Source: Leptolyngbya sp. PCC 6406 (GTDB taxonomy: Bacteria; Cyanobacteriota; Cyanobacteriia; Phormidesmidales; Phormidesmidaceae). Taken from it: a stretch of 64,000 bases of DNA. A program made the position numbers and the translations under genes. The stretch's first letter is position 1; every line of letters begins with the position of its first letter. The DNA lies in assembly GCF_000332095.2 (NCBI RefSeq), contig NZ_KI913949.1:780211-844210 (forward strand), written 5' to 3'. The notes below the pieces were generated by a model, which was given only the letters and a program-made list of their open reading frames with translations, was not told where the DNA came from and did no database searches. Below, one piece after another: positions 1 to 64,000 of the stretch.

Positions 1-3000
1 CCACCCCCATACCCCCACCCCCCAATACCCCAATACCCCAATACCCCCACCCTCCTCCTCCTCAACACCACCAGCTTCTCCCTCGCCAAACTCGACGGAG
101 CCACCCCCCGCCTAGATCTATGGGAGGCGCTGGACGTGCCCGTACTCCAGGTCATCCTCAGCGGTGGCACCGAGGCGGCTTGGCAACAGCACCCCATGGG
201 ATTGATGCCCCGCGACATCGCCATGAATGTGGCCCTGCCGGAGGTGGATGGCCGCATCATCACCCGTGCCGTGTCCTTCAAAACCAGTCAGCAGCGCAGT
301 GCTGCCCTAGAGATGGATGTGGTCACCTATGCCCCCGTGGACGATCGCATTCAATTCGTTGCCGATCTCGCTGCCCGCTGGGTGGATCTGCGCCGCACTC
401 CGGCCTCCGAGCGGCGGGTGGCGCTGATTTTGGCCAACTATCCCAACCGGGATGGCCGTTTGGCCAATGGGGTGGGGTTGGATACGCCCCAGAGCTGTGT
501 CGAGATTTTGCAGGCCCTAGCCCAGGCGGGCTACACCGTGGCTGAGATTCCTAACACCGGGGATGAGTTGATTCAGCGGTTGACGGCGGGACGCACCAAC
601 GACTCCGAATCCTATGGTCTGCGCCCGGTGGGGCAAACTTTGCCCCTAGCCGACTACCAGCGCTGGTATGACACCCTGCCGGAAACGGTTCGCGTCGCCC
701 TAGAGACCCGCTGGGGCACCCCCGAGGCAGAACTGGCCCAGCTTTGGGCCGATTCTCCCCAGCCTCCTGTGCCCTTGGCCTTTCCCATCGCGGGCTTGCA
801 ACTGGGTCACATCTTTGTCGGTGTCCAGCCCAGTCGGGGCTACGATCGCGACCCCAGTTTGAACTACCACGCCCCGGATCTGGAGCCCACCCACGCCTAC
901 CTGGCCTTTTACCTCTGGCTGCGGCAGTCCTTCTCGGCCCAGGCCATCGTCCATGTGGGCAAACACGGCAATTTGGAATGGCTACCGGGGAAGGGGGTGG
1001 GCCTAGCCGCCACCTGCTATCCCGAAATTGCTCTGGGGCCGATGCCCCATTTCTATCCCTTCATTGTCAATGATCCGGGGGAGGGGGCTCAGGCCAAACG
1101 CCGTGCCCAAGCGGTAATCCTGGACCACCTCACCCCACCCCTAACACGGGCAGAACTCTACGGTCCCCTGCAAGCCCTAGAGGGGCTGGTGGATGAGTAT
1201 TACGAAGCCCAAAGTTTGGACCCCACTCGCCTGCCGGTGATCCGCGATCGCATCCTCACCCTCCTCGCCGACACCCACCTCGCGGAAGATCTCGCCCTGA
1301 TCCCGCAGCAAGGCGAACAGCCGTTGATCCCGCAGCAGGGCGAACAGCCGTTCGTCCCTACCTCAGAACCCCTCTCCCCGTGGGAGAGGGGCAGGGGTGA
1401 GGGCTCCGGCAGCAGGGGGAAGAAACCCGATCTGCAAACCCTGCTGCCCCAACTAGACGGCTACCTCTGCGACCTCAAAGAAGCCCAAATCCGCGATGGA
1501 CTCCACATCTTTGGTCAATGCCCCACGGGACAGCAATTGCGGGATTTGATCATTGCGATCGCACGTCATCCCAGCCGCGATCGGGTGGGGTTAACCCGCG
1601 CCATCGCCCAGGATTTAGGGTTAGACCTGGATCCCCTCACGGTGGATTTGGGATCTCCGTTTGAGCCTGAACAGCGGGAGGCTTGGCCCGATGGCTTGCA
1701 AGGGTGCCGCACTGCTGGGGATGTTGTGGCCTTGTTGGAGGGGCGGGCAGCAGGAATAGTGGCAGAGTTGCTTCAGGCTGAGGGAGAAGCAGGAATGGGG
1801 GGTGCGACGGATTTGGTGGGCAGTGCCCACCCTACTGTGTCCCCTCCAGACCAACAACCGACACATCCCGTAGGTGGGGTGGAACGGAGTGGAACCCAAC
1901 AGCAGCCCCCTGGGTTGGGTTCCGTTGACACTGCACCCACCCTACTAGCACCCCATATCCGTAGGACGGTGGAAACCCCCGCGATCGCACAAGAACTGGC
2001 CTGGATCCGCCAGACCCTCTTGCCCGCCCTCCAGGCCACCCCCCAGGAAATCGGCAACCTACTGAAGGGGCTAGGGGGCCACTATGTCCCCAGCGGCCCC
2101 GCCGGAGCCCCTACCCGCAATCGTCCCGATGTCCTGCCCACCGGGCGCAACTTCTACTCCGTAGACATTCGTGCCATCCCCACCGAGAGCGCCTGGGACG
2201 TGGGACGGAAGGCAGCGGAGGTCGTAGTAGAGCGCTATACCCAAGAACAGGGCGAATATCCCACCGCCCTGGGGCTGTCTCTATGGGGCACCGCCACCAT
2301 GCGAACGGGGGGCGATGACCTGGCGGAAGCCCTGGCCTTGCTGGGGGTGCGCCCGGTGTGGGATGGCCCTAGCCGACGGGTGGTGGATTTCGAGATTCTG
2401 CCCGTCTCCCTCCTGGGGCGGCCTCGGGTAGATGTCACCCTGCGGATTTCTGGCTTCTTTCGAGATGCCTTCCCCAACTTGATTGATCTCTTCAATCAGG
2501 CCGTGATGGCGGTGGCGGATTTGGAGGAACCCCCGGAGGAGAATCCCCTGGCGGTCAGGGTGCGTCAAGAAACGGCCCAGGGACAGGCTCAAGGATTGGA
2601 TTTGGCAACGGCGGAGTTGCGATCGCGCTATCGCGTCTTTGGCTCTAAACCGGGAGCCTACGGGGCGGGGTTACAAGGATTGATCGAAGCCCAAAATTGG
2701 CAGGACGACAGGGATCTAGCCCGCGCCTATATCAACTGGAGCAGCTACGCCTACGGTGTCCAAGGCACCAGTGCCGCCGCCCCAGAAGCCTTCTCCGCCC
2801 GTTTGGCCCAGATGCAGGTGGTGCTCCACAACCAGGACAACCGAGAACATGACCTGCTGGACTCCGACGACTACTACCAGTTCCAGGGGGGACTCACGGC
2901 GGCGGTGCGGACGGTATCAGGCCAACAGCCCACCACCTACTTTGGGGACAATGCGGTGGTGGAGAATCCCAAAGTGCGATCGCTGACGGAGGAAATCACC

Positions 3001-3354
3001 CGCGTCTATCGCTCCCGCGTGGTCAACCCCAAATGGATTGCCGGGGTAATGCGCCACGGCTATAAGGGAGCCTTTGAAATGGCGGCCACAGTGGATTACC
3101 TCTTTGCCTACGATGCCACCGCCCACTGTGTCGCGGACCACATGTACACCGGGGTGGCGGAAGCCTATCTCTTAGATCCCCCAGTGCAGGAATTTGTGCG
3201 CCAAGCGAACCCCTGGGCACTGCGAGATATGGCGGAACGCCTGCTGGAGGCCCATCAACGGGGATTATGGCAGCAGGTTTCGGAGGATTTATTGGATACC
3301 TTGCGAGCCATCGCCCATGAAGCCGAGGCAGACCTGGAAACTCGACAGTCCTAG
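1..3354 (+). CDS. cobN: Cobaltochelatase subunit CobN (5' end outside window)
   Basis: Large subunit of the ATP-dependent chelatase that inserts cobalt into the corrin ring; cytoplasmic, working with ATPase partners not seen here. The frame is open from base 1, so the N-terminus lies upstream; 1117 residues are visible against roughly 1250-1300 usual for the family. Family landmarks, numbered from base 1: HVGKHGNLEWLPGKG near residue 318, NRPDVLPTGRNFYSVD near 706, DHMYTGVAEAYLLDP near 1046. Odd: the gene carries low-complexity and repeat-derived inserts in frame at bases 1-60 (proline-rich), 1297-1410 (two 27-bp tandem units, then a spacer-type repeat) and about 1740-1975 (a hairpin repeat of the kind usually found between genes). 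All keep the frame open. A ChlH-type magnesium chelatase is the alternative; the overall match favours CobN. Confidence 0.9.
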   Translation, partial: PPPYPHPPIPQYPNTPTLLLLNTTSFSLAKLDGATPRLDLWEALDVPVLQVILSGGTEAAWQQHPMGLMPRDIAMNVALPEVDGRIITRAVSFKTSQQRSAALEMDVVTYAPVDDRIQFVADLAARWVDLRRTPASERRVALILANYPNRDGRLANGVGLDTPQSCVEILQALAQAGYTVAEIPNTGDELIQRLTAGRTNDSESYGLRPVGQTLPLADYQRWYDTLPETVRVALETRWGTPEAELAQLWADSPQPPVPLAFPIAGLQLGHIFVGVQPSRGYDRDPSLNYHAPDLEPTHAYLAFYLWLRQSFSAQAIVHVGKHGNLEWLPGKGVGLAATCYPEIALGPMPHFYPFIVNDPGEGAQAKRRAQAVILDHLTPPLTRAELYGPLQALEGLVDEYYEAQSLDPTRLPVIRDRILTLLADTHLAEDLALIPQQGEQPLIPQQGEQPFVPTSEPLSPWERGRGEGSGSRGKKPDLQTLLPQLDGYLCDLKEAQIRDGLHIFGQCPTGQQLRDLIIAIARHPSRDRVGLTRAIAQDLGLDLDPLTVDLGSPFEPEQREAWPDGLQGCRTAGDVVALLEGRAAGIVAELLQAEGEAGMGGATDLVGSAHPTVSPPDQQPTHPVGGVERSGTQQQPPGLGSVDTAPTLLAPHIRRTVETPAIAQELAWIRQTLLPALQATPQEIGNLLKGLGGHYVPSGPAGAPTRNRPDVLPTGRNFYSVDIRAIPTESAWDVGRKAAEVVVERYTQEQGEYPTALGLSLWGTATMRTGGDDLAEALALLGVRPVWDGPSRRVVDFEILPVSLLGRPRVDVTLRISGFFRDAFPNLIDLFNQAVMAVADLEEPPEENPLAVRVRQETAQGQAQGLDLATAELRSRYRVFGSKPGAYGAGLQGLIEAQNWQDDRDLARAYINWSSYAYGVQGTSAAAPEAFSARLAQMQVVLHNQDNREHDLLDSDDYYQFQGGLTAAVRTVSGQQPTTYFGDNAVVENPKVRSLTEEITRVYRSRVVNPKWIAGVMRHGYKGAFEMAATVDYLFAYDATAHCVADHMYTGVAEAYLLDPPVQEFVRQANPWALRDMAERLLEAHQRGLWQQVSEDLLDTLRAIAHEAEADLETRQS

Positions 3355-3426
3355 GGCGTATGGACAATCAACGAGGAAACCCTTGCGGGGTAGGCATGAC
3401 CACGCCCACCCTACGGCATCAAGCTA

Positions 3427-3616
3427 GTACCGCAGGGCGTAAATCAGCCCATTATTGTCGCACCAGCCCAACATTTTCCGGTTCCCTCTCCCCTTGGGAG
3501 AGGGCTAGGGCTTCGGCGTGAGACTTCGGCGTGAGCTCAGTCGAACGCTCAGCCGAACGGTGAGGGGCCGAGGTGTGCCACGATGAAACGGTCAGAGTAT
3601 TTACGCCGCCCAGTAC
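3427..3616. mobile_element. MITE-like element with TA target duplication
   Basis: A 190-bp non-coding element in the cobN-DUF427 spacer. Its ends form an imperfect inverted repeat: the left end reads GTACCGCAGGGCGTAAAT and the right end, reverse-complemented, GTACTGGGCGGCGTAAAT. Both sides are flanked by TA (3425-3426 and 3617-3618), the IS630/Tc1 target. The outermost bases resemble the left end of the IS630 element at 57840, so that transposase or a relative may have mobilised it. The interior holds a hairpin of the type CCCTCTCCC..GGGAGAGGG. Nothing else is seen in the 3355-3745 spacer. The right half recurs near 16050-16093. Confidence 0.65.
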
Positions 3617-3745
3617 TAGGGGCTGTAACCGCCCCATAACTAGGAATCTGCCTTAGATTGTCCACAGCCCCTAGCTCAAGTCCTTCGCCCCCTTTATGCT
3701 GTAGGGAAAGACCAGTTTTCCCCAACACAGAACCAGAGGTGAGCT

Positions 3746-4030
3746 ATGGCTAAGGCAGTATGGAACGGGGTGACCGTGGCGGAAAGCGATCGCTGTGAAC
3801 AGGTTGAAGGCAACTACTACTTTCCCCCCGATGCGATTCACTCGGAATATTTTCAGCCCAGCCAGACCCATACGGTGTGTGGCTGGAAAGGTACCGCCAG
3901 CTACTACACCCTGGCGGTGAATGGGGAAACCAATCCTGACGCCGCCTGGTACTATCCCGAACCCAAGGATGCGGCCAAGAAAATCAAGGACTATGTAGCC
4001 TTCTGGCGCGGTGTGACGGTGTCGGCCTAG
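3746..4030 (+). CDS. DUF427 domain protein
   Basis: A 94-residue soluble protein that looks like one complete DUF427 domain: the start AKAVWNGVTVAES, the central YYFPPDAI and the HTVCGWKGTASYY segment, and the closing KKIKDYVAFWRGVTV are all typical. The biochemical role is not established for the family. The ATG at 3746 follows a GAGGTGAGCT stretch that serves as ribosome binding site. The gene stands alone between a MITE-like element and a cluster of hairpin repeats, so the context says nothing about function. Confidence 0.85.
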   Translation: MAKAVWNGVTVAESDRCEQVEGNYYFPPDAIHSEYFQPSQTHTVCGWKGTASYYTLAVNGETNPDAAWYYPEPKDAAKKIKDYVAFWRGVTVSA

Positions 4031-4085
4031 TTAAAGGTGGGGGAGTGGGGGTGACAGGAATTTTAAGTTTTGAATTTTGAATTTC

Positions 4086-4361
4086 CCGTAGGGTGCATAG
4101 CGCTAAGGCGCGGCTTCGCCCACGCGAAGCAATGCACCGCAGAGATGCCGCGCCCAATACAGGATGTCTCCGTAGGGGCGGGTTTGGCTCGGATGTACCG
4201 GGTAATTCAGGATGGGAGACTCAAAACCCGCCCTGCCCAGTCGCCGGGTGATCGGTATTGGGGTGCGGGGGTATTGGGGTATTTGAGGTAAATCCCGTAG
4301 GGGCGGGTTTGGCTCGTATCTGTTGGGGAATCCGGGACGGGAGGCTCAAAACCCGCCCTGC
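4086..4361. repeat. Cluster of dispersed hairpin repeats
   Basis: The spacer holds three repeat units and no gene. Unit one (4086-4160) begins CGTAGGGTGCATAGCGCTAA and closes with AATGCACCGC, so its ends pair; related copies lie at 16431-16510 and 42511-42600. Units two and three (4171-4235 and 4295-4361) share CGTAGGGGCGGGTTTGGCTC at the left and CTCAAAACCCGCCCTG at the right, which also pair. The last unit overlaps the 3' end of the pseudouridine synthase gene and supplies its final codons. The open frame at 4070-4291 is repeat DNA, not a gene. Confidence 0.75.
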
Positions 4362-6079
4362 TGTAGGTCGGAGCTGGGGAATGGACTGGGGCTCACCAGT
4401 TCTAGGGGGTTGCCGGTGATGGGATGGGTGAGGGTGAGGTGAGTCGCGTGGAGATGGAGTCGATCCGCCGTCCCTCCCCCGTTACTGTTTCTAGCCTCGT
4501 TGCCGTCGCCCCTGCTGCTACCGCCATAGAGACGATCGCCCACAATCGGCGCATTCAACCCCTGGGGATGGGCGGCATGGACCCGCAGTTGATGGGTGCG
4601 CCCAGTAATGGGCTGGAATTCCACTAGGGTGGTGGTGCGATTGCCCGCCAGTATGCGGTAGTGGGTGAGGCTGGGTTTACCCCGCTGCCAGCACACCTGT
4701 TGGCGGGGACGGGTGGCAGGATTGGCCCAGAGGGGGAGGTCCAGCGTGCCGCGATGATCTCCGACCGGCCTTTGCCCATCGCAGTTCAACGGTCCCGTCA
4801 ACTGCCCCATCAACAGGGCACAGTATCGCTTGTGAACCTGGTGCTGTTGAAACTGAGTTTGAAGCGCAATCAACACCTGTCGCGATCGCGCCAATAGCAA
4901 CACCCCCGAGGTGTCCTGATCCAGACGATGCACGGGGAAGAGTTCTTCCCCTGGGGGCAACTGACACCGCAGCCGACTCAAGACACTATCCTGACGATTT
5001 CCTGTGCGCCCAGGGACAGAGAGGAGACCGGGAGGTTTGGCGATGGCGATTAGGTGGGGGTCGGTGTAGAGGGGGGGTAGGGGGGCAAAATCTGTCCTGT
5101 TCAGTAGCGGGGCATCCTGGGGCGCAAAACCTATCTGGGCCTCTGGAGGCGCTAGGCCGGAGAGCAAGAAACCCATGATTGGCTGACAGCGATCGCGGCA
5201 GGCTTCGTAGAATTGTCCCGGCTGTTTGTCCCCCTGGGGTGGCCCCCACCAAAACTCCGCTAGGGCAATGGGGTGGAGTCCTTGACTGGCAGCGGCATGG
5301 AGGAGTTTGGGGGCGGCGCAGTCTCCAGTGCCCGTGGGCAGGCCGCTGGGGGCCAGGGTTTGAAGGACGGTGGAATCTCCGGCAAAGTTGGTGAGACGAT
5401 AGATCCCGTGCATGTGTCGCTGGAGTTGGCAAGAGAGGTCGCGGCGCTGACGCTTCAGGGTTTGGATGCGCTCATCAGCTTGGGTAACGGCGGTTTGCAG
5501 CGGTGCGATCGCAGTATCCCGGTCGCGCTTCAGCCGTCGCCGCGCCATACCATCCTGCTGACTCTGGCGATCCAACTCCCCCAAGACGGTCGTCAGGGCA
5601 TCTCCCCCCAAGGTGGCTTGGGCCTGCTGACGGTGTTGGGCGCGATCGCATTTCCGCTGGCGATGGACAGGGGCGAGATCTGCCAACTGTTGCCTATAGT
5701 GGGCCTGCAATGCCACCAGTTGAGCCCGCTCTGGCAGTGCTCCCAGGGTGATCAGTTCTGCTTTGATATCGGCTAACTGGGCCAGGGTCCGGGCTTCAAC
5801 CCAGGCCACCTGTGCCCGTCCCGGAATTGGCGATACCCATCCCGACCGCTCTGCTACCCCATGCAGCAGACCCGAAAAAGCCCGCAGTACCAAGGTTTCT
5901 CCCGCTGAGGTTTGGGCCAAGAGGACACCGTACATTTTGCCCTCGGCGTAAAAGGTGGCGTCCTGCTGTAGCTCCGTCATCAATTGACGGGCGATCGCCT
6001 CCACCTCCGGCGTACGGGGTAATCTCAGCCATTTCCCCGTACGGGGACAGCGCCCTTCGTAGTGGTAGGTGGGGACCAT
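4346..6079 (-). CDS. RluA-family RNA pseudouridine synthase, long form
   Basis: Isomerises uridine to pseudouridine in structured RNA, probably rRNA; the target base cannot be told. The catalytic domain fills the C-terminal 230 residues: entry motif AIAKPPGLLSVPGR near 355, catalytic HRLDQDTSG near 395 (the second Asp is the nucleophile), TGRTHQLRVH near 505. The first 340 residues are an extension rich in Gln, Arg and Leu with a likely coiled coil (about 105-225), seen in cyanobacterial members. It lies 11 bp downstream of the GNAT gene on the same strand, so the two are probably cotranscribed. The last residues, QQGGF and the stop, are encoded by a dispersed hairpin repeat, suggesting the original C-terminus was replaced. 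Confidence 0.88.
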   Translation of the reverse strand: MVPTYHYEGRCPRTGKWLRLPRTPEVEAIARQLMTELQQDATFYAEGKMYGVLLAQTSAGETLVLRAFSGLLHGVAERSGWVSPIPGRAQVAWVEARTLAQLADIKAELITLGALPERAQLVALQAHYRQQLADLAPVHRQRKCDRAQHRQQAQATLGGDALTTVLGELDRQSQQDGMARRRLKRDRDTAIAPLQTAVTQADERIQTLKRQRRDLSCQLQRHMHGIYRLTNFAGDSTVLQTLAPSGLPTGTGDCAAPKLLHAAASQGLHPIALAEFWWGPPQGDKQPGQFYEACRDRCQPIMGFLLSGLAPPEAQIGFAPQDAPLLNRTDFAPLPPLYTDPHLIAIAKPPGLLSVPGRTGNRQDSVLSRLRCQLPPGEELFPVHRLDQDTSGVLLLARSRQVLIALQTQFQQHQVHKRYCALLMGQLTGPLNCDGQRPVGDHRGTLDLPLWANPATRPRQQVCWQRGKPSLTHYRILAGNRTTTLVEFQPITGRTHQLRVHAAHPQGLNAPIVGDRLYGGSSRGDGNEARNSNGGGTADRLHLHATHLTLTHPITGNPLELVSPSPFPSSDLQQGGF

Positions 6080-6090
6080 CGCTGCCAGTT

Positions 6091-6660
6091 CTATTCCAGT
6101 TCTATATCTTTAAGCAAAGACTTGTACAACATAATGGCGTCCACATAGCGGCCATCGGGCAGATGGGCAGCGGCGGGAATGCGGCCAATTTCCCGGAATC
6201 CCAGGGTATTCCAGATTTTGAGGGAAGGTGTGTTGGTTTCAAACACCAGATTGTACATTACTGCTCGATAGCCCAGATCCCGCGCTAAAGCTACCATGGT
6301 TTCTCCCATAATACGGCCCAGTCCTTGACCCCGAGACTCAGGGGGTACAATGAAGCCAGCGTTGCAGATGTGCCCGCAACGCCCTGGAAAATTGGGCTTG
6401 ATATAGAATGCGCCGACAATTTTGGCCGGTTTTGCCTCCGTACCCAAGGTGGAGGGGCAGCCCCGCGCCACAAACGCCTCCCCCTTTAGCCAATAGTCGG
6501 CAAATTCCTCCGGGGATAGGGGACCTGCCTGGGGATAGGTCATCCCCTCGGCAATGATGGCATTGAAGTGCGATCGCACTATCTCCTCTTCCCCTGACTG
6601 CATTCGATCCAGTTCCACCCAGGTAGCGTCCTTCAGTTGACGGGTTATAGGGAGTTGCAT
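6091..6660 (-). CDS. GNAT-family N-acetyltransferase
   Basis: Soluble acetyl-CoA-dependent acyltransferase, 189 residues, substrate unknown. The acetyl-CoA loop is visible as VPPESRGQGLGRIMGE (R/Q-x-x-G-x-G/A type), followed by the helix MVALARDLGYRAVMYNLV and the family ending NTPSLKIWNTLGFREIGRIP. Start choice: a GTG six bases upstream (6666) is also in frame, but the GGAGG ribosome binding site would touch it directly, while the ATG at 6660 has proper spacing. First gene of a two-gene unit with the pseudouridine synthase. The 71 bp up to the divergent SNF2 gene must carry both promoters. Confidence 0.85.
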   Translation of the reverse strand: MQLPITRQLKDATWVELDRMQSGEEEIVRSHFNAIIAEGMTYPQAGPLSPEEFADYWLKGEAFVARGCPSTLGTEAKPAKIVGAFYIKPNFPGRCGHICNAGFIVPPESRGQGLGRIMGETMVALARDLGYRAVMYNLVFETNTPSLKIWNTLGFREIGRIPAAAHLPDGRYVDAIMLYKSLLKDIELE

Positions 6661-6731
6661 AGACACCCTCCATGGGCACAGACTGCAAACACAGATATTG
6701 TTAATTCATTAACGCGATTAATTAGTATTGC

Positions 6732-9700
6732 ATGGCAATCCTACACGGTAGCTGGTTGACGGCAGAGCAACGTTTCTTTCTCTGGGGAGAAACCTGGCAA
6801 CGCCTCGATCCAGACGCCCTAGCTCCAGAGTTCACGGTCCATGACCATCCCTTCGCCATTGCGATCGCGGATTTGGTGGAATGCCTCCATAGGGTTGGTG
6901 GCATTCCCAAAATTGCCCTCGTAGGTAAGACCAAGGGGAGCAAAAACCGGGGGGATAATAACAGCCCCAGCCATGAACGGTCCTGGAGTCGCTGGCTGTC
7001 CCTCCCCACAGCCTTGACAGAGACCCATTGCCTACCCCAGCATTCCGCCACAAACTGGACCACCGACCTTGCCGCCACCTCCCCCCAGAGCCCAGGGGAG
7101 ATCACCCTCTATCCTTGGCAGGTCAGCGGTCTCTGGCTCACCCCCAGCGAAGCCGCCACCTTTTTGCAACAGTTGCCCCTCGGCCCCAGTCAAGTGGCAG
7201 GCGTCGATCTCGGTCCCGACCTACGCTACTGGTCCCAAATCGCTCGCTGGGGACTCGATCTCCTCGCCCGCAGTAAATACCTCCCCAGCGTCGTCATTAC
7301 CCGCAAAGCCACCTATGCCCGCTGGCAGGTCCTCCTCGATAGCGACACCGACACCCAACGCTTGCGGCAATTCAAAGCCGCCATGCCCCTAGCCTGCCGC
7401 ACCTACCAAACCCCAGAGAAAACCCGCCGAGATGCTCCCATCGCCCTGCGGGTCGATCAACCCGAGGATTCCGAAGCCCTACTCCAGAACTTCCTCGGCG
7501 CGATTGTAGATGCCCAGGTCCGTAGTCAAAGTCCATCCATCGGAGCCGGCAGCGACGTACTCAGCCCCGATCTACCCGTGCGGGAATGGTTGCAGGCCCT
7601 CAGCAGTGCCAGTGGAAAACTCGAAGGAATCGACGGCGGCGGGATCGCAAGTAGTGTTGCCTCCCCCCTCGATCAGCCCGCTAGGACCATCGCAGCGGGC
7701 CGCTTACGGGATGCCCTCCACACCTGGACCGCTCCCCTGCAAACCGGAGACGCTGACACCCAGCAATTTCGCCTCTGCTTTGTCCTCACCCCCCCCCCCG
7801 AAGAAGGTGCCGATTGGCAGTTGGTATACCACCTGCAACACCGCGAAGGGGGTACCCCCCTAATCCCCGCCGCAACCCTGTGGCAATACCCCGTCGAGCA
7901 GGCGGTGATTGCGGGCTACACCATCACCGCCCCCCAAGAAACCCTGCTAGCGGGTCTAGGACGGGCCGCCCGCCTCTGCGATCCGGTGCGGGACAGTCTG
8001 CAACGGGAACGCCCCAGTGCCTGTCCCCTGGATCCTGCCCAGACCTACGTTTTTCTCAAGATCAGCGCCCCACGTCTGCAAGACAGCGGCTTTGGCGTGG
8101 TCCTGCCCCCCGGCCTCAACCCCCAGAACCAAGAGGGCAATAGTCGCCTAGGCATTCGCCTAGAGGCAGAAGCCCCCAGTCGCCAACAGCGTCAACGCCT
8201 GGGCCTCAAAAGCCTGCTGAATGTGAAATGGGAACTGTCCATCGCCGGAAAAACCCTCTCCCAAAAGGACTTTGAGAAACTTGTATCCCTAGAAATGCCC
8301 TTAGTGGAAATCAACGGCCAGTGGGTAGAAATGCGTCCCCAAGATATCCGCTCTGCCCGCGAATTCTTCAAAAAGCGCCAAGACCCCATCGCCCTCAGTG
8401 TGGAAGATGCCCTGCGGATGAGTACCGGAGATACTCAGGTGATCGATCGCCTGCCCGTGGTCAGCTTTGAAGCCTCCGGCGTGCTCCAGGATTTAATCAG
8501 CACCCTAACCCAGGGAAACCAAACCCTCCAACCCTTGCAGGAGCCCGAGGGATTCCAAGGCACCCTGCGCCCCTACCAAGCCCGAGGCGTCTCATGGCTG
8601 TCCTTTCTGGAACAGTGGGGTCTGGGAGCCTGCCTCGCCGACGATATGGGTTTGGGGAAAACCATCCAGTTCATCGCCTTTTTACTCCACCTGCGACAAC
8701 AAGACCTGCTAGAAGGACCAACCCTGCTGGTCTGTCCCACCTCGGTACTGGGGAACTGGGAGAGGGAGATTCGCAAGTTTGCCCCCGCCCTCAAAGTGTT
8801 ACTGCACCATGGCGACAGTCGCGCCCACGGAGCTGCCTTTGCCCGCAAGGCCAAGTCCGCCAGCGTCGTCCTCACCAGCTATGCCCTAGTCCAGCGAGAT
8901 TTGAAGGATCTGGAGCGCGTGGAATGGCAGGGACTAGTTCTCGATGAGGCCCAGAATATTAAAAATCCCGAGGCCAAGCAGTCTCGGGCGGTGCGGCAAT
9001 TGGAGGCCCAGTTTCGCATTGCCCTAACGGGGACGCCCGTAGAAAACCGACTGGCGGAACTCTGGTCCATTATGGATTTCCTCAATCCGGGCTACCTGGG
9101 GCCGAAGAATTTCTTTCAGCGGCGGTTTGCCACCCCCATCGAGCGCTATGGCGATACAGCTTCGTTGAAAACGCTGCGATCGCTGGTGCAGCCCTTCATC
9201 CTGCGGCGATTGAAAACCGATCGGTCCATCATCCAAGACTTGCCCGAAAAGCAGGAAATGACCATCTTCTGCGGCCTTTCCGCAGAGCAGGCCCAACTTT
9301 ATCAGGGAGCAGTGGACAAGGCTCTGGCGGCGATCGACGCGGCAGAAGGGGTGCAGCGGCGGGGCATGATTTTGGGCTTGCTGACGAAGCTGAAGCAAAT
9401 CTGCAACCATCCTGCCCATTTTCTAGGTTCGGATGAGAACGGACTCCAGGCTCACCGCTCGGGCAAACTCCAGCGCTTTGATGCCATGGTGGAGGAACTC
9501 CTGGATGAGGGCGATCGCGCCCTAATCTTCACCCAGTTTGCAGAATGGGGGAAATATCTCCAGGCCCACCTAGAGCGCACCTTCAAACAGGAAACCCTCT
9601 TTCTCTACGGCAGCACCACCAAAAACCAGCGGGAAGCCATGGTAGATCGCTTCCAGCAAGATCCCAGTGGACCCCGCCTGTTTATCCTGTCCCTAAAGGC

Positions 9701-10010
9701 GGGCGGCGTCGGTCTCAACCTGACCCGCGCCAACCACGTTTTCCATTTCGACCGCTGGTGGAACCCCGCCGTGGAAAATCAAGCCACCGACCGCGCCTTC
9801 CGCATTGGCCAGACCCGCAATGTCCAGGTTCACAAGTTTGTCTGCAATGGCACCCTGGAGGAACGTATCCACGACATGATCGAGTCTAAACGGGCACTCT
9901 CAGAGCAGGTGGTGGGAGCTGGAGAACAATGGCTCACAGAACTGGATACGGACCAGCTCCGCAACCTGCTACTGCTAGATCGCAACGCCATCATTGATGA
10001 GGTTGACTAA
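6732..10010 (+). CDS. SNF2-family DNA-dependent ATPase/helicase
   Basis: A 1092-residue Swi2/Snf2 ATPase that probably moves along duplex DNA to remodel protein-DNA complexes in repair or transcription. The first 540 residues match the N-terminal region typical of bacterial SNF2 proteins. The motor follows: LADDMGLGKTIQ (motif I) near 635, DEAQNIKN (motif II, with DEAQ instead of DEAH) near 737, ALTGTPVENRLAELWS (motif III), then the second RecA lobe with SLKAGGVGLNLTRANHV (motif V) near 990 and QATDRAFRIGQ (motif VI) near 1017. It is complete. Its TAA overlaps the stop of arsJ, which runs in the opposite direction, by a few bases, leaving no room for a separate terminator. Confidence 0.93.
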   Translation: MAILHGSWLTAEQRFFLWGETWQRLDPDALAPEFTVHDHPFAIAIADLVECLHRVGGIPKIALVGKTKGSKNRGDNNSPSHERSWSRWLSLPTALTETHCLPQHSATNWTTDLAATSPQSPGEITLYPWQVSGLWLTPSEAATFLQQLPLGPSQVAGVDLGPDLRYWSQIARWGLDLLARSKYLPSVVITRKATYARWQVLLDSDTDTQRLRQFKAAMPLACRTYQTPEKTRRDAPIALRVDQPEDSEALLQNFLGAIVDAQVRSQSPSIGAGSDVLSPDLPVREWLQALSSASGKLEGIDGGGIASSVASPLDQPARTIAAGRLRDALHTWTAPLQTGDADTQQFRLCFVLTPPPEEGADWQLVYHLQHREGGTPLIPAATLWQYPVEQAVIAGYTITAPQETLLAGLGRAARLCDPVRDSLQRERPSACPLDPAQTYVFLKISAPRLQDSGFGVVLPPGLNPQNQEGNSRLGIRLEAEAPSRQQRQRLGLKSLLNVKWELSIAGKTLSQKDFEKLVSLEMPLVEINGQWVEMRPQDIRSAREFFKKRQDPIALSVEDALRMSTGDTQVIDRLPVVSFEASGVLQDLISTLTQGNQTLQPLQEPEGFQGTLRPYQARGVSWLSFLEQWGLGACLADDMGLGKTIQFIAFLLHLRQQDLLEGPTLLVCPTSVLGNWEREIRKFAPALKVLLHHGDSRAHGAAFARKAKSASVVLTSYALVQRDLKDLERVEWQGLVLDEAQNIKNPEAKQSRAVRQLEAQFRIALTGTPVENRLAELWSIMDFLNPGYLGPKNFFQRRFATPIERYGDTASLKTLRSLVQPFILRRLKTDRSIIQDLPEKQEMTIFCGLSAEQAQLYQGAVDKALAAIDAAEGVQRRGMILGLLTKLKQICNHPAHFLGSDENGLQAHRSGKLQRFDAMVEELLDEGDRALIFTQFAEWGKYLQAHLERTFKQETLFLYGSTTKNQREAMVDRFQQDPSGPRLFILSLKAGGVGLNLTRANHVFHFDRWWNPAVENQATDRAFRIGQTRNVQVHKFVCNGTLEERIHDMIESKRALSEQVVGAGEQWLTELDTDQLRNLLLLDRNAIIDEVD

Positions 10011-11257
10011 ATCGCACTTCCGCCCTTGGGATCCGGCAGCTTCATGGAGAATATCCCCGCAGCCAAAATCAGCAGGGTGGAAAACCATAGACAGCCCGGT
10101 AGCCCATAGAACTGGTAGATGAGCCCCGACATTACCGTACCCAGGAGGCGTCCGCCGGAGTTGGCCATGTAGTAAAAGCCTACATTCAGCGCTACATCCT
10201 GATCCTCGGTGTAGGCCAATACCAGGTAAGAATGCACCGCTGAGTTAAAGGCAAAGATGATGCCAAAGATAATGAGTCCCCCGGTGATCACATATTCCGG
10301 GGGAACGCCAGCGCGGAACGCTAGCGCGATCGCGGCAGGAATCCCCGTTAGGGCGAAAGTCCAGAACTGAATCGTTCTCGCCTTGGGCGCAATCCTAGGC
10401 TGCCCCTTCTTCTTCAATAACTGGGGCGCAAAGAACTGGACAATGCCATAACCAATCACCCAGCAGGCCATGTAGGAGCCCACCTGCCAGAAGTTCCAAC
10501 CCAAACCCACCTCAGCGTCATAGAGAAAGACGGGCAACGCCACCACAAACCACACATCTCGTGAGCCAAAGAGAAAGAAACGGGCCGCAGAGAGGATATT
10601 GATTTCGCGGCTTTTGGAAAACAACTGGCGAAAGCGCACCTTTTTGCCAATCTTGCCCATATCGGCGGGGAGAAACCGCCCCGTCAGCAAAATGACAAAC
10701 AGAGCTGCTGCTTGAACAAACAGCGCATTACGGTAGCCCAGCCAGCCCAGCAGTGCGGCCCCTAGGAAAAAGCCCACGCCCTTGAGGGCATTCTTTGACC
10801 CTGTCAACACCGCTACCCACTTGAATAGGCGCGACTCCGCTTCCTTAGGCACCACGAGGCGGATGGCACTCTTGGAACTCATCTTGGTCAAGTCCTTGGC
10901 AATGCCCGCAAAGGCTTGAGCCACCATGACGTAGACCACCTGTCCCAGCACGGGCCAGCCTTGGTTCAGTAGCCCCAGCATCACTAGGGCAAACACTTGC
11001 AGACCAATGCCGCCATAGAGGGTGAGGCGCAGCCCCATCTGGGAGCCAATCCATCCCGCTAGGAAGTTAGTGACTACCCCGAATACCTCGTAGAAGAGGA
11101 ACAGCATGGCGATCTGAAAGGGGGTGTAGCCCAGGGCATTGAAATGGAGCAATACCAACATCCGAATCGCCCCGTCGGTGAGGGTAAACCCCCAATAGGC
11201 AGCGGTAATCAGGATGTAGTTTTTGAAGTTGGACTGTTGAGCAGCGGCGGAGGTCAT
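10007..11257 (-). CDS. arsJ: Organoarsenical efflux MFS transporter ArsJ
   Basis: Inner-membrane exporter of 1-arseno-3-phosphoglycerate, the unstable product made from arsenate by the partner dehydrogenase encoded just upstream (11716-12726). The protein has 416 residues and about 12 hydrophobic segments. The early helix YWGFTLTDGAIRMLVLLHF and the loop AGIAKDLTKMSSKSAIRL are typical of ArsJ. Start: I use ATG 11257 (MTSAAAQQSN). An open frame continues to 11482, but that extension is translated repeat DNA (tandem GTGGGGGAG units and a hairpin). The 458-bp gap to gapdh is filled with repeats, which may weaken cotranscription. No ArsR-type regulator gene is adjacent. Confidence 0.9.
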   Translation of the reverse strand: MTSAAAQQSNFKNYILITAAYWGFTLTDGAIRMLVLLHFNALGYTPFQIAMLFLFYEVFGVVTNFLAGWIGSQMGLRLTLYGGIGLQVFALVMLGLLNQGWPVLGQVVYVMVAQAFAGIAKDLTKMSSKSAIRLVVPKEAESRLFKWVAVLTGSKNALKGVGFFLGAALLGWLGYRNALFVQAAALFVILLTGRFLPADMGKIGKKVRFRQLFSKSREINILSAARFFLFGSRDVWFVVALPVFLYDAEVGLGWNFWQVGSYMACWVIGYGIVQFFAPQLLKKKGQPRIAPKARTIQFWTFALTGIPAAIALAFRAGVPPEYVITGGLIIFGIIFAFNSAVHSYLVLAYTEDQDVALNVGFYYMANSGGRLLGTVMSGLIYQFYGLPGCLWFSTLLILAAGIFSMKLPDPKGGSAI

Positions 11258-11259
11258 GG

Positions 11260-11540
11260 GGTGGGGGAGTGGGGGAGTGGGGGAGTGGGGTAGGTGACAG
11301 GTTATAGGTGACAGGTGACAGGAATTTTGTTTGAATTTTGAATTGTCCGTAGGGGCGCGGTTTCCGCGCCCAATGCAGGGGGTGACAGGTGGCAGGTGGC
11401 AGGAATTTTTCTGGTGCTCTGGCTCTGCCTGGGTACCGCTTGCGGAGGCTCTGCCTCCTTTGGGTGCGTGAGGCGATCGCAAGGCTGGTGGACAGTAGCA
11501 ACCCTACGGCTGATGCGTTACGGCATTCGCCTAACGCATC
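11260..11540. repeat. Tandem GTGGGGGAG units and hairpin repeats
   Basis: Non-coding spacer between gapdh and arsJ. It starts with about three GTGGGGGAG units (11262-11291), then near-repeats of AGGTGACAGG, then the hairpin element GTAGGGGCGCGGTTTCCGCG followed by CCCAATGCAGG (11348-11379), which recurs three times at 43708-43827. At 11436-11465 there is a CTTGCGGAGGCTCTGCCTCC hairpin. No gene is seen. Confidence 0.7.
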
Positions 11541-11543
11541 CTA

Positions 11544-11648
11544 CTGGTACGACACAGCTAAAATAGTGCATTAGATTTTCGGCGTAATTCAGGTAATCCA
11601 AGAATTTCAGCGTTTTTCTAATGCATCAAATTAGCTGTGTCGTACCAC
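11544..11648. mobile_element. 105-bp MITE with 31-bp terminal inverted repeats
   Basis: The left end reads CTGGTACGACACAGCTAAAA and the right end, reverse-complemented, GTGGTACGACACAGCTAATT; the similarity continues through GTGCATTAG and ATGCATTAG. A TA dinucleotide flanks each side (11542-11543 and 11649-11650), as expected for an IS630/Tc1-type target duplication. It has no coding capacity. It lies just downstream of the gapdh gene, and the pairing ends could act as a terminator for either strand. Confidence 0.75.
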
Positions 11649-11726
11649 TACAAACTCACCCTTCACCCTTGTACCCTTCACCCTTCACCCTTCACCCTTC
11701 ACCCTTCACCCTTCACTACAAACTCA
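11646..11726. repeat. Heptamer tandem array between 13-bp direct repeats
   Basis: About eight head-to-tail copies of ACCCTTC, with one degenerate unit near the left end. The array sits exactly between two copies of CACTACAAACTCA (11646-11658 and 11714-11726); the right copy contains the stop codon of gapdh. Arrays like this match the short tandemly repeated heptanucleotides known from cyanobacteria. The flanking duplication suggests array growth by slippage or insertion between duplicated ends. Confidence 0.8.
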
Positions 11727-12726
11727 AGGCCACTTTGCGGGTCAATTCCGCCATGCGGTTGGAGTAGCCCCATTCGTTGTCATACCAGGCCAGGATTTTT
11801 ACCTGGGTGTCGTCTACCACCATGGTGGACAGGGCATCGACAATGGAAGAGCGGGGATCATCCTTGTAGTCGATGGAGACGAGGGGCCGCTCTTCGTAGC
11901 CGAGGATGCCTTTCAGTTCTCCCTCAGCGGCGGTCTTGAGCAACTGGTTTACCTCTTCCACCGTTGTCGGACGGGCTACTTCAAAGACGCAGTCGGTGAG
12001 GGAGGCATTGAGCAGGGGCACCCGCACTGCTAGACCATTGAGCTTGCCCTTGAGTTCGGGGTAGATCAGGGTAATGGCGGTGGCAGAGCCGGTGGTGGTG
12101 GGGATTAGGGATAGGGTGGTGGCCCTAGCTCGCCGCAGATCCTTGTGGGGGGCATCCACGATGGTTTGGGTGTTGGTATGGTCATGGATGGTGGTGATCA
12201 TGCCGTGGCGGATGCCCAGTTCCTCTTGGATCACCTTTACTACCGGGGCGAGGCAGTTGGTGGTGCAGGAGGCGGCGGTGAGGACTCGATGTTCTGCTGG
12301 ATTGTAGAGATGATCATTGATGCCGTAAACCACATTTAGGGCACTGGCTTCCTTCACCGGAGCCGCCACGATCACCTTCTTGGCTCCCCGTTGAAAGTAG
12401 GGTTCTAGGGTGTCTAGGGTGCGGAACTTACCGGAACATTCCAGGACAATATCGATGCCTAGGTCTCCCCAGGGGACTTCCCCTGGGGTTTTGAACTCAC
12501 TAAAGCTGAGGGGGGTGCCGTCGATGTGGATCTTGTCATCTGCGATCGCATCTACCTCGGCAGCCCAGCGGCCATGGACCGAGTCAAACTTGAGCAGATG
12601 GGCAGCGGCGGTACTGCCTCCTTTCACCTCGTTAACGTGGGCAAATTCCAGCTCTGGCCATCCCCAGGCGGCCCGCAGCACGAGCCGCCCGATGCGGCCA
12701 AATCCGTTGATTGCAACTCTTGCCAT
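11716..12726 (-). CDS. ArsJ-associated glyceraldehyde-3-phosphate dehydrogenase
   Basis: A 336-residue GAPDH. In the ArsJ pathway it couples arsenate with glyceraldehyde 3-phosphate to give 1-arseno-3-phosphoglycerate, which ArsJ pumps out. NAD-binding start [16 protein letters not shown]; active site SCTTNC with the catalytic Cys near 153; HDHTNTQ near 178; end [15 protein letters not shown]. Its place next to arsJ on the same strand, rather than with glycolytic genes, supports the detoxification role; a housekeeping GAPDH is the alternative. It starts at ATG 12726, with only a weak ribosome binding site. The stop codon lies inside a 13-bp direct repeat bordering the heptamer array. Confidence 0.88.
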
Positions 12727-12965
12727 GGCGTTATTCCGATGTGAAGACTGATTTACCCTATGGGCATTAGTAGCACATCAAGCAAGATTGATTCAACCTG
12801 ATCTCCTCCAACTGTCGTGTGGATGACATTGGCGGAAGCGCATTTTCCTTATTATTTCAAGGATTTTATAGGCAATACTGATTAACTTCAGTAGTCAGCT
12901 CACCCCTCAAAGAGCCATTTTGCAGGGGATACTAATCAAAATATATTGAAAATGTAGCCAAGCTC

Positions 12966-14630
12966 TCAATGTAGAACGCTGCGCAGTCGAGTGCTGATCA
13001 AATCAACCCCAAAGGTCAGGACCACAAACACGCCCAACGTCACTGTCAGGCCCTGGTAGTCGAAGCTGCTGATCTGCTCCGTCATCAGTCGGCCTAGACC
13101 GCCTGCCCCCACCAACCCCACGATCACGGTCTCCCGCATACAGACCTCCCAGCGGTAGAGAATGTAGGCCAGAAAGCGGCCCAGGGTTTGGGGTAGGAGG
13201 CCGTAGAGCAGCACTAAGGAACTGGGGGAGCCCAGGGCACGTAGGGCACGGACGGGGCGATCGTCTAGGTTTTCATTCACCTCTGCCATCAGCCGCCCCA
13301 GAATGCCAAAGTTGTGGAGGGCTAGGGCGATCGCGCCGGGTAGCAAACCGGGGAACAGGCCGTAGAGACACACCAGTGCCCAGATTGGGGCGGGGACCGC
13401 CCGACTCACCAGGAGAAGTAACCGACTTAGCACTAGGGCTAATCCAGCTCCCCAGCCGCGATTCCCCGTCCTGTCATTGGCTTCAAGGCGCTGGCCAATG
13501 GGGCGCAGCAGTCCCCCCGGCATCCAGATATTTTGGGCGGCGGGGAAGGCGGCGATGATGCCGCCTATGCCCGCCAGGGTGATGGCTAAGATGGCCATTG
13601 CTACTGTTTGCCCCGCCAAAGATGCCAATGTTCCTATCTGCTCCCCTGTCAGGGGTTTGGGGCGGCTGGACTGCACCAGTTCCCCCAATCGTGCCCAGGT
13701 GGGGGCAGCCCAGAGGGACTGCCAGCCCAGATCCAAGCTGGCGAAGCAAAGGGGAATCGCGATCGCACCTGCTACTAAAGACAAGGGCATTAGGTACCGG
13801 GCCATGGCCGTGGGGGATCTGCTCCCTTGGGATGGGGCACCGCCCGCATTAATATCCAGGCGACTGGTAAAGCCCATCTGTCGCCGTACCCAGCCACTCC
13901 AAGCATCCACTGCCCCATTCAGCAAAATCAGGGCATAAAAAGCGGTCCAAAGTTGCTCATAGCGCAGGGATTGCAGACTCAGAAAAATCTCGTATCCCAA
14001 TCCCCCCGCCCCAATGATTCCCAGCACTGCTGCCGATCGCAGGGCACATTCAAAGCGATAGAAACTGTAGGAGATCAGATTGGGCAAAGCTTGGGGGAGG
14101 AGGCCATAAAGGAAAGCCATCAGGGGGGGCACCCCCGCTCCCACTAGGGCTTGCAAGGGTTCCGACGGGGTTTCATCCAGAATTTCTGAAAACACCTTGG
14201 CGACGATGGCTCCAAAGGGAACCGCGATCGCAATCACCGCCACTAGGGGATCCAGCCCAATCAAATTGACAAAAATCAACCCCCAGATCAGCTCGTGAAT
14301 AGCCCTGGGCACCGCCAACAGCCCTCGCACCATCACCCACAGAGGTCGCCCCAGCCAGGGGCGACGGGGCCATAGGGTCCGCCACCACATCTCCGAGGCG
14401 GCAATACCCCCAATAAATCCCAGGAGCAAACTCAGCACTGTGCCGCACACGCCGTAGGCGAAGGTGACCCCGGTCGCCCGGAGGATAATTTGCAAAAAAT
14501 CACGCCCCAGATCCGGGGTGAGACTAGCGCGAAAAAAGGTGGCAATCAGGGGCAGCCCACCCCAGTTGATCACCTCCTGACGCCCTACCCCTGCTCCGTA
14601 CAGGCTGGCAGCGATCGCACCCACCGTCAC
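12966..14630 (-). CDS. phnE: Phosphonate-type ABC transporter permease, two PhnE domains fused
   Basis: Membrane channel of a phosphonate/phosphite-type importer, 554 residues. It contains two consecutive permease domains. The first carries the cytoplasmic coupling loop SEILDETPSEPLQALVGAG (about 150-170) and RSAAVLGIIGAGGLGYEI; the second carries MAEVNENLDDRPVRALRALG (about 450-470) and RETVIVGLVGAGGLGRLM. One chain can therefore replace the usual PhnE dimer. The N-terminus is unsure: GTG 14630 is the nearest recognised start, but the frame stays open upstream to about 14715, where an AGGAG occurs. PhnC lies upstream on the same strand; no binding protein (PhnD) gene is present. Confidence 0.85.
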   Translation of the reverse strand: MTVGAIAASLYGAGVGRQEVINWGGLPLIATFFRASLTPDLGRDFLQIILRATGVTFAYGVCGTVLSLLLGFIGGIAASEMWWRTLWPRRPWLGRPLWVMVRGLLAVPRAIHELIWGLIFVNLIGLDPLVAVIAIAVPFGAIVAKVFSEILDETPSEPLQALVGAGVPPLMAFLYGLLPQALPNLISYSFYRFECALRSAAVLGIIGAGGLGYEIFLSLQSLRYEQLWTAFYALILLNGAVDAWSGWVRRQMGFTSRLDINAGGAPSQGSRSPTAMARYLMPLSLVAGAIAIPLCFASLDLGWQSLWAAPTWARLGELVQSSRPKPLTGEQIGTLASLAGQTVAMAILAITLAGIGGIIAAFPAAQNIWMPGGLLRPIGQRLEANDRTGNRGWGAGLALVLSRLLLLVSRAVPAPIWALVCLYGLFPGLLPGAIALALHNFGILGRLMAEVNENLDDRPVRALRALGSPSSLVLLYGLLPQTLGRFLAYILYRWEVCMRETVIVGLVGAGGLGRLMTEQISSFDYQGLTVTLGVFVVLTFGVDLISTRLRSVLH

Positions 14631-14781
14631 AATCCCTGCGATCCGTCGGTCCCAATGGCTGGGGGGCTGGGGCAGTTTAGCTGGATCTAATGCCTGTCCG
14701 TTGATCGGGGTTCTCCTGGTTGTCCTTGAAATTGCTGGTCCTGGAAAGTTAATCCTGAAAGTTAATCCTGAAAGTTGACCT

Positions 14782-15555
14782 TTAGAAACGATACAGGGCT
14801 TCTACCCAGTCAGTGGTAACAGCAGCCGTGGGGACATCAAAGAGCACCTGTCCTTGGCGTAGACCAATAATGCGATCGCAGTGACTCTGGGCAAAGGCCA
14901 CCTCATGGAGACTCACCACCAGCGTCTTGCCCGTTTGGGTACAGAGATCTCGCAGCAGATCCATTAAATCTAGGGAACGGGCCGGATCCACACTGGCAAT
15001 GGGCTCATCCGCCAGAATGGCCACCGGATCTTGCACCAACACCCGTGCTAGGGCCACCCGCTGTTGTTGGCCCCCCGAGAGGCGATCGGTACGGGCATAG
15101 AGCTTTTCGGGAATGCCCACCTGGGCCAAAGCAGCAGCGGCAACAGGTACCGCTTGGGGCCACACTAGAGACCAAGCAGCCCGCAGGGGTGACCAGCGCC
15201 CCAGATGCCCCGCATTCACATTGTGGATAACGGACAAATTTGTCACTAAATGGTGCTGCTGGTAGACCATGCCCACCTGTCGCTGCACCCGTCGCAGGTG
15301 GCGAGGGCTGAGGTAGCCCAGGTCTTGCCCCAGCACCCGCACCGATCCGCTAGAGGGAGCCAGGGAGCCATTTAGCAGACTCAGCAGAGTACTTTTGCCA
15401 GCGCCGCTCGGCCCCAGCAGCGCTACCCGCTCCCCCGCTTGGATCGTCAGAGACAGGTTTTCCAGTGCCGGTAAAGCGCCAAACCACCGACTCGCCCGTT
15501 GCAACTCAAACACGGGCTGTCCCATTACCGTCTCCGGCTCGTTCAAAACTTCCAC
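14782..15555 (-). CDS. phnC: Phosphonate-type ABC transporter ATP-binding protein
   Basis: ATPase of the importer whose permease is the next gene; 257 residues, peripheral on the cytoplasmic face. Walker A GPSGAGKST near 50, signature LSGGQQQRVALARVL near 158, Walker B VAILADEP near 178, switch His in VVSLHEVAFA near 212. The segment ENLSLTIQAGERVALLG and the VYQQHHLVTNLSVIHNV region are PhnC-like. A second in-frame ATG at 15525 (MGQPVFELQR) could be the true start, since the first ten residues are not part of the fold. It heads the series phnC-phnE-gapdh-arsJ and is divergent from the glutaredoxin gene. Confidence 0.87.
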   Translation of the reverse strand: MEVLNEPETVMGQPVFELQRASRWFGALPALENLSLTIQAGERVALLGPSGAGKSTLLSLLNGSLAPSSGSVRVLGQDLGYLSPRHLRRVQRQVGMVYQQHHLVTNLSVIHNVNAGHLGRWSPLRAAWSLVWPQAVPVAAAALAQVGIPEKLYARTDRLSGGQQQRVALARVLVQDPVAILADEPIASVDPARSLDLMDLLRDLCTQTGKTLVVSLHEVAFAQSHCDRIIGLRQGQVLFDVPTAAVTTDWVEALYRF

Positions 15556-15715
15556 TCAAAAATTACTCAACAATCTGACTCAACCCTCTAGTTTGTCAAC
15601 ACACGCTGACGGCATATAGAGACAGGAGACCGTACAGACCGCTGTGATCTCTGAAGTAATCAAAGGAGAACGCTAGAATAAACATTGAAGCATTTCTTAA
15701 CAATGTTGAGGGCCT

Positions 15716-15988
15716 ATGTCATCACCCAAAATTGAAATCTATACCTGGAGCCGCTGCCCCTTCTGCATCCGAGCCAAGGCCCTCCTCGACCGCAAGGGGG
15801 CGCAATATACCGAATATTGCATCGATGGGGATGAAGCCGCGCGATCGCAGATGGCACAACGTACTCAAGGGCCTCGTTCCCTACCCCAGATCTTCATTAA
15901 CGACGCCTACATCGGCGGCTGCGATGATATCCACGCCCTAGATCGCCAGGGAAGCTTGGATCCCCTACTAGAGATGACATCGGTCTAA
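15716..15988 (+). CDS. grxC: Glutaredoxin 3
   Basis: A small cytoplasmic thiol-disulfide oxidoreductase of 90 residues that uses glutathione to reduce disulfides and mixed disulfides. The active site is CPFC near residue 15 (WSRCPFCIRAKALL). The cis-proline motif RSLPQIFIND and the GGCDDIHAL glutathione-binding segment are both present, so this is a standard dithiol class I glutaredoxin of full length. It starts at ATG 15716. The 160 bp between it and the divergent phnC gene must hold both promoters; TAGAATAAAC at 15674 could be a -10 region. Confidence 0.94.
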   Translation: MSSPKIEIYTWSRCPFCIRAKALLDRKGAQYTEYCIDGDEAARSQMAQRTQGPRSLPQIFINDAYIGGCDDIHALDRQGSLDPLLEMTSV

Positions 15989-16802
15989 GAGGATTCCAGC
16001 TCAATACCTGCGTCGGATCTGGGTAGGCCCAAACCCTGAAGGTGAGGAGCTGACGTGTGCCACGATGGAACGGCCAGAGTCTTTACGCCGCAGAGTACTA
16101 ACTAAATAGATTCCGGTCTCCCCCCTTTCCAAGGGGGGATTAAGTCACCGCTTGTACCTATGGTCATCCTATTTGATTTTTGAAGACCTTCGTGGCGTGG
16201 GTGAAGCGTAATCCACGTAGATGCTTGCTCAAAGATCATGCAGGATCGCTATAAGTCTTCGGTTTATGAAGGGGGGAAACCCTAGTCCTCCCCCTTTACG
16301 AGGGGGAGGACTAGAGGGGGGCAGGCCGGGATTCACCTCAAACAGTGAGTTATGTGTACACCGTAGCCCCCATGGGGGCTACGGTGTACAGCGTCAAGCT
16401 CAATTTTTATTTTAGGGTTCTCGTAGGGTGCATAACCCTAAGGCGTGGCTTCGCCTTTTATGTCGCTTGCGAAACGCGAAGTAATGCACTGTAGAATGGC
16501 CGCGCTACAAATGCCGCGTACAAACAGGGATAACCCTAAGTTTGAGTCTTGACAGACCACTCGTGGGTCATTCGGAATGAACATGACCATTTCCTGAACG
16601 CTCCTAAAGTTTGTGGCACAGCAATCCTATTTGATTTTTGAAGATCTTCGTAGCGTGGGTGAAGCGAAGCGTAACCCACGGAACAAAACGCTTGCTCAAA
16701 GCTCATGCAGGATCGCTATAGCAGTGGCTTAGGTCAGTAAGTTAATGGCTACATTCAAAGCAAATGACCCACTAGTACAATTAGGGCAAAATCAGAGGTT
16801 TA
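15989..16802. repeat. Gene-free spacer packed with palindromes and repeats
   Basis: No gene is seen in 814 bp. From left to right: a partial copy of the 3427 MITE (about 16050-16093); a direct repeat whose copies lie at 16166-16253 and 16624-16720; a perfect 14-bp-stem hairpin (16282-16314, stem CTAGTCCTCCCCCT); a perfect 36-bp palindrome (16355-16390); and a copy of the CGTAGGGTGCAT family (16431-16510). Short open frames here are shadows of these elements. Confidence 0.8.
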
Positions 16803-17987
16803 ATGGTTCATCCTCCCCAATCTCAGTACACAATTGCCTGGATGCGCAAGATCCAGGAGATTCCTCAAACGGCTTGGGATGCCCTAGCGCTGCCGCTAGA
16901 AACACCTTTTTTAGAATGGACTTGGTTGCATACGTTGGAGCAGTCTGGCAGTGCAGTGGCCAATGCCGGGTGGCTACCCAACCACCTGACGATCTGGCGC
17001 GATGGCTTGCTAGTAGGGGCTGCGCCCTTGTATCTAAAGGGTCACAGCTACGGAGAATTTGTTTTTGATCAGCAGTGGGCCGAGTTGTCGCAGCGATTGG
17101 GAATTGACTATTATCCCAAGTTGCTGGGGATGTCCCCCTTTACGCCGGCGGAGGGGTACCGTTTTCTCGTCTCGCCAGAGGAGGATGAGGAAACCCTGAC
17201 GGCGATTATGGTGGGGGCGATTGATCAATTCTGCGATCGCAACAGCATTTCTGGGTGTCACTTTCTCTATGTAGACCCCGACTGGCGAGCCATGATGGAA
17301 CGGGCAGGCTTCCATCACTGGCTGCACCACAGCTATATCTGGCGCAATGAAGGCTATCAAACCTTTGACGACTACCTGGGACGATTCAATGCTAACCAAC
17401 GCCGCAACATCAAGCGCGAGCGCAAATCCCTAGAAACATCAGGGTTACGCATTGATGCGATCGCAGGGGAAGACATCCACCGCGCTCTGTGTAGCCGGAT
17501 GTACAACTTCTATAGCGACACCTGCGACAAATTTGGCTGGTGGGGCAGCAAATACCTGACCCGCAATTTTTTTGAACAACTCCATCCCGACTATGCCCAG
17601 CGCCTTGTATTTTTCGCGGCCTACGCCGAGGACAATGACACGCCTATCGGCATGTCATTCTGTCTCCGCAAAGGCAACCGCCTCTATGGCCGCTACTGGG
17701 GCAGCCTAGAGGAATACAACCATCTCCATTTCAATGCCTGCTACTACGGCCCGATTGAATGGGCTATTAATCAGGGCATTCAATACTTTGATCCCGGAGC
17801 CGGGGGCCGTCACAAAAAACGGCGCGGATTTCCCGCCACCCCCAACTACAGCCTGCACCGCTTTTACAACAGCCGCCTACAGACGATTTTGGTCAACTAC
17901 ATCGAAGAGATCAACACCCTAGAGCAGCAGGAGATCGACGCTATCAACGCCGACCTGCCCTTCAAGCAACTCCCGCAAGAGGGCTAA
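16803..17987 (+). CDS. GNAT-like DUF482 protein (peptidoglycan-bridge type fold)
   Basis: A 394-residue soluble protein of the DUF482 group, related in fold to FemABX aminoacyl transferases and GNAT enzymes; the substrate is not known. Typical features are the early FLEWTWLHTLE, the WRDGLLVGAAPLYLKGHSYG segment around 65-85, the basic stretch NANQRRNIKRERKSL near 200, and the closing YFDPGAGGRHKKRRGF followed by HRFY. The start at ATG 16803 has GAGG just upstream. It converges with ureB, leaving about 65 bp between the stops. Several in-frame GCGATCGC sites are present. Confidence 0.82.
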   Translation: MVHPPQSQYTIAWMRKIQEIPQTAWDALALPLETPFLEWTWLHTLEQSGSAVANAGWLPNHLTIWRDGLLVGAAPLYLKGHSYGEFVFDQQWAELSQRLGIDYYPKLLGMSPFTPAEGYRFLVSPEEDEETLTAIMVGAIDQFCDRNSISGCHFLYVDPDWRAMMERAGFHHWLHHSYIWRNEGYQTFDDYLGRFNANQRRNIKRERKSLETSGLRIDAIAGEDIHRALCSRMYNFYSDTCDKFGWWGSKYLTRNFFEQLHPDYAQRLVFFAAYAEDNDTPIGMSFCLRKGNRLYGRYWGSLEEYNHLHFNACYYGPIEWAINQGIQYFDPGAGGRHKKRRGFPATPNYSLHRFYNSRLQTILVNYIEEINTLEQQEIDAINADLPFKQLPQEG

Positions 17988-18053
17988 CCCAACCGCAACT
18001 TTGAAGTTGCGGCGCTAAATGCAGAAGAAAGGTGAGGCTAATCGCGATCGCGA

Positions 18054-18365
18054 TTAGCCATCCAGGGGACCATTGATCAGAGCGTTGAGACCGTAGACCT
18101 GACGATCGCCCACAAAGGGTACCAGCGTCACATCGCGCTCATCTCCGGGCTCAAAGCGCACAGCAGTGCCAGCGGGAATATCGAGACGCATCCCTCGGGC
18201 GCGATCTCGCTCAAAACTCAGGGCCGTATTCACCTCAAAGAAATGAAAGTGGGAACCCACTTGGATTGGGCGATCGCCCGTATTCGCCACCGTCAGCGTC
18301 ACGGTTTCCCGGCCAGCGTTAAGTTCAATTTCACCTTCAGCGGGTAGTAGTTCACCAGGGGTCAT
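18054..18365 (-). CDS. ureB: Urease subunit beta
   Basis: A 103-residue structural subunit of the cytoplasmic nickel enzyme that splits urea into ammonia and CO2. Typical sequence throughout: [20 protein letters not shown] at the start, [11 protein letters not shown], then [19 protein letters not shown] and the end [14 protein letters not shown]. It follows ureA on the same strand with 65 bp between them; that gap holds GTGGGGGAG-like repeats. The catalytic subunit gene ureC does not follow: the next gene runs the other way. A complete urease therefore needs ureC and the accessory genes from elsewhere in the genome. Confidence 0.95.
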
Positions 18366-18430
18366 AGGGGTGGGGGAGTGATGGGGTGGGGGGGTGATGG
18401 GGTGACCGGGATAGGAAGGCGGAGTGGGGG

Positions 18431-18733
18431 TTAGGAAATGGGATTGTGGACGGTGACCAGTTTCGTCCCATCGGGGAAGGTGGCTTCCACCTGTACCTCG
18501 TCCACCATTTCAGCGATGCCATCCATCACCTCCTCCCGCGTCAGCAGGGTCGTGCCATAGTGCATTAGATCCGCCACGGTGCGCCCTTCTCGCGCTCCTT
18601 CTAGAATCGCCGCTGAGATATAGGCCACCGCCTCGGGGTAGTTGAGCTTGACCCCCCTATCCTTGCGCCGCTCTGCCACTAGGGCAGCGGTGAAAATCAG
18701 CAGCTTGTCTTTCTCCTGGGGCGACAGTTGCAT
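18431..18733 (-). CDS. ureA: Urease subunit gamma
   Basis: A 100-residue small structural subunit of urease. The family pattern is complete: [14 protein letters not shown] at the start, ARRRK-like [20 protein letters not shown], then [11 protein letters not shown]-like sequence, [20 protein letters not shown] at the end. First gene of the ureA-ureB pair. An NtcA-regulated promoter would be expected for a nitrogen gene, but the 178-bp upstream spacer shows only a half match (GTA-N8-TTA), too weak to claim. Confidence 0.95.
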
Positions 18734-18911
18734 AGAGATACAGGCAGATTACGTCAGCCTAGACAATAGGGCCAGATCAGGGGGCAGACTGTCCAAAATT
18801 AACCGATTTTTACGTTTCCCCCGCCCTTAAGTTTACTCCTCTGGGGCAGTCCCGATGGTCTCCGGGCTGTGGGGTAGCAGAATGTTGAGTTTTGAATTCT
18901 CACCCCCGCCC

Positions 18912-19412
18912 TCAAGACTGTAACTTTTTGGCAGTCTTGCTGTTGCCATTGGCAGGGGGGCGAAAGGCGGCAATGATGAGACAAACAATGCCAATGTTGA
19001 TGCACACATCCGCCACATTGAAAATGGGAAACTGAATCAGGCGAAAGTCCAGAAAATCCACCACCTCTCCCGCCAGAAAGCGATCAATACCGTTGCCCGC
19101 CGCACCGCTGAGGATAAACCCATAGCCCGCCTGTTCCCAGCGGTTGGGTAGGGCCGCTAGGGTGCCCAGAGCAATTAACCCCAGGCTAGCGAGAAGGGAG
19201 AGCCAGCGCAGCCACTCCCCGTTATCGCTAAAGAGGCTAAAGGCAGCACCGCTGTTGGTGACGTAGGTCAAGTGAAACACCCCCGGCCACAGGGGCAGGG
19301 TTTCTGGGGGCACCGTCAACTCGAAGGTTTGGACTACCCAAAATTTGGTCAGTTGATCCAGCACCAGACCCGCGATCGCAGCCACCCAAAACAGTTGGTT
19401 TCTTAACCGCAT
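18912..19412 (-). CDS. lspA: Lipoprotein signal peptidase (signal peptidase II)
   Basis: Membrane aspartic protease that removes signal peptides from lipidated prolipoproteins; 166 residues with four hydrophobic segments. Conserved blocks: LVLDQLTKFWV near 20, YVTNSGAAFSLF near 55, GAAGNGIDRF with the first catalytic Asp near 115, and FNVADVCINIG with the second near 137. It lies 20 bp downstream of bioY on the same strand, a pairing frequent in cyanobacteria. The C-terminal tail is basic and cytoplasmic. Confidence 0.95.
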   Translation of the reverse strand: MRLRNQLFWVAAIAGLVLDQLTKFWVVQTFELTVPPETLPLWPGVFHLTYVTNSGAAFSLFSDNGEWLRWLSLLASLGLIALGTLAALPNRWEQAGYGFILSGAAGNGIDRFLAGEVVDFLDFRLIQFPIFNVADVCINIGIVCLIIAAFRPPANGNSKTAKKLQS

Positions 19413-19432
19413 AATGCCCTAATAACAGTGTC

Positions 19433-20029
19433 CTAATAAAATAAAAGGCGGCGCAGGATAAAGGCCACCACCGAAACGGCACACACCATAATCAATTGCC
19501 CCGGCAGCAACGCCAGGGAATAGATCCAGGCCAGAGAAGCCCAGGACTGTGAGACCACCAGCCAACCCCCAAGGGATGCAATCGCTAGGTAGATCAAGCC
19601 GCAACCGTGGATGAGGCCCAAACCGCAGAGGCTACTGTAGGCCAACCCCTCTAGTTTAGGGGGTTCCCGAAAGGCCAGATAGCCGCAGACCCATCCCGCC
19701 GGAATAAAGCCCACTAAATAGCCAAAGCTGGGTTCCCGCACATACCCCAGCCCCCCCCCCTGGGTAAACAGGGGCAGACCAAACACCTGAAACAGTACCA
19801 AGCCCAGCGTGAGGTAGGCGATTTGGGCCAAGGCAGCGGCATTTTTGCCCCCCAAGCACCCGGTCAATAGCACCGCCCCCACCTGAAAACTTACTTGGAG
19901 AGAATAGACCTGAATCCCCGTCGTCCCCCAATCCCAGGGAGCATTGGTGACAAAGGCTTCTAGCCACGTAGCTCCAATGGTGAGAACCAGGCCAATCAAG
20001 GCCCACAATAGCTCCAACGGCGAAAACAC
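19433..20029 (-). CDS. bioY: BioY-family biotin transporter substrate-binding membrane protein
   Basis: A 198-residue integral membrane S-component of an ECF-type biotin importer, able to work with a shared energising module or alone. Six hydrophobic segments are visible. The features VSFQVGAVLLTGCLGGKNAA, FGLPLFTQGGGLGYV and PSFGYLVGFIPAGWVCGYL are characteristic of BioY. The start is a GTG at 20029 with GAAGG immediately in front, which is tight spacing. It is followed by lspA 20 bp downstream, so the two probably form an operon. No energising ABC genes are nearby. Confidence 0.88.
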   Translation of the reverse strand: MFSPLELLWALIGLVLTIGATWLEAFVTNAPWDWGTTGIQVYSLQVSFQVGAVLLTGCLGGKNAAALAQIAYLTLGLVLFQVFGLPLFTQGGGLGYVREPSFGYLVGFIPAGWVCGYLAFREPPKLEGLAYSSLCGLGLIHGCGLIYLAIASLGGWLVVSQSWASLAWIYSLALLPGQLIMVCAVSVVAFILRRLLFY

Positions 20030-20249
20030 CCTTCAGCCCTCTATCGGTCTTAGCCTAAGACAGCAAAGGTGCTGTCCGACTTAAATCAGAGGCCCATTGT
20101 ATAGCAGTCACCAGCGCGATTAGGAGAAGACTGCTACAAGCATCCATTTTGTAACCCCCTCTCGGGGCAGAACAAGACGCTACAGTCCCCGAGGGACATA
20201 GGCTAGCTCAGCACGCTTCTAGCGGCATCGAGTGGGCTACGTCTAGAGG

Positions 20250-21140
20250 CTAAGGGGGCGAGGCGAGTTCCGAAGGCGATCGCGGTGCCATGGGCAGGGT
20301 AGCTGTCGGAGACGTATCCGCTGCCCTGAACTCAGCAGCCATAGCGGAGGAGGATGGGGGCGCTGGCGGCGGTAGCGGCGTCCCACAGCGTTTACAAAAG
20401 TGGGCGTCGCTGTCATGGACCCGCCAACCACAGTGGAGACAAGTCACCTCCTGGGCCTGGGCTACCTTCATCACACTGCGGATCAGATAGCTGAGTTGGG
20501 TGGGAATCAGCGTAATCCCCGTCAAAATCATCAGCACCGTGAACCAGCGCCCCGCCTCCGATACGGGGGCGATGTCACCAAAGCCCACGGTGGTCATGGT
20601 GACCACCGCAAAGTAGATCGCATCTAGGAAGGTGTTGAAGGTGGTTGGGTTAAAGCGCTGCTCAATTTGAAAGATGACCCCGGCGTAGATAAAAATCAGG
20701 GCAAAGAGGGTAAAGAGAATGCGAGTCACTGCCAGGGTATCGGCGGCGGTGACCCGCCCAATCAAGGCCCGCTCCCCCAATAACCTTGTCAGTCTCAGGA
20801 TCCGCAGCCACCGCAGCAGCCGCAAAAACCGTAGGTCCAAAAAACCCAGCAAAAAAGGCGAAATTGCCAGCAGATCTACCAGGCCATAGGGACTGAGGGC
20901 ATATTCCCAACGCTTTTCTGCACTCCACAGCCGCAGCCCATATTCCACGGTGAACAGGGCCAAAATCACCCGGTCTAGCCCTATCAGCACAGGATCCAGG
21001 CGATCGCTGAGGGGATAGGTCTCTACGACAAAAATGGCCGCTGACAGGAGAATGAGTAGCGCGATCGCAACGGTTACCCAGGCTCCCGTCTCCGTATTCG
21101 TATCGTCTAAATAGGCGGCAAGGCGCTGCTTCAGGGACAT
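20250..21140 (-). CDS. Voltage-gated potassium channel with C-terminal zinc ribbon
   Basis: A six-helix cation channel subunit of 296 residues. S4 is a regular series of arginines (FLRLLRWLRILRLTRLL, about 105-122) that should sense voltage. The selectivity filter TVGFGD near 188 predicts K+ selectivity. After S6 comes a cytoplasmic zinc ribbon, CLHCGWRVHDSDAHFCKRCG (about 233-252), two CxxC pairs, then a low-complexity Pro/Ser/Ala tail. The ribbon on a Kv-type channel is unusual and could be a metal, redox or assembly module (inference). It is divergent from the DUF1537 gene with almost no spacer: its start is 8-35 bp from that gene's start. Confidence 0.9.
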   Translation of the reverse strand: MSLKQRLAAYLDDTNTETGAWVTVAIALLILLSAAIFVVETYPLSDRLDPVLIGLDRVILALFTVEYGLRLWSAEKRWEYALSPYGLVDLLAISPFLLGFLDLRFLRLLRWLRILRLTRLLGERALIGRVTAADTLAVTRILFTLFALIFIYAGVIFQIEQRFNPTTFNTFLDAIYFAVVTMTTVGFGDIAPVSEAGRWFTVLMILTGITLIPTQLSYLIRSVMKVAQAQEVTCLHCGWRVHDSDAHFCKRCGTPLPPPAPPSSSAMAAEFRAADTSPTATLPMAPRSPSELASPP

Positions 21141-21175
21141 GGGGGATAATGGCGGGGTTGGTGCTGGAGAGAGCT

Positions 21176-22543
21176 ATGGCCGCTGAGTCCGAAATTACTG
21201 CGCCCAAGATTATTGTGCTGGATGATGACCCCACCGGATCCCAAACAGTCCATAGCTGCCTGCTGCTGATGCAGTGGGATGTGGAGACCCTGGTGATGGG
21301 CTTGCAAGATCGCGCTCCCATTGTGTTCATCTTGACCAATACCCGCGCCCTGCCCCCAGCCGAGGCCGAAGCCATCACCCGCACGGTCTGTCGTAATTTG
21401 AAGCAGGCACTCCCCCAAGCCGGAATTCAGGACTTTTTGGTAGTAAGTCGCTCCGACTCGACGTTACGGGGCCATTATCCCGTAGAAACCGATGCGATCG
21501 CAGCGGAACTGGGACCCTTTGACGCCCATTTTCTGGTGCCCGCCTTTTTTGAAGGGGGCCGCATCACCCGTGACAGCGTGCACTACGTCATGCAGGAGGG
21601 CAGCCCTGTCCCCGCCCATGAAACAGAGTTTGCCCGTGATTCCGTCTTTGGCTACAGCCACAGCTACCTCCCCGACTACGTGGCGGAGAAAACCCAGGGC
21701 CACATTCCCGCTGCTGCGGTGGAGCGGTTCACCCTAGACCAAATCCGGCAGGGGAGCCGCGATCGCGTCCAATCTCTCCAGAACAATACCTGCGCCGTTG
21801 TAGATGGCGAAACCCAGGCCGATTTGGACCACTTTGCCCAGGATGTGATCTGGGCTGCGGCCCAGGGTAAACGCTTCCTGTTTCGCAGTGCCGCCAGCCT
21901 CCTCACAGCCCTGGCAGCACTGCCCCCCCAGCCCGTGGCTCCGGTAGCCATGGCCCAGTACGTCCGGGGGGGAAAGCCAGGGGCGGTATTGGTGGGCTCC
22001 CATGTGCAAAAAACGACCCAACAGTTGGCGGTGTTGCTGGAAGAACCGGGCACCGTGGGCATTGAGGTAGACATTGCCCAATTAGCCCAAGAGCCTGCTC
22101 CAGAAACACGACGGTCAACCGGAGCAGGACCATCACACCTGCTCACCACCGTCCTAGAGCAGGCCCACGCCGCCCATCGTGGGGGCCAAACCCCAGTGAT
22201 CTACACCAGTCGTCAGGAACTCACCTTCGACAACATTGCCACTCGCCTCGCCTTTGGCCAGCAGGTGTCGGAATTGCTCATGGATATTGAGCGGGGCTTA
22301 CCCGCCACCATCGGTTTCTTAATCAGCAAAGGCGGCATCACCTCTAACGACACCCTCAGCAGCGGTCTTGCCCTTCGCACCGCCCGCCTGCTGGGACAGA
22401 TCATTCCCGGTTGCTCCGTCGTCTGCACCCCCACCGATCACCCCACCTTCCCCGATCTTCCCGTCGTTCTTTTCCCCGGTAATGTGGGGGATGCTGACGC
22501 CCTCGCCCTCGCCTATCGCCGCTTTCAAGGCGCGGCAGCTTAA
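21176..22543 (+). CDS. Four-carbon acid sugar kinase family (DUF1537)
   Basis: ATP-dependent kinase of the OtnK/DUF1537 family, known to phosphorylate four-carbon sugar acids such as threonate and erythronate; the actual substrate here is unknown. N-terminal substrate domain: IIVLDDDPTGSQTVH, FLVVSRSDSTLRGHYPVETD and FLVPAFFEGGRIT. C-terminal nucleotide domain: VLVGSHVQKTTQQ, GFLISKGGITSND near 390, and VVLFPGNVGD. Start: ATG 21176 follows GGAGAGAG at good spacing. An ATG at 21149 in the same frame adds nine residues but its purine run is closer to the codon. The gene ends 40 bp before the ISL3 insertion. Confidence 0.85.
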   Translation: MAAESEITAPKIIVLDDDPTGSQTVHSCLLLMQWDVETLVMGLQDRAPIVFILTNTRALPPAEAEAITRTVCRNLKQALPQAGIQDFLVVSRSDSTLRGHYPVETDAIAAELGPFDAHFLVPAFFEGGRITRDSVHYVMQEGSPVPAHETEFARDSVFGYSHSYLPDYVAEKTQGHIPAAAVERFTLDQIRQGSRDRVQSLQNNTCAVVDGETQADLDHFAQDVIWAAAQGKRFLFRSAASLLTALAALPPQPVAPVAMAQYVRGGKPGAVLVGSHVQKTTQQLAVLLEEPGTVGIEVDIAQLAQEPAPETRRSTGAGPSHLLTTVLEQAHAAHRGGQTPVIYTSRQELTFDNIATRLAFGQQVSELLMDIERGLPATIGFLISKGGITSNDTLSSGLALRTARLLGQIIPGCSVVCTPTDHPTFPDLPVVLFPGNVGDADALALAYRRFQGAAA

Positions 22544-22582
22544 TCGCCCAAATCCCCCCAAATTTCTCCATCAAAGACTTTC

Positions 22583-23983
22583 GGCTCTTCCGGTCTGGCT
22601 ATGGTGTTTCAAAAGGAAATACCCACGGCAACAAAGCTCTTAACTTGAAATTGTCAAAATTGCCAAAGCCATAACCTAATCTCTTGATCAACTTAAGCTT
22701 GTTATTTATTCCCTCCACAACCCCATTAGTTATTCTCAGTTCAAAGTATGATGTCACCTCATCAAACCATCGTTTAATCGTGCCACAACTCTGATTGAAA
22801 AATGTCGATGAATCCGCCATCCAGTCCAGTAACTTTAACGTCCCTTCTGCCCAATTCTCGAAGGATTCAAAGATTTCTCTGAACTCTTCTTTCAATCGAT
22901 GCATCGTTGCTAATTTAGGGGATACTTCGCTCACTTCTATGAGCTTCTTCTTCTGTTTCTCATTCAAATTCCCTTCGTTCTTTAGTAACGCATACTTACT
23001 GCCATTAAGACCCTCTATGACGCGCTCCCTCTCAGCCTTTTTTGCGATCTTCTTGGCCGCTCTCTTCTCCGCTTTCCGTTCGTTATCTAACTCCTCATTG
23101 ACGAGTTTGGTGACATGGAATCTATCCGCGACAATGGTCGCATTCGGCATCATCTCTTTTACCAAACTTTGGTAGGGCTTCCACAGGTCTATGCTCACCC
23201 CTTCAATCCCCTCAAGCACCTCTGGTCCCCATTGGCTAAGGACTTGGCGCAATCCCTCTTGTGTTCGTGAGGGTAGAAGGGTGATCGGCTGGTGCGTCTC
23301 TAGGTTCACTAGCACCCCATAATAGTTACCCTGACCTTTGACGACCGCTATCTCGTCTATCCCGAGATATCTAATCGGTTCTGGGCTCTCGGGTAAATAC
23401 GCCTTTCCGGCATCCTTTATCATCGTCTCAATCTGCTCGTCACTCAGCCCTGTCCGAGCCGCCACACTGTGAATGCTACTCCCTAACACTTGGCCGACAA
23501 TCTGCTTCGCTAGCCGCTGCGTATACAACCGCCTTTTCTTAACAAAGGCCAGTTCTTCGCTAAACACTTGTCCACATTCCTGGCACCAAAACTGGCGGCG
23601 ATTGACTCGCAACACTACGGGCTGTTGATTCCACGGCAAATCCTCAATGTTATACCGATGATTCTCATGCAAATGACGACTTCGCTTCCCACACCGGGGA
23701 CACTCTGCATCTCGGCGGGTGGGGCTAATTACAAAAAATAGCCCCACCCCATCTATCATTGTCATATCCTCTACTTTTGTCTCAGGAAGACCCAGTAGCT
23801 CTGTCAATTGCCTCGCGTCAGATTCTGTGATCATGGCGCTCACCCATATATGGCGACTTTCTCTCACCCTTTAATTCTAGCCAATCCCTTGTATATCAAA
23901 CACTTCACGCCTTTCTAGCGTTTATTTCTCTCTCCATTTCCCCTGCTCAGTAGCCCTTTGTCCATAGCCAGACCGGAAGAGCC
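22583..23983 (-). mobile_element. Complete ISL3-family insertion sequence, 1401 bp
   Basis: Perfect 21-bp terminal inverted repeats start with GGCTCTTCCGGTCTGGCTAT (22583-22603 and 23963-23983). The element is flanked by an exact 8-bp target duplication AGACTTTC (22575-22582 and 23984-23991), the usual size for ISL3. The single transposase frame is intact and its last codons reach into the left repeat. Perfect ends and duplication indicate a recent insertion. It entered the spacer after the DUF1537 gene and broke no gene. Confidence 0.95.
22599..23867 (-). CDS. ISL3-family transposase
   Basis: A DDE transposase of 422 residues, full length. The N-terminal zinc-binding region shows CPRCGKRSRHLH and a second CQECG pair; a helix-turn-helix follows (IHSVAARTGLSDEQIETMI, about 130-150). 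Catalytic acidic residues: YLGIDEIAVVKG (first Asp, near 170), GVSIDLWKPYQ (second Asp, near 225), and TNGVVEGINNKLKLIKR (Glu, near 390). Twelve extra residues precede a second in-frame ATG (MITESDARQ) that may be the true start. The frame has no lesions, so the element could be active. Confidence 0.94.
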   Translation of the reverse strand: MRESRHIWVSAMITESDARQLTELLGLPETKVEDMTMIDGVGLFFVISPTRRDAECPRCGKRSRHLHENHRYNIEDLPWNQQPVVLRVNRRQFWCQECGQVFSEELAFVKKRRLYTQRLAKQIVGQVLGSSIHSVAARTGLSDEQIETMIKDAGKAYLPESPEPIRYLGIDEIAVVKGQGNYYGVLVNLETHQPITLLPSRTQEGLRQVLSQWGPEVLEGIEGVSIDLWKPYQSLVKEMMPNATIVADRFHVTKLVNEELDNERKAEKRAAKKIAKKAERERVIEGLNGSKYALLKNEGNLNEKQKKKLIEVSEVSPKLATMHRLKEEFREIFESFENWAEGTLKLLDWMADSSTFFNQSCGTIKRWFDEVTSYFELRITNGVVEGINNKLKLIKRLGYGFGNFDNFKLRALLPWVFPFETP

Positions 23984-24252
23984 AGACTTTCTTGTTACAT
24001 TCTTTAATACAGAAGTCAACCGTAGATTTTCTTGGCAGAACGAACGGATATGGGAATTGTTGTAGGGAGCATCACACTGTTGCAAATTCATCGCCCACCC
24101 TGCGGAAATAGCAAGCTCTACATCCGCCTTTCTTGAATGCCGTCAGGCTATATCCCTTCTCACTTTTTGGGAGAAGGGGAGCGGCTTCTCTGCGAGTGGA
24201 CTCACGGAAGTTGGATGCTCCCATTGTTGTATAGCGCCATAACGAGATCTCA

Positions 24253-25980
24253 ATGGTAAATCTATTTAATCGGCTCAAGCCTTGGCAAAGATGTACACTT
24301 GGCCTTTTTTGGGGCTGTTGCTTAACCCTAGGGTTGAACCTTATACCGTTATCTGTAGCCAGCTCTGAGACGTCGCCAAAGTCGTCTGTTTGGTCGGTTT
24401 CTGTTACCCAGGCGCAGCTTTCTCAAACTGAAGGAGAGAACGCCTCAGAAATTTCTGCGCCTGAAACAACCTACCCTAATGGCGATCGCGTTGTCTTAGG
24501 AGACAAAACCCTTTTTCTGATTGGGTCTCCTGCTGGCCCCATGAATCGCTCCGAGAGAGCCGCAAAAATCTCGGAAGATATTCAGAACTTTGCCCGTGAT
24601 CGCTCACGCACCCTAGACAGTCTCAATCTTAAAGAATTCCCTGATGGTCAGACGGTAGAAATCAGGGCTGAAGATACACCGCTGATGAGCATATACAAAG
24701 CCGATGCCCAAGCCGCAGGGGAAGATCAATCCGTCTTGGCCCAGCTCTATTTAGACAAAATTTCCCAGGGTGTTGCTGGGTATCGTGAGCTTTACTCACC
24801 TCGCTCGATGCTGATTGGCTTTGTCAAGGCAGGTGCAGCGACCCTAGGATTGTTGAGCTTAATCTTGGTTATTAATCGGCTGTTTTGGTTCGGATGCAAC
24901 TGGTTTAACACAAAGGCTAGCCATCGTATTCGCACTATTCAAATTGGTAGACGCGAAATTGTCAATGCAGCACAAATCAACAAGAGCTTACTGCTAATTT
25001 CAAAGCTATTTCGCTATTTTTTGTTTTTCATTCTGGCCTCAATTTACCTCAAAACTGTTCTCACCTTTTTTCCTCAAACTCGCTTGGCAGCCCAGGGGAT
25101 TTTTCGGCCAGTTACCTCGACCATCGGCCAGATTTTGCAGGGGGTGATTGGCTATATTCCAAAGCTTATTTTCTTGGTTTTTTTAGTCATAATCACCCTT
25201 TATATTCTGAAAATAATCCGTTTCGTGTTTGAGGAAATAGAACAGGGCGAAATCTCCGTCCCCGGTTTTGATCAGGAATGGGCGGTTCCCACCTCAAGAA
25301 TTATTCAAATTTTGACCTTTGCCTTGGCGGGCGTGATTGCTTTCCCGTATCTGCCTGGGGCCAACAGCGATGCATTCCAGGGAATTTCAATTTTTTTGGG
25401 TATTCTCATATCCCTGGGTTCGAGTTCTGCGATCGCAAACCTTATCGCCGGTATTTTGTTGACCTACACGCGCGCTTTTCGGATCGGGGACGAGGTGGAA
25501 ATTGGCGGCGTTGGCGGCACGGTAATTGAAAAGGGGATGCTGGTAATCCGGATTTTGACCTGGGAACATTGCTACGTCAGCATTCCCAACTCCGAAGTGT
25601 TGAGCAGTCACGTGACGAATTTCCGCAAAGGCGGGCAAAAAATTGGTGAATCAAGCCCGCCACCAATCATTCTGATGCAGTTTGGCTTTAGCTACGATGT
25701 GCCCTGGCAAAAGGTCTACGACATTCTTCTCAAAGCAGCCCAATCTTCGGAACACGTCATGACTGATCCCGCTTCCTACGTGCTCCATGAAAAACATGAA
25801 GAGTCCTGTGCGATTTACAGCCTCAGGATATATACTAACGAGCCTGAAAAGGATTGGTGGATTAAGTCCCACGTGCTCAAGCATGTTCAAGATGCCTGTA
25901 TCGCAGAGAGCATTAACTTAGTCGTACCTAATTTTTTCGTGGCTGCCACAACCCCAAAACACTATAGCGATCCGCTTTGA
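24253..25980 (+). CDS. MscS-family mechanosensitive channel
   Basis: Membrane channel opened by tension or low osmolarity; 575 residues. It has an N-terminal signal/anchor (WQRCTLGLFWGCCLTLGLNL), a periplasmic region of about 170 residues, then several transmembrane helices. The MscS core spans about 370-560: the pore helix GILISLGSSSAIANLIAG near 385 and the beta domain TRAFRIGDEVEIGGVGGTVI near 410, then the VSIPNSEVLSSHVTNF motif. The last codons (YSDPL and TGA) lie inside a repeat of about 100 bp that recurs at 52069, so the present C-terminus is repeat-derived. The start codon lies within AATG after ATCTC, with no clear ribosome binding site. Confidence 0.9.
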   Translation: MVNLFNRLKPWQRCTLGLFWGCCLTLGLNLIPLSVASSETSPKSSVWSVSVTQAQLSQTEGENASEISAPETTYPNGDRVVLGDKTLFLIGSPAGPMNRSERAAKISEDIQNFARDRSRTLDSLNLKEFPDGQTVEIRAEDTPLMSIYKADAQAAGEDQSVLAQLYLDKISQGVAGYRELYSPRSMLIGFVKAGAATLGLLSLILVINRLFWFGCNWFNTKASHRIRTIQIGRREIVNAAQINKSLLLISKLFRYFLFFILASIYLKTVLTFFPQTRLAAQGIFRPVTSTIGQILQGVIGYIPKLIFLVFLVIITLYILKIIRFVFEEIEQGEISVPGFDQEWAVPTSRIIQILTFALAGVIAFPYLPGANSDAFQGISIFLGILISLGSSSAIANLIAGILLTYTRAFRIGDEVEIGGVGGTVIEKGMLVIRILTWEHCYVSIPNSEVLSSHVTNFRKGGQKIGESSPPPIILMQFGFSYDVPWQKVYDILLKAAQSSEHVMTDPASYVLHEKHEESCAIYSLRIYTNEPEKDWWIKSHVLKHVQDACIAESINLVVPNFFVAATTPKHYSDPL

Positions 25981-26062
25981 TTCCTGAAGGCAGGACGGAC
26001 ATCTTGCCGGTGCAGGCGAGACGCCTGAACTACGAATTTTCACAATTCACGTAGGACTGCTA
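25962..26062. repeat. Dispersed ~100-bp repeat, copy 1
   Basis: Runs from CTATAGCGATCCGCTTTGAT to GTAGGACTGCTATAC. The inverted copy at 52069-52171 shares GAAGGCAGGACGG, GCAGGCGAGACGCCT and TTTCACAATTCACG in the same order. Both ends read CTATA/TATAG-like, so the element has short pairing termini. It overlaps the 3' end of the MscS gene. No coding capacity. Confidence 0.75.
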
Positions 26063-26108
26063 TACGCATCCTAAGAATCTACGAATAAATAGGGCGTCAG
26101 TTATGAAA

Positions 26109-26420
26109 TCAATCTAACTGATCCGATGCTTTCCCAAAGCCTGCTGGGGTTTCTCCTGCCCACAGCAGACGCACCGCCATCAGGGCAAACCCTACGGCAG
26201 CCAGCCCCTTGACCAGTCGCGTGGGTAAAACTTGAGCTGTGCCATCCCCCAGGAGTGCCCCCAGCAAACTGGCCAGCAGCAGAGCAGCGGCAGTCCCTAG
26301 GAATACCGCCCGAGGATGCTTAGAACTGCCCCCCAGCGCGATCGCAGCAAGCTGGCTTTTATCCCCCAACTCCGAGAGAAATACCGCCACAAAGGTCAAG
26401 CCCAACAGTTGCCAATCCAT
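26109..26420 (-). CDS. Half-size UPF0016 manganese exporter subunit
   Basis: A 103-residue membrane protein with three hydrophobic segments and one UPF0016 motif, FLSELGDKSQLAAIAL near 15. Full-length UPF0016 proteins (Mnx, GDT1/TMEM165) carry two such units; here each unit has its own gene, a form described in cyanobacteria as hemi manganese exchangers that work together. It probably pairs with the product of the upstream gene to export Mn2+ from the cytoplasm. It starts at ATG 26420, only 4 bp after the stop of its partner, so translation is likely coupled. Confidence 0.87.
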   Translation of the reverse strand: MDWQLLGLTFVAVFLSELGDKSQLAAIALGGSSKHPRAVFLGTAAALLLASLLGALLGDGTAQVLPTRLVKGLAAVGFALMAVRLLWAGETPAGFGKASDQLD

Positions 26421-26424
26421 AGTT

Positions 26425-26871
26425 CTACAGCGCCATCACATCCCATAACAGCCACAGCGTAATCACCAGCAAGATAGTCCCAGCAGCGGTATCCAGAGTG
26501 CGGGGAGGCACCCGGCGCGATAGCCAGCGACCCACCAGTATCCCCACCAAGCTTGTGGTCACTAGGGCGCTACCGGCCCCCAAAAACACCACCCAAGGTT
26601 GCCCCGACTCCGCACTCATGAGCAGCGTCGCCACCTGGGTTTTATCCCCCAGTTCTGCCAGAAAAATCGTGACAAAGGTTGTAGCCAGTACCCGCCAGAA
26701 ACCACCGCGATGGCCCCTTTGGGCCGGTCTCTGACCATCGCGGACTTCTGCTTGATTCAGAGCAACTTGATTCAGGGCAACATCCTGCGGCTGCGGCTGG
26801 GCAGCCATTACCGGGTCAGAGGACTGGGGGGTCGGGGTATCAACGGTCGGGATATCAACGGTTATGGTCAC
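26425..26871 (-). CDS. Half-size UPF0016 manganese exporter subunit, partner
   Basis: A 148-residue membrane protein with one UPF0016 motif, FLAELGDKTQVATLLMS near 75, and three hydrophobic segments in the last 95 residues. The first 55 residues are a hydrophilic low-complexity leader rich in Pro, Gln and Asn, with a small duplication (VALNQ twice), and may not be needed for transport; an internal ATG (MAAQPQPQ) is another possible start. A 26-bp stretch in the leader, near 26715, recurs close to 46227. First gene of the hemi-exporter pair. Confidence 0.86.
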   Translation of the reverse strand: MTITVDIPTVDTPTPQSSDPVMAAQPQPQDVALNQVALNQAEVRDGQRPAQRGHRGGFWRVLATTFVTIFLAELGDKTQVATLLMSAESGQPWVVFLGAGSALVTTSLVGILVGRWLSRRVPPRTLDTAAGTILLVITLWLLWDVMAL

Positions 26872-26930
26872 AGTGGGTCGTTACAGCAGGGCATTAAATT
26901 GGACAGGACAAGGACCAGGGAGACCCTGAC

Positions 26931-27365
26931 TCATTTCATATTGCTTTCATTATCAAGAGTTTTGGGCACCCTGGCAATGGTGCCCGAAACCGTGCCATCA
27001 ATCCGGTCGGCAATCGTGCCCTCAATAGCGACCTCAAAACGCTCCATCTCATCGCTGCCCTCCCCATAGACCTCAGCAATCTGAGTCTGGCAGCAGGCAA
27101 TGGCAAACTCGTCGAGATCGGCAGGGGTAATGCCATAGAGGGCGTTAAAGGTGTCCGCTTGGACCCGACAAAACCAGGGCCGATCCTCATAAATGCCACA
27201 GCGGCGTTGGTCAGCGTCGAAATGAATGCACCAGCCATCAGCGCCCACTAGGCTGAGGTAGTGAGCTAAATCCTCCGGAGATAGATATTGGTCCAAGTCG
27301 GGGCGATCGCTAGGATCCAGATGGCAACAAGCTCCGCAGCTCTGAATACAGTGCCAATGGCTCAT
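26931..27365 (-). CDS. YkgJ-family cysteine cluster protein
   Basis: A 144-residue soluble protein with the cysteine arrangement of the YkgJ/UPF0153 family, thought to bind an iron-sulfur cluster or zinc: CIQSCGACCHLDPSDRPDL at 6-24, then CIHFDADQRRCGIYEDRPWF around 46-65, followed by a further Cys in FCRVQAD and a CC pair near 91. The role is not established. It ends 60 bp from the UPF0016 pair on the same strand, so a metal-related unit is possible (inference). The C-terminal 35 residues (EGTIADRIDGTVSGTIARVP) vary in the family. Confidence 0.82.
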   Translation of the reverse strand: MSHWHCIQSCGACCHLDPSDRPDLDQYLSPEDLAHYLSLVGADGWCIHFDADQRRCGIYEDRPWFCRVQADTFNALYGITPADLDEFAIACCQTQIAEVYGEGSDEMERFEVAIEGTIADRIDGTVSGTIARVPKTLDNESNMK

Positions 27366-27518
27366 GGGGGTCGTTTCTAGAGGGCAGGGAACAGGGGACA
27401 GGGGAAAATTCCTTAGAATTTTGTAAACTTAATTTAATTTGTGATCCGAGTACCGGATAAAATACCGCAATAAGCTGAGAGTTCAGAGCGGGTGGCTCCG
27501 CGTACATTGGGAGGATCC

Positions 27519-27650
27519 ATGGAATTTTTGAGCGGCTTCTTGAGTGGCATTAACTTTGAGCTGATTGCCCAGCTCACCATGCTAGCCATGATCGTCATTG
27601 CTGGACCCGTGATCGTGTTCTTGTTAGCAGCTCGGGGTGGCGACCTGTAG
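27519..27650 (+). CDS. psb30: Photosystem II protein Psb30 (Ycf12)
   Basis: A 43-residue single-span thylakoid protein of the photosystem II core, near PsbJ/PsbK/PsbZ in known structures. The sequence [20 protein letters not shown] (11-30), then [13 protein letters not shown], is the Psb30 signature. It starts at ATG 27519 with GGGAGG just upstream. An AT-rich stretch with TAAAAT near 27457 could be the -10 region. A strong intrinsic terminator follows 30 bp after the stop, so this is a single-gene transcript. It was easily missed because of its size. Confidence 0.95.
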
Positions 27651-27680
27651 CCCCCCCTAGTTTTACAGGTCAGATTTAGA

Positions 27681-27720
27681 AAAGGTAGGGTGCTGATTCG
27701 TCAGTACCCTACCTTTTTTT
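27681..27720 (+). terminator. Intrinsic terminator after psb30
   Basis: Stem AAAGGTAGGGT pairs with ACCCTACCTTT, with CTGATTCGTCAG adding an inner stem, followed directly by a run of seven T. The strongest terminator in the window. Confidence 0.92.
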
Positions 27721-27797
27721 ATGGCGGCATCAAGTCCGATGGGCATCTGTGGGCACACTTGAGAAAACCGCTTAACAGGCGTACCTGCTGTGATGGT

Positions 27798-28259
27798 ATG
27801 TGGAGAGCATTTACCAATTGGCTCCTGAGTCTACGCACCTATAGAGATCTCAGCCCTGATCAAGGGCTTCGGCATCGCATCAATGTCCAGCTCCGGCGAT
27901 CACGCCTTGAACTGAGCCTAGAGGACTGGATCCAGACCTTTGCGGATCCGAAATTTTCTTCGGAATCGCAAGTCCCGCCGGAGTCGCTGCTTCAGTTCGT
28001 CTATGACCAGCTTGGTATCCACTCTGGTCTGGCAGTAGGGTGCATTCGTCCCAGGGATCGCCTGATCCAAGATTTACACCTGCCCTTGGTCTGCTGGTTC
28101 GACTGGCCCCATCAATTCTGTCAGGACTTTGGCGACACCTTCCATATCGACATGGCAGACGAGTTTGACGAATCCCACTTCGACACCGTAGCGGATCTCG
28201 TGGTCTTCCTTCATCGCCAACTCGTAGCGATGGATTCCCTATCCTCAGGTCAGACGTAG
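27798..28259 (+). CDS. Hypothetical protein with ACP-like C-terminal domain
   Basis: A 153-residue soluble protein of unknown role. The last 85 residues read like an acyl-carrier fold: an entry helix (PPESLLQFVYDQLG), the stretch RPRDRLIQDLHLPLVCW in place of the usual D-S-L loop, then DFGDTFHIDMADEFDESHF, and a closing helix TVADLVVFLHRQL typical of carrier proteins. The serine that holds phosphopantetheine is missing, as in DUF1493-type proteins, so it is unlikely to carry acyl groups. Start: I take ATG 27798. The open frame goes back to 27690, but that part lies in the psb30 terminator. No neighbour explains it. Confidence 0.6.
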   Translation: MWRAFTNWLLSLRTYRDLSPDQGLRHRINVQLRRSRLELSLEDWIQTFADPKFSSESQVPPESLLQFVYDQLGIHSGLAVGCIRPRDRLIQDLHLPLVCWFDWPHQFCQDFGDTFHIDMADEFDESHFDTVADLVVFLHRQLVAMDSLSSGQT

Positions 28260-28356
28260 CCAGTTCCGAACATTCTTGTCCACACTAGCGCTACCTGCGC
28301 CGCCCAAGGCGCTACAGTAAGAACGGTCACACTGCTCACTCCGAGCCCCTTTGGTC

Positions 28357-28878
28357 ATGCCCAGAACCCAGCGAAACGATAACTTCATCGACAAAACCTT
28401 CACGGTGATGGCAGACATGATCCTCACAATGCTGCCCACCAACCAGAAGGCTAAGGAAGCTTTTGCCTATTACCGAGATGGTATGTCTGCCCAAGCCGAT
28501 GGGGAATATGCCGAGGCCATGCAGAACTACGAAGAGGCGCTGCAACTAGAGGAAGATCCCTACGACAAGAGCTATGTGCTCTATAACATGGGGCTGATCC
28601 ATGCCAGCAATGGTGAACATGAAAAGGCCATGGCCCGGTATCAAGAAGCCCTAGAACTCAACCCCCGCATGTGCCAAGCCCTGAATAACATGGCGGTAAT
28701 CTACCACTATCAGGGGGAACAGGCGGAAGCATCCGGAGACCATCAAGCGGCGGAAGACCTCTTTGACGAAGCAGCTCGGTACTGGATGGAGGCCATCAAC
28801 GTTGCTCCCAACAACTATATCGAAGCTCAAAACTGGCTCAAAAACACAGGCCGCATGAAGGTAGATACCTACTTCTAG
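28357..28878 (+). CDS. ycf3: Photosystem I assembly protein Ycf3
   Basis: A 173-residue TPR chaperone attached to the stromal or cytoplasmic face of the thylakoid, needed to build photosystem I by guiding PsaA and PsaB. Family start [20 protein letters not shown]. Three TPR units: [20 protein letters not shown] (about 35-65), [20 protein letters not shown] (70-100), and [20 protein letters not shown] (107-140). The end is [19 protein letters not shown] choose ATG 28357 rather than the TTG two codons earlier because it matches the family start. Monocistronic by spacing. Confidence 0.97.
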
Positions 28879-28982
28879 ATTAACGGCACTGACATAAGCC
28901 TCTTCGGATCGCCAAGAGCCCTCCCGTAGCTGTATCCCGTAGTAGCCCTCCCCTCTCCTAGGGTCGGCATTGCCCACCATTA

Positions 28983-29025
28983 TTCATTAACTGGAGTGAA
29001 TTAGGCATTGCCCACCAGTTAATGA
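28983..29025. repeat. Inverted repeat upstream of gatC
   Basis: TCATTAACTGG (28984-28994) pairs with CCAGTTAATGA (29015-29025), an 11-bp perfect stem around a 20-base loop. The 13-base direct repeat GGCATTGCCCACC also occurs twice here (about 28964 and 29003). No T-run follows, so it is more a small repeat than a terminator. Confidence 0.6.
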
Positions 29026-29077
29026 GACCTTTGGACAGCAGCATGGTTTACAACCATTCACTATTCCCTAAATACCA

Positions 29078-29368
29078 ATGATCGATCTCGACCAAGTTCG
29101 CAAGGTGGCCAGTCTAGCCCGCCTTGATCTGACCACCATCGAAGAAGCCCAATTCACAACTCAGCTCAACAGCATCCTGGATTATGTAGAGCAGTTGAGC
29201 GAGCTGGACACCACCGATGTTCCCCCCACAACAAGGGCCATTGAAACCCGCAACATTACTCGACCTGATGAGTTGGAGTCATTTCGCGATCGCGAATCTC
29301 TCCTAGAGAATGCGCCTGATCGAGAAGCAAACTACTTCAAGGTACCCAAAATCCTTGGCAACGAATAG
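29078..29368 (+). CDS. gatC: Asp-tRNA(Asn)/Glu-tRNA(Gln) amidotransferase subunit C
   Basis: A 96-residue subunit of the GatCAB complex, which converts misacylated Glu-tRNA(Gln) (and Asp-tRNA(Asn)) to the amidated form; cytoplasmic. It wraps around GatA and links it to GatB. The family pattern is complete: IDLDQVRKVASLARLDLT, FTTQLNSILDYVEQLSELDT, and the closing RENLLENAPD-type segment ESLLENAPDREANYFKVPKI. GatA and GatB are not adjacent, as is common in cyanobacteria. Confidence 0.95.
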   Translation: MIDLDQVRKVASLARLDLTTIEEAQFTTQLNSILDYVEQLSELDTTDVPPTTRAIETRNITRPDELESFRDRESLLENAPDREANYFKVPKILGNE

Positions 29369-29406
29369 GTGAAGAGAGGAGGGGGACAAATGCAAAGGGA
29401 CTGGGA

Positions 29407-29973
29407 CTAGGCCACCCCAACCACAGCAACAACCCCAATCAATCCGCCAATGCCTAGACCCAGAATACAGACTGCCGCCAAGATCAACGAAGTTTGCAAG
29501 CGATTAAAGAAAGACAACAGCCGATCTCCTGTCTCAGCACCGATAATGCCCCCCACAGCAGCGGTCACGACCGCCATCAGGCTCATTTTGACCACTTCGG
29601 CAGCCGCTTCCCTCGGCACAATCTCATCCAAATTGTCAGTGCCGACATAGTTTAGGGAAATAGCCAAGGCCACCACGATAGCCCCAGTTCCCAGAATGGA
29701 CAGCAGCGCCATAAGATTAGAACTCCACCAACCAAATCGCGACAAGGCTCTAGGACCTGCTAAGGCTAAGGCTTGGGCAATCACCCCACCCAGGGCAAGA
29801 TTCCAAATCCAGTAGGGGGCAGGAAAGGAGGCCATGATCAGCCCCGCCACGGCGTAGAGAAAGGCGGTGGCGAAAATCCAGCCCCAAGGAAGACTGTCAG
29901 GAAGCGCTAATTGAGATTGAAAACGCTGCCTCAACGACAAACGTCGGCGGTGGCGTCGGGGAGTAGAAGCCAT
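29407..29973 (-). CDS. Hypothetical membrane protein
   Basis: A 188-residue protein I do not recognise. A basic N-terminus (STPRRHRRRLSLRQRFQSQL) is followed by four hydrophobic segments: about 32-50, 55-75, 85-110 and 140-185. The last is Gly/Ala-rich with a GGIIGAETGDRL turn between helices. The start at ATG 29973 is preferred; a longer open frame to 30039 lacks a good ribosome binding site. It stands alone between convergent gatC and the divergent ZIP-like gene. Similar proteins seem to occur in cyanobacteria, but no role can be given. Confidence 0.6.
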   Translation of the reverse strand: MASTPRRHRRRLSLRQRFQSQLALPDSLPWGWIFATAFLYAVAGLIMASFPAPYWIWNLALGGVIAQALALAGPRALSRFGWWSSNLMALLSILGTGAIVVALAISLNYVGTDNLDEIVPREAAAEVVKMSLMAVVTAAVGGIIGAETGDRLLSFFNRLQTSLILAAVCILGLGIGGLIGVVAVVGVA

Positions 29974-30242
29974 ATAAATCGATGGAAACAACTCGCAAGC
30001 TTGTAGCCATTGGGCAATGTCCCCAGGGCATCTACCCAAACGGAAACAAAACCCATAATCTTAGTTAAGAGTATACCCATCAGCACCACAATGTCTGGAT
30101 GGGTGACACCCATACCCCCATCAGCAACCTCAAAATCAAGCCCCATGAGAGGGATCATGGCTTGCTACTGCAATGGAAAAACTTGGCTGAAAGGCCCACT
30201 CCACCAAGCGAATTCCAGGTTTTCATCGTATGCTGATGCATT

Positions 30243-31520
30243 ATGCCATCTATATCCCTAGACGCACTATTACAAGGAATCTTAGGGGCCTCCAGTCTGT
30301 TGATTGGTGCTCTGGTTGGAGTCTATTGGCAGCCTGGACGGGTTTTTTCTGCCGCCATTATGGCCTTTGGCAGTGGTACCTTGCTGTCAGCGATCGCCTT
30401 TGACATTACCCAACCCGTTTATGAGTCCAGTGGGTTTTGGCCCATTTTGACAGGGTTTGCCATGGGGGGAACTTTGTTCACCTTGGTGATCAAATACATC
30501 GACGACCACGGCGGCTTTATCCGCCACCCCTCTGCCTCCCGTCGCTTTCTGTACCAAAATCGTCAGGAAGAAACTTCAGAGGTTCTAAACCGCCTGACCC
30601 ATGTAGAGATGCTCCACAATCTCTCTCCCTCGGAGGTTCAGGCCATCATTCCCCTGCTCAAGCCGTTGAATGTAGAACCGGGTACCCTGCTCTGCCAAGA
30701 AGGGGCTCCCGGTGACGCCATGTTCGTCATCGTTGACGGGGAGGCAGAGATCTACAAGGGTGAGCAGTTTATGGCACTGCTGGGGGCAGGAGAAATGTTT
30801 GGTGAAATGGCGCTGTTGACCGGGGAAGAACGCTCCGCCACGGTGATTGCCCGGACACCCATGGCACTTTATGAGCTGGACAAGATGGATTTCGACGCGA
30901 TGCTCACGCGCTCCCCCCACTTGGCCAGTGGCCTTAGTCGAATCCTGGCGCGGCGGCTGCGGGAAACCACTCAAAATCGGGCAAAACTGCGGGAAGAATC
31001 GGACGAGCACTGGCGTCAAAGGGTTCTGGACAGCGTTGAGGTAGATTTTCCCCTCTCGGAGCAGCAAATTCAGCAGTTAGCCAAAAGCTCTGCCCCAATA
31101 GCCATCCTCGTGGGTACGCTGATCGACAATATCCCAGAAGCGCTGGTTATCGGTCTGAATGCGGGCATTGGCCACATCAGCAGTTCCTTTCTGATGGCCG
31201 TCTTTATCTCGAATTTTCCCGAAGCTCTGTCCAGTTCCATTGGCATGAAACAAGCGGGTACCTCGGCCCAGCGCATCATCACCCTCTGGGGCGGAGTTGT
31301 CCTCCTCAGTGGCCTCATTGCCATGGTGGGGAGTGCCCTGACCACCTACGCCAATCCCTGGGTAGTGGGCGCGACTCAATCCCTAGCGGGAGGCGCAATT
31401 TTGGCTATGCTCTCTAGCACAATGATGCCCGAAGCCTATGAACTTGGGGGTGGGTCAGTCACCTTCTCCACCATCGCAGGTTTCCTCGTCGGCTTCTGGA
31501 TGGTGACCCTGTCCCTCTAA
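30243..31520 (+). CDS. ZIP-like metal transporter with an inserted cyclic-nucleotide-binding domain
   Basis: A 425-residue membrane protein. Three hydrophobic segments (about 7-25, 36-55, 66-86) are followed by a soluble loop that contains a complete CRP/cNMP domain (about 115-240: EPGTLLCQEGAPGDAMFVIV, then the binding cassette FGEMALLTGEERSATV with its arginine). The chain then returns to the membrane: IDNIPEALVIGL near 295 corresponds to ZIP helix 4 (HNxPEG) and FISNFPEALSSS near 323 to helix 5, followed by three more helices. Metal-ligand histidines are replaced by Asp and Ser. The simplest reading is a divalent-cation or related carrier gated or tuned by a nucleotide (inference). It stands alone. 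Confidence 0.8.
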   Translation: MPSISLDALLQGILGASSLLIGALVGVYWQPGRVFSAAIMAFGSGTLLSAIAFDITQPVYESSGFWPILTGFAMGGTLFTLVIKYIDDHGGFIRHPSASRRFLYQNRQEETSEVLNRLTHVEMLHNLSPSEVQAIIPLLKPLNVEPGTLLCQEGAPGDAMFVIVDGEAEIYKGEQFMALLGAGEMFGEMALLTGEERSATVIARTPMALYELDKMDFDAMLTRSPHLASGLSRILARRLRETTQNRAKLREESDEHWRQRVLDSVEVDFPLSEQQIQQLAKSSAPIAILVGTLIDNIPEALVIGLNAGIGHISSSFLMAVFISNFPEALSSSIGMKQAGTSAQRIITLWGGVVLLSGLIAMVGSALTTYANPWVVGATQSLAGGAILAMLSSTMMPEAYELGGGSVTFSTIAGFLVGFWMVTLSL

Positions 31521-31609
31521 CCCTATTGCCTCGGTGATACCCCAAATTGCATCAACAGAAATCGGACCAACAGACAGAGCACGGCAGCATTGGGCGCAAT
31601 TGGGATGAT

Positions 31610-32065
31610 TTACGCTAGACCAAACTCCCTCAAAGCAGGCAAAAAGTTATGGTTTTCGTGGCCAGGGCGGCTGAGTTTGAGCAAGGCAAAGCGCTGGAGG
31701 GGAGATAGAGCCTGCCATTGGGCAGCGCTCAGGGTGATTCCTAGCGTCTCAGCTTGGGCTTGGACGGCGTTAGGTAGATCGGACCTCAGCCAAGGTGGCT
31801 CAGGATCCAGGAGCAAGTCCTGGGCGGCGGTGCCGTCATAGTGAATGACTAACCCCTGAAGATAGTCCCGATAGGACTGGATCGAATCTCCTTCGCCGCA
31901 GGGCAAATCCACCAGCGATCGCCGTTCTGCTGCCGTGAACTGATGCCAATGGTGCAGCTTCAGCTTTACGCCGCAGGTATCGAGCTTAAACCGCACCCGC
32001 ATGGGAATGCAGCGCAGGCTCTGGACAAAATCTGCCTCAAATTGAAAGAAGGGGGATGCGGTCAT
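31610..32065 (-). CDS. Nitrate reductase-associated protein
   Basis: A 151-residue soluble protein of the nitrate-reductase-associated family. The name comes from gene neighbourhood; a molecular role is not proven. Diagnostic segments: FQFEADFVQSLRCIPMRVRF (6-25), KLDTCGVKLKLHHWHQF (about 27-43) and the closing LSPLQRFALLKLSRPGHENH. No narB or nrt genes are in the window, though ntcA lies 11 kb away. The gene is on the same strand as the saccharopine-dehydrogenase-like gene, 58 bp downstream of it, so they may share a transcript. Confidence 0.85.
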   Translation of the reverse strand: MTASPFFQFEADFVQSLRCIPMRVRFKLDTCGVKLKLHHWHQFTAAERRSLVDLPCGEGDSIQSYRDYLQGLVIHYDGTAAQDLLLDPEPPWLRSDLPNAVQAQAETLGITLSAAQWQALSPLQRFALLKLSRPGHENHNFLPALREFGLA

Positions 32066-32123
32066 GGTTCCCTAGGGACTACCGGGCTCTATCGGGCTCT
32101 ATTAGCGAGAGCTAGGGGAAGAT

Positions 32124-33161
32124 CTATCGGACAAATTGGGGCATCACATCCGCCGCTGTATAGAAGCCGTACAGCCCCCGCTGGTGTAGCTTGGCCCCCG
32201 CCTTGAGGTAACCAAAAGCAGGACCGCAAACATTAGCCGCCATGCTGGTTTCATCCCCAAGGGTAAAGGTGTGGGTGGAAATTTTACCCTCAAAGGTTCG
32301 CCCCGTAACCTGCACATTGGTACTCAGGGGTTTCTTGGGGTTGCGTGTATCAACAACGCCACCGACGGTAACGCGATCGCGATCGCAGATTCCCGCCAAC
32401 TCCAGCATGAAGTCATCGGCGTGCTCCATATCTTCCAAAGTCAAGACCCCCTGGGTGAGATCCAGCAGAGCTGCCACCTCTGCATCGGTCATGGCTCGGG
32501 CCGTATCTACGTCGTAACCGGGCAGATGGGCAATATCTTCGCGAATGGTGGCTCGGTAGGCTTCCCAGTTGGCAATACCCACCCCGAAAGTGATTTTTAT
32601 ACTGTGGATATCCGCATAGCTCTGGGCCGCCACCACCGCCGCCGCCGTCAACAGCCCCGGTGTCGCACCGCAACCCGTCAGGTAGGTGATCCCCGCCGCC
32701 TGAAGCGCCTCCCGGCGTGCCCAGATTTGCTCCATGGCACTTGTGCGCTTAAGGGCATCCACCAGCACTCCCCGCCAGCCAGCCGCAATAAACTGATCCA
32801 CCACAGCAGCCATAAAGCTATTGGGCAGATTAGGCAGAGCTAGAAAGTAGCCCTGAACCTGGGTAGCCTCGGCAATCAGATCCCCAATACTCTCCTGGCT
32901 GAGGGTTCCTCCCGGATCAAGGTAACCCACAGATCCCTGACGCTGATAAACCGCCGCACAGGTTATCCCCTCTAGCCCCGCCGGATTATAGGCATAGCCC
33001 TGCTTATCCGCCGCCGCCACTAGACGCATCTCTCCCTTAGTGGCCAGCACCTGAGCCGCCGCTTGGCCCAATCCCCCAAACCCAAGAATTCCCACTGCGA
33101 TGGGGGCAGACGGCTGTATCCGCCCGTGCACTACTGATTGGCCTATCGGTTGTAAATCCAT
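32124..33161 (-). CDS. Saccharopine dehydrogenase-like NAD(P) oxidoreductase
   Basis: A 345-residue soluble dehydrogenase. The nucleotide-binding fold opens with [18 protein letters not shown] near 22 (GxGxxG type). Cyanobacterial features are [17 protein letters not shown] near 130, [20 protein letters not shown] near 160 and the end [20 protein letters not shown]. The substrate is unknown; the annotation rests on family likeness and does not imply lysine metabolism. The Cys in the GCGATPG loop is conserved in the group and could be functional. Likely cotranscribed with the next gene. Confidence 0.8.
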
Positions 33162-33227
33162 GACAACTCCTGCTTAACTCCTGCGTTGTTTTACCAGACC
33201 TCCTATTATCTAGCGGATTTGCCCACA

Positions 33228-33325
33228 GGCTAAGGAGTAGAGATCAAATAACGTCGGATAGCCGTTCCGGCTGTCCACGGTCAGGCATCTGGCCTCACCC
33301 ACAAGAATTGCACATTACAAGGATC
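33228..33325. repeat. Dispersed ~100-bp repeat, copy A
   Basis: Reads AGTAGAGATCAAATAACGT, then GGATAGCCG..CGGCTGTCC (a small hairpin), GTCAGGCATCT and CACCCACAAGAATTGCA. The inverted copy at 59236-59338 has the same blocks in the same order. Apart from this, the 33162-33670 spacer has AT-rich sequence (33420-33540) upstream of DUF2997 and no gene. Confidence 0.75.
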
Positions 33326-33670
33326 CAGGTTCCTAGAGAGATTTCAACCTGGCCCCACCTCTCCAGCCCAGACGCCTGGAATTCTGGTCCCTGGACTCAA
33401 CTTGACGGTTTTGGGATATCTACGCGACACTAAGCATTAATTGACGTAGGTACTTCTGACATCAATAATCTGCATTAACTTTTGCTATGGCTGGGTTAAT
33501 CAAGTTCTTGTTTTGATAGATAAGATTAAGTTGGGTATCTAGATCTAAATCTAAACGACTCCAGCGTCCAATCCCTCCACACCACACTCTGGTTGAGAAA
33601 TAAAACTCAGAACCTTGTCTGCAGCTCCCTTCGGGAAGCAATGCCCTCAAAACCATGAATCTTTGCACCC

Positions 33671-33889
33671 ATGGAAACCCTAGAATTCATCATCTACCCC
33701 GACGGTCGTGTGAAGGAAATGGTGACAGGTGTCGTAGGCCGCTCTTGTGAAGAGGTGACCGCTGCCATCGAAGCGAAACTGGGATCTGTTGTCAGCCGTG
33801 AAGCTACCGCCGACTATTACCAGCAGATCCAGCCCCTCGCCGCTGAAACCGCTGCTGAGGCGACGGTTTCCTATAGCAACTGGACTTAG
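33671..33889 (+). CDS. DUF2997 protein
   Basis: A 72-residue protein of the DUF2997 family. The family core is METLEFIIYPDGRVKEMVTG, followed by GRSCEEVTAAIEAKLGSVVS, and ends with the QIQP..ETAAEATVSYSNWT tail. The function is unknown. It is the first gene of a tight three-gene set with ycf35 (26 bp later) and a ferredoxin (21 bp later), an order kept in many cyanobacteria, which suggests one function. A preceding 500-bp spacer probably holds the promoter. Confidence 0.85.
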   Translation: METLEFIIYPDGRVKEMVTGVVGRSCEEVTAAIEAKLGSVVSREATADYYQQIQPLAAETAAEATVSYSNWT

Positions 33890-33915
33890 TTGATGTTCAT
33901 TAATACGGGATTAAC

Positions 33916-34308
33916 ATGTCACACTTTAGCCAGATTCGCACTAAAATTCGCGATTTAGCCTCTCTAGAGGCAGCTCTTTCCGATCTGGGCACAGAGTGGA
34001 AAGCTGGCCCCTGTGCTGTTCGGGGCTATCAAGGACAAGTTCAGACCGCCGCAGTGGTAATCGAGCAAGACAACGGTTATGACGTTGGCTTTCGATTGAA
34101 TCCTGCTACCCAAGAGTATGAACTTGTCGCTGACCTTCAATATTGGCAACAGCCCCTCTCCGTAGATGGCTTCCTGAATCAGGTGAGTCAGCGTTATGCC
34201 CTCCACACCGTTATGGCCACTACAGCTCAACAGGGCTTCCAAATCGCCGAGCAGCAGACCACCGAAGATGGCGCAATTCGCCTGGTAGTCCAGCGCTGGG
34301 GCTCATAG
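33916..34308 (+). CDS. ycf35: Ycf35 (DUF1257) protein
   Basis: A 130-residue soluble protein also encoded in red-algal chloroplasts, function unknown. It starts MSHFSQIRTKIRDLASLEAA; the middle YDVGFRLNPATQEYELVADL and the end YALHTVMATTAQQGFQIAEQ are typical of the family. Second gene of the DUF2997-ycf35-ferredoxin set. The strict association with a ferredoxin suggests that it takes part in a redox or iron-sulfur step (inference). Confidence 0.9.
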   Translation: MSHFSQIRTKIRDLASLEAALSDLGTEWKAGPCAVRGYQGQVQTAAVVIEQDNGYDVGFRLNPATQEYELVADLQYWQQPLSVDGFLNQVSQRYALHTVMATTAQQGFQIAEQQTTEDGAIRLVVQRWGS

Positions 34309-34329
34309 ACCTTTGTAGAGGGGCTCACA

Positions 34330-34776
34330 ATGGCCCAGGACCTTGACCCGACCCAAGTTGAATCAACGCCGTCAGGACTAGAGCCTGAATTAGGCGGAGA
34401 GTTACGAGACCTCCCTAACCGCAGTGGCTTAGAGCCAGAACTGGGGGGTACCCTGCGTCAAAGGGGGGTCTACGTAGATGAGCTAACCTGTATTGGCTGC
34501 ACTCACTGTGCCCACGTGGCTCGCAATACGTTTTACATTGAGCCAGATTATGGACGGGCTCGGGCAATTCGTCAGGATGGGGATCCCGAAGAGTTAGTGC
34601 AGGAAGCCATTGATACCTGTCCGGTGGACTGTATCCATTGGGTGGACTATACGGAACTACGGCGACTAGAGGCGGAACGAAAGCATCAAGTAATTCCTGT
34701 GGCCGGTTTCCCTGTGGATAAAACCATGGCGGCTGCCCGTCGCCGGCGTCAATTACGCCAGAGTCGCAAATCCTAG
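34330..34776 (+). CDS. 4Fe-4S ferredoxin with N-terminal and basic C-terminal extensions
   Basis: A 148-residue electron carrier. One cluster is predicted: CIGCTHC near 54-60 gives three ligands and the later CPVDC near 97 the fourth. The fold is that of a bacterial-type ferredoxin with a long insert between helices. Odd: the first 45 residues contain a tandem duplication, SGLEPELGGELRD and SGLEPELGGTLRQ, and the C-terminus is very basic (AAARRRRQLRQSRKS), as if to bind nucleic acid or an acidic partner. GAGGGG precedes the ATG at 34330. Third gene of the DUF2997-ycf35 set. Confidence 0.88.
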   Translation: MAQDLDPTQVESTPSGLEPELGGELRDLPNRSGLEPELGGTLRQRGVYVDELTCIGCTHCAHVARNTFYIEPDYGRARAIRQDGDPEELVQEAIDTCPVDCIHWVDYTELRRLEAERKHQVIPVAGFPVDKTMAAARRRRQLRQSRKS

Positions 34777-34939
34777 CGTTTCATTCAGGTTTCTGGTTTC
34801 CGATGGAGCGCTTTGCCCTAGGGCGTTTATGATTGCATGACCGCTTGGGGTGGAAAGGATTTGGGTGCGCCTTTGGCCCCCTTGGATCCTGCCCAAGTGG
34901 GTTGAATGTGCTGTTCTCCCTTGAGCTTGAACCAGATCC

Positions 34940-36412
34940 ATGTCCCTGCCCCTTATTTTAGAAGTCGCGCTCGGGCTGATTTTTATCTACCTCACCCTGA
35001 GTCTCCTTGCCAGCGAAATCCAAGAGATTATGGGTGCCCTGTTACAGTGGCGGGCCGAACACCTCAAGCGTTCCATTGAGGTGTTGCTATCGGGCAATGA
35101 AACCGCAGAGGAAACCGATGCGACGGCCCTAGCCAATTATCTCTACAGCAGTCCCTTAATTCGCAGCCTTAATCAAGAGGCCACTGGCCCCATTGGCCGG
35201 GTCTTTCGGGTGTTTAACCATACCCTGGGTCGCCTATACCGCTTGTTGACCCGTACCCGCAACATTTTTGGCGAGGCGCACAGTGGCCCATCCTACATTC
35301 CGGCCCCAGCCTTTGCCCAAACCCTGTTGGAAAACCTGCAATTAGACTCCATTCGGACGCTAGTGGTGGATTCCCGGCTGAGGAGATTTATTGAAGAGCG
35401 GCTGATGTTACCAGTCAATCATATTGTTAATGATCTCCGTGCTAGTACAGCCAATGAGTTTTTACTCAACAGTGAAGTCCGTCAGTTAGAGCAGTCCTTA
35501 GGCCAGATTACCCAGGATTTTCAAGAACGGCGGACCAATCTGGCGGAAACTCTCGATCGCCTCCTAGAACGCTTGGAGGAGTTTCGGGTCATTGCCCAGG
35601 ATGTTCTCCCCGACAACCATCACCTGACGGAAACCTTCATGCGGCGGCTGCAATATTTGAAGCGGAATGTGATCTACAGCGAGTTAGATCGCATCGCTCT
35701 TCTGCGGAAATTACAGCCTAGTTTGTCGGAGTTGATCACGGTACTGGACGACAACAGCGCGATCTACCAAGAGTTGCTGAACCTGGGGAAACGGGAAGGG
35801 GGGCTGGCGAAAGCGGTGCTCGACCGATTGAAAACGCAGCCTTTGCCCACCAGTGTCCGCAGCAGTTTGGAGATGATGGCTCAACAGGTTCAAACTCGGG
35901 TTACGGATCTCGAAGATGATGTCAGCCAACTTACTCAGGCGGTGGAGTCTTGGTTTGACCGGGCCATGGAACGGGCAGGCGGGGTCTATCGCCGCAATGC
36001 TAAAGCGGTAGGTCTCATCATTGGTTTTGGGATTGCGATCGCATTTAATGCCGACTCCATCCACATGGTAAATCGCCTTGCCACCGACCCCATCCTGCGT
36101 CAAGCCATCGCCCAGTCTGCGGAGCAGTTCTCCGCCAGTAGCCCCGACGCCTTGCCCGCAGAACTGGCGGAATTGAGAGCCACAATGGATAATGCCCTGG
36201 GAACAGTGCCGATTCCCCTGGGGTACCAGTCAGAGATTCTGGAGCAACAGGAGGCAGCAGAGGCGTTCTGGACATTTCCAATTCCCCGTCGGGTCTTGGG
36301 ATGGTTGATCACCGCTGTCGCCATTTCCATGGGGGCAAGTTTCTGGTTTGATCTGCTCAAAAAGGTAGTGAGTGTCAAAGCCAGTGGGCGCGCACCGGAG
36401 TCTAAAAGCTAA
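34940..36412 (+). CDS. Hypothetical membrane protein with long soluble loop
   Basis: A 490-residue protein of unknown function. One N-terminal membrane helix (LILEVALGLIFIYLTLSLLA, 4-23) begins with the ASEIQEIMGALLQWRAEHLK segment common to a group of bacterial membrane proteins. Next comes a helical soluble region of about 320 residues with coiled-coil stretches (about 175-215 and 290-325), then two more membrane helices: NAKAVGLIIGFGIAIAFNAD near 350 and VLGWLITAVAISMGASFWFD near 455. No catalytic motif is visible. It stands alone. Confidence 0.65.
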   Translation: MSLPLILEVALGLIFIYLTLSLLASEIQEIMGALLQWRAEHLKRSIEVLLSGNETAEETDATALANYLYSSPLIRSLNQEATGPIGRVFRVFNHTLGRLYRLLTRTRNIFGEAHSGPSYIPAPAFAQTLLENLQLDSIRTLVVDSRLRRFIEERLMLPVNHIVNDLRASTANEFLLNSEVRQLEQSLGQITQDFQERRTNLAETLDRLLERLEEFRVIAQDVLPDNHHLTETFMRRLQYLKRNVIYSELDRIALLRKLQPSLSELITVLDDNSAIYQELLNLGKREGGLAKAVLDRLKTQPLPTSVRSSLEMMAQQVQTRVTDLEDDVSQLTQAVESWFDRAMERAGGVYRRNAKAVGLIIGFGIAIAFNADSIHMVNRLATDPILRQAIAQSAEQFSASSPDALPAELAELRATMDNALGTVPIPLGYQSEILEQQEAAEAFWTFPIPRRVLGWLITAVAISMGASFWFDLLKKVVSVKASGRAPESKS

Positions 36413-36637
36413 AAAGCTAAAGCGCAGCGTAACGCTATAAAGGCGGTTAAAACCGCGCCTAGACAGCCACTAGCGCAGCATACCCCAAGGGTTATAACCC
36501 GCCAATTCTACGAACCGCTTCGCTAACGCGGGTTAGTCAGTCAGCGCAGGCCGACTTTGGTTGTATCGCAGCGGTTTTAACCACCGGGAGTCTAGCCTGG
36601 GCGACACTGGCAGGGCTACTTCCGCCAAGCAGTACTG
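36413..36637. repeat. Repeat spacer with a solo IS630-type end
   Basis: Non-coding. It holds several pairing stretches around GGCGGTTAAAACCGC and GCAGCGGTTTTAACCACC, plus ACTTCCGCCAAGCAGTACT at 36618-36636. That 19-mer is identical to the right end of the IS630 element that finishes at 59130, so it is a solo end or the trace of a related MITE. Confidence 0.65.
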
Positions 36638-36661
36638 TTGGTCATGGAGTACAACGATGCC

Positions 36662-37405
36662 ATGAACTCTCATTGGTTTCAGCAAATTCGCCCACCGTTG
36701 GCTGGAGGGGCGATCGCTCTTTTGGGTCTGCTAGTAGGCTGTGAATCTGATGTGGTGACCAAGGATCAGTTGGCCGATGCCTACCTCACCGCCCCAAGTC
36801 ATGGAACAGATCTTGGCACAGCAAGGGAGACCAAGGATCAGTTGGCTGATGCCTACCTCACCGCTCTCCAGACGGGAGACGTGGCCACGGCCCAGTCCCT
36901 ATACTGCATTCCCAGCGCCTACCCAGATGCCGTATCGCCCTTTGATGACTACACCATCGTCATGATGGAGCCAGATATTAGTGTTCCGAATCAACCGACT
37001 ATCAGCCGCACCGTATTGCAAGTGTCGCTGACGGGTTCAGCGGATGATTCTGAACGCCTACATCTAGGCATTTGGAATACCAACGATCTGTATCTTGTCA
37101 TGCAGGCAGAAAACCTTGAATGGCGATCGCTGGGTGGCGAACCCATTTTTGATCAGCCACGGTCAGAATGGCGCGATGAAACGCTCTGCGTATTTGAGAC
37201 CAGATCCTATGATCCCTATCTCCAAGTAGAGGTTGGTATGTCCCTGGATGAGGTTCGCGAGATTCTGCGAAGTCCTGGGGAGGTGGATGAATCCTCCGGT
37301 GGCATCCAGGTGATGCGGTGGCAGGTACCCAGCGGGGCATATTACGCCTACGTTGAGCTAGTGAATAATCGTGTTCAGGCAAAATGGTTGCGCTACTACG
37401 ACTAG
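36662..37405 (+). CDS. Lipoprotein with SmpA/BamE-like C-terminal domain
   Basis: A 247-residue predicted lipoprotein. The signal peptide ends in a lipobox (GLLVGC, Cys near 23), so it is probably anchored to a membrane facing the periplasm. The C-terminal 60 residues resemble the BamE/SmpA fold: VEVGMSLDEVREILRSPGEV, then IQVMRWQVPSG and the final strand VQAKWLRYYD. The middle is unassigned. Odd: residues after the lipobox carry a duplication, TKDQLADAYLTA twice, 24 residues apart (72 bp). I choose ATG 36662 because it puts the signal peptide at the start; an ATG at 36644 is also in frame. Confidence 0.72.
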   Translation: MNSHWFQQIRPPLAGGAIALLGLLVGCESDVVTKDQLADAYLTAPSHGTDLGTARETKDQLADAYLTALQTGDVATAQSLYCIPSAYPDAVSPFDDYTIVMMEPDISVPNQPTISRTVLQVSLTGSADDSERLHLGIWNTNDLYLVMQAENLEWRSLGGEPIFDQPRSEWRDETLCVFETRSYDPYLQVEVGMSLDEVREILRSPGEVDESSGGIQVMRWQVPSGAYYAYVELVNNRVQAKWLRYYD

Positions 37406-37440
37406 TGGGACACTGGTAGATCCTTTTCTGTCGCCCAGGA

Positions 37441-38916
37441 CTAGGCAGAAGCGTCTGCTAGGGGCAGCCAAACAGCGAACAAGGTGCCGCGATCGCAGGC
37501 TCCCGACGGCAGAGGCAAACAGAGGGAACCAGGCCAAGTAGAGAGGGGGCTGTACACATCCACCCAGCCCCCCATGCGCTGCACCAATTCCTGCACAATT
37601 GCCAGTCCCAGCCCAGTCCCTGGGATTGTCCCCTGGGCCTGAATACCACGATATTGACGCTCAAATATACGGGGTTGATCCACAACAGGAATACCCGGTC
37701 CCGTATCCCCCACCAATAACCCCTGGTAGAAACGAGCAGCCCCGCCAGTATCGTGATTTCCCACAGGCGGCTTGACACCCGCCTCCACCCACACCAAAGA
37801 CCCCACAGGGCAGTATTTGAAAGCATTTTCCAACAGGGTCATCACCACCTCCCGCAAAGCCATGGGATCGGCAGAAATCACCGCCAGATTTTCGGGGATC
37901 ACCACCTGGAACTGGATCTGAGATTCCACCGCCAGAGTCGGGACAGAGGCCAAAAGGGCAGGCAGCAGGTTCCCCAGGAGGCAGGGCTGAATGGCTAGAG
38001 GCCCTCCGAACCCAGCCCTGGGTAACTCCGTCGAGTTAAAAGCGAGATCCCAGTCCCGATGTAGCGCCACCGAGGCTGCCGATCCCGAGTCAGCAGCAGG
38101 GGGAAGCAACGGCGGCAGGGTCACCGCCGTCAAGCGCGCATCCCGCCGTTGCAAAACCTGGTCAAAGTAGCCCAGCAGATCGGTCATGCGATCGCTCTCT
38201 CGCACAATCCCAGCGGCAAGAGGATGATTTTTATCACTGGGCTCCAGCCGCTTGGTCAAGAGCTTGCCAAAGGTTTTTAGCGCAGTGAGGGGATTACGAA
38301 CCTGGTGCAGTAGGTCGTGTAACCGTTCCGACTGCTGGGCTTGATCTCGCCGATGCTCATGAAGTTGAGCCTGGATCCACTGCCCCCGTTGATCGAGCAC
38401 ACAGGCCAACGCCAGGGTATGGGCAACCCGTTCAAGTTGATGGCGTTCTGTCACTTTCCAGGGGCGATCACTACGCCAGCTTACCAACACCCCCATCACC
38501 AAACTCTCATGGACCAGGGGAATAACGACACGATCATCCCCGACATCTGCCCCCCTATCGTTACCCATCTCAGCACCATCAAGATCCTCTGATAGGGCTT
38601 CCCTAGCCTCTGTAGCCGATTCTGAAGATAGACTACCCCGCAAGGCCGACGACTCCATACCCGGCAATTCCGTCAGTGCCACCCCCTGAGCAGGCAGCAT
38701 ATGGGGCAACATCGCAGTAGCCGCCGTATCCGAGGGAGACCAAATTCCTTGGGCCGGATAGGTAGCCACGGGGATCAGTTCAGGCAAAGCTTGATCTCGC
38801 CAATTTTCCGCCAGATAGACCGCCGTTGAACTCGCGCCCAAACTCTGCCCCGTAAGCATGACTTGGGACTGACAGAGGGTGACAAATTCAGGACTAGCAG
38901 ACATCAGCATGATCAA
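37441..38916 (-). CDS. Sensor histidine kinase (GAF-type, Hik2/CSK-like)
   Basis: A soluble two-component kinase of 491 residues with no membrane helix. The N-terminal sensor (about 1-190) resembles a GAF domain with a variable acidic insert (EDLDGAEMGNDRGADVGDD). The phosphoacceptor region LLHQVRNPLTALKTFGKLL (about 205-223) supplies the His. ATPase boxes: N box EVVMTLLENAFKYCP near 360, G1 GDTGPGIP near 410, G2 GTGLGLAIVQELVQRMGG near 440. The H-box and architecture recall the cyanobacterial Hik2 and plastid sensor kinase group, but this is tentative. No response regulator is adjacent. Confidence 0.82.
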   Translation of the reverse strand: MIMLMSASPEFVTLCQSQVMLTGQSLGASSTAVYLAENWRDQALPELIPVATYPAQGIWSPSDTAATAMLPHMLPAQGVALTELPGMESSALRGSLSSESATEAREALSEDLDGAEMGNDRGADVGDDRVVIPLVHESLVMGVLVSWRSDRPWKVTERHQLERVAHTLALACVLDQRGQWIQAQLHEHRRDQAQQSERLHDLLHQVRNPLTALKTFGKLLTKRLEPSDKNHPLAAGIVRESDRMTDLLGYFDQVLQRRDARLTAVTLPPLLPPAADSGSAASVALHRDWDLAFNSTELPRAGFGGPLAIQPCLLGNLLPALLASVPTLAVESQIQFQVVIPENLAVISADPMALREVVMTLLENAFKYCPVGSLVWVEAGVKPPVGNHDTGGAARFYQGLLVGDTGPGIPVVDQPRIFERQYRGIQAQGTIPGTGLGLAIVQELVQRMGGWVDVYSPLSTWPGSLCLPLPSGACDRGTLFAVWLPLADASA

Positions 38917-39010
38917 ACCCTAGGCACGGCCATCAAAACCGTATTGATGACAAAGGAAGATGGGGACAGGATATAGGGCTATGATTACGAAACTTTATCG
39001 ATCTTGACAC

Positions 39011-39060
39011 CCCTGATCGGGGGCTTTTTCCAGCATTTATCCCTTTTTAGGGGATAAATG
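39011..39060. other. Two adjacent hairpins upstream of the DUF3155 gene
   Basis: CCCCTGATCGGGG followed by GCTTTTT (39011-39029) looks like a short intrinsic terminator on the + strand. It is followed at once by a perfect 10-bp stem, CATTTATCCC and GGGATAAATG (39034-39060). No + strand gene precedes them, so they may stop an antisense transcript or form the leader of the next gene. Confidence 0.5.
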
Positions 39061-39195
39061 CGCTCTTTCCGGTTGTATCGGTAATTTTAAGACAAGTTGA
39101 AATTTTGATTTTCAGCGGATATACTTTGCTGGGTTAAGCAATTTTGTAACCACCACTACATTACAAGCTATATCAAATAAAAGGAGGTTGTCAGG

Positions 39196-39513
39196 TTGGC
39201 ACGCAGACGCAAACGCAAGAGCCGTCGTCGCCTTGAAGGACGTCGCATTCTGGAGTGTGTCCCCCAGTATAGTATCGAGAGTGGGCAGGAAAAGCCCGTA
39301 ACGGCTGCTCGGAACTTTATTCAGACTGAGGGCATCGCTCCGCCCGCCCTACTGCTAGTAAAGCGAAACGAGCACACCACTGATCGCTATTTTTGGGCCG
39401 AGAAAGGACTGTTTGGAGCCCAGTACGTGGAAGAGAACCATTTTCTCTTCCCGAGTTTACGAGCTCTTTTGACCGAGGAAGAGGAAGAAGTTGTGGGTCT
39501 AGCGAATAGCTAG
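39196..39513 (+). CDS. DUF3155 protein, TTG start
   Basis: A 105-residue small basic protein of the cyanobacterial DUF3155 family, function unknown. The N-terminus ARRRKRKSRRRLEGRR is strongly basic, suggesting RNA or membrane-surface binding. The rest, VPQYSIESGQEKPVTAARNF and TTDRYFWAEKGLFGAQYVEE, is well kept in the family. The start is TTG 39196: a perfect AAGGAGG lies eight bases in front and no ATG is near. The gene is followed by a strong hairpin shared with the convergent gene. Confidence 0.85.
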   Translation: MARRRKRKSRRRLEGRRILECVPQYSIESGQEKPVTAARNFIQTEGIAPPALLLVKRNEHTTDRYFWAEKGLFGAQYVEENHFLFPSLRALLTEEEEEVVGLANS

Positions 39514-39548
39514 TCCTGCCTACTGTGAATACCGTTCGACGGCAGCTT

Positions 39549-39579
39549 CAGAAGCAGAGTTACTCTAACTCTGCTTCTG
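39549..39579. terminator. Convergent terminator hairpin
   Basis: A perfect 14-bp stem CAGAAGCAGAGTTA / TAACTCTGCTTCTG with a three-base loop lies between the DUF3155 gene and the opposite-strand gene. It overlaps the last codons of the latter, whose stop is in the stem. There is no long T-run on either side. Confidence 0.7.
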
Positions 39580-40117
39580 TGCGTTTAAGCCCGAGCTGTG
39601 ATTGAAGGGTAGCCATTTCATCACGATGGGCAGAGATCCATAAACGGGTTTCCGCTTCCAAGGCTGCATCCTCCAGGGCTGTCATCTGGAAAGACACGGT
39701 CTCTGGTCGCGTAGCCCCCCGCCAGTAAAAGAGACCGACCAAGGGAGAGAGTAAAACTAAGCCGGCAAATCCCCAGCCACCTTGGGGGAAGGTCAGGGCT
39801 AAGACAAGGGCAATGGAGCCCAAACCAATGGCTGCCAAGAGGGAGAGGAATGCCGCTAAGACCCAACTGGCCTGGACAATTCCAACTAGGCTAATGCGGC
39901 CCTGATCTGGATCTACCACCGTCACTTGGTAGGATCGGGCAGCAAAATACTGCTTAAGTTTCTCCAGTAAGACTGCCTGATCCCAGGGGGTCAAAAACTC
40001 AGCTTGTTCAGTGCGGTCCTTGGTGGAAGCCCGCAAAAAGAAACCTAACCCTACTGCCAGCAGTAGGGTTAAAAAGAAGATAGACGATAATACCGGATCC
40101 ATACCTTGCCCCAGCAC
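39560..40117 (-). CDS. Cofactor assembly of complex C subunit B (CCB2/CCB4-like)
   Basis: A 185-residue membrane protein of the family that in chloroplasts attaches heme ci to cytochrome b6 of the b6f complex. A membrane helix (SSIFFLTLLLAVGLGFFL) is followed by RASTKDRTE, a hallmark of the group, then a soluble part VVDPDQGRISLVGIV. Two more helices follow (about 78-103 and 110-130). A GTG at 40117 and an ATG at 40102 are both possible starts; the family likeness begins at the latter. It stands alone, its end embedded in the shared terminator hairpin. Confidence 0.78.
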   Translation of the reverse strand: MLGQGMDPVLSSIFFLTLLLAVGLGFFLRASTKDRTEQAEFLTPWDQAVLLEKLKQYFAARSYQVTVVDPDQGRISLVGIVQASWVLAAFLSLLAAIGLGSIALVLALTFPQGGWGFAGLVLLSPLVGLFYWRGATRPETVSFQMTALEDAALEAETRLWISAHRDEMATLQSQLGLKRTEAELE

Positions 40118-40162
40118 ATGCTCTGTTGATGCTATCAGATGCTGGGATCCCCAGATGGAGGG

Positions 40163-40564
40163 TCAGGAATGGGTCATCAGGGCAGGTTGGGTGGTTGGGG
40201 TAGGAGAAGGGACACTAGCGGCTCCGCGATCTCCCATGTAATTCCGCCACAATTCCGCCAGTTCCTCTGCCTGCATCCGCCAATCAGAATTGAGGCGATA
40301 CATACGACGGGGACGGCCCCGACCTTCTACCTTTTTCCAGTAGCCATCGATCGCGTTTTGATCCTCTAGGAATTTCAGGGCGCTATAGAGAACCGTATCG
40401 GAGAGACGATAGTCCGTGTAAACCTGGGTCAGTCTCTGAATCAGAGCTGTGCCGTAGGAATCCTGTTGTAACAAGACAGCCAGGACGTAGCAAACGGCCA
40501 GTTCTTTATTGAGATACATCGGAGGTGGATCTTCAAAGAACTGATAGATATCCTGGAATTTCAT
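40163..40564 (-). CDS. PadR-family transcriptional regulator
   Basis: A 133-residue winged-helix regulator. The core MYLNKELAVCYVLAVLLQQD (about 15-35), the recognition region RLSDTVLYSALKFLEDQNAI and the wing KVEGRGRPRRMYRLN are all PadR-like and close to the cyanobacterial group that begins MKFQDIYQFFEDPPP. The Ser/Thr/Pro tail is not conserved. Start ATG 40564 has AGGAG eight bases upstream; an open frame to 40603 is ignored. The regulated genes are unknown. The group includes the circadian-period factor Pex, but I cannot assign this protein to it. Confidence 0.78.
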   Translation of the reverse strand: MKFQDIYQFFEDPPPMYLNKELAVCYVLAVLLQQDSYGTALIQRLTQVYTDYRLSDTVLYSALKFLEDQNAIDGYWKKVEGRGRPRRMYRLNSDWRMQAEELAELWRNYMGDRGAASVPSPTPTTQPALMTHS

Positions 40565-40603
40565 CGGATTTCTCCTAAATGAGGGGACGCCCTGTCGCTG
40601 CAC

Positions 40604-41007
40604 CTGGACCTACAACCCATCTCTCGTTACGAGGGCTAGGGAAAGCCTTCGAGCTAGGATCATGATGGCAAGGCGGCAGGGATCAACACAAAGCGTCAGG
40701 GATCTGACTGTCTGCCCCTAAAACGGAGACTGTCCCGGTTAGCGCAGTGCTTTCGCCTGCCCTCCCAAGATATTTCCCCCGCTGGGTAGGTTAATTCTAA
40801 ACACACCTGTTTCCGGTCTGATCAGTCAGCGGTCGGATAGTAACTATCTGCAAATTTTTTTAGACATTATTAAATTAAAGCGACCAGAGAAAATGGTGTA
40901 GATAGGCGCTGAAGCCGCTGTAAGTATCCATGGGTCAAGATGTTAGGGCAAATTTAGGTCTGAGAATAAAGATTGCGATTTATTACGTAACTTAGGCAGC
41001 TACTCCA
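40604..41007. other. Gene-free spacer between PadR and DUF3084 genes
   Basis: About 400 bp with no gene. It contains a small palindrome GATAGTAACTATC (40835-40847) followed by an A/T-rich stretch with seven T (40857-40863). It probably holds the padR promoter, but I see no clear -10 or -35 pair. Confidence 0.5.
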
Positions 41008-42405
41008 CTAGCGATTGTCACGGGGGAGAGGTTGTCCTGAGCCGGGAACCGGAGTCATCAGGGTTTGGGCCAGAATGCGGCCCTCGCGCACAGCCACCAG
41101 TTCCACACGGAACGGTCCCGCTGTATAGATGGGATTAGCGGCAATTGCCCAAATTTCCACCGGCTGGTTGATGGCCCGCAATACTTGAATGAAGTCGCGG
41201 AGGGTCTCTCCCCGGCCATCGGCAATTTGCAGGGTATCTGCCACTACCCCTTCCTGGCGAGCACGAAACTGAAGCGACGCCACCAGCAGGTTAATTTGCT
41301 CTACGAGCCCCTGGTTAGTGAGATTGGGAACATCCGCGTTGACCGCCGCCAGCCGCTCTCCTGGGGTATAGATCAGTCGATTGACTGACACATCGACAAA
41401 GACCTGCACACAAGGTTCATCCGCAGCAACCACACAGGGCTCGCCAATGATGTAATTGGCCGCAGATAGCAGACGGACCACGTATTCCTGGCGATCACTG
41501 ATACGCAACACCAAGCGTTCTACCTCTTCTCGCGAGATTAGGAGAACCTGTCGGTTGATATCGGTGCCGGGAGCAATCTCCTGTAACGCTTTAAGGTTGG
41601 CATCCAGTAGCAGTTGATTCACGGCTTCCTGAGCCTCGCGGACATTGCCGACGCGCACAAGGCCAAATACGAGGGCTTCATTGCGGCTCACGGCTACATT
41701 GCCCCGAAAAAGCCCGGTAAACTGGCGCTCCAAGCGGGCCACATCCGCTTCTAATAGGTTCTGTTGTTCTTGGAGTTGACCAAGACGTTGTTGGCGCTCT
41801 GCAATTTCGCGATCACGCTGAGCAATCTGGGTATCCCGATCCGTCTGGAGACGACTAATTTCCCCCTGAAGGATGCTGGATTGTCGCGAAACTATATCCA
41901 GTTGGCGGCGCGTTTGGATAAGCTGATCCTTGGACTGCTCCAGGAGTTGCTGACGTTGCTCCAGTTGCTCCTGGGTATTTAGCAGTTCCTCCTCCGTTTC
42001 CTGTTGACGAGCCACCGCCCCTTGCAGAGATTCGTTAATGTCCCTCAATCGCCGTTGGGCCTGGGACTGCTGCCGTCGAGAATCACTGAGTTCAGCTTCA
42101 ATCTGAGTTCGTTGGTCTTGGGCGGTGACCAAACTGGCCTCAGCCTGGACTAAATCAGCCTGAATTCGCTCTAGCTGAAACACCCCCGTGCGTAGCTGAC
42201 GGCTGACGGCAAACAGTAAACCCAGAGTGGACGCGGAGATCAGGGTACCCGTCAGAACGCTGACAACGGTGGCCGTTTGGCGGGGGCGTAGGTTGAACAG
42301 GCTCAATCGCGCCTTACCCACCTTCATGCCAATGCGATCTCCGAGGGTGGCGATGGCCCCCCCCAAGACTAAGACTGCAAAAATCAGGACAAAGCCTGTG
42401 GTCAT
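41008..42405 (-). CDS. DUF3084 protein, membrane-anchored coiled coil
   Basis: A 465-residue protein of the DUF3084 family, common in cyanobacteria and of unknown role. Two membrane helices lie at 3-22 and 45-66 (TATVVSVLTGTLISASTLGL), with a short basic loop between (KARLSLFNLRPRQ). A very long coiled coil follows (about 75-230, rich in Q, E, R and L). The C-terminal globular part, with REEVERLVLRISDRQEYVVR and a CVVAADEPCVQVFV pair of cysteines, is typical. It is thought to be an envelope or shape protein only by its build (inference). Confidence 0.82.
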   Translation of the reverse strand: MTTGFVLIFAVLVLGGAIATLGDRIGMKVGKARLSLFNLRPRQTATVVSVLTGTLISASTLGLLFAVSRQLRTGVFQLERIQADLVQAEASLVTAQDQRTQIEAELSDSRRQQSQAQRRLRDINESLQGAVARQQETEEELLNTQEQLEQRQQLLEQSKDQLIQTRRQLDIVSRQSSILQGEISRLQTDRDTQIAQRDREIAERQQRLGQLQEQQNLLEADVARLERQFTGLFRGNVAVSRNEALVFGLVRVGNVREAQEAVNQLLLDANLKALQEIAPGTDINRQVLLISREEVERLVLRISDRQEYVVRLLSAANYIIGEPCVVAADEPCVQVFVDVSVNRLIYTPGERLAAVNADVPNLTNQGLVEQINLLVASLQFRARQEGVVADTLQIADGRGETLRDFIQVLRAINQPVEIWAIAANPIYTAGPFRVELVAVREGRILAQTLMTPVPGSGQPLPRDNR

Positions 42406-42490
42406 GCCACTACCTGTCGTTCTGAACCACTCTACTGCACTCCCCCAAGGTCAGCAGAATTAGGTTGCATTATTGGAAACCTAGTGCAGG

Positions 42491-42600
42491 GTCAAGTTTG
42501 ATTTTTAGGGTTCCGTAGGGTGCATAGCGCTAAGGCATGGCTTCGCCTTTTATATCGCTTACGAAACGCGAAGCAATGCACCGCAGGATGGCCGCGCTAT
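42491..42600. repeat. Dispersed CGTAGGGTGCAT repeat, third copy
   Basis: Runs from GTCAAGTTTGATTTTTAGGG through CGTAGGGTGCATAGCGCTAA to AGCAATGCACCGCAGGATGG. The copy at 16393-16510 matches it over its whole length, including the GTCAAG leader; the copy at 4086 is shorter. Ends pair through GTGCAT/ATGCAC. Nothing else is seen in the 42406-42734 spacer. Confidence 0.75.
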
Positions 42601-42734
42601 GGAATCCCAGATTTTAGAACCCAATGCAGGATGGCGGTTACGAAAGCAGTTCTGATCTCTTAGGGTAGGCATTGTCCGCCAGCCTTACGCCAGTGCTCTT
42701 CGATTCCAGCCCGCTCGACCCCAGACGCTTCGAA

Positions 42735-43406
42735 TTAGGTAAACTGCTGGCTAAGGTTAACAGGGTCGTGAACCGTAATTTTTTTCTTATTGATGGAAAT
42801 CATCCCGTCCTGACGCAGATCCCCTAGCAGACGGGTCACCGTGACTCGGGTAGAACCGATCGCCTCTGCGATCGCTTGGTGGGACAACTTCAAGTCAATC
42901 GTGATGCCATCAGCACTGGGCACGCCAAAGTCCCGACAGAGAATCAGCAAAAAGCTCACCAATCGCGATCCCATATCCCGATGGGCTAGGGTCTCAATCA
43001 TCATCTCTGTTTGCAGAATCCGGGAAGATAACCCCTGCAACATCACCATAGACAGGGTGGGATTTTCCTCTAGTGCCTGCTCCACCTGGTCAATGGGCAT
43101 GGACAGCAGTTCCACCGGGGTAAAAGCCACTGCATGGTAGAAGCGGTCAGAACGGTGACCTGTGATGAGAGATAACACTCCAAAGACGCTGTTTTCTCGC
43201 AGCAGAGCAACTGTAATTTCTTCACCTGCCTCATAGACTCGCGAAAGCTTAATTGCTCCCTTGAGCAAAAAGTAGACTCGCTCCGCCGGATCTCCTGGGA
43301 AGAAGATCGTTTTACCGCGCTCATAGGTTTCCACCACGGGCGGAAACGAGCCGCTGGCGAGTTGCCGAAATGCATTGGCTAAGGGTCTATCCTGGGTCAC
43401 CACCAT
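42735..43406 (-). CDS. ntcA: Global nitrogen regulator NtcA
   Basis: CRP-family activator that responds to 2-oxoglutarate and turns on nitrogen-assimilation genes; 223 residues, a cytoplasmic dimer. Sensor domain: [20 protein letters not shown] near 35-55, and [20 protein letters not shown] near 72-90. DNA-binding helix-turn-helix: [20 protein letters not shown] (about 172-191), with the fully conserved ending [17 protein letters not shown]. Complete. A perfect NtcA box (GTA-N8-TAC) lies about 180 bp upstream, consistent with the known self-regulation of ntcA. Confidence 0.97.
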
Positions 43407-43586
43407 TCATCCACGCTTATATATTGCGCCTGGGGGCTGCGGGTGTACTGGAGAAGTCGCTCCAAGTATATCGACTCTACTTGGGAAGAGTCCCTAAACA
43501 GCTTTAGCCAAATCCATGGAACAACGCGCCTAAACCCTTACAGAAACTGGCATAGACCAATTAACGCGACTCCGCAGCCATTTTTT

Positions 43587-43600
43587 GTATCGGTTAATAC
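43587..43600 (-). promoter_or_regulatory. NtcA binding site upstream of ntcA
   Basis: GTA-TCGGTTAA-TAC, an exact match to the GTA-N8-TAC consensus. Read toward ntcA, the next AT-rich hexamer (TTAATT) lies about 22 bases on, the spacing expected for a class II NtcA promoter. The site suggests auto-activation. Confidence 0.75.
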
Positions 43601-43707
43601 ATAGTAACGGCAAAGCTCTTGAGAAGTGGCGTGATTTCGACCATTTTTGCTACTTCTGGAGGATCTCTGTAGAGATACCCAGGCAGAGCCAGGGCACCAG
43701 AAACAGT

Positions 43708-43827
43708 CCTGCATTGGGCACGAAGCCCCGCACCTCTACGGCAGCATCCTGCATTGGGCGCGGAAACCGCGCCCCTACCCCATCCCGGTCACTTCCTGCA
43801 TTGGGCGCGGAAACCACGCCCCTACCG
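43708..43827. repeat. Triple hairpin repeat between ntcA and thrC
   Basis: Three units of about 32 bases at 43708, 43748 and 43796, each of the form CCTGCATTGGGCGCGGAAAC..CGCCCCTACC. The GGGCGCGG..CCGCGCCC part pairs. The same unit occurs in reverse at 11348-11379. The rest of 43407-43991 holds the ntcA promoter region and a terminator-like hairpin. Confidence 0.75.
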
Positions 43828-43868
43828 CCCACCCCATCACCCTCACACCCCATCATCCTCACACCACT

Positions 43869-43898
43869 CAATCCCGACCAAAAAAGTCGGGATTGTTT
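43869..43898 (+). terminator. Terminator-like hairpin before thrC
   Basis: A perfect 10-bp stem CAATCCCGAC / GTCGGGATTG with loop CAAAAAA, followed by TTTG. It lies 94 bp before the thrC start. It may insulate thrC from upstream transcripts or act in its leader; the T-run is short. Confidence 0.6.
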
Positions 43899-43991
43899 GA
43901 CGCTACAGAAAGGACCGTGTTAGTATCTCGTCAGCAATCGGGAAGGTAATGCTCTCCCTCCTCCTATTGGCGACTTAGGCCCTCAAAACCC

Positions 43992-45311
43992 ATGACCCAG
44001 GCGATTGATCGAATCCAGCAAACCCAGACGGCCTCCGCTGAGAAGACCTTTACAGCGTTGCGATGTAAAGAATGCGGTGAAACCTACGATTTGGGTGCCA
44101 AGCATGTCTGTGAAGATGTGTGCTTTGGGCCTTTGGAAGTGGCCTACGATTACGACGCCATTCGTCGTCAGGTGACACGGGCCACTATTGAAGCGGGGCC
44201 GAAGTCCATCTGGCGCTACAAAGCTTTTCTGCCCGTTTCTACCGATAACCCCATTGATGTCGGTACGGGGATGACTCCCCTGGTGAAGTCCAATCGTCTA
44301 GCCCGTCGCCTGGGGCTAAAGTCTCTCTATATCAAGAATGATGCGGTGAATATGCCCACCTTGAGTTTCAAGGATCGGGTCGTTTCTGTGGCCTTGACCA
44401 AAGCCCAAGAACTGGGTTTCACTACGGTGTCCTGTGCCAGTACCGGAAACTTGGCTAACTCTACTGCCGCGATCGCAGCCCATGCCGGTCTCGATTGCTG
44501 TGTCTTCATCCCCTCTGACCTAGAGGCAGGCAAGGTCATGGGTACCCTGATCTATGCCCCAACCGTGATGGCAGTTAAGGGCAACTACGACCAAGTCAAT
44601 CGCCTCTGCTCTGAAGTGGCCAACACCCACGGCTGGGGCTTTGTCAACATCAACCTGCGGCCCTACTACTCCGAGGGCTCTAAGACCTTAGGGTATGAAG
44701 TGGCAGAGCAACTGGGCTGGCAACTGCCCGACCATATCGTCGCCCCCTTGGCCTCCGGTTCCCTCTTCACCAAGATCCATAAGGGCTTCCAGGAATTCAT
44801 CAAAGTGGGCTTGGTGGACGACAAACCCGTGCGCTTTAGTGGAGCCCAGGCCGAGGGCTGTTCCCCCATTGCCCAAGCTTTCAAAGAAGGTCGGGACTTT
44901 ATTACCCCCGTCAAACCCAGCACCATTGCTAAATCCATCGCCATCGGTAACCCTGCCGATGGTGTCTATGCCCTAGATGTGGCCCGCAAGACTAATGGCA
45001 ACATTGAGTCGGTCACCGATGCAGAAATTGTGGATGGCATCAAACTGCTGGCAGAGACCGAGGGTATTTTCACCGAAACTGCTGGCGGCACCACCATTGC
45101 GGTACTGAAGAAGCTGGTGGAAGCTGGCAAGATCAACCCCGATGAAACTACTGTCGTCTACATCACTGGCAATGGTCTCAAGACCCAAGAAGCCGTGCAG
45201 GGCTACGTGGGCGAGCCCCTCACCATTGAGCCCAATCTGGAGAACTTCGAGCGGGCTCTGGAGCGAGCCCGCACCCTAGAACGGCTGGATTGGCAGCAGG
45301 TTTCCGTCTAA
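43992..45311 (+). CDS. thrC: Threonine synthase
   Basis: PLP enzyme turning O-phosphohomoserine into threonine; cytoplasmic, 439 residues. The PLP lysine is in TLSFKDRVV near 123; the phosphate loop is [14 protein letters not shown] near 155; ITGNGLKTQ lies near 400. The N-terminus carries an extra cysteine-rich segment, [18 protein letters not shown] near 23-40, common in the cyanobacterial and plant-like form. The MoaD/ThiS-like gene follows 40 bp later on the same strand and probably shares the transcript. Confidence 0.95.
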
Positions 45312-45351
45312 CAACTTAATTTGTCGATATACCGTCGATTCATCAATTCCC

Positions 45352-45627
45352 ATGAGCGTTAAGGTTCTTATTCCTACTCCCCTGCAAAAGTTCACGAACA
45401 ATCAGGCCACCATCGACTGTGACGGCGGCACTATCACCGATCTCCTGGCCGCTCTTGACCAGCAATACCCCGGCATCAAAAAGCGTCTCTGCGATGACGA
45501 GGGAGAACTACGGCGCTTTGTGAATTTCTATGTCAACAGTGAAGATATCCGCTTTCTCAACGGCAGACAGACCCCCCTACAGGATGGGGATGAGGTCAGT
45601 ATTGTCCCTGCAGTAGCTGGGGGCTGA
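45352..45627 (+). CDS. MoaD/ThiS-family sulfur carrier protein
   Basis: A 91-residue ubiquitin-like carrier. The fold shows in [55 protein letters not shown] and [14 protein letters not shown]. The C-terminal Gly-Gly is exposed, as needed for adenylation and thiocarboxylate formation by a MoeB/ThiF-type enzyme. It could serve molybdopterin, thiamin or a CysO-like cysteine route; the position after thrC and the length fit CysO-like carriers, but the partner is not visible here. Confidence 0.88.
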
Positions 45628-45737
45628 GCCGGGGCGTAACTTGTCCCTAGGGTCTTTGGGACCAATGGTTTGCTCCAAAAGACCCTACAAAAGGGAGCTG
45701 GATCGGGCTTACAGCCCCGTATTGCTACGAGATAGAT

Positions 45738-45777
45738 AAAAATCCCCGCTACTCAGCTTTGAGTAGCGGGGATTTTT
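45738..45777. terminator. Bidirectional intrinsic terminator
   Basis: A perfect 18-bp palindromic stem: AAAAATCCCCGCTACTCA, loop GCTT, TGAGTAGCGGGGATTTTT. A-run and T-run on the two sides serve both strands, ending the thrC unit and the opposite DUF4278 gene. Confidence 0.93.
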
Positions 45778-45833
45778 CGGGTCACGCAGGAACACAAGAT
45801 TCCAGGGAAAAGCCTCGGCGGAGTCCAGGCATT

Positions 45834-46022
45834 CTAGACATCCTGAGAGTACTTCACACCGCGATAGGTGAGCTGTACTTGGCCATGGCTGCGGTTTTGG
45901 ACAGCGGGGAAGTGATTGCGCTTGAAGGGAGCACCGCGATAGGTGCCAATTTCTTCAACTGCATCCGCTTCGAGGTGGGGAGGATTGGTTTCGTATTGAT
46001 GGCCACGGTAGAAGAGTTTCAT
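45834..46022 (-). CDS. DUF4278 small protein
   Basis: A 62-residue protein of the cyanobacterial DUF4278 family, function unknown. The family pattern is plain: MKLFYRGHQYETNPPHLEAD at the start and VQLTYRGVKYSQDV at the end, with a repeated TYRG motif. Start ATG 46022 has GGAGG nine bases before it. A much longer open frame to 46448 in the same frame is rejected, since only the last 62 codons look like protein and the rest overlaps the photolyase gene. A palindrome at 46095-46120 lies in the promoter region. Confidence 0.85.
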   Translation of the reverse strand: MKLFYRGHQYETNPPHLEADAVEEIGTYRGAPFKRNHFPAVQNRSHGQVQLTYRGVKYSQDV

Positions 46023-46094
46023 GGAAAGAGTCCTCCAAAGGAAAATGTGCTGTTGGCAAGGCTGAAACAGTTGAAGCGACCTGTAAAGCCCGAC

Positions 46095-46120
46095 TAAACT
46101 GTGTCTATATATACAGTTTA
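46095..46120. promoter_or_regulatory. Palindromic operator candidate upstream of DUF4278 gene
   Basis: TAAACTGT, ten bases with TATATA, then ACAGTTTA: a perfect 8-bp inverted repeat centred about 85 bp upstream of the DUF4278 start. The AT core resembles a -10 element. It could bind a dimeric regulator. No known consensus fits. Confidence 0.45.
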
Positions 46121-46326
46121 ATGTTTTTGATTGTGCCTTGCCGAAGATTGGGTAAATCATAAGTGTTTCTTTACAGTTGTGGGGTGATTGACAGTTTGGA
46201 CTCTGCCCGTAGGATCGTCTTGGTCTCTTTGGGCCGGTTTCTGACCATTGCGCCCCAAGCTTCGGTATCAAGAGCCTCGGTATACTGAAGCCTGCATCTT
46301 TGCCAAGGCATTCCAGGAGATTAACG

Positions 46327-47763
46327 GTGGGCGATCGCATTTTGTTTTGGCATCGGCGGGATCTCCGACTCCACGATAATTTGGGGCTAGCCGCTGCCCG
46401 AGCAAGGTCACCACAGGTCACCGGAGTCTTTTGCCTAGATCCAGGCATCCTGCACCGGGATGATGTGGCCCCCGTTCGGGTCGCCTATCTAATGAACTGT
46501 CTGGCAGCATTGCAAGGCCGCTATGCTGCTGCTGGTGGAGAGTTGTTGATACTTCAGGGGTCGCCAGCCCAAGTTCTACCCAATCTGGCCCAGGTCATTG
46601 CTGTTACTGCCCTCTACTGGAATCGGGATGTGGAGCCCTATGCCCGCGATCGCGATACCCACGTGGCCGCCGCCTGCAAGGAGCAGGGCATTGAAATTAA
46701 AACGACCTTTTGGGATCAACTGCTCTGTGCGCCGGGGGCAGTCCTGACGGGGACTGGTTCCCCCTACACCGTCTATGGACCCTTTTGGCGCAACTGGTGC
46801 ACCCAGGCGAAGGCACCGCCGGAACTCGAACCGACCAATTTCGAGGGTCTGTCTCCAGCGGAACGGGAACGGGCTAACGCCGCCGGAGCGATGCCCTTAC
46901 CCAGTACTACTGACCTGGGGTTTAGCTGGGATCAACCCCTGCCCGTGGAACCGGGGGAAGGCGCAGCTCTCCAGCAGCTTGAGGCATTTTGTAGCCAAGA
47001 CCAGGCCATTGGAGCCTACGATGAGCAGCGAAATTTCCCCTTTGCCCTCGGCACCTCTCGCCTCAGTGCCGCTTTGAAATTTGGTGTGATCGGCATTCGT
47101 ACTGTCTGGGCCGCTGCTGCGGAAGCGATGGAGCGTTGCCGTAGCGACGAGACCCGCCAGAGCGTGACCACTTGGCAGCAAGAACTGGCATGGCGGGAGT
47201 TTTACCAACATGTCATGTATTTCTTTCCCCAGTTGGCTACAGGCCCCTATCGCCCCCAGTGGCAGAATTTTCCCTGGGTTAATGATGAAGCCCAGTTTCA
47301 AGCTTGGTGTGCAGGGCGCACGGGCTACCCCATCGTGGATGCTGCCATGCGTCAGCTCAACGAAACGGGCTGGATGCACAATCGCTGCCGTATGATTGTT
47401 GCCAGCTTCCTGACCAAAGACCTGATTATCGACTGGCGGTGGGGAGAGAAGTATTTCATGCAAACCTTGGTGGACGGCGATCTCTCCGCCAACAACGGTG
47501 GCTGGCAGTGGAGCGCCTCCAGTGGTATGGATCCTAAGCCCCTGCGAATTTTTAATCCCGCGAGTCAAGCCAAGAAATTCGACCCAGAAGCGGAATATAT
47601 TCGCCAGTGGCTCCCGGAGATCCGTCACCTCGACACCGGAGAACTGGTCAGCGGCGTTCTCTCCCCTCTTTCCCGACAGCAGACGGGCTATCCTGCCCCC
47701 ATCGTGGATCACAAGCGCCAACAGGCGTTGTTCAAGGAAAAGTACAAGGGGCAGAAGGGATGA
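46327..47763 (+). CDS. phr: Deoxyribodipyrimidine photolyase
   Basis: Light-driven repair of pyrimidine dimers in DNA; 478 residues, FAD plus an antenna pigment. N-terminal antenna domain: [20 protein letters not shown]; linker; C-terminal FAD domain with [34 protein letters not shown] near 290, and [20 protein letters not shown] then [16 protein letters not shown]. The end [19 protein letters not shown] and [13 protein letters not shown] is diagnostic of a class I photolyase. Start: GTG 46327, seven bases after AGGAG; an upstream TTG at 46300 is ignored. The GTG reads into a GCGATCGC site. Confidence 0.95.
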
Positions 47764-47789
47764 TGGGGAGTGGGGGTGTGGGGAGAGGA

Positions 47790-49394
47790 TTATTTGCGAT
47801 CGCGACCTATCTGAGCCTGTCGTTGCGCCATCGGTTCCCAGGTACCGGGACCAAACTCCCGCTCAAACTCCGCCATAATCCAGTCCCCCCGCTTTCCAAT
47901 ACGGCGGGCACTGCGATGGAGATACTCCAAAAACGCTTGTCGCTGTTCCCATGTGGAGCGGGAGCCAAAAATAGATCCTAAGCCCCACTCTCGTCGAGGT
48001 GATCGCCCCGTATGCTCAAAAAAATGATGATCTGCCAGCGTTAAAGCATAGCCACTCTTAAACACCCGCCGCCGATGACCATGGAAAATTTCGATTAGGG
48101 TCGGAATATCCTTAATCTGGTGGGCCTGGTCCCGAGAATAGATCTCCACCATGTCCTCCAGATTAAGGGGCCGCTCCGACACCCACTGGTGATTGCAGTC
48201 AGGACATTTCACAAAAAAGGCATAGACCATACGCCCGCATTGGGGACAGGCTTTCATCGGCGGTGGCTTACCACCACCGCTGCCCTCCTTCCGCATGGGC
48301 AGGTGATATTCCTCCACATCTTCAGGAAAGCCCAGGCGCTCCAGGTTCCCCGCCTGGTCCAAAATAATGCCGTACTGCTTACCCGTTTGCGGCGAAATCC
48401 GCATCACCCGCCCCACCTGCTGAAAATGTAGAGCGCTGGATTGGGTCGGGCGCAACAGTAGTCCCACCTCCACAGAAGGCTCATCAAAACCAATACTGAT
48501 CACATTGCAGGAGGTGAGAACCAAAATTCGCTCCTCCCGCAAGTCCAGATACATGCGCTGGCGCTCCTTAATCGGAGTGCCGCCTTCGACGGTATCAGCG
48601 GCAATTCCCGCCTGCCGAAACGCCTCCGCCACATGGCGAGCATGATCAATGTCTACGCAGAACGCGATAGTCCGCTTCCCCCGCACTAAGCGCTGCCATT
48701 CCTGGACAATCCGAGCCACTAATTCAGGGCGATCGCAGGCATTTTTCAACCCCGCTTCGTCATAGTCCCCCCGCACCGTCTTGACTTCCTTGAGATCCGC
48801 CACCCCATCCGGCGGCATACTGAAATATTTCATCTGGGCCAAAAAGCCCATAGCCTGGAGGTCACTGGGCACCGGAGACGCCACCAGGGTATCCAAATGC
48901 TCCCCCAACTGATCCTTGCCCAGCCGTTCTGGAGTAGCCGTCATCGCCAGGTGGACCGCTTCCGGATGGGTTTTGTAGAGTACTGCCTTGCCAATTCGGC
49001 TAAACAGGGTGGTATGGGCCTCATCGTAGAAAATCACATCCGCAGGCCATGTCCGCCACCATTTGCGCTGGGCCATGGTTTGTACACTGGCAATTTGAAT
49101 CGGAGCCGTTTGATCCTCCTCCCACCCTGCCTTAATAAAGCCACAATGGAGGCCAAACGCCTTCATCTTTTCGTGGGTTTGCCCCACCAACACATCCAGG
49201 TGAACCAGAAACATCAACCGCTTCCCCGACGCCTCCGCATGGGCACAGATCTGCCCACTAATGACGGTCTTGCCCGCCCCGGTGCCGGCAATGATGGCGA
49301 TTTTTCGATGTCCGGCGTTGAGTTGACGATAGAGATCGTTGATCAACTCGACTTGGTAGGGGCGAAGCTGAGGAACTGGGGAACGGGCAGACAT
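47790..49394 (-). CDS. DEAD/DEAH-box helicase, restriction-type subunit-like
   Basis: A superfamily 2 helicase of 534 residues acting on DNA or RNA. Motifs: QLRPYQVELINDLYRQL (Q-motif like), IIAGTGAGKTVISGQICAHA (motif I), FYDEAHTTLFSRIG (motif II, DEAH), LAMTATPERLG (motif III), and LHFQQVGRVMRISPQTGKQY (motif VI). A C-terminal zinc ribbon follows: CPQCGRMVYAFFVKCPDCNH. It resembles the R-subunit and XPB-like helicases, but no nuclease or methylase gene is near. Start ATG 49394; the longer frame to 49577 is translated tandem repeat and is rejected. Confidence 0.88.
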   Translation of the reverse strand: MSARSPVPQLRPYQVELINDLYRQLNAGHRKIAIIAGTGAGKTVISGQICAHAEASGKRLMFLVHLDVLVGQTHEKMKAFGLHCGFIKAGWEEDQTAPIQIASVQTMAQRKWWRTWPADVIFYDEAHTTLFSRIGKAVLYKTHPEAVHLAMTATPERLGKDQLGEHLDTLVASPVPSDLQAMGFLAQMKYFSMPPDGVADLKEVKTVRGDYDEAGLKNACDRPELVARIVQEWQRLVRGKRTIAFCVDIDHARHVAEAFRQAGIAADTVEGGTPIKERQRMYLDLREERILVLTSCNVISIGFDEPSVEVGLLLRPTQSSALHFQQVGRVMRISPQTGKQYGIILDQAGNLERLGFPEDVEEYHLPMRKEGSGGGKPPPMKACPQCGRMVYAFFVKCPDCNHQWVSERPLNLEDMVEIYSRDQAHQIKDIPTLIEIFHGHRRRVFKSGYALTLADHHFFEHTGRSPRREWGLGSIFGSRSTWEQRQAFLEYLHRSARRIGKRGDWIMAEFEREFGPGTWEPMAQRQAQIGRDRK

Positions 49395-49396
49395 AG

Positions 49397-49455
49397 ATCG
49401 GGCAATACGGGGAACGGGCAATACGGGGAACGGGCAATACGGGGAACGGGCAATA
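49397..49455. repeat. 16-bp tandem repeat
   Basis: Nearly four copies of CGGGCAATACGGGGAA directly upstream of the helicase start codon, placed in its leader. Copy number is likely to vary between strains. No spacer structure, so not a CRISPR array. Confidence 0.85.
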
Positions 49456-49643
49456 GGGGCAGAGGGATCGCGATCGCACTTCAATAATATATCGGTACTA
49501 AACCCATTCCCCTGGTCTACCCAGTGAGACTGGCCTCCCCCAGGAATGAGGTTCCCAGAATCCTCAGGGAAATCCAAAGTCCATCTTTAGCGTTGTCTCA
49601 GTCCTATGCTAGGCTAATCAATGTCAGTTTTTCTGACCTGGGT

Positions 49644-49715
49644 GGCTCAGTAGCTCAGTGGTAGAGCAGGGGACTCATAAGCCCTTGGTCGCGTGTTCAA
49701 ATCACGCCTGAGCCA
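49644..49715 (+). tRNA. tRNA with CAU anticodon (Met or Ile2)
   Basis: A 72-nt cloverleaf: acceptor GGCTCAG/CTGAGCC, D-arm GCTC-AGTGGTA-GAGC, anticodon loop CTCATAA, T-arm GCGTG-TTCAAAT-CACGC, discriminator A. No encoded CCA. The anticodon stem GGGGA/GCCCT has a G-T at its outer pair and an A-G mismatch next to the loop. The sequence around the anticodon resembles both elongator tRNA-Met and tRNA-Ile with a lysidine-modified CAU, so the identity is left open. Confidence 0.9.
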
Positions 49716-49730
49716 TTATTTCCAATCCTT

Positions 49731-50969
49731 CTAAGTCCGACCCAACTGAGATTCTCCACAGTGGATGCAGTAGGGCAGATACTTATAAGTGGCCCTATGG
49801 CAGTGGGGACAATCCCGGTGCTGCTCATAGCCACAGTGGGGACAGTGAGCCTCACCGTGACGGATTTTCTTGGCGCAGCGAATGCAGCGAGAGTTTTGTA
49901 CCCGATTTGCCGCCTGAACCCGAGGATTGAAAATAACCTGTTGGCAAAACTTGATAATTCCAAATCCCACCAGAGGAATTAGCAAGATATAGACATAGCT
50001 GACCAGAAACAGGAGTCCCCCCAACAGGGCACTGATGATTGAGAAAATCAGCTCAAATAAAACTCCCACCTGCAAGAATTCAAAGATTTTGAATACCAGC
50101 GGGATGAAGAAAATGGCCAACAGGTGCCAACTCATCAACGCCAGCAATCCATAACGTCGCCGATCGGCATAGCCATGGAGCGCCGTTGCCAACACAATCA
50201 ACGGCAGCAAAAACGCCCCTTGCAGCGAAAGTTGAATGCTGGGATACCAAAAGGCTGCGCGATCGTAGCCCGCTTCGACCGCTTGAAATTGCCCCTCATC
50301 CTGAACAAAGGCAAGAAAAGCTTGACTAGTCGGCTGCTCTACCAACTCGCTGCGGAGGGCGGCCATCTCCTGTTGGAGTTGGGCAATGTTTTCTAGGTTA
50401 CGGTCCAGGGTTTGCCTAGCCTGGGATGCATCTACCGTATTAATGGACTGATCACGGGGCTGTCCCGCCAACTCTTCCAAAAGCGTGGAGTCATATTCAG
50501 AGCGAATGGCACTATTGGCATTTTCAAGCTGAACAATTTCACCATATTTTTGGTCTAAGGTTCTAATGATTTGTTGATTTTCAGGAGTGGCAATTTGGTC
50601 CTGATATTCGGCATATTTAAGACAGGTTTCCGACACTTCTCCAAGGTGTCCAACCTCTAACTGAGTATGGTTTTCCTGAAAACCGGGCTGGATCGCCGCA
50701 TCATAGGATGCGATGGGTCGGAGTAGATTATAGTCCTTGGCCGGGTCGGTCTGAGTGCGGTATTGGCTCCATTCGCTATAGCAGGGATAGGCTTGGGACG
50801 GACTCAGATGCCAAGCGCTGATGTCATGGAGCCCTGTAAATACATTGACCAATATGAAAATATCGATCAGGATGATCACTGTCAAACTAACCCGGTTTAG
50901 GGGTTCATTGTTGATGGTTCTAGCTCTTCTGAAAAAACGAGCTATATATCGACGCAATCGGTTCAACAT
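49731..50969 (-). CDS. Membrane protein with C-terminal double zinc ribbon
   Basis: A 412-residue protein I do not recognise. A basic start is followed by a membrane helix (SLTVIILIDIFILVNVFTGL, about 28-47), a soluble domain of about 190 residues with a coiled coil (about 125-220), a cluster of three or four membrane helices (about 250-345), and then two zinc ribbons: CIRCAKKIRHGEAHCPHCGY and CPHCHRATYKYLPYCIHCGE. The ribbons suggest a metal-dependent binding role on the cytoplasmic side (inference). The gene lies just after the tRNA on the other strand and starts at ATG 50969. Confidence 0.7.
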   Translation of the reverse strand: MLNRLRRYIARFFRRARTINNEPLNRVSLTVIILIDIFILVNVFTGLHDISAWHLSPSQAYPCYSEWSQYRTQTDPAKDYNLLRPIASYDAAIQPGFQENHTQLEVGHLGEVSETCLKYAEYQDQIATPENQQIIRTLDQKYGEIVQLENANSAIRSEYDSTLLEELAGQPRDQSINTVDASQARQTLDRNLENIAQLQQEMAALRSELVEQPTSQAFLAFVQDEGQFQAVEAGYDRAAFWYPSIQLSLQGAFLLPLIVLATALHGYADRRRYGLLALMSWHLLAIFFIPLVFKIFEFLQVGVLFELIFSIISALLGGLLFLVSYVYILLIPLVGFGIIKFCQQVIFNPRVQAANRVQNSRCIRCAKKIRHGEAHCPHCGYEQHRDCPHCHRATYKYLPYCIHCGESQLGRT

Positions 50970-52358
50970 ATGGATGAAGTGGAAAGTGGTTTGAAAAGGA
51001 AAGAGAATCCAGAAAGGCTAGGGTGAATTAATTGAAGTGCCCCTAAGGGGATGCCTGAGAAGTCGAGTATGGGTGCTGAAACCCTTATTCTTTCGTCATG
51101 CGCCAGTGCTCATAACTCTGATTCTTTCGTAGGCAACCACCCTTTTCGGACACCCTCTAAGTAAGATAGCCCTGACTCTGATCTCCCTGATATACCTTGG
51201 AGTCAAAATATCGGGTGTCAGCCCTCAGTACACCAATCTCCAGCTCAGTGTGCTAGGGGCCGATTCACGGCTAGGATGGCTACGCCCCCTCTTCCCTGGA
51301 GGCACAGACATTCTGCTTCCCTACGGTGGACAAAGATAAACGGTGGGGCCATGCCTATCCCGACTGTCTGCCTTCGGCGGTCAAGATGGCTATCTTCCTG
51401 CTTTGGGTGGTCAAGGTGACCAACCCACGTTAGCGGTCAAGAATTGGCGGTGATCCACCTCTGGGAACAGCTTGTAGGGAAGCACTAAAGTCTGGTCTCA
51501 AGGGGCGGAAGGCTGGGTTCTTGAGGAGGGAAAGCCTTGGTATAGGTCAATTATGGACTACTATCTTGCTCTTATATGGAAATCCATTTAGATTAGCGGA
51601 TAGCCATTTTTCGGGCTAAGGATGAGCGGATAGGGATCTGTTCAGTTTTTCTTATCTATAGGGCACAAAGCGAGGGTTCTAGGAGCAACACGTCGGCTAA
51701 ATCTCCGATTCTCTGGTCAATTTAGGACAGGATCTTTGTCGGGAAACCAGCCAAACTGATTGAAGTTGTTTTGGGTGAAGAATAAATCCTTGCTCAGTCC
51801 TCATGGAATTTCGAGGGAGAGATGGGAGCTATTCTCTTTTTTTTGTTTTGTTAAGGGCGTCTCTCTCCGACAGTGATTTAGCTAGGCTGTAGTCCCACTC
51901 CCAGGCAAATCCAGGGTTTAAGACACCCTCTTGGATCTACAAGCCATAGTTCAGTAGCTGGGTATAAAAAATCGAGACATAGGTGGGATTGTTGTGGAAT
52001 TAACGTAGCCATACCCGAGGGCTGTGCGCTCAGCACACAATTCAAGACTCCTTGATTAATTGCCTTGTATAGCGATTTTCCGTGAATTGTGAAAGTTAGT
52101 AGTGTAGGCGTCTCGCCTGCTCGTGCAGGATGCCCGTCCTGCCTTCAAGAATCAATTCGGATTGCTATAGCGCATTTCAAGAGGCTGAAACTCTTAAACT
52201 CACGTTTCTGCTTTCAGGTGAAGCTGGATCTTTTAAGGTGATCTTGATGAAGACTTACTCTGTAAAATCCATGCTAACTGGCTAGATTCTAAAGCCTATT
52301 CTTCACCTTCTAAGTCCTTCTTGCTTCAGAAATAAATCAACGACTCAGAAACAAAAAC
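50970..52358. other. Gene-free 1.39-kb region
   Basis: No convincing gene on either strand. It holds three degenerate repeats of about 35-40 bases with the core CTGCYTTNGGYGGTCAARGT (about 51313, 51370, 51398), a weak stem AGAGA/TCTCT followed by seven T (51818-51844), and the inverted 100-bp repeat at 52069-52171. None of the large standard RNAs (RNase P RNA, tmRNA) could be recognised. It may be a decayed gene or hold an unannotated small RNA. Confidence 0.55.
52069..52171. repeat. Dispersed ~100-bp repeat, copy 2 (inverted)
   Basis: Begins TATAGCGATTTTCCGTGAAT and ends GATTGCTATAGCG; reverse-complement of the unit at 25962-26062, sharing AGGCGTCTCGCCTGC and CCGTCCTGCCTTCAAGAATC. Ends form a CTATAG pair. 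Non-coding. Confidence 0.75.
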
Positions 52359-53822
52359 ATGAATAGAAGCTGGTCTGTCGAAATCAGAAAAGTACTTTTG
52401 ACCCATTCTCTTCTCATTTTCATTCCGACGGCATTACTGCTAGCGTTACAGTCTAACGGATATTCTATACAGGGTCTTCACCGTACTATTTCAACCCTCT
52501 ACTTGATCAGTGCTTTCGTTTTGATTTTGGAGTCTACGGTAGCCCTGTTTCGTCGATTTTCGAGTCATCCTAAAAGGTTTTCCAAAGGGTTTATAGATCA
52601 GCAATGGGATGCCTTTAAGGTGGGCCTAGGGGTGGGTGGTGCTAGGATTCCTGCTCCCCTGCTTCCTTTGCCACGCTGCTCTTTTTTAGTGGTGGCTTAT
52701 TTGCCCAACGAGCAAGATATTATCCTGGAAACCCTAATCCATATTTTGGAGCATATACATCGTCCTAAGGCAGGGCTAGAGGTGATTCTGGCCTATAATA
52801 CGCCGATGGATCTACCCGTGGAGTCAGCGTTGCAAGCCCTAGCGCGACAGCATCCCGAGTTGCAGTTACTGCGGGTCAAGGACAGTCGTTCCAAGGCGGA
52901 AAACCTAAATGCAGCGTTGGAAATTGTGACGGGTGAGGTCACCTGTGTTCTAGATGCCGACCATCATCCCCCTGCGGACTGTTTCCTTCGGGCTTGGCAT
53001 TGGTTAGGGCAGAATTATGATGTCGTCCAGGGGCGAAATGTGGTCCGTAATTATGATCATAATTGGCTGACGGAGACGATTGCGATCGAGTTTGAGAGCA
53101 TTTATGGCATTAGCCATTCCGCCGTATCTTTTTTGACGGACACTAGCATTTTTGCGGGTTCCAATGGCTATTGGCGGACTACGGTCCTCCAGCAGGTTTG
53201 TTTTGACGCCCGCATGTTGACGGAGGATATTGATGCTACGCTACGCACTCTGTCGCGGGGCTATCGCATCCTTCACGATCGTAGTATTGTTACCTCCGAA
53301 CTGGCTCCCACGGATCTCCTATCTTTTTGGTATCAGCGCAAACGATGGGCACAGGGTTGGATTGAGGTGAGCTTCAAATACCAACGCTTTATCTGGGGTT
53401 TCCCAAAATTTACGGTGTTGCAAAAGCTGTACTGGACCTGTTTACTCTACGGCTGTCAGTTCTATCCGATCATGGCTGTGCAAGTTTTTCCAGTTTTGCT
53501 GAGTGTGCTCCTATTTCAGGGGAGTTGGGCAGGCACCCATGATCCCTATCTGTGGTTTGTAACCTGCCTGGGGCTGTCGGCAATAGCCTATAAGAGTTGG
53601 GTAACTGCTCGGGTGGCGGCGTTGCAGTATCCGCTGCTGAGCCATATCAAGCATGCTCTGATGTTGATTCCCCTCATTACGCTAAAAAATGCGATCGCGA
53701 TTGTTGGGCTATATGACTATCTGCGGGGCAACAATACTTGGTGGATCACCCCCCGGAGTCCGGCTTTAGGTTCCCGTCGGCGACTTGCCCGCCCAGTACC
53801 CGTTTCCACCGCCAAGTTGTAA
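52359..53822 (+). CDS. Cellulose-synthase-like family 2 glycosyltransferase
   Basis: Processive membrane glycosyltransferase making an exopolysaccharide; the product is unknown. 487 residues. Two N-terminal membrane helices (about 14-29, 41-62), a cytoplasmic catalytic domain, then four or more C-terminal helices that form the pore. Catalytic residues: the DxD-like CVLDADHHPP near 202, TEDID near 290 and the QxxRW motif QRKRWAQGW near 328. GSNGYWRTTVLQQV is typical. No other polysaccharide gene is adjacent. No strong ribosome binding site precedes ATG 52359. A 246-bp spacer to dnaK follows. Confidence 0.87.
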   Translation: MNRSWSVEIRKVLLTHSLLIFIPTALLLALQSNGYSIQGLHRTISTLYLISAFVLILESTVALFRRFSSHPKRFSKGFIDQQWDAFKVGLGVGGARIPAPLLPLPRCSFLVVAYLPNEQDIILETLIHILEHIHRPKAGLEVILAYNTPMDLPVESALQALARQHPELQLLRVKDSRSKAENLNAALEIVTGEVTCVLDADHHPPADCFLRAWHWLGQNYDVVQGRNVVRNYDHNWLTETIAIEFESIYGISHSAVSFLTDTSIFAGSNGYWRTTVLQQVCFDARMLTEDIDATLRTLSRGYRILHDRSIVTSELAPTDLLSFWYQRKRWAQGWIEVSFKYQRFIWGFPKFTVLQKLYWTCLLYGCQFYPIMAVQVFPVLLSVLLFQGSWAGTHDPYLWFVTCLGLSAIAYKSWVTARVAALQYPLLSHIKHALMLIPLITLKNAIAIVGLYDYLRGNNTWWITPRSPALGSRRRLARPVPVSTAKL

Positions 53823-53912
53823 TGCCAAACGCCAAGCGAGTCTCGATGCTAGAGACGCTTCTGAGGAAGGGATAGGCCGGTTTGGTTCTGAATCGTGTCT
53901 GAATTGCTTCCG

Positions 53913-53948
53913 ACAGAGGGAAGATGGTCGCTGCCAACTTCCCTCTGT
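53913..53948. other. Hairpin in the dnaK upstream region
   Basis: A perfect 11-bp stem ACAGAGGGAAG / CTTCCCTCTGT around a 14-base loop, about 120 bp before the dnaK start. It is not a CIRCE element and has no T-run. It may be the end of the glycosyltransferase transcript or part of the dnaK leader. Confidence 0.5.
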
Positions 53949-54068
53949 GCCCCCAAATCGGCCCATCAGCCTGTTTTCCAACCCCTTCAGGTTCGGTATC
54001 CCCCCCTTCAGAGAATCGAAGCTGCCCCGCACTATAGAGATAGCTGTTAAGCCGGAGCACGAAAAGCT

Positions 54069-55970
54069 ATGGGTAAAGTCGTTGGTATAGACCTAGGCAC
54101 CACCAACTCAGTGGTGGCCGTTATGGAAGGGGGCAAGCCCACCGTGATTGCGAATGCGGAAGGATTCCGCACGACGCCATCGGTAGTGGCCTATGCCAAA
54201 AATGGTGACCGTCTCGTGGGTCAAATCGCCAAGCGCGGCGCGGTTATGAATACCGAGAACACCTTTTATTCCGTCAAGCGCTTCATCGGTCGTCGCTACG
54301 ACGAAGTCAGTAATGAATCCACTGAAGTCGCCTACAACGTGTTGAATGTGGGCAACAACGTCAAACTGGATTGTCCCCAAGCGGGCAAGCAGTTTGCTCC
54401 CGAAGAAATCTCGGCCCAAGTGCTACGGAAACTAGCAGATGATGCTAGCAAGTACCTGGGTGAAACTGTGACCCAAGCCGTCATCACCGTCCCCGCCTAC
54501 TTTAACGACTCCCAACGGCAAGCCACCAAGGATGCCGGGAAGATTGCGGGCCTAGAGGTCCTGCGGATCATCAACGAGCCCACCGCCGCCTCCTTGGCCT
54601 ACGGTCTTGATAAAAAGAGCAACGAAACCATCCTGGTCTTTGACCTTGGCGGCGGTACCTTTGACGTGTCCATCCTAGAGGTGGGTGAAGGTGTGTTTGA
54701 AGTGCTGGCCACTTCTGGCGATACCCACCTTGGCGGTGACGACTTCGACAAGAAGATCGTGGACTATCTAGCTGCTGAGTTCCAAAAAACGGAGGGTATT
54801 GACCTCCGCAAGGACAAGCAGGCCCTCCAGCGCCTCACGGAAGCTGCGGAGAAAGCCAAGATTGAGCTGTCCAGCACTACCCAAGCAGAAATCAACCTGC
54901 CCTTCATCACGGCGACCCAGGACGGTCCTAAGCACCTGGAAATGGTGTTGACCCGAGGCAAATTTGAAGAGCTTGTGGCGGATCTAATCGACCGCAGCCG
55001 TATTCCCGTAGAGCAAGCCCTCAAGGATGCCAAGCTTAATAAAACCGCTATCGACGAGATCGTCCTAGTGGGAGGTTCCACCCGAATTCCGGCAGTACAG
55101 GAACTGGTGCAAAAGGTTCTGGGTAAAGCCCCCAATCAGACCGTTAACCCCGATGAAGTGGTGGCGGTAGGGGCCGCTATCCAAGGGGGCGTCCTGGCTG
55201 GAGAAGTCAAGGACATCTTGCTGCTAGACGTAACACCCTTGTCCCTTGGTGTGGAAACCCTGGGCGGTGTCATGACTAAGCTGATTCCCCGCAACACCAC
55301 CGTCCCTACCAAAAAGTCTGAAACCTTCTCCACCGCCGTGGATGGCCAGACCAATGTGGAAATTCACGTGCTCCAGGGTGAGCGGGAAATGTCCAATGAC
55401 AACAAGAGCTTGGGAACCTTCCGCCTAGATGGCATTCCCCCAGCGCCCCGAGGTGTCCCCCAAATCGAGGTCATCTTTGACATCGACGCCAACGGCATCC
55501 TTAATGTCACTGCCAAGGATAAGGGCACGGGCAAGGAACAGTCCATCAGCATCACTGGGGCGTCTACCCTGGATGAGCGCGAGGTGGAACGCATGGTCAG
55601 GGATGCGGAGGCTAATGCGACTGCTGACCAAGAGCGCCGTGAGAAAATCGATCTGAAAAATCAGGCAGATTCCCTGGCGTACCAAGCTGAGAAGCAAGTC
55701 ACGGAACTAGGCGACAAGGTGCCTGCTGATGATAAGACCAAGATCGAAGGTCAAATCAAGGCGCTGAAGGATGCTGTGGCCGCCGAGGACTACGACCAAA
55801 TGAAGTCTCTGACCACGGAACTTCAGCAGACGCTTTACGCCATCAGCGCCAACCTTTACCAGCAGACCGGGGGTGCAGAAGCTGCTGCCGGTGATGCTAG
55901 TGATGGTGGGGGCGGGGGCACAGGAGATGACGTGATTGACGCTGAGTTCACTGAGCCTGAGTCTAAGTAG
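54069..55970 (+). CDS. dnaK: Chaperone DnaK (Hsp70), DnaK2-like
   Basis: ATP-driven chaperone of 633 residues, cytoplasmic, working with DnaJ and GrpE. The nucleotide domain opens with [20 protein letters not shown]; the other family signatures are [20 protein letters not shown] near 195 and [19 protein letters not shown] near 335. The linker [19 protein letters not shown] leads to the substrate domain. The C-terminus ends [17 protein letters not shown] after a glycine-rich stretch. The N-terminus and tail fit the cyanobacterial DnaK2 type, the general stress form. No CIRCE box is found upstream. Confidence 0.96.
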
Positions 55971-55977
55971 ACCTAAC

Positions 55978-56006
55978 CGGGGGAGATAGCGCTGCTATTT
56001 CCCCCG
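55978..56006 (+). other. Hairpin after dnaK
   Basis: GGGGGA and ATAGC pair with GCTAT and TCCCCC, giving a stem of about 11 bp with one bulge, directly after the dnaK stop. No T-run; it may protect the mRNA end, with the true terminator 50 bp on. Confidence 0.6.
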
Positions 56007-56056
56007 AATTCAGGTTTCTGAACCTAGTTTTATAGACTTGCTCCGGCTAGCAAGGG

Positions 56057-56083
56057 CGGATGGCAACTGCCATCCGTTTTTTT
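56057..56083 (+). terminator. Intrinsic terminator of dnaK
   Basis: Stem CGGATGGC / GCCATCCG with a four-base loop AACT, followed by a run of seven T. A strong terminator 90 bp after the dnaK stop. Confidence 0.9.
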
Positions 56084-56169
56084 ATGCCTCAGGCAGGGAT
56101 GACAGAGGGAAGGGAACAACTGTAAAACAAGGGTGGCCTAGAATTCGTGATTCCTTTCTCAATTCATCT

Positions 56170-56478
56170 ATGCCACATTTCCCTAAACAGCTCCGTCGCA
56201 ACCTAATCTGGCTATCGCTGCTGATTTTGGTCTGGCTGCTATGCAGTGGGGAAGCTCAGGCAGAAGAATTGCGCGATCGCATGGCCCAGTTTCCCCAATG
56301 GTACCCCTGACCTGCGGTCCAGGCTCCTAGAAGGGAACTGGTCTACCTTGACCAGAGGCAGGTACTTGGGAGATGGCGGCAGGCCACACAATTCGGGCAT
56401 AGCTTCGAGCCTATACAGAACAGAAGTCTGCATAGGCTCGCCTGACCGTCGCCAGCACCGGGATTTTGGTTAAGCGCC
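56170..56478 (+). pseudogene. Decayed gene for a secreted protein (DUF6816-like)
   Basis: ATG 56170 opens a frame of 46 codons with a clear signal peptide (RRNLIWLSLLILVWLLCSG then EAQAEELRDRMAQFPQWYP) and then stops. Beyond the stop, the same frame continues with recognisable family-like sequence (RELVYLDQRQVLGRWRQAT) for about 40 codons. The pattern of a mature start with AQFP-W and a later LVY-D...G-W stretch recalls the cyanobacterial DUF6816 proteins, which are over 200 residues. I therefore read it as a truncated, broken copy; a short secreted peptide is the alternative. Confidence 0.45.
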
Positions 56479-56491
56479 TCTAGCTAGAGAG

Positions 56492-57445
56492 CTAGCTAGC
56501 TAGATATTCCTGCATATCACCCCGGCGCTTCCGCAGCTTCGTCAGGGCTTCCCGCTCAATCTGACGCACCCGCTCCCGGCTGATACTAAGCATTTCCCCA
56601 ATTTTGGCTAGGGTCAGAGTTTGACCATCCGTGAGGCCAAATCGGAGACGTAGAACCTGCTGCTGCTGGGGAGTCAAATCGCCCATCAGGCGGTCTAAAT
56701 CGCGACGCAGAGCCGCCTGGGTAGCAAATTCCTCGGGGGAAGGGCCTTCATCCTCTAGCAGTTCGCTTAACTCGGTGTCTTGGTTGTCTCCCACTCGCAG
56801 ATCCAAGGACAGGGGCTGCCGCGCCTTCTCCAGATAATCCCGCACCTGCTTGGGGGTTAGTTCCAGTTCTGCGGCCAACTCCATCACTGTGGCGGCGCGG
56901 CCATACTGTTGAGAGAGTTGGCGCTGGGCTTTCTTGATTTTGTTGAGCTTTTCCGTGATGTGGATAGGCAGGCGAATGGTGCGGCTCTTTTCTGCGATCG
57001 CACGGGTGATGGCCTGTCGAATCCACCAGTAGGCATAGGTCGAGAAGCGATAGCCCTTAGTAGGGTCAAACTTTTCCACCCCCCGCTGCATACCAATAGT
57101 TCCCTCCTGGATTAGGTCCAGGAGATCCACATTACGCTTGATATATTTTTTGGCGACGGACACCACCAGTCGTAGGTTCGCTTCCACCATTCTGCGCTTG
57201 GCGGTGTCGCCTGCCCGAACAATAGTGAGCAGTTGCCCTTCCGAGAGATTTACCGCCGCCGCCCACTCAGCCTGAGTGGGCGTACGATCTAGCTCTTCGG
57301 TTAACGCCTCTCGCCGCTTCTCTAAAAGGCTCAAATGTTGGACCTGTTTGCCCAACACAATTTCTTCTTCATGGGTTAAGAGAGGCACCCGACCTATCTC
57401 CTTGAGATAGGTCCGAACTAAATCGGTATTCTGAATCGTTTTCAT
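56492..57445 (-). CDS. RNA polymerase sigma factor, group 2 (RpoD-like)
   Basis: A 317-residue non-essential sigma-70-type factor. Region 1.2: [20 protein letters not shown]. Region 2: [20 protein letters not shown], then [18 protein letters not shown] and [18 protein letters not shown]. Region 3 around 150-230, region 4 [20 protein letters not shown] near 285. It recognises promoters of the -10/-35 type and is likely to act under stress or nutrient shift, as the SigB-SigE group does; which member it is cannot be told. A 394-bp AT-rich spacer upstream probably contains the promoter. Confidence 0.93.
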
Positions 57446-57839
57446 GGGTAAAAGGCCACTAATAACGCCGGGGATGCATCTGAACGATGCCAGTATGTCG
57501 GGAACAGCAGAGATAGGCCCCTAATTTGTCGCGAAGAGGACTTCACTGCTTCTATATTAACTATCGTAACATTTATGAGAGGAATGCTCACAATTATTTT
57601 TGATTCCCCTTCTCCCCCTAATGAGGGAGTTCAGTCGGTCTAAGTGTCCGTAGGATAATGAGTTTAGGGTTAAACAACTGCATCCTTAGCAACAAAAACC
57701 TGAGAAATTCCAGAAGGACTCCTAGGGCTAGTGTAACGAATATTAATAATATGCCCTGAAATCTTAAAGAATGCATCGCCCTAGGGGTGAGCGCTTTCAG
57801 GCCCTCCCCTAAGACAAAATGACCTTGCGCCAGTACCTA
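57446..57839. other. Gene-free spacer between sigma factor gene and IS630 element
   Basis: No gene. The first 150 bp, AT-rich with ATATTAACTATCGTAAC near 57554, should hold the sigma factor promoter. The rest has no recognisable feature. Confidence 0.5.
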
Positions 57840-59130
57840 GTACTGGGTGGCTGAAATGACCTTACCATTGAGAGGTAGGGTAAAGAGGACTTTTCTACAA
57901 TGGCTAGACTGACTGCCGCCAGGCTCACTTTGAGCGAAACGGAGCGGAGCGACTTAGAGCAATTGATTCGACGTCAGCGGACGTCACAGCAGCTCGCTTT
58001 GCGCGCCAAGATTATCCTCACAGCTGATGAGGGCAAAGGCCATGGCGAAATCGCCCGAGACTTGGGGGTCAGCAAAGAGATGAGTCGCCGCTGGCGGGGG
58101 CGTTGGCTGGAGTTGAGTCAACAACAGGTCGCTGTGGAAGAGCGCCTACAGGATGTCCCTCGTCCCGGGGCTCCGGCTACCTTTAGCCTCGAACAAATCA
58201 CGCAACTCTATGCCCTAGCTTGTGCACCGCCCGAGCAGTATGGCCGCCCCATCAGTCATTGGACCCCTGGAGAACTGGCCGATGAACTGAGCAAGCAGGG
58301 AATTGTCGAGAGTATCAGTCCCCGTCATGTGGGCCGACTGTTGGCCGAGGCTGACCTCAAACCCCACCAGAGCCGTTACTGGCTCTCCCCCCCCCCGACC
58401 CTAACTTCGAGGACAAAGTCAAAGACATTTGCCAGGTCTACGAACAGGCTGCCACTCGTGCCGAACACGGCGAGCTGACCTTCAGCCTGGATGAGATGAC
58501 GGGAATCCAGGCTCTGGAACGGACGATGCCTGACATCGCCATGAAGCCGGGACGCTGTACCCGCATTGAGTTTGAGTATATTCGCCATGGCACTCAAACC
58601 CTGATTGCCTCATTCAATGTCGCTACCGGACAGGTGGATCAGGCCACCGTGGGAGACACCCGCACCGAGCAAGACCTCGAGAGTCACCTCAGAGCCTTAC
58701 TGGCCCAAGTTCCAGATGCCTCCAAGATTCATCTGGTCATGGATTGCCTCAACACTCATCAATCGGAATCTCTCGTCCGACTGGTGGCGGAACGCGAGGA
58801 AAAACCGATTCATCTGGGCCAGAAAGGGAAGACGGGCATTCTCCTGTCTATGGCGACCCGAGCGGCGTTCTTGAGCGACCCCAGCCATCGACTGGTCGTT
58901 CACTTCACCCCCAAGCATTGCTCCTGGCTCAATCAAATTGAGCTTGGGTTCTCCATCCTGGTACGTAAGCTACTCCGACGTTCGAGTTTTACCAGTCAAG
59001 CCCAACTCAAGGCGAAGATTTTAGCGTTTGTCGATTACTTCAATCGCACCATGGCTAAGCCCTTCAAGTGGAACTACACGGGTAAGCCCTTGGTCGCATA
59101 AATGCCTTGGCCACTTCCGCCAAGCAGTAC
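57840..59130 (+). mobile_element. IS630-family insertion sequence, 1291 bp
   Basis: Ends form an imperfect inverted repeat of about 35 bp: left GTACTGGGTGGCTGAAATGA, right (reverse-complemented) GTACTGCTTGGCGGAAGTGG. TA flanks both sides (57838-57839 and 59131-59132), the IS630 target duplication. Two overlapping transposase frames lie within, joined at a C10 tract. Related solo ends occur near 36618, and the 3427 MITE shares its outer bases. Confidence 0.9.
57900..59101 (+). CDS. IS630-family transposase, split by a frameshift at C10
   Basis: The N-terminal frame (57900-58478) carries a helix-turn-helix (AKIILTADEGKGHGEIARDL, then SKEMSRRWRGRW) and runs into a tract of ten C at 58387-58396. 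Without a shift it reads on for 27 unlikely codons and stops. The next frame continues the protein at once: DPNFEDKVKDICQVYEQAAT, then the DDE residues FSLDEMTGIQALER, LVMDCLNTHQS and HCSWLNQIELGF. A -1 shift on the C tract restores one 400-residue protein. This may be programmed slippage, a real mutation or a sequencing error in the homopolymer. Start at ATG 57900. Confidence 0.85.
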
Positions 59131-59235
59131 TAGTACGTAAAGGCACAAGTAAGAAGGCAAAAGGATGAAAAGGAATTCCTTGTCTCACAAGGGCTCCTGC
59201 TCCACTAAATGGTCAAGTCATTTATGCCGTCAAGT

Positions 59236-59338
59236 ACTAAGATGCCGAATCCTTGAAGGTGCAATTCTTGTGGGTCAGGTAAGATGCCTGACTGTGGATA
59301 GCCGGGACGGCTATCCCACGTTATTTGATCTCTACTAA
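59236..59338. repeat. Dispersed ~100-bp repeat, copy B (inverted)
   Basis: Contains GGTGCAATTCTTGTGGGTCA, AGATGCCTGAC, GGATAGCCGGGACGGCTATCC (a small hairpin) and ACGTTATTTGATCTCTACT. Reverse-complement of the unit at 33228-33325. It lies between the IS630 element and the 3' end of alaS; two GTTGTTGTGGGCACGT units follow at 59338-59370. Confidence 0.75.
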
Positions 59339-59396
59339 GTTGTTGTGGGCACGTAGTTGTTGTGGGCACGTTTCTCTAACTAATCGAGCCACGAGC

Positions 59397-62036
59397 TTAC
59401 CCAAGGGCGGCTTGAAGCTGTTGCTGAGCTGTTGCCAAAGCCTCCGGTAGCTTCTCGGGATCGCGACCCCCAGCCTGGGCCAAATTGGGCCGACCGCCGC
59501 CGCCGCCGCCACAGAGTTGGGCAATACCACCGATGAACTTACCTGCTTGAAGTTTTTTGGCCAGGGCCGTGGGGCCAAAGGCGGCGACAAGGCTGACCTT
59601 GCCCGCTTCGGGGCTAGAGCCCAGAACTACGGCTCCATCCTCCAGCTTTTGCAGGAGGCGTTCGGCGGCGGTCTTGAGGGCATCGGCGCTGACGCCCTCA
59701 AGTTCTGCGACCAGAACCTTGACGCCGCCAATGGTGTCGGCCTGATCCAGCAATTGGTCAGATTTGACTACCGCCAGTTCAGCCCGTAGGGTGTCGAGTT
59801 CCTTCTGAGCAGTTTTGAGGTTATTTTGGAGCGCAGTGACCCGGTCAGGGAGTTCCTCCGGCTGCACCTTGAACCGTTCTGCAAGGTCTCGGACTACGGC
59901 ATCGCGCACATTCAGGTAGGCCAGTACGGCGGGTCCAGCTACGGCCTCAATGCGGCGAATCCCTGAAGCCACGCCGGTTTCTGAGATGATCTTGAACAGA
60001 CCAATCTCGGCGGTGTTTCCGACATGGGTACCGCCACACAGCTCCATAGAGACGCCGGGGAAGTCGATTACCCGGACTTCAGCGCCGTATTTTTCGCCAA
60101 ACATTGCGATCGCGCCCTTGGCCTTTGCGGCCTCAATGGGCATCACCGCAACTTCAGCACCATGGCTTTCGGCAATCCAGGTATTGACCTGCTCCTCCAC
60201 CTGCTGCACCTCCTCTGGTGTCAGGGCACGGGGACAGTTGAAGTCAAACCGCAGGCGATCAAAATCCACTAGAGAACCCGCCTGGGAGATGTCGTCAGAG
60301 ACCCGTTTTTTCAGCGCCGCTTGGAGCAGATGGGTGGCGGTGTGGTTCGCCATTACCCGCCGCCGACAGGCTCGGTCAATCTGGGCGGTAACTTGAGCCC
60401 CCACCGTGGCAGTGCCCCGCTCCACCCGACCTCGATGGAGGAAGAAACCAGATTCCTTTTGCACATCCTCCACACGAATGACAAAATCTTCCCCCGCCAA
60501 GTAACCACGATCGCCTACCTGGCCCCCGGACTCTCCATAAAATGGGGTTTCCGCCAGCACCACTTGGACTTCAGTTCCCGCCGGGACCGTTTCCCGACCT
60601 ACCCCATTTACCATCAGCGCCGCCACAGCACTGGTTCCCACCGCTGCATCATACCCAATAAATTCCGTGGGATGAATAGCATCCGCTAGCCGGTCCAAAC
60701 TGCCTTGGGCGGTCAGGTCAATGGTTTCGTGGGCGTCCTTAGAGCGTTGACGCTGCTCCGCCATAGACACCGCAAAGCCCGCCTCATCCACCGTCAACCC
60801 CTGCTCCTCGGCGATCTCCTGGGTCAATTCCAAGGGAAAGCCATAGGTGTCGTAGAGGACAAAGGCATCGGCCCCGGAAATTTGCCCCTGGGCCTGGGCC
60901 AGAATTTCCGTTAGCAGCTTTTCCCCCCGCTCCAGGGTTTCCAGGAACCGGGCCTCTTCCCGATCCAGTTCCGCTGTAATTGCCCCTTCCCGTTCCCGCA
61001 CATTGGGGAAGGCGGTTTCCGAGAGCTGGATCGCTGCTGCGGCCACCCGACTAATGAAGGCTCCTTCGATTCCCAGCAGTCGCCCATGGCGCACCACCCG
61101 TCGGATCAGCCGCCGCAGTACGTAGCCCCGGCCCCCATTGGAGGCGGTGATGCCATCGGCAACCATGTGGATCACCGCCCGCACGTGATCCCCAATCACC
61201 TTCAGGGAAACCTGAGTTTTCTCGTCACTCTGGTAATAATTCAGCCCCGCCAACTGTGCCGCCGTCTCGATGATGGGGAAGATCAGATCCGTCTCGTAGT
61301 TATTGGGTACCCGCTGGAGAATCTGGGCCATGCGCTCCAGACCCATGCCCGTGTCAATATTCTGGTTTTGCAACGGGGTGAGGTGGCCCTCTGTGTCCCG
61401 GTTGTACTGCATGAACACCAGGTTGTAGAACTCGATGAAGCGGCTGTCGTCCTCCAGATCCAGGTGATCATCCCCCAACTCGGGGTGGAAGTCGTAGTAA
61501 ATCTCGGAGCAGGGGCCACAGGGTCCCGTGGGGCCAGAGGCCCAAAAGTTATCCTCTTCCCCCATGCGGATAATGCGGTGGGGAGGGATGCCCACGTGGT
61601 CGCGCCAGAGGGCAAAGGCATCGTCGTCATCTCGAAAGACACTGACCACCAACCGTTCCGGCGGCAACTTGTAGACCTCGGTGGACAGTTCCCAGGCCCA
61701 TGCGATCGCATCTTTTTTGAAATAGTCGCCGAAGCTAAAGTTGCCCAGCATCTCAAAAAAGGTGTGGTGACGGGCGGTGCGCCCCACATTCTCGATGTCA
61801 TTAGTGCGAATACACTTTTGAGAGGTTGTGGCGCGCGGGCTAGGGGCAGGGCGCTGCCCCAGAAAAATAGGTTTGAAGGGCAGCATCCCCGCGATGGTCA
61901 ATAATACCGTGGGATCCTCAGGCACCAAGGAGGCACTAGGCTCAATCCGGTGCCCCTTCGCAGCATAGAACTCTAGGAAGGCTTGGCGAATTGCAGCTCC
62001 GCTGGTGACGACGGCAGAAGAGGGGGAGGATACCAT
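59397..62036 (-). CDS. alaS: Alanine--tRNA ligase
   Basis: Charges tRNA-Ala; 879 residues, full length, cytoplasmic. Class II catalytic core: [55 protein letters not shown] and [16 protein letters not shown]. The editing domain carries the zinc ligands [11 protein letters not shown] near 560 and [13 protein letters not shown] near 660. The C-terminal domain ends with the Gly-rich [20 protein letters not shown] typical of AlaRS. The preferred start is ATG 62036. Long spacers lie on both sides, so it is transcribed alone. Confidence 0.97.
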
Positions 62037-62730
62037 GGGGACTCAACTAGGAACGGTCAAAGGACAGGATCAAGGAGCTGGATCAACGAACTGGATCAAC
62101 GAACTGGAAAACCGTACTGGCGGAAAATCTAGCGCCGTACCCTGAAGGAGATGCCCTTACCCTCCTATTGTGAAGGATAGTTGCCCCTCTCGTGGCACTC
62201 TAGGCGGGCTACTCTAGCAAATTTTCCCGGCAAGTGCTGACTTCGCTACAGTGGCTATGTAGGGTCGCCGCCCCCAGTAGACCTAGCCTGATCCAAATTC
62301 ATCGCCTGAATCGTACATTCACTTGTATTCGGGAGTTTGTACTCTAGCCCCTCTCAGAGTCAATTACCCAAATATTCCCTAAGAATCGGCCTATTTTGGG
62401 TCATTACCATAGCCATTCCGGGTTCTCCCTGGGACAATCAAAGCTGTAATGAACGTCGTTAGTGATGCCAATATGGGGCAAACCCGCTTCTTAGATATTG
62501 CATATTCCCGAATATCCGCTATTGGAGCCTAATTCGCTGCTGATCAGGGACATTTCCCTCGCCTTCACCGTAATGGACCCTGGAACTAGAGGACTCTCCT
62601 TGGCCGCTTCTGCGTGGTTGAGCTGGGGTATTTCCACTCTGGGATAGGTCCGAGATCACAGTGCTAGGCTATCCTGCGAAGTCGTCATTAAGAGACGCCA
62701 CCACACCCTAAGGGCCGCAGTGAATGGTAT
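62037..62730. other. Gene-free spacer between alaS and the diguanylate cyclase gene
   Basis: Nearly 700 bp with no gene on either strand. It must contain the divergent promoters. Near 62080-62110 there is a short direct repeat GGATCAACGAACTGGA. No terminator, tRNA or strong palindrome was found. Confidence 0.5.
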
Positions 62731-63795
62731 GTGTTCGCCCAAGTCAACCAATCGCTTCAGTTCATGGATGCATCGGTCTTAATTGTCGGGGCTAAGCCCT
62801 TCTGTGATCGCCTGCTCCAGAGGGTACAAGGTTTGGCTAGCAGAACACGATGGCAGGCAGAGGACGCCGCCACCGCCGTCTCCTTGGCCACTAGGCATCA
62901 ACCCGATCTAGTTTTGCTGGAAGCCCGTGATCCGGCCAACTGGGAGTTGTGCCATGCCCTGCACCGCTATCATTCCCCCTTGAGAATGTATTGCATCCTC
63001 ATAGATGATTCGGACTTGGGTGCGGCACCCTCGCCCCAAGCGCTCCTCCAATATCAGGCCCGCCAAATTGCCAAGTCCCTCGCCAGCGGAGCCGATAGCT
63101 ACCTTTGGTATCCCCTTCTAGGGGATAAATATGCAGAACCTGGCCCTACATCACAATCCGCACAATCCGCGTCCCAGGGTACGCAAGCGGGCGTTGCCGA
63201 TGCCCTAGAAGAACTGTTCCACGCCTATCTCAAGGTGGGGGAAGACCGGGTACGGGCCTACCGAGAACTCTCCCAGACCAATGATCTTCTCTCTGCGATC
63301 GCCCTTGTCGATGCCCTCACTAAATTAGGCAATCGTCGCGCCTTCGACTGGGAAATGCCCCGCCAGATTGAGGCTGCTCGCGCTCAGGGGGATGCCTTGA
63401 GCTTGCTGATTCTGGACATCGACTATTTCAAAACCATCAACGACCGCTATGGTCATTTAGTCGGGGATCAGGTGCTGGAGATGTTTTCGGATCGCCTGCG
63501 CCACAATATGCGCTTTTACGAAACCCCCTTTCGCTACGGTGGGGAAGAATTTGTAGTACTGCTGCAATCTGCCAACCTGGCAGAGGGAGAACGGGCAGGG
63601 GAGCGCCTCCGCCGCCTGATTGGAGATGTGCCCTTCATCATTGATGGCACCCAGGATCTAGCCCTCACCGTTAGCGTGGGGGTGGGCACCCTTCTGCCCA
63701 CTGATGATGGAAAGGGCAGAAAACTCCTAGCCCGAGCCGATAGCCATCTACTGAAGGCTAAAAACGGGGGGCGAAATCGGGTTGTCAGTGGGTGA
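62731..63795 (+). CDS. Diguanylate cyclase with degenerate receiver domain
   Basis: Makes cyclic di-GMP from GTP; 354 residues, cytoplasmic. Residues about 12-150 resemble a response-regulator receiver but lack the acidic pair (VLIVGAKPFCDR), and the phosphorylation Asp is Glu (DLVLLEARDP). A variable linker leads to the GGDEF domain: DALTKLGNRRAFDWEM, LLILDIDYFKTINDRYGHLV and the active motif FRYGGEEF near 272. The inhibitory RxxD site is RFYE here, so feedback may be weak. Start: GTG 62731 (frame start) or ATG 62764 (MDASVLIV) are possible; the fold begins at the latter. Confidence 0.87.
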   Translation: MFAQVNQSLQFMDASVLIVGAKPFCDRLLQRVQGLASRTRWQAEDAATAVSLATRHQPDLVLLEARDPANWELCHALHRYHSPLRMYCILIDDSDLGAAPSPQALLQYQARQIAKSLASGADSYLWYPLLGDKYAEPGPTSQSAQSASQGTQAGVADALEELFHAYLKVGEDRVRAYRELSQTNDLLSAIALVDALTKLGNRRAFDWEMPRQIEAARAQGDALSLLILDIDYFKTINDRYGHLVGDQVLEMFSDRLRHNMRFYETPFRYGGEEFVVLLQSANLAEGERAGERLRRLIGDVPFIIDGTQDLALTVSVGVGTLLPTDDGKGRKLLARADSHLLKAKNGGRNRVVSG

Positions 63796-63972
63796 TACGG
63801 GCAGGCTAACTCCCTGGGAGTGGCTTCGCCAACGCCTTTCTTGAATGCCGTTAGGCTATACACCCCATCACTCCCCCACTCCCCGCCATAGGCTAAGATG
63901 TCAATAATTTCAAACAGGGGTTGCCTAAACGACTTCTGTCTGAGCCCAAGCCCTTGTACGAACTGAAAGTCC
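63796..63972. repeat. Spacer with repeat shared with 24129
   Basis: CTTTCTTGAATGCCGTTAGGCTATA at 63836-63860 nearly repeats the sequence at 24129-24152, and is followed by ACCCCATCACTCCCCCACTC, a relative of the GTGGGGGAG units elsewhere. Confidence 0.55.
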
Positions 63973-64000
63973 ATGACCTCCTACGCTACTTCCACCGTCC
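63973..64000 (+). CDS. Possible gene start cut by the window edge
   Basis: ATG 63973 opens MTSYATSTV, cut by the window end, with no strong ribosome binding site. A TTG at 63921 in another frame is an alternative (PKRLLSEPKPLYELKV). Too little is visible to decide. Confidence 0.25.

What the first reader, a model, noticed from the sequence alone, without database searches (positions are those of the whole stretch)
30243..31520. ZIP-like transporter with a cyclic-nucleotide domain in its central loop
Three membrane segments, then a complete CRP-type domain with its phosphate cassette FGEMALLTGEERSATV, then the ZIP-type helices 4 and 5 (IDNIPEALVIGL, FISNFPEALSSS). The arrangement suggests a carrier directly regulated by cAMP, cGMP or another small ligand. 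ZIP metal-ligand histidines are replaced by Asp and Ser, so the cargo may not be zinc. I know of no described example of this build.
Basis: partly seen in the sequence, partly recalled or inferred. Interest (0 to 1): 0.82.

Follow-up and report, generated by a model that had tools for sequence, protein, structure and literature searches.

The report
ZIP carrier with cyclic-nucleotide sensor loop
A cyanobacterial membrane protein built like a ZIP metal carrier has a complete cyclic-nucleotide sensor inserted in the cytoplasmic loop that in other ZIPs regulates uptake, which suggests ion transport switched directly by cAMP or cGMP; the build is widely conserved, but no one has measured what it carries or what it senses.

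Summary
The ORF at 30243-31520 (425 aa) is one intact gene: ZIP helices 1-3, a complete cyclic-nucleotide-binding domain (CNBD), then ZIP helices 4-8. The fusion is conserved: 53 of 390 genomes of the class carry it, and distant fused relatives occur in Spirochaetes and Chloroflexi. All 49 single-CNBD sequences examined keep the Gly, Glu and Arg of the phosphate cassette, which resembles that of the cAMP-gated channel MloK1. Unfused relatives align end to end with BbZIP, and the predicted fold of one matches only BbZIP. The His-to-Asp/Ser change is real but is a trait of this ZIP branch, shared by unfused relatives; the carboxylates of metal site M1 remain, the M2 and exit ligands are mostly lost.

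Most likely it is an elevator-type divalent-metal carrier gated by cAMP or cGMP. Gating is inferred from the insertion point, the loop L(3,4) that joins static and moving domains and already regulates BbZIP. Ligand, cargo and sign of regulation are untested. A second branch has two CNBDs, both without the cassette Arg. CNBD-gated carriers (SLC9C1) and CNBD-MFS fusions are known, so this is a new variant of a known kind. The Synechocystis relative may be slr0593, catalogued as 'cAMP binding membrane protein'.

The parts
30243..31520 (+). ZIP-CNBD fusion gene, 425 aa
30249..30326 (+). helix TM1 (residues 3-28)
   Evidence: AlphaFold model
30339..30431 (+). helix TM2 (33-63), invariant M40, G43, G45; acidic D54
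30438..30506 (+). helix TM3 (66-88)
30528..30596 (+). linker helix TM3-CNBD (96-118), with basic residues that fit a cytoplasmic place
30597..30971 (+). cyclic-nucleotide-binding domain (119-243): N-terminal helices, beta roll, cassette, B and C helices
   Evidence: Pfam PF00027; model; Foldseek to PKA, HCN, MloK1, SthK, CRP-type domains
30798..30845 (+). phosphate-binding cassette FGEMALLTGEERSATV (186-201); G187, E188, R197 invariant in 49 of 49
30972..31091 (+). variable linker CNBD-TM4 (244-283), low model confidence
31092..31169 (+). helix TM4 (284-309) with D295-N-I-P-E299 (BbZIP H177-N178-x-x-E181)
31182..31253 (+). helix TM5 (314-337) with S323-N324-F-P-E327 (BbZIP Q207-D208-x-x-E211)
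31266..31349 (+). helix TM6 (342-369); S356 stands where BbZIP has M2 ligand E240
31356..31442 (+). helix TM7 and motif T393-M-M-P-E-A-Y-E400
31452..31514 (+). helix TM8 (404-424)

Best explanation
It is a divalent-metal carrier of the ZIP fold, in a branch with an Asp-based metal site, whose cytoplasmic loop between helices 3 and 4 has been replaced by a working CNBD. Shown: one continuous gene, ZIP ancestry, an intact cNMP cassette under strong selection, the insertion point, and class III cyclases in the same genome. Inferred: it works as a dimeric elevator like BbZIP; cAMP or cGMP binding moves the C-helix of the CNBD, and because the CNBD ties scaffold helix 3 to moving helix 4 this eases or blocks the sliding of the transport domain. 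The metal (Mn, Fe, Mg or another hard cation, less likely Zn), the sign of regulation and the nucleotide are open.
For: Domain hits. The profile of unfused relatives matches BbZIP end to end, E 2.8e-12, and the fold of one matches only BbZIP chains below E 0.001, TM (query) 0.66-0.73. The CNBD is 38% identical to MloK1's over 108 residues, cassette FGEMALLTGEERSATV vs FGEMALISGEPRSATV. G187, E188 and R197 invariant in 49 of 49 single-CNBD members; D295, E299, E327 invariant in all 81 sequences. Basic residues lie on the predicted cytoplasmic side. 25 class III cyclase hits in this genome. In BbZIP the same loop L(3,4) senses zinc and restrains uptake (PMC10256678), and Domain I slides as an elevator against Domain II, with helix 4 in I and helices 3 and 7 in II (PMC9873690).
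Against: No ligand, cargo or transport data. BbZIP's M2 and exit ligands are mostly not kept, so transport competence is not guaranteed. Linker 244-283 is poorly modelled and poorly conserved, which weakens a precise rigid coupling. The model of P0001 itself gave only CNBD matches among the 50 shown. A sister branch has lost the cassette Arg.
Confidence: 0.62

Rival explanations
1. A membrane sensor rather than a carrier: the ZIP part binds metal but no longer transports, and reports metal and nucleotide state to partners.
For: M2 and exit-gate ligands largely replaced.
Against: M1 carboxylates D295, E299, E327 and the TM-x-PE motif are invariant, also in unfused relatives without any sensor domain; no conserved partner gene outside close relatives.
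Confidence: 0.15
2. The CNBD is structural or binds a different ligand; transport is not under cAMP/cGMP control.
For: In the double-CNBD branch both cassettes have His in place of Arg in all 7 sequences, yet the domains persist; many Crp-type domains bind other ligands (own knowledge).
Against: In the single-CNBD branch, to which the window belongs, Gly, Glu and Arg never vary in 49 sequences.
Confidence: 0.18
3. Annotation or assembly artefact joining two genes.
For: None found.
Against: Same continuous frame in dozens of independent genomes, and the insert splits one fold.
Confidence: 0.01

Closest known systems
BbZIP (Bordetella bronchiseptica ZIP; PDB 5tsa, 8ght)
   Same: Eight-helix ZIP fold, PE motifs in TM4 and TM5, M1 carboxylates, regulatory cytoplasmic loop L(3,4)
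   Different: No CNBD; H177, Q207, D208, E240, H275, E276 are D, S, N, S, S, T in the window protein; about 24% identity over the aligned part
MloK1 (Mesorhizobium cyclic-nucleotide-gated K+ channel)
   Same: CNBD 38% identical, near-identical cassette
   Different: CNBD is C-terminal to a channel, not inside a carrier loop
SLC9C1 sperm Na+/H+ exchanger
   Same: A carrier gated by a CNBD (PMC6052114)
   Different: Different carrier family, and it also has a voltage sensor
CNBD-MFS fusions
   Same: Bacterial carrier fused to a CNBD, mentioned in PMC10710835
   Different: Different carrier family; the review says fused domains in MFS are usually C-terminal
Synechocystis slr0593, 'cAMP binding membrane protein'
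   Same: Name fits (PMC3516471); Synechocystis salina has a 53% identical relative (L048)
   Different: Orthology not tested: the PCC 6803 sequence was not at hand
ZIP8/ZIP14
   Same: A ZIP M1 histidine replaced by an acidic residue, proposed to widen metal range (PMC12753238)
   Different: Glu in TM5 there, Asp in TM4 here; human proteins

Membership tests
ZIP (SLC39) family | Eight-helix ZIP fold | tested here: met
   Unfused relatives: profile to BbZIP E 2.8e-12 over full length, fold match only BbZIP. For P0001 itself: Zip Pfam E 4.9e-8, helix pattern, hhalign of A1 over TM4-7 E 4.6e-5, probability 69%
ZIP (SLC39) family | Pfam Zip curated cut-off | tested here: not met
   33.0 bits against 35.1; a remote branch interrupted by an insert, so this is a matter of sensitivity rather than of a missing feature
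ZIP (SLC39) family | M1 metal ligands (H177, E181, Q207, E211 in BbZIP) | tested here: inconclusive
   E181 and E211 kept; H177 is D295, Q207 is S323
ZIP (SLC39) family | M2 ligands (N178, D208, E240) | tested here: not met
   N296 is Asn in 36 of 49 single-CNBD members; D208 is N324, E240 is S356. The papers read call M1 the primary transport site in BbZIP, so loss of M2 does not exclude the family
ZIP (SLC39) family | Divalent metal transport | not testable with these tools
   needs uptake assays
Cyclic-nucleotide-binding domain | Beta roll with A, B, C helices | tested here: met
Cyclic-nucleotide-binding domain | Phosphate cassette with Glu and Arg | tested here: met
   G187, E188, R197 in 49 of 49
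Cyclic-nucleotide-binding domain | Binding of cAMP or cGMP | not testable with these tools
   needs binding assays

The most novel reading that the evidence does not exclude
A previously undescribed class of ZIP carriers under direct second-messenger control: cAMP or cGMP opens or locks a hard-metal (Mn, Fe or Mg) elevator through a domain inserted between its scaffold and moving parts.
Probability: 0.45. Interest if true: 0.8.

Novelty: new variant of a known kind. Interest (0 to 1): 0.62.

Why it matters
It would be a ZIP carrier directly gated by a cyclic nucleotide, linking cAMP signalling in cyanobacteria to metal supply. It also gives an experimental handle: the sensor sits exactly where BbZIP has its built-in zinc sensor, so the coupling of loop L(3,4) to the elevator can be tested by adding a soluble ligand.

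Tried and rejected
Artefact or chance fusion: rejected by the relatives. Asp/Ser as a novelty of the fusion: rejected, unfused relatives share it. Conserved partner genes: only local synteny in close relatives; the HEAT-repeat gene (by eye) downstream in Crocosphaera and the small divergent membrane gene upstream are not general. Promoter and terminator scan: no excess over shuffles. Rfam: nothing near the gene. Literature searches for ZIP + CNBD found no description; one with a too-short term failed. cAMP versus cGMP could not be told from the cassette: RSAT occurs both in MloK1 and in the cGMP-dependent kinases. The first fold search showed only CNBD hits, so an unfused relative was modelled instead.

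Full report
Observation. The window holds an intact 425-codon gene at 30243-31520, + strand; the opposite strand is not open. Pfam finds cNMP_binding (143-223, E 3.8e-21) and Zip (260-421, E 4.9e-8, slightly below the curated cut-off). The window lies in a 5.78-Mb, nearly complete genome. This is the only Pfam Zip hit in that genome, which also has 25 hits to class III nucleotide cyclases (not all need be active adenylate cyclases).

Conservation. A scan of GTDB species genomes gave about 50 full-length cyanobacterial relatives at 53-87% identity, among them Leptolyngbya, Nodosilinea, Coleofasciculus, Symploca, Crocosphaera, Pseudanabaena and Synechocystis salina, plus Spirochaetes (36-37%) and Chloroflexi (30-31%) with the same build. 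In 390 genomes of the class, helices 4-8 as query gave 53 close matches (E at most 1.3e-43) in five families, 52 of them in open frames of 427-536 codons, the size of the single-CNBD form; 7 more genomes have frames of 611-644 codons, and at least 11 have frames of 247-301 codons at E 1e-25 to 1e-31 (counted from its list). Reading examples showed what these are: the long ones have two CNBDs, the short ones none.

Evolution. On a tree of the membrane part alone (81 sequences, quick method, insert columns left out), CNBD number needs only 3 changes for its three states (shuffled mean 27.9). Single and double forms lie together, with one Chloroflexi sequence (L058) without a CNBD nested inside. 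One fusion with a later duplication and a loss would explain this. The root is a midpoint, support is SH-aLRT only and some branches are long, so one origin is likely, not proven.

The sensor. AlphaFold (mean pLDDT 76.7, pTM 0.60) shows helices TM1-TM3, a full CNBD with N-terminal helices, beta roll, cassette helix 188-193, B helix and C helix, then TM4-TM8. The Foldseek matches shown are CNBDs of PKA, MloK1, HCN, SthK and CRP-type regulators. In 49 single-CNBD sequences the Gly, Glu and Arg of the cassette never vary. In the 7 double-CNBD sequences both cassettes have His where Arg stands (read by eye from the translations; my pattern failed to print them), so that branch may have lost or changed its ligand.

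The carrier. A profile of unfused relatives matches BbZIP over its length (E 2.8e-12). The model of one of them, from Rubrobacteraceae (pTM 0.74), finds only BbZIP chains below E 0.001. Through these alignments BbZIP H177/E181 fall on D295/E299, Q207/D208/E211 on S323/N324/E327, E240 on S356, H275/E276 on S392/T393 (counted along the printed alignment; BbZIP roles from PMC9873690). D295, E299, N324, E327, T393 and E397 are invariant in all 81 sequences, fused or not. The metal site is therefore probably a single M1-like site of three carboxylates. Carboxylates favour harder cations (general chemistry), and in ZIP8/ZIP14 an acidic residue for an M1 histidine is proposed to widen the metal range (PMC12753238). 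Cargo remains a guess.

Mechanism. In BbZIP the cytoplasmic loop L(3,4) folds back and, on binding zinc, restrains uptake (PMC10256678). BbZIP is an elevator whose Domain I slides against Domain II, with helix 4 in the moving part and helix 3 in the scaffold. The CNBD replaces just this loop, and basic residues on the predicted cytoplasmic side place it where cAMP is. Ligand-driven movement of its C-helix could thus pull on or free helix 4. This is inference: linker 244-283 is variable (37% identity against 55% for the CNBD and 64% for TM4-8 in diverged cyanobacterial members) and poorly modelled.

Known work. No paper on a ZIP with a CNBD was found in the open library; most subscription papers are not held. 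Synechocystis slr0593 is listed as 'cAMP binding membrane protein' and falls, with its antisense RNA, in an iron-shortage time course (PMC3516471; first two values -1.32 and -1.35 in that table). That it is the orthologue is a guess from its name, not tested. CNBD-gated carriers exist (SLC9C1, PMC6052114), and MFS-CNBD fusions are mentioned in a review (PMC10710835). Hence: new variant of a known kind.

Noticed in passing
L095:658-2487, L139-L144: Sister branch of about 609 aa with two CNBDs in the same loop; both cassettes have His in place of the phosphate-binding Arg in all 7 sequences.
   Followed up: partly
L058:2790-3846: Chloroflexi member nested among fused relatives but without the CNBD: a possible loss.
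   Followed up: no
window 29407-30039 (-): Small membrane protein gene, divergent from the ZIP-CNBD gene, found beside it in 22 of the loci examined, close relatives only; function unknown.
   Followed up: partly
window 28351-28878 (+): TPR protein resembling photosystem I assembly factor Ycf3 (by eye; TPR by Pfam).
   Followed up: no
window 31610-32065 (-): Conserved nitrate reductase-associated protein just downstream, opposite strand (Pfam).
   Followed up: no
L140:441-848 (-): A second, separate 136-codon frame matching ZIP helices lies next to the double-CNBD gene of G248, perhaps a partial duplicate.
   Followed up: no
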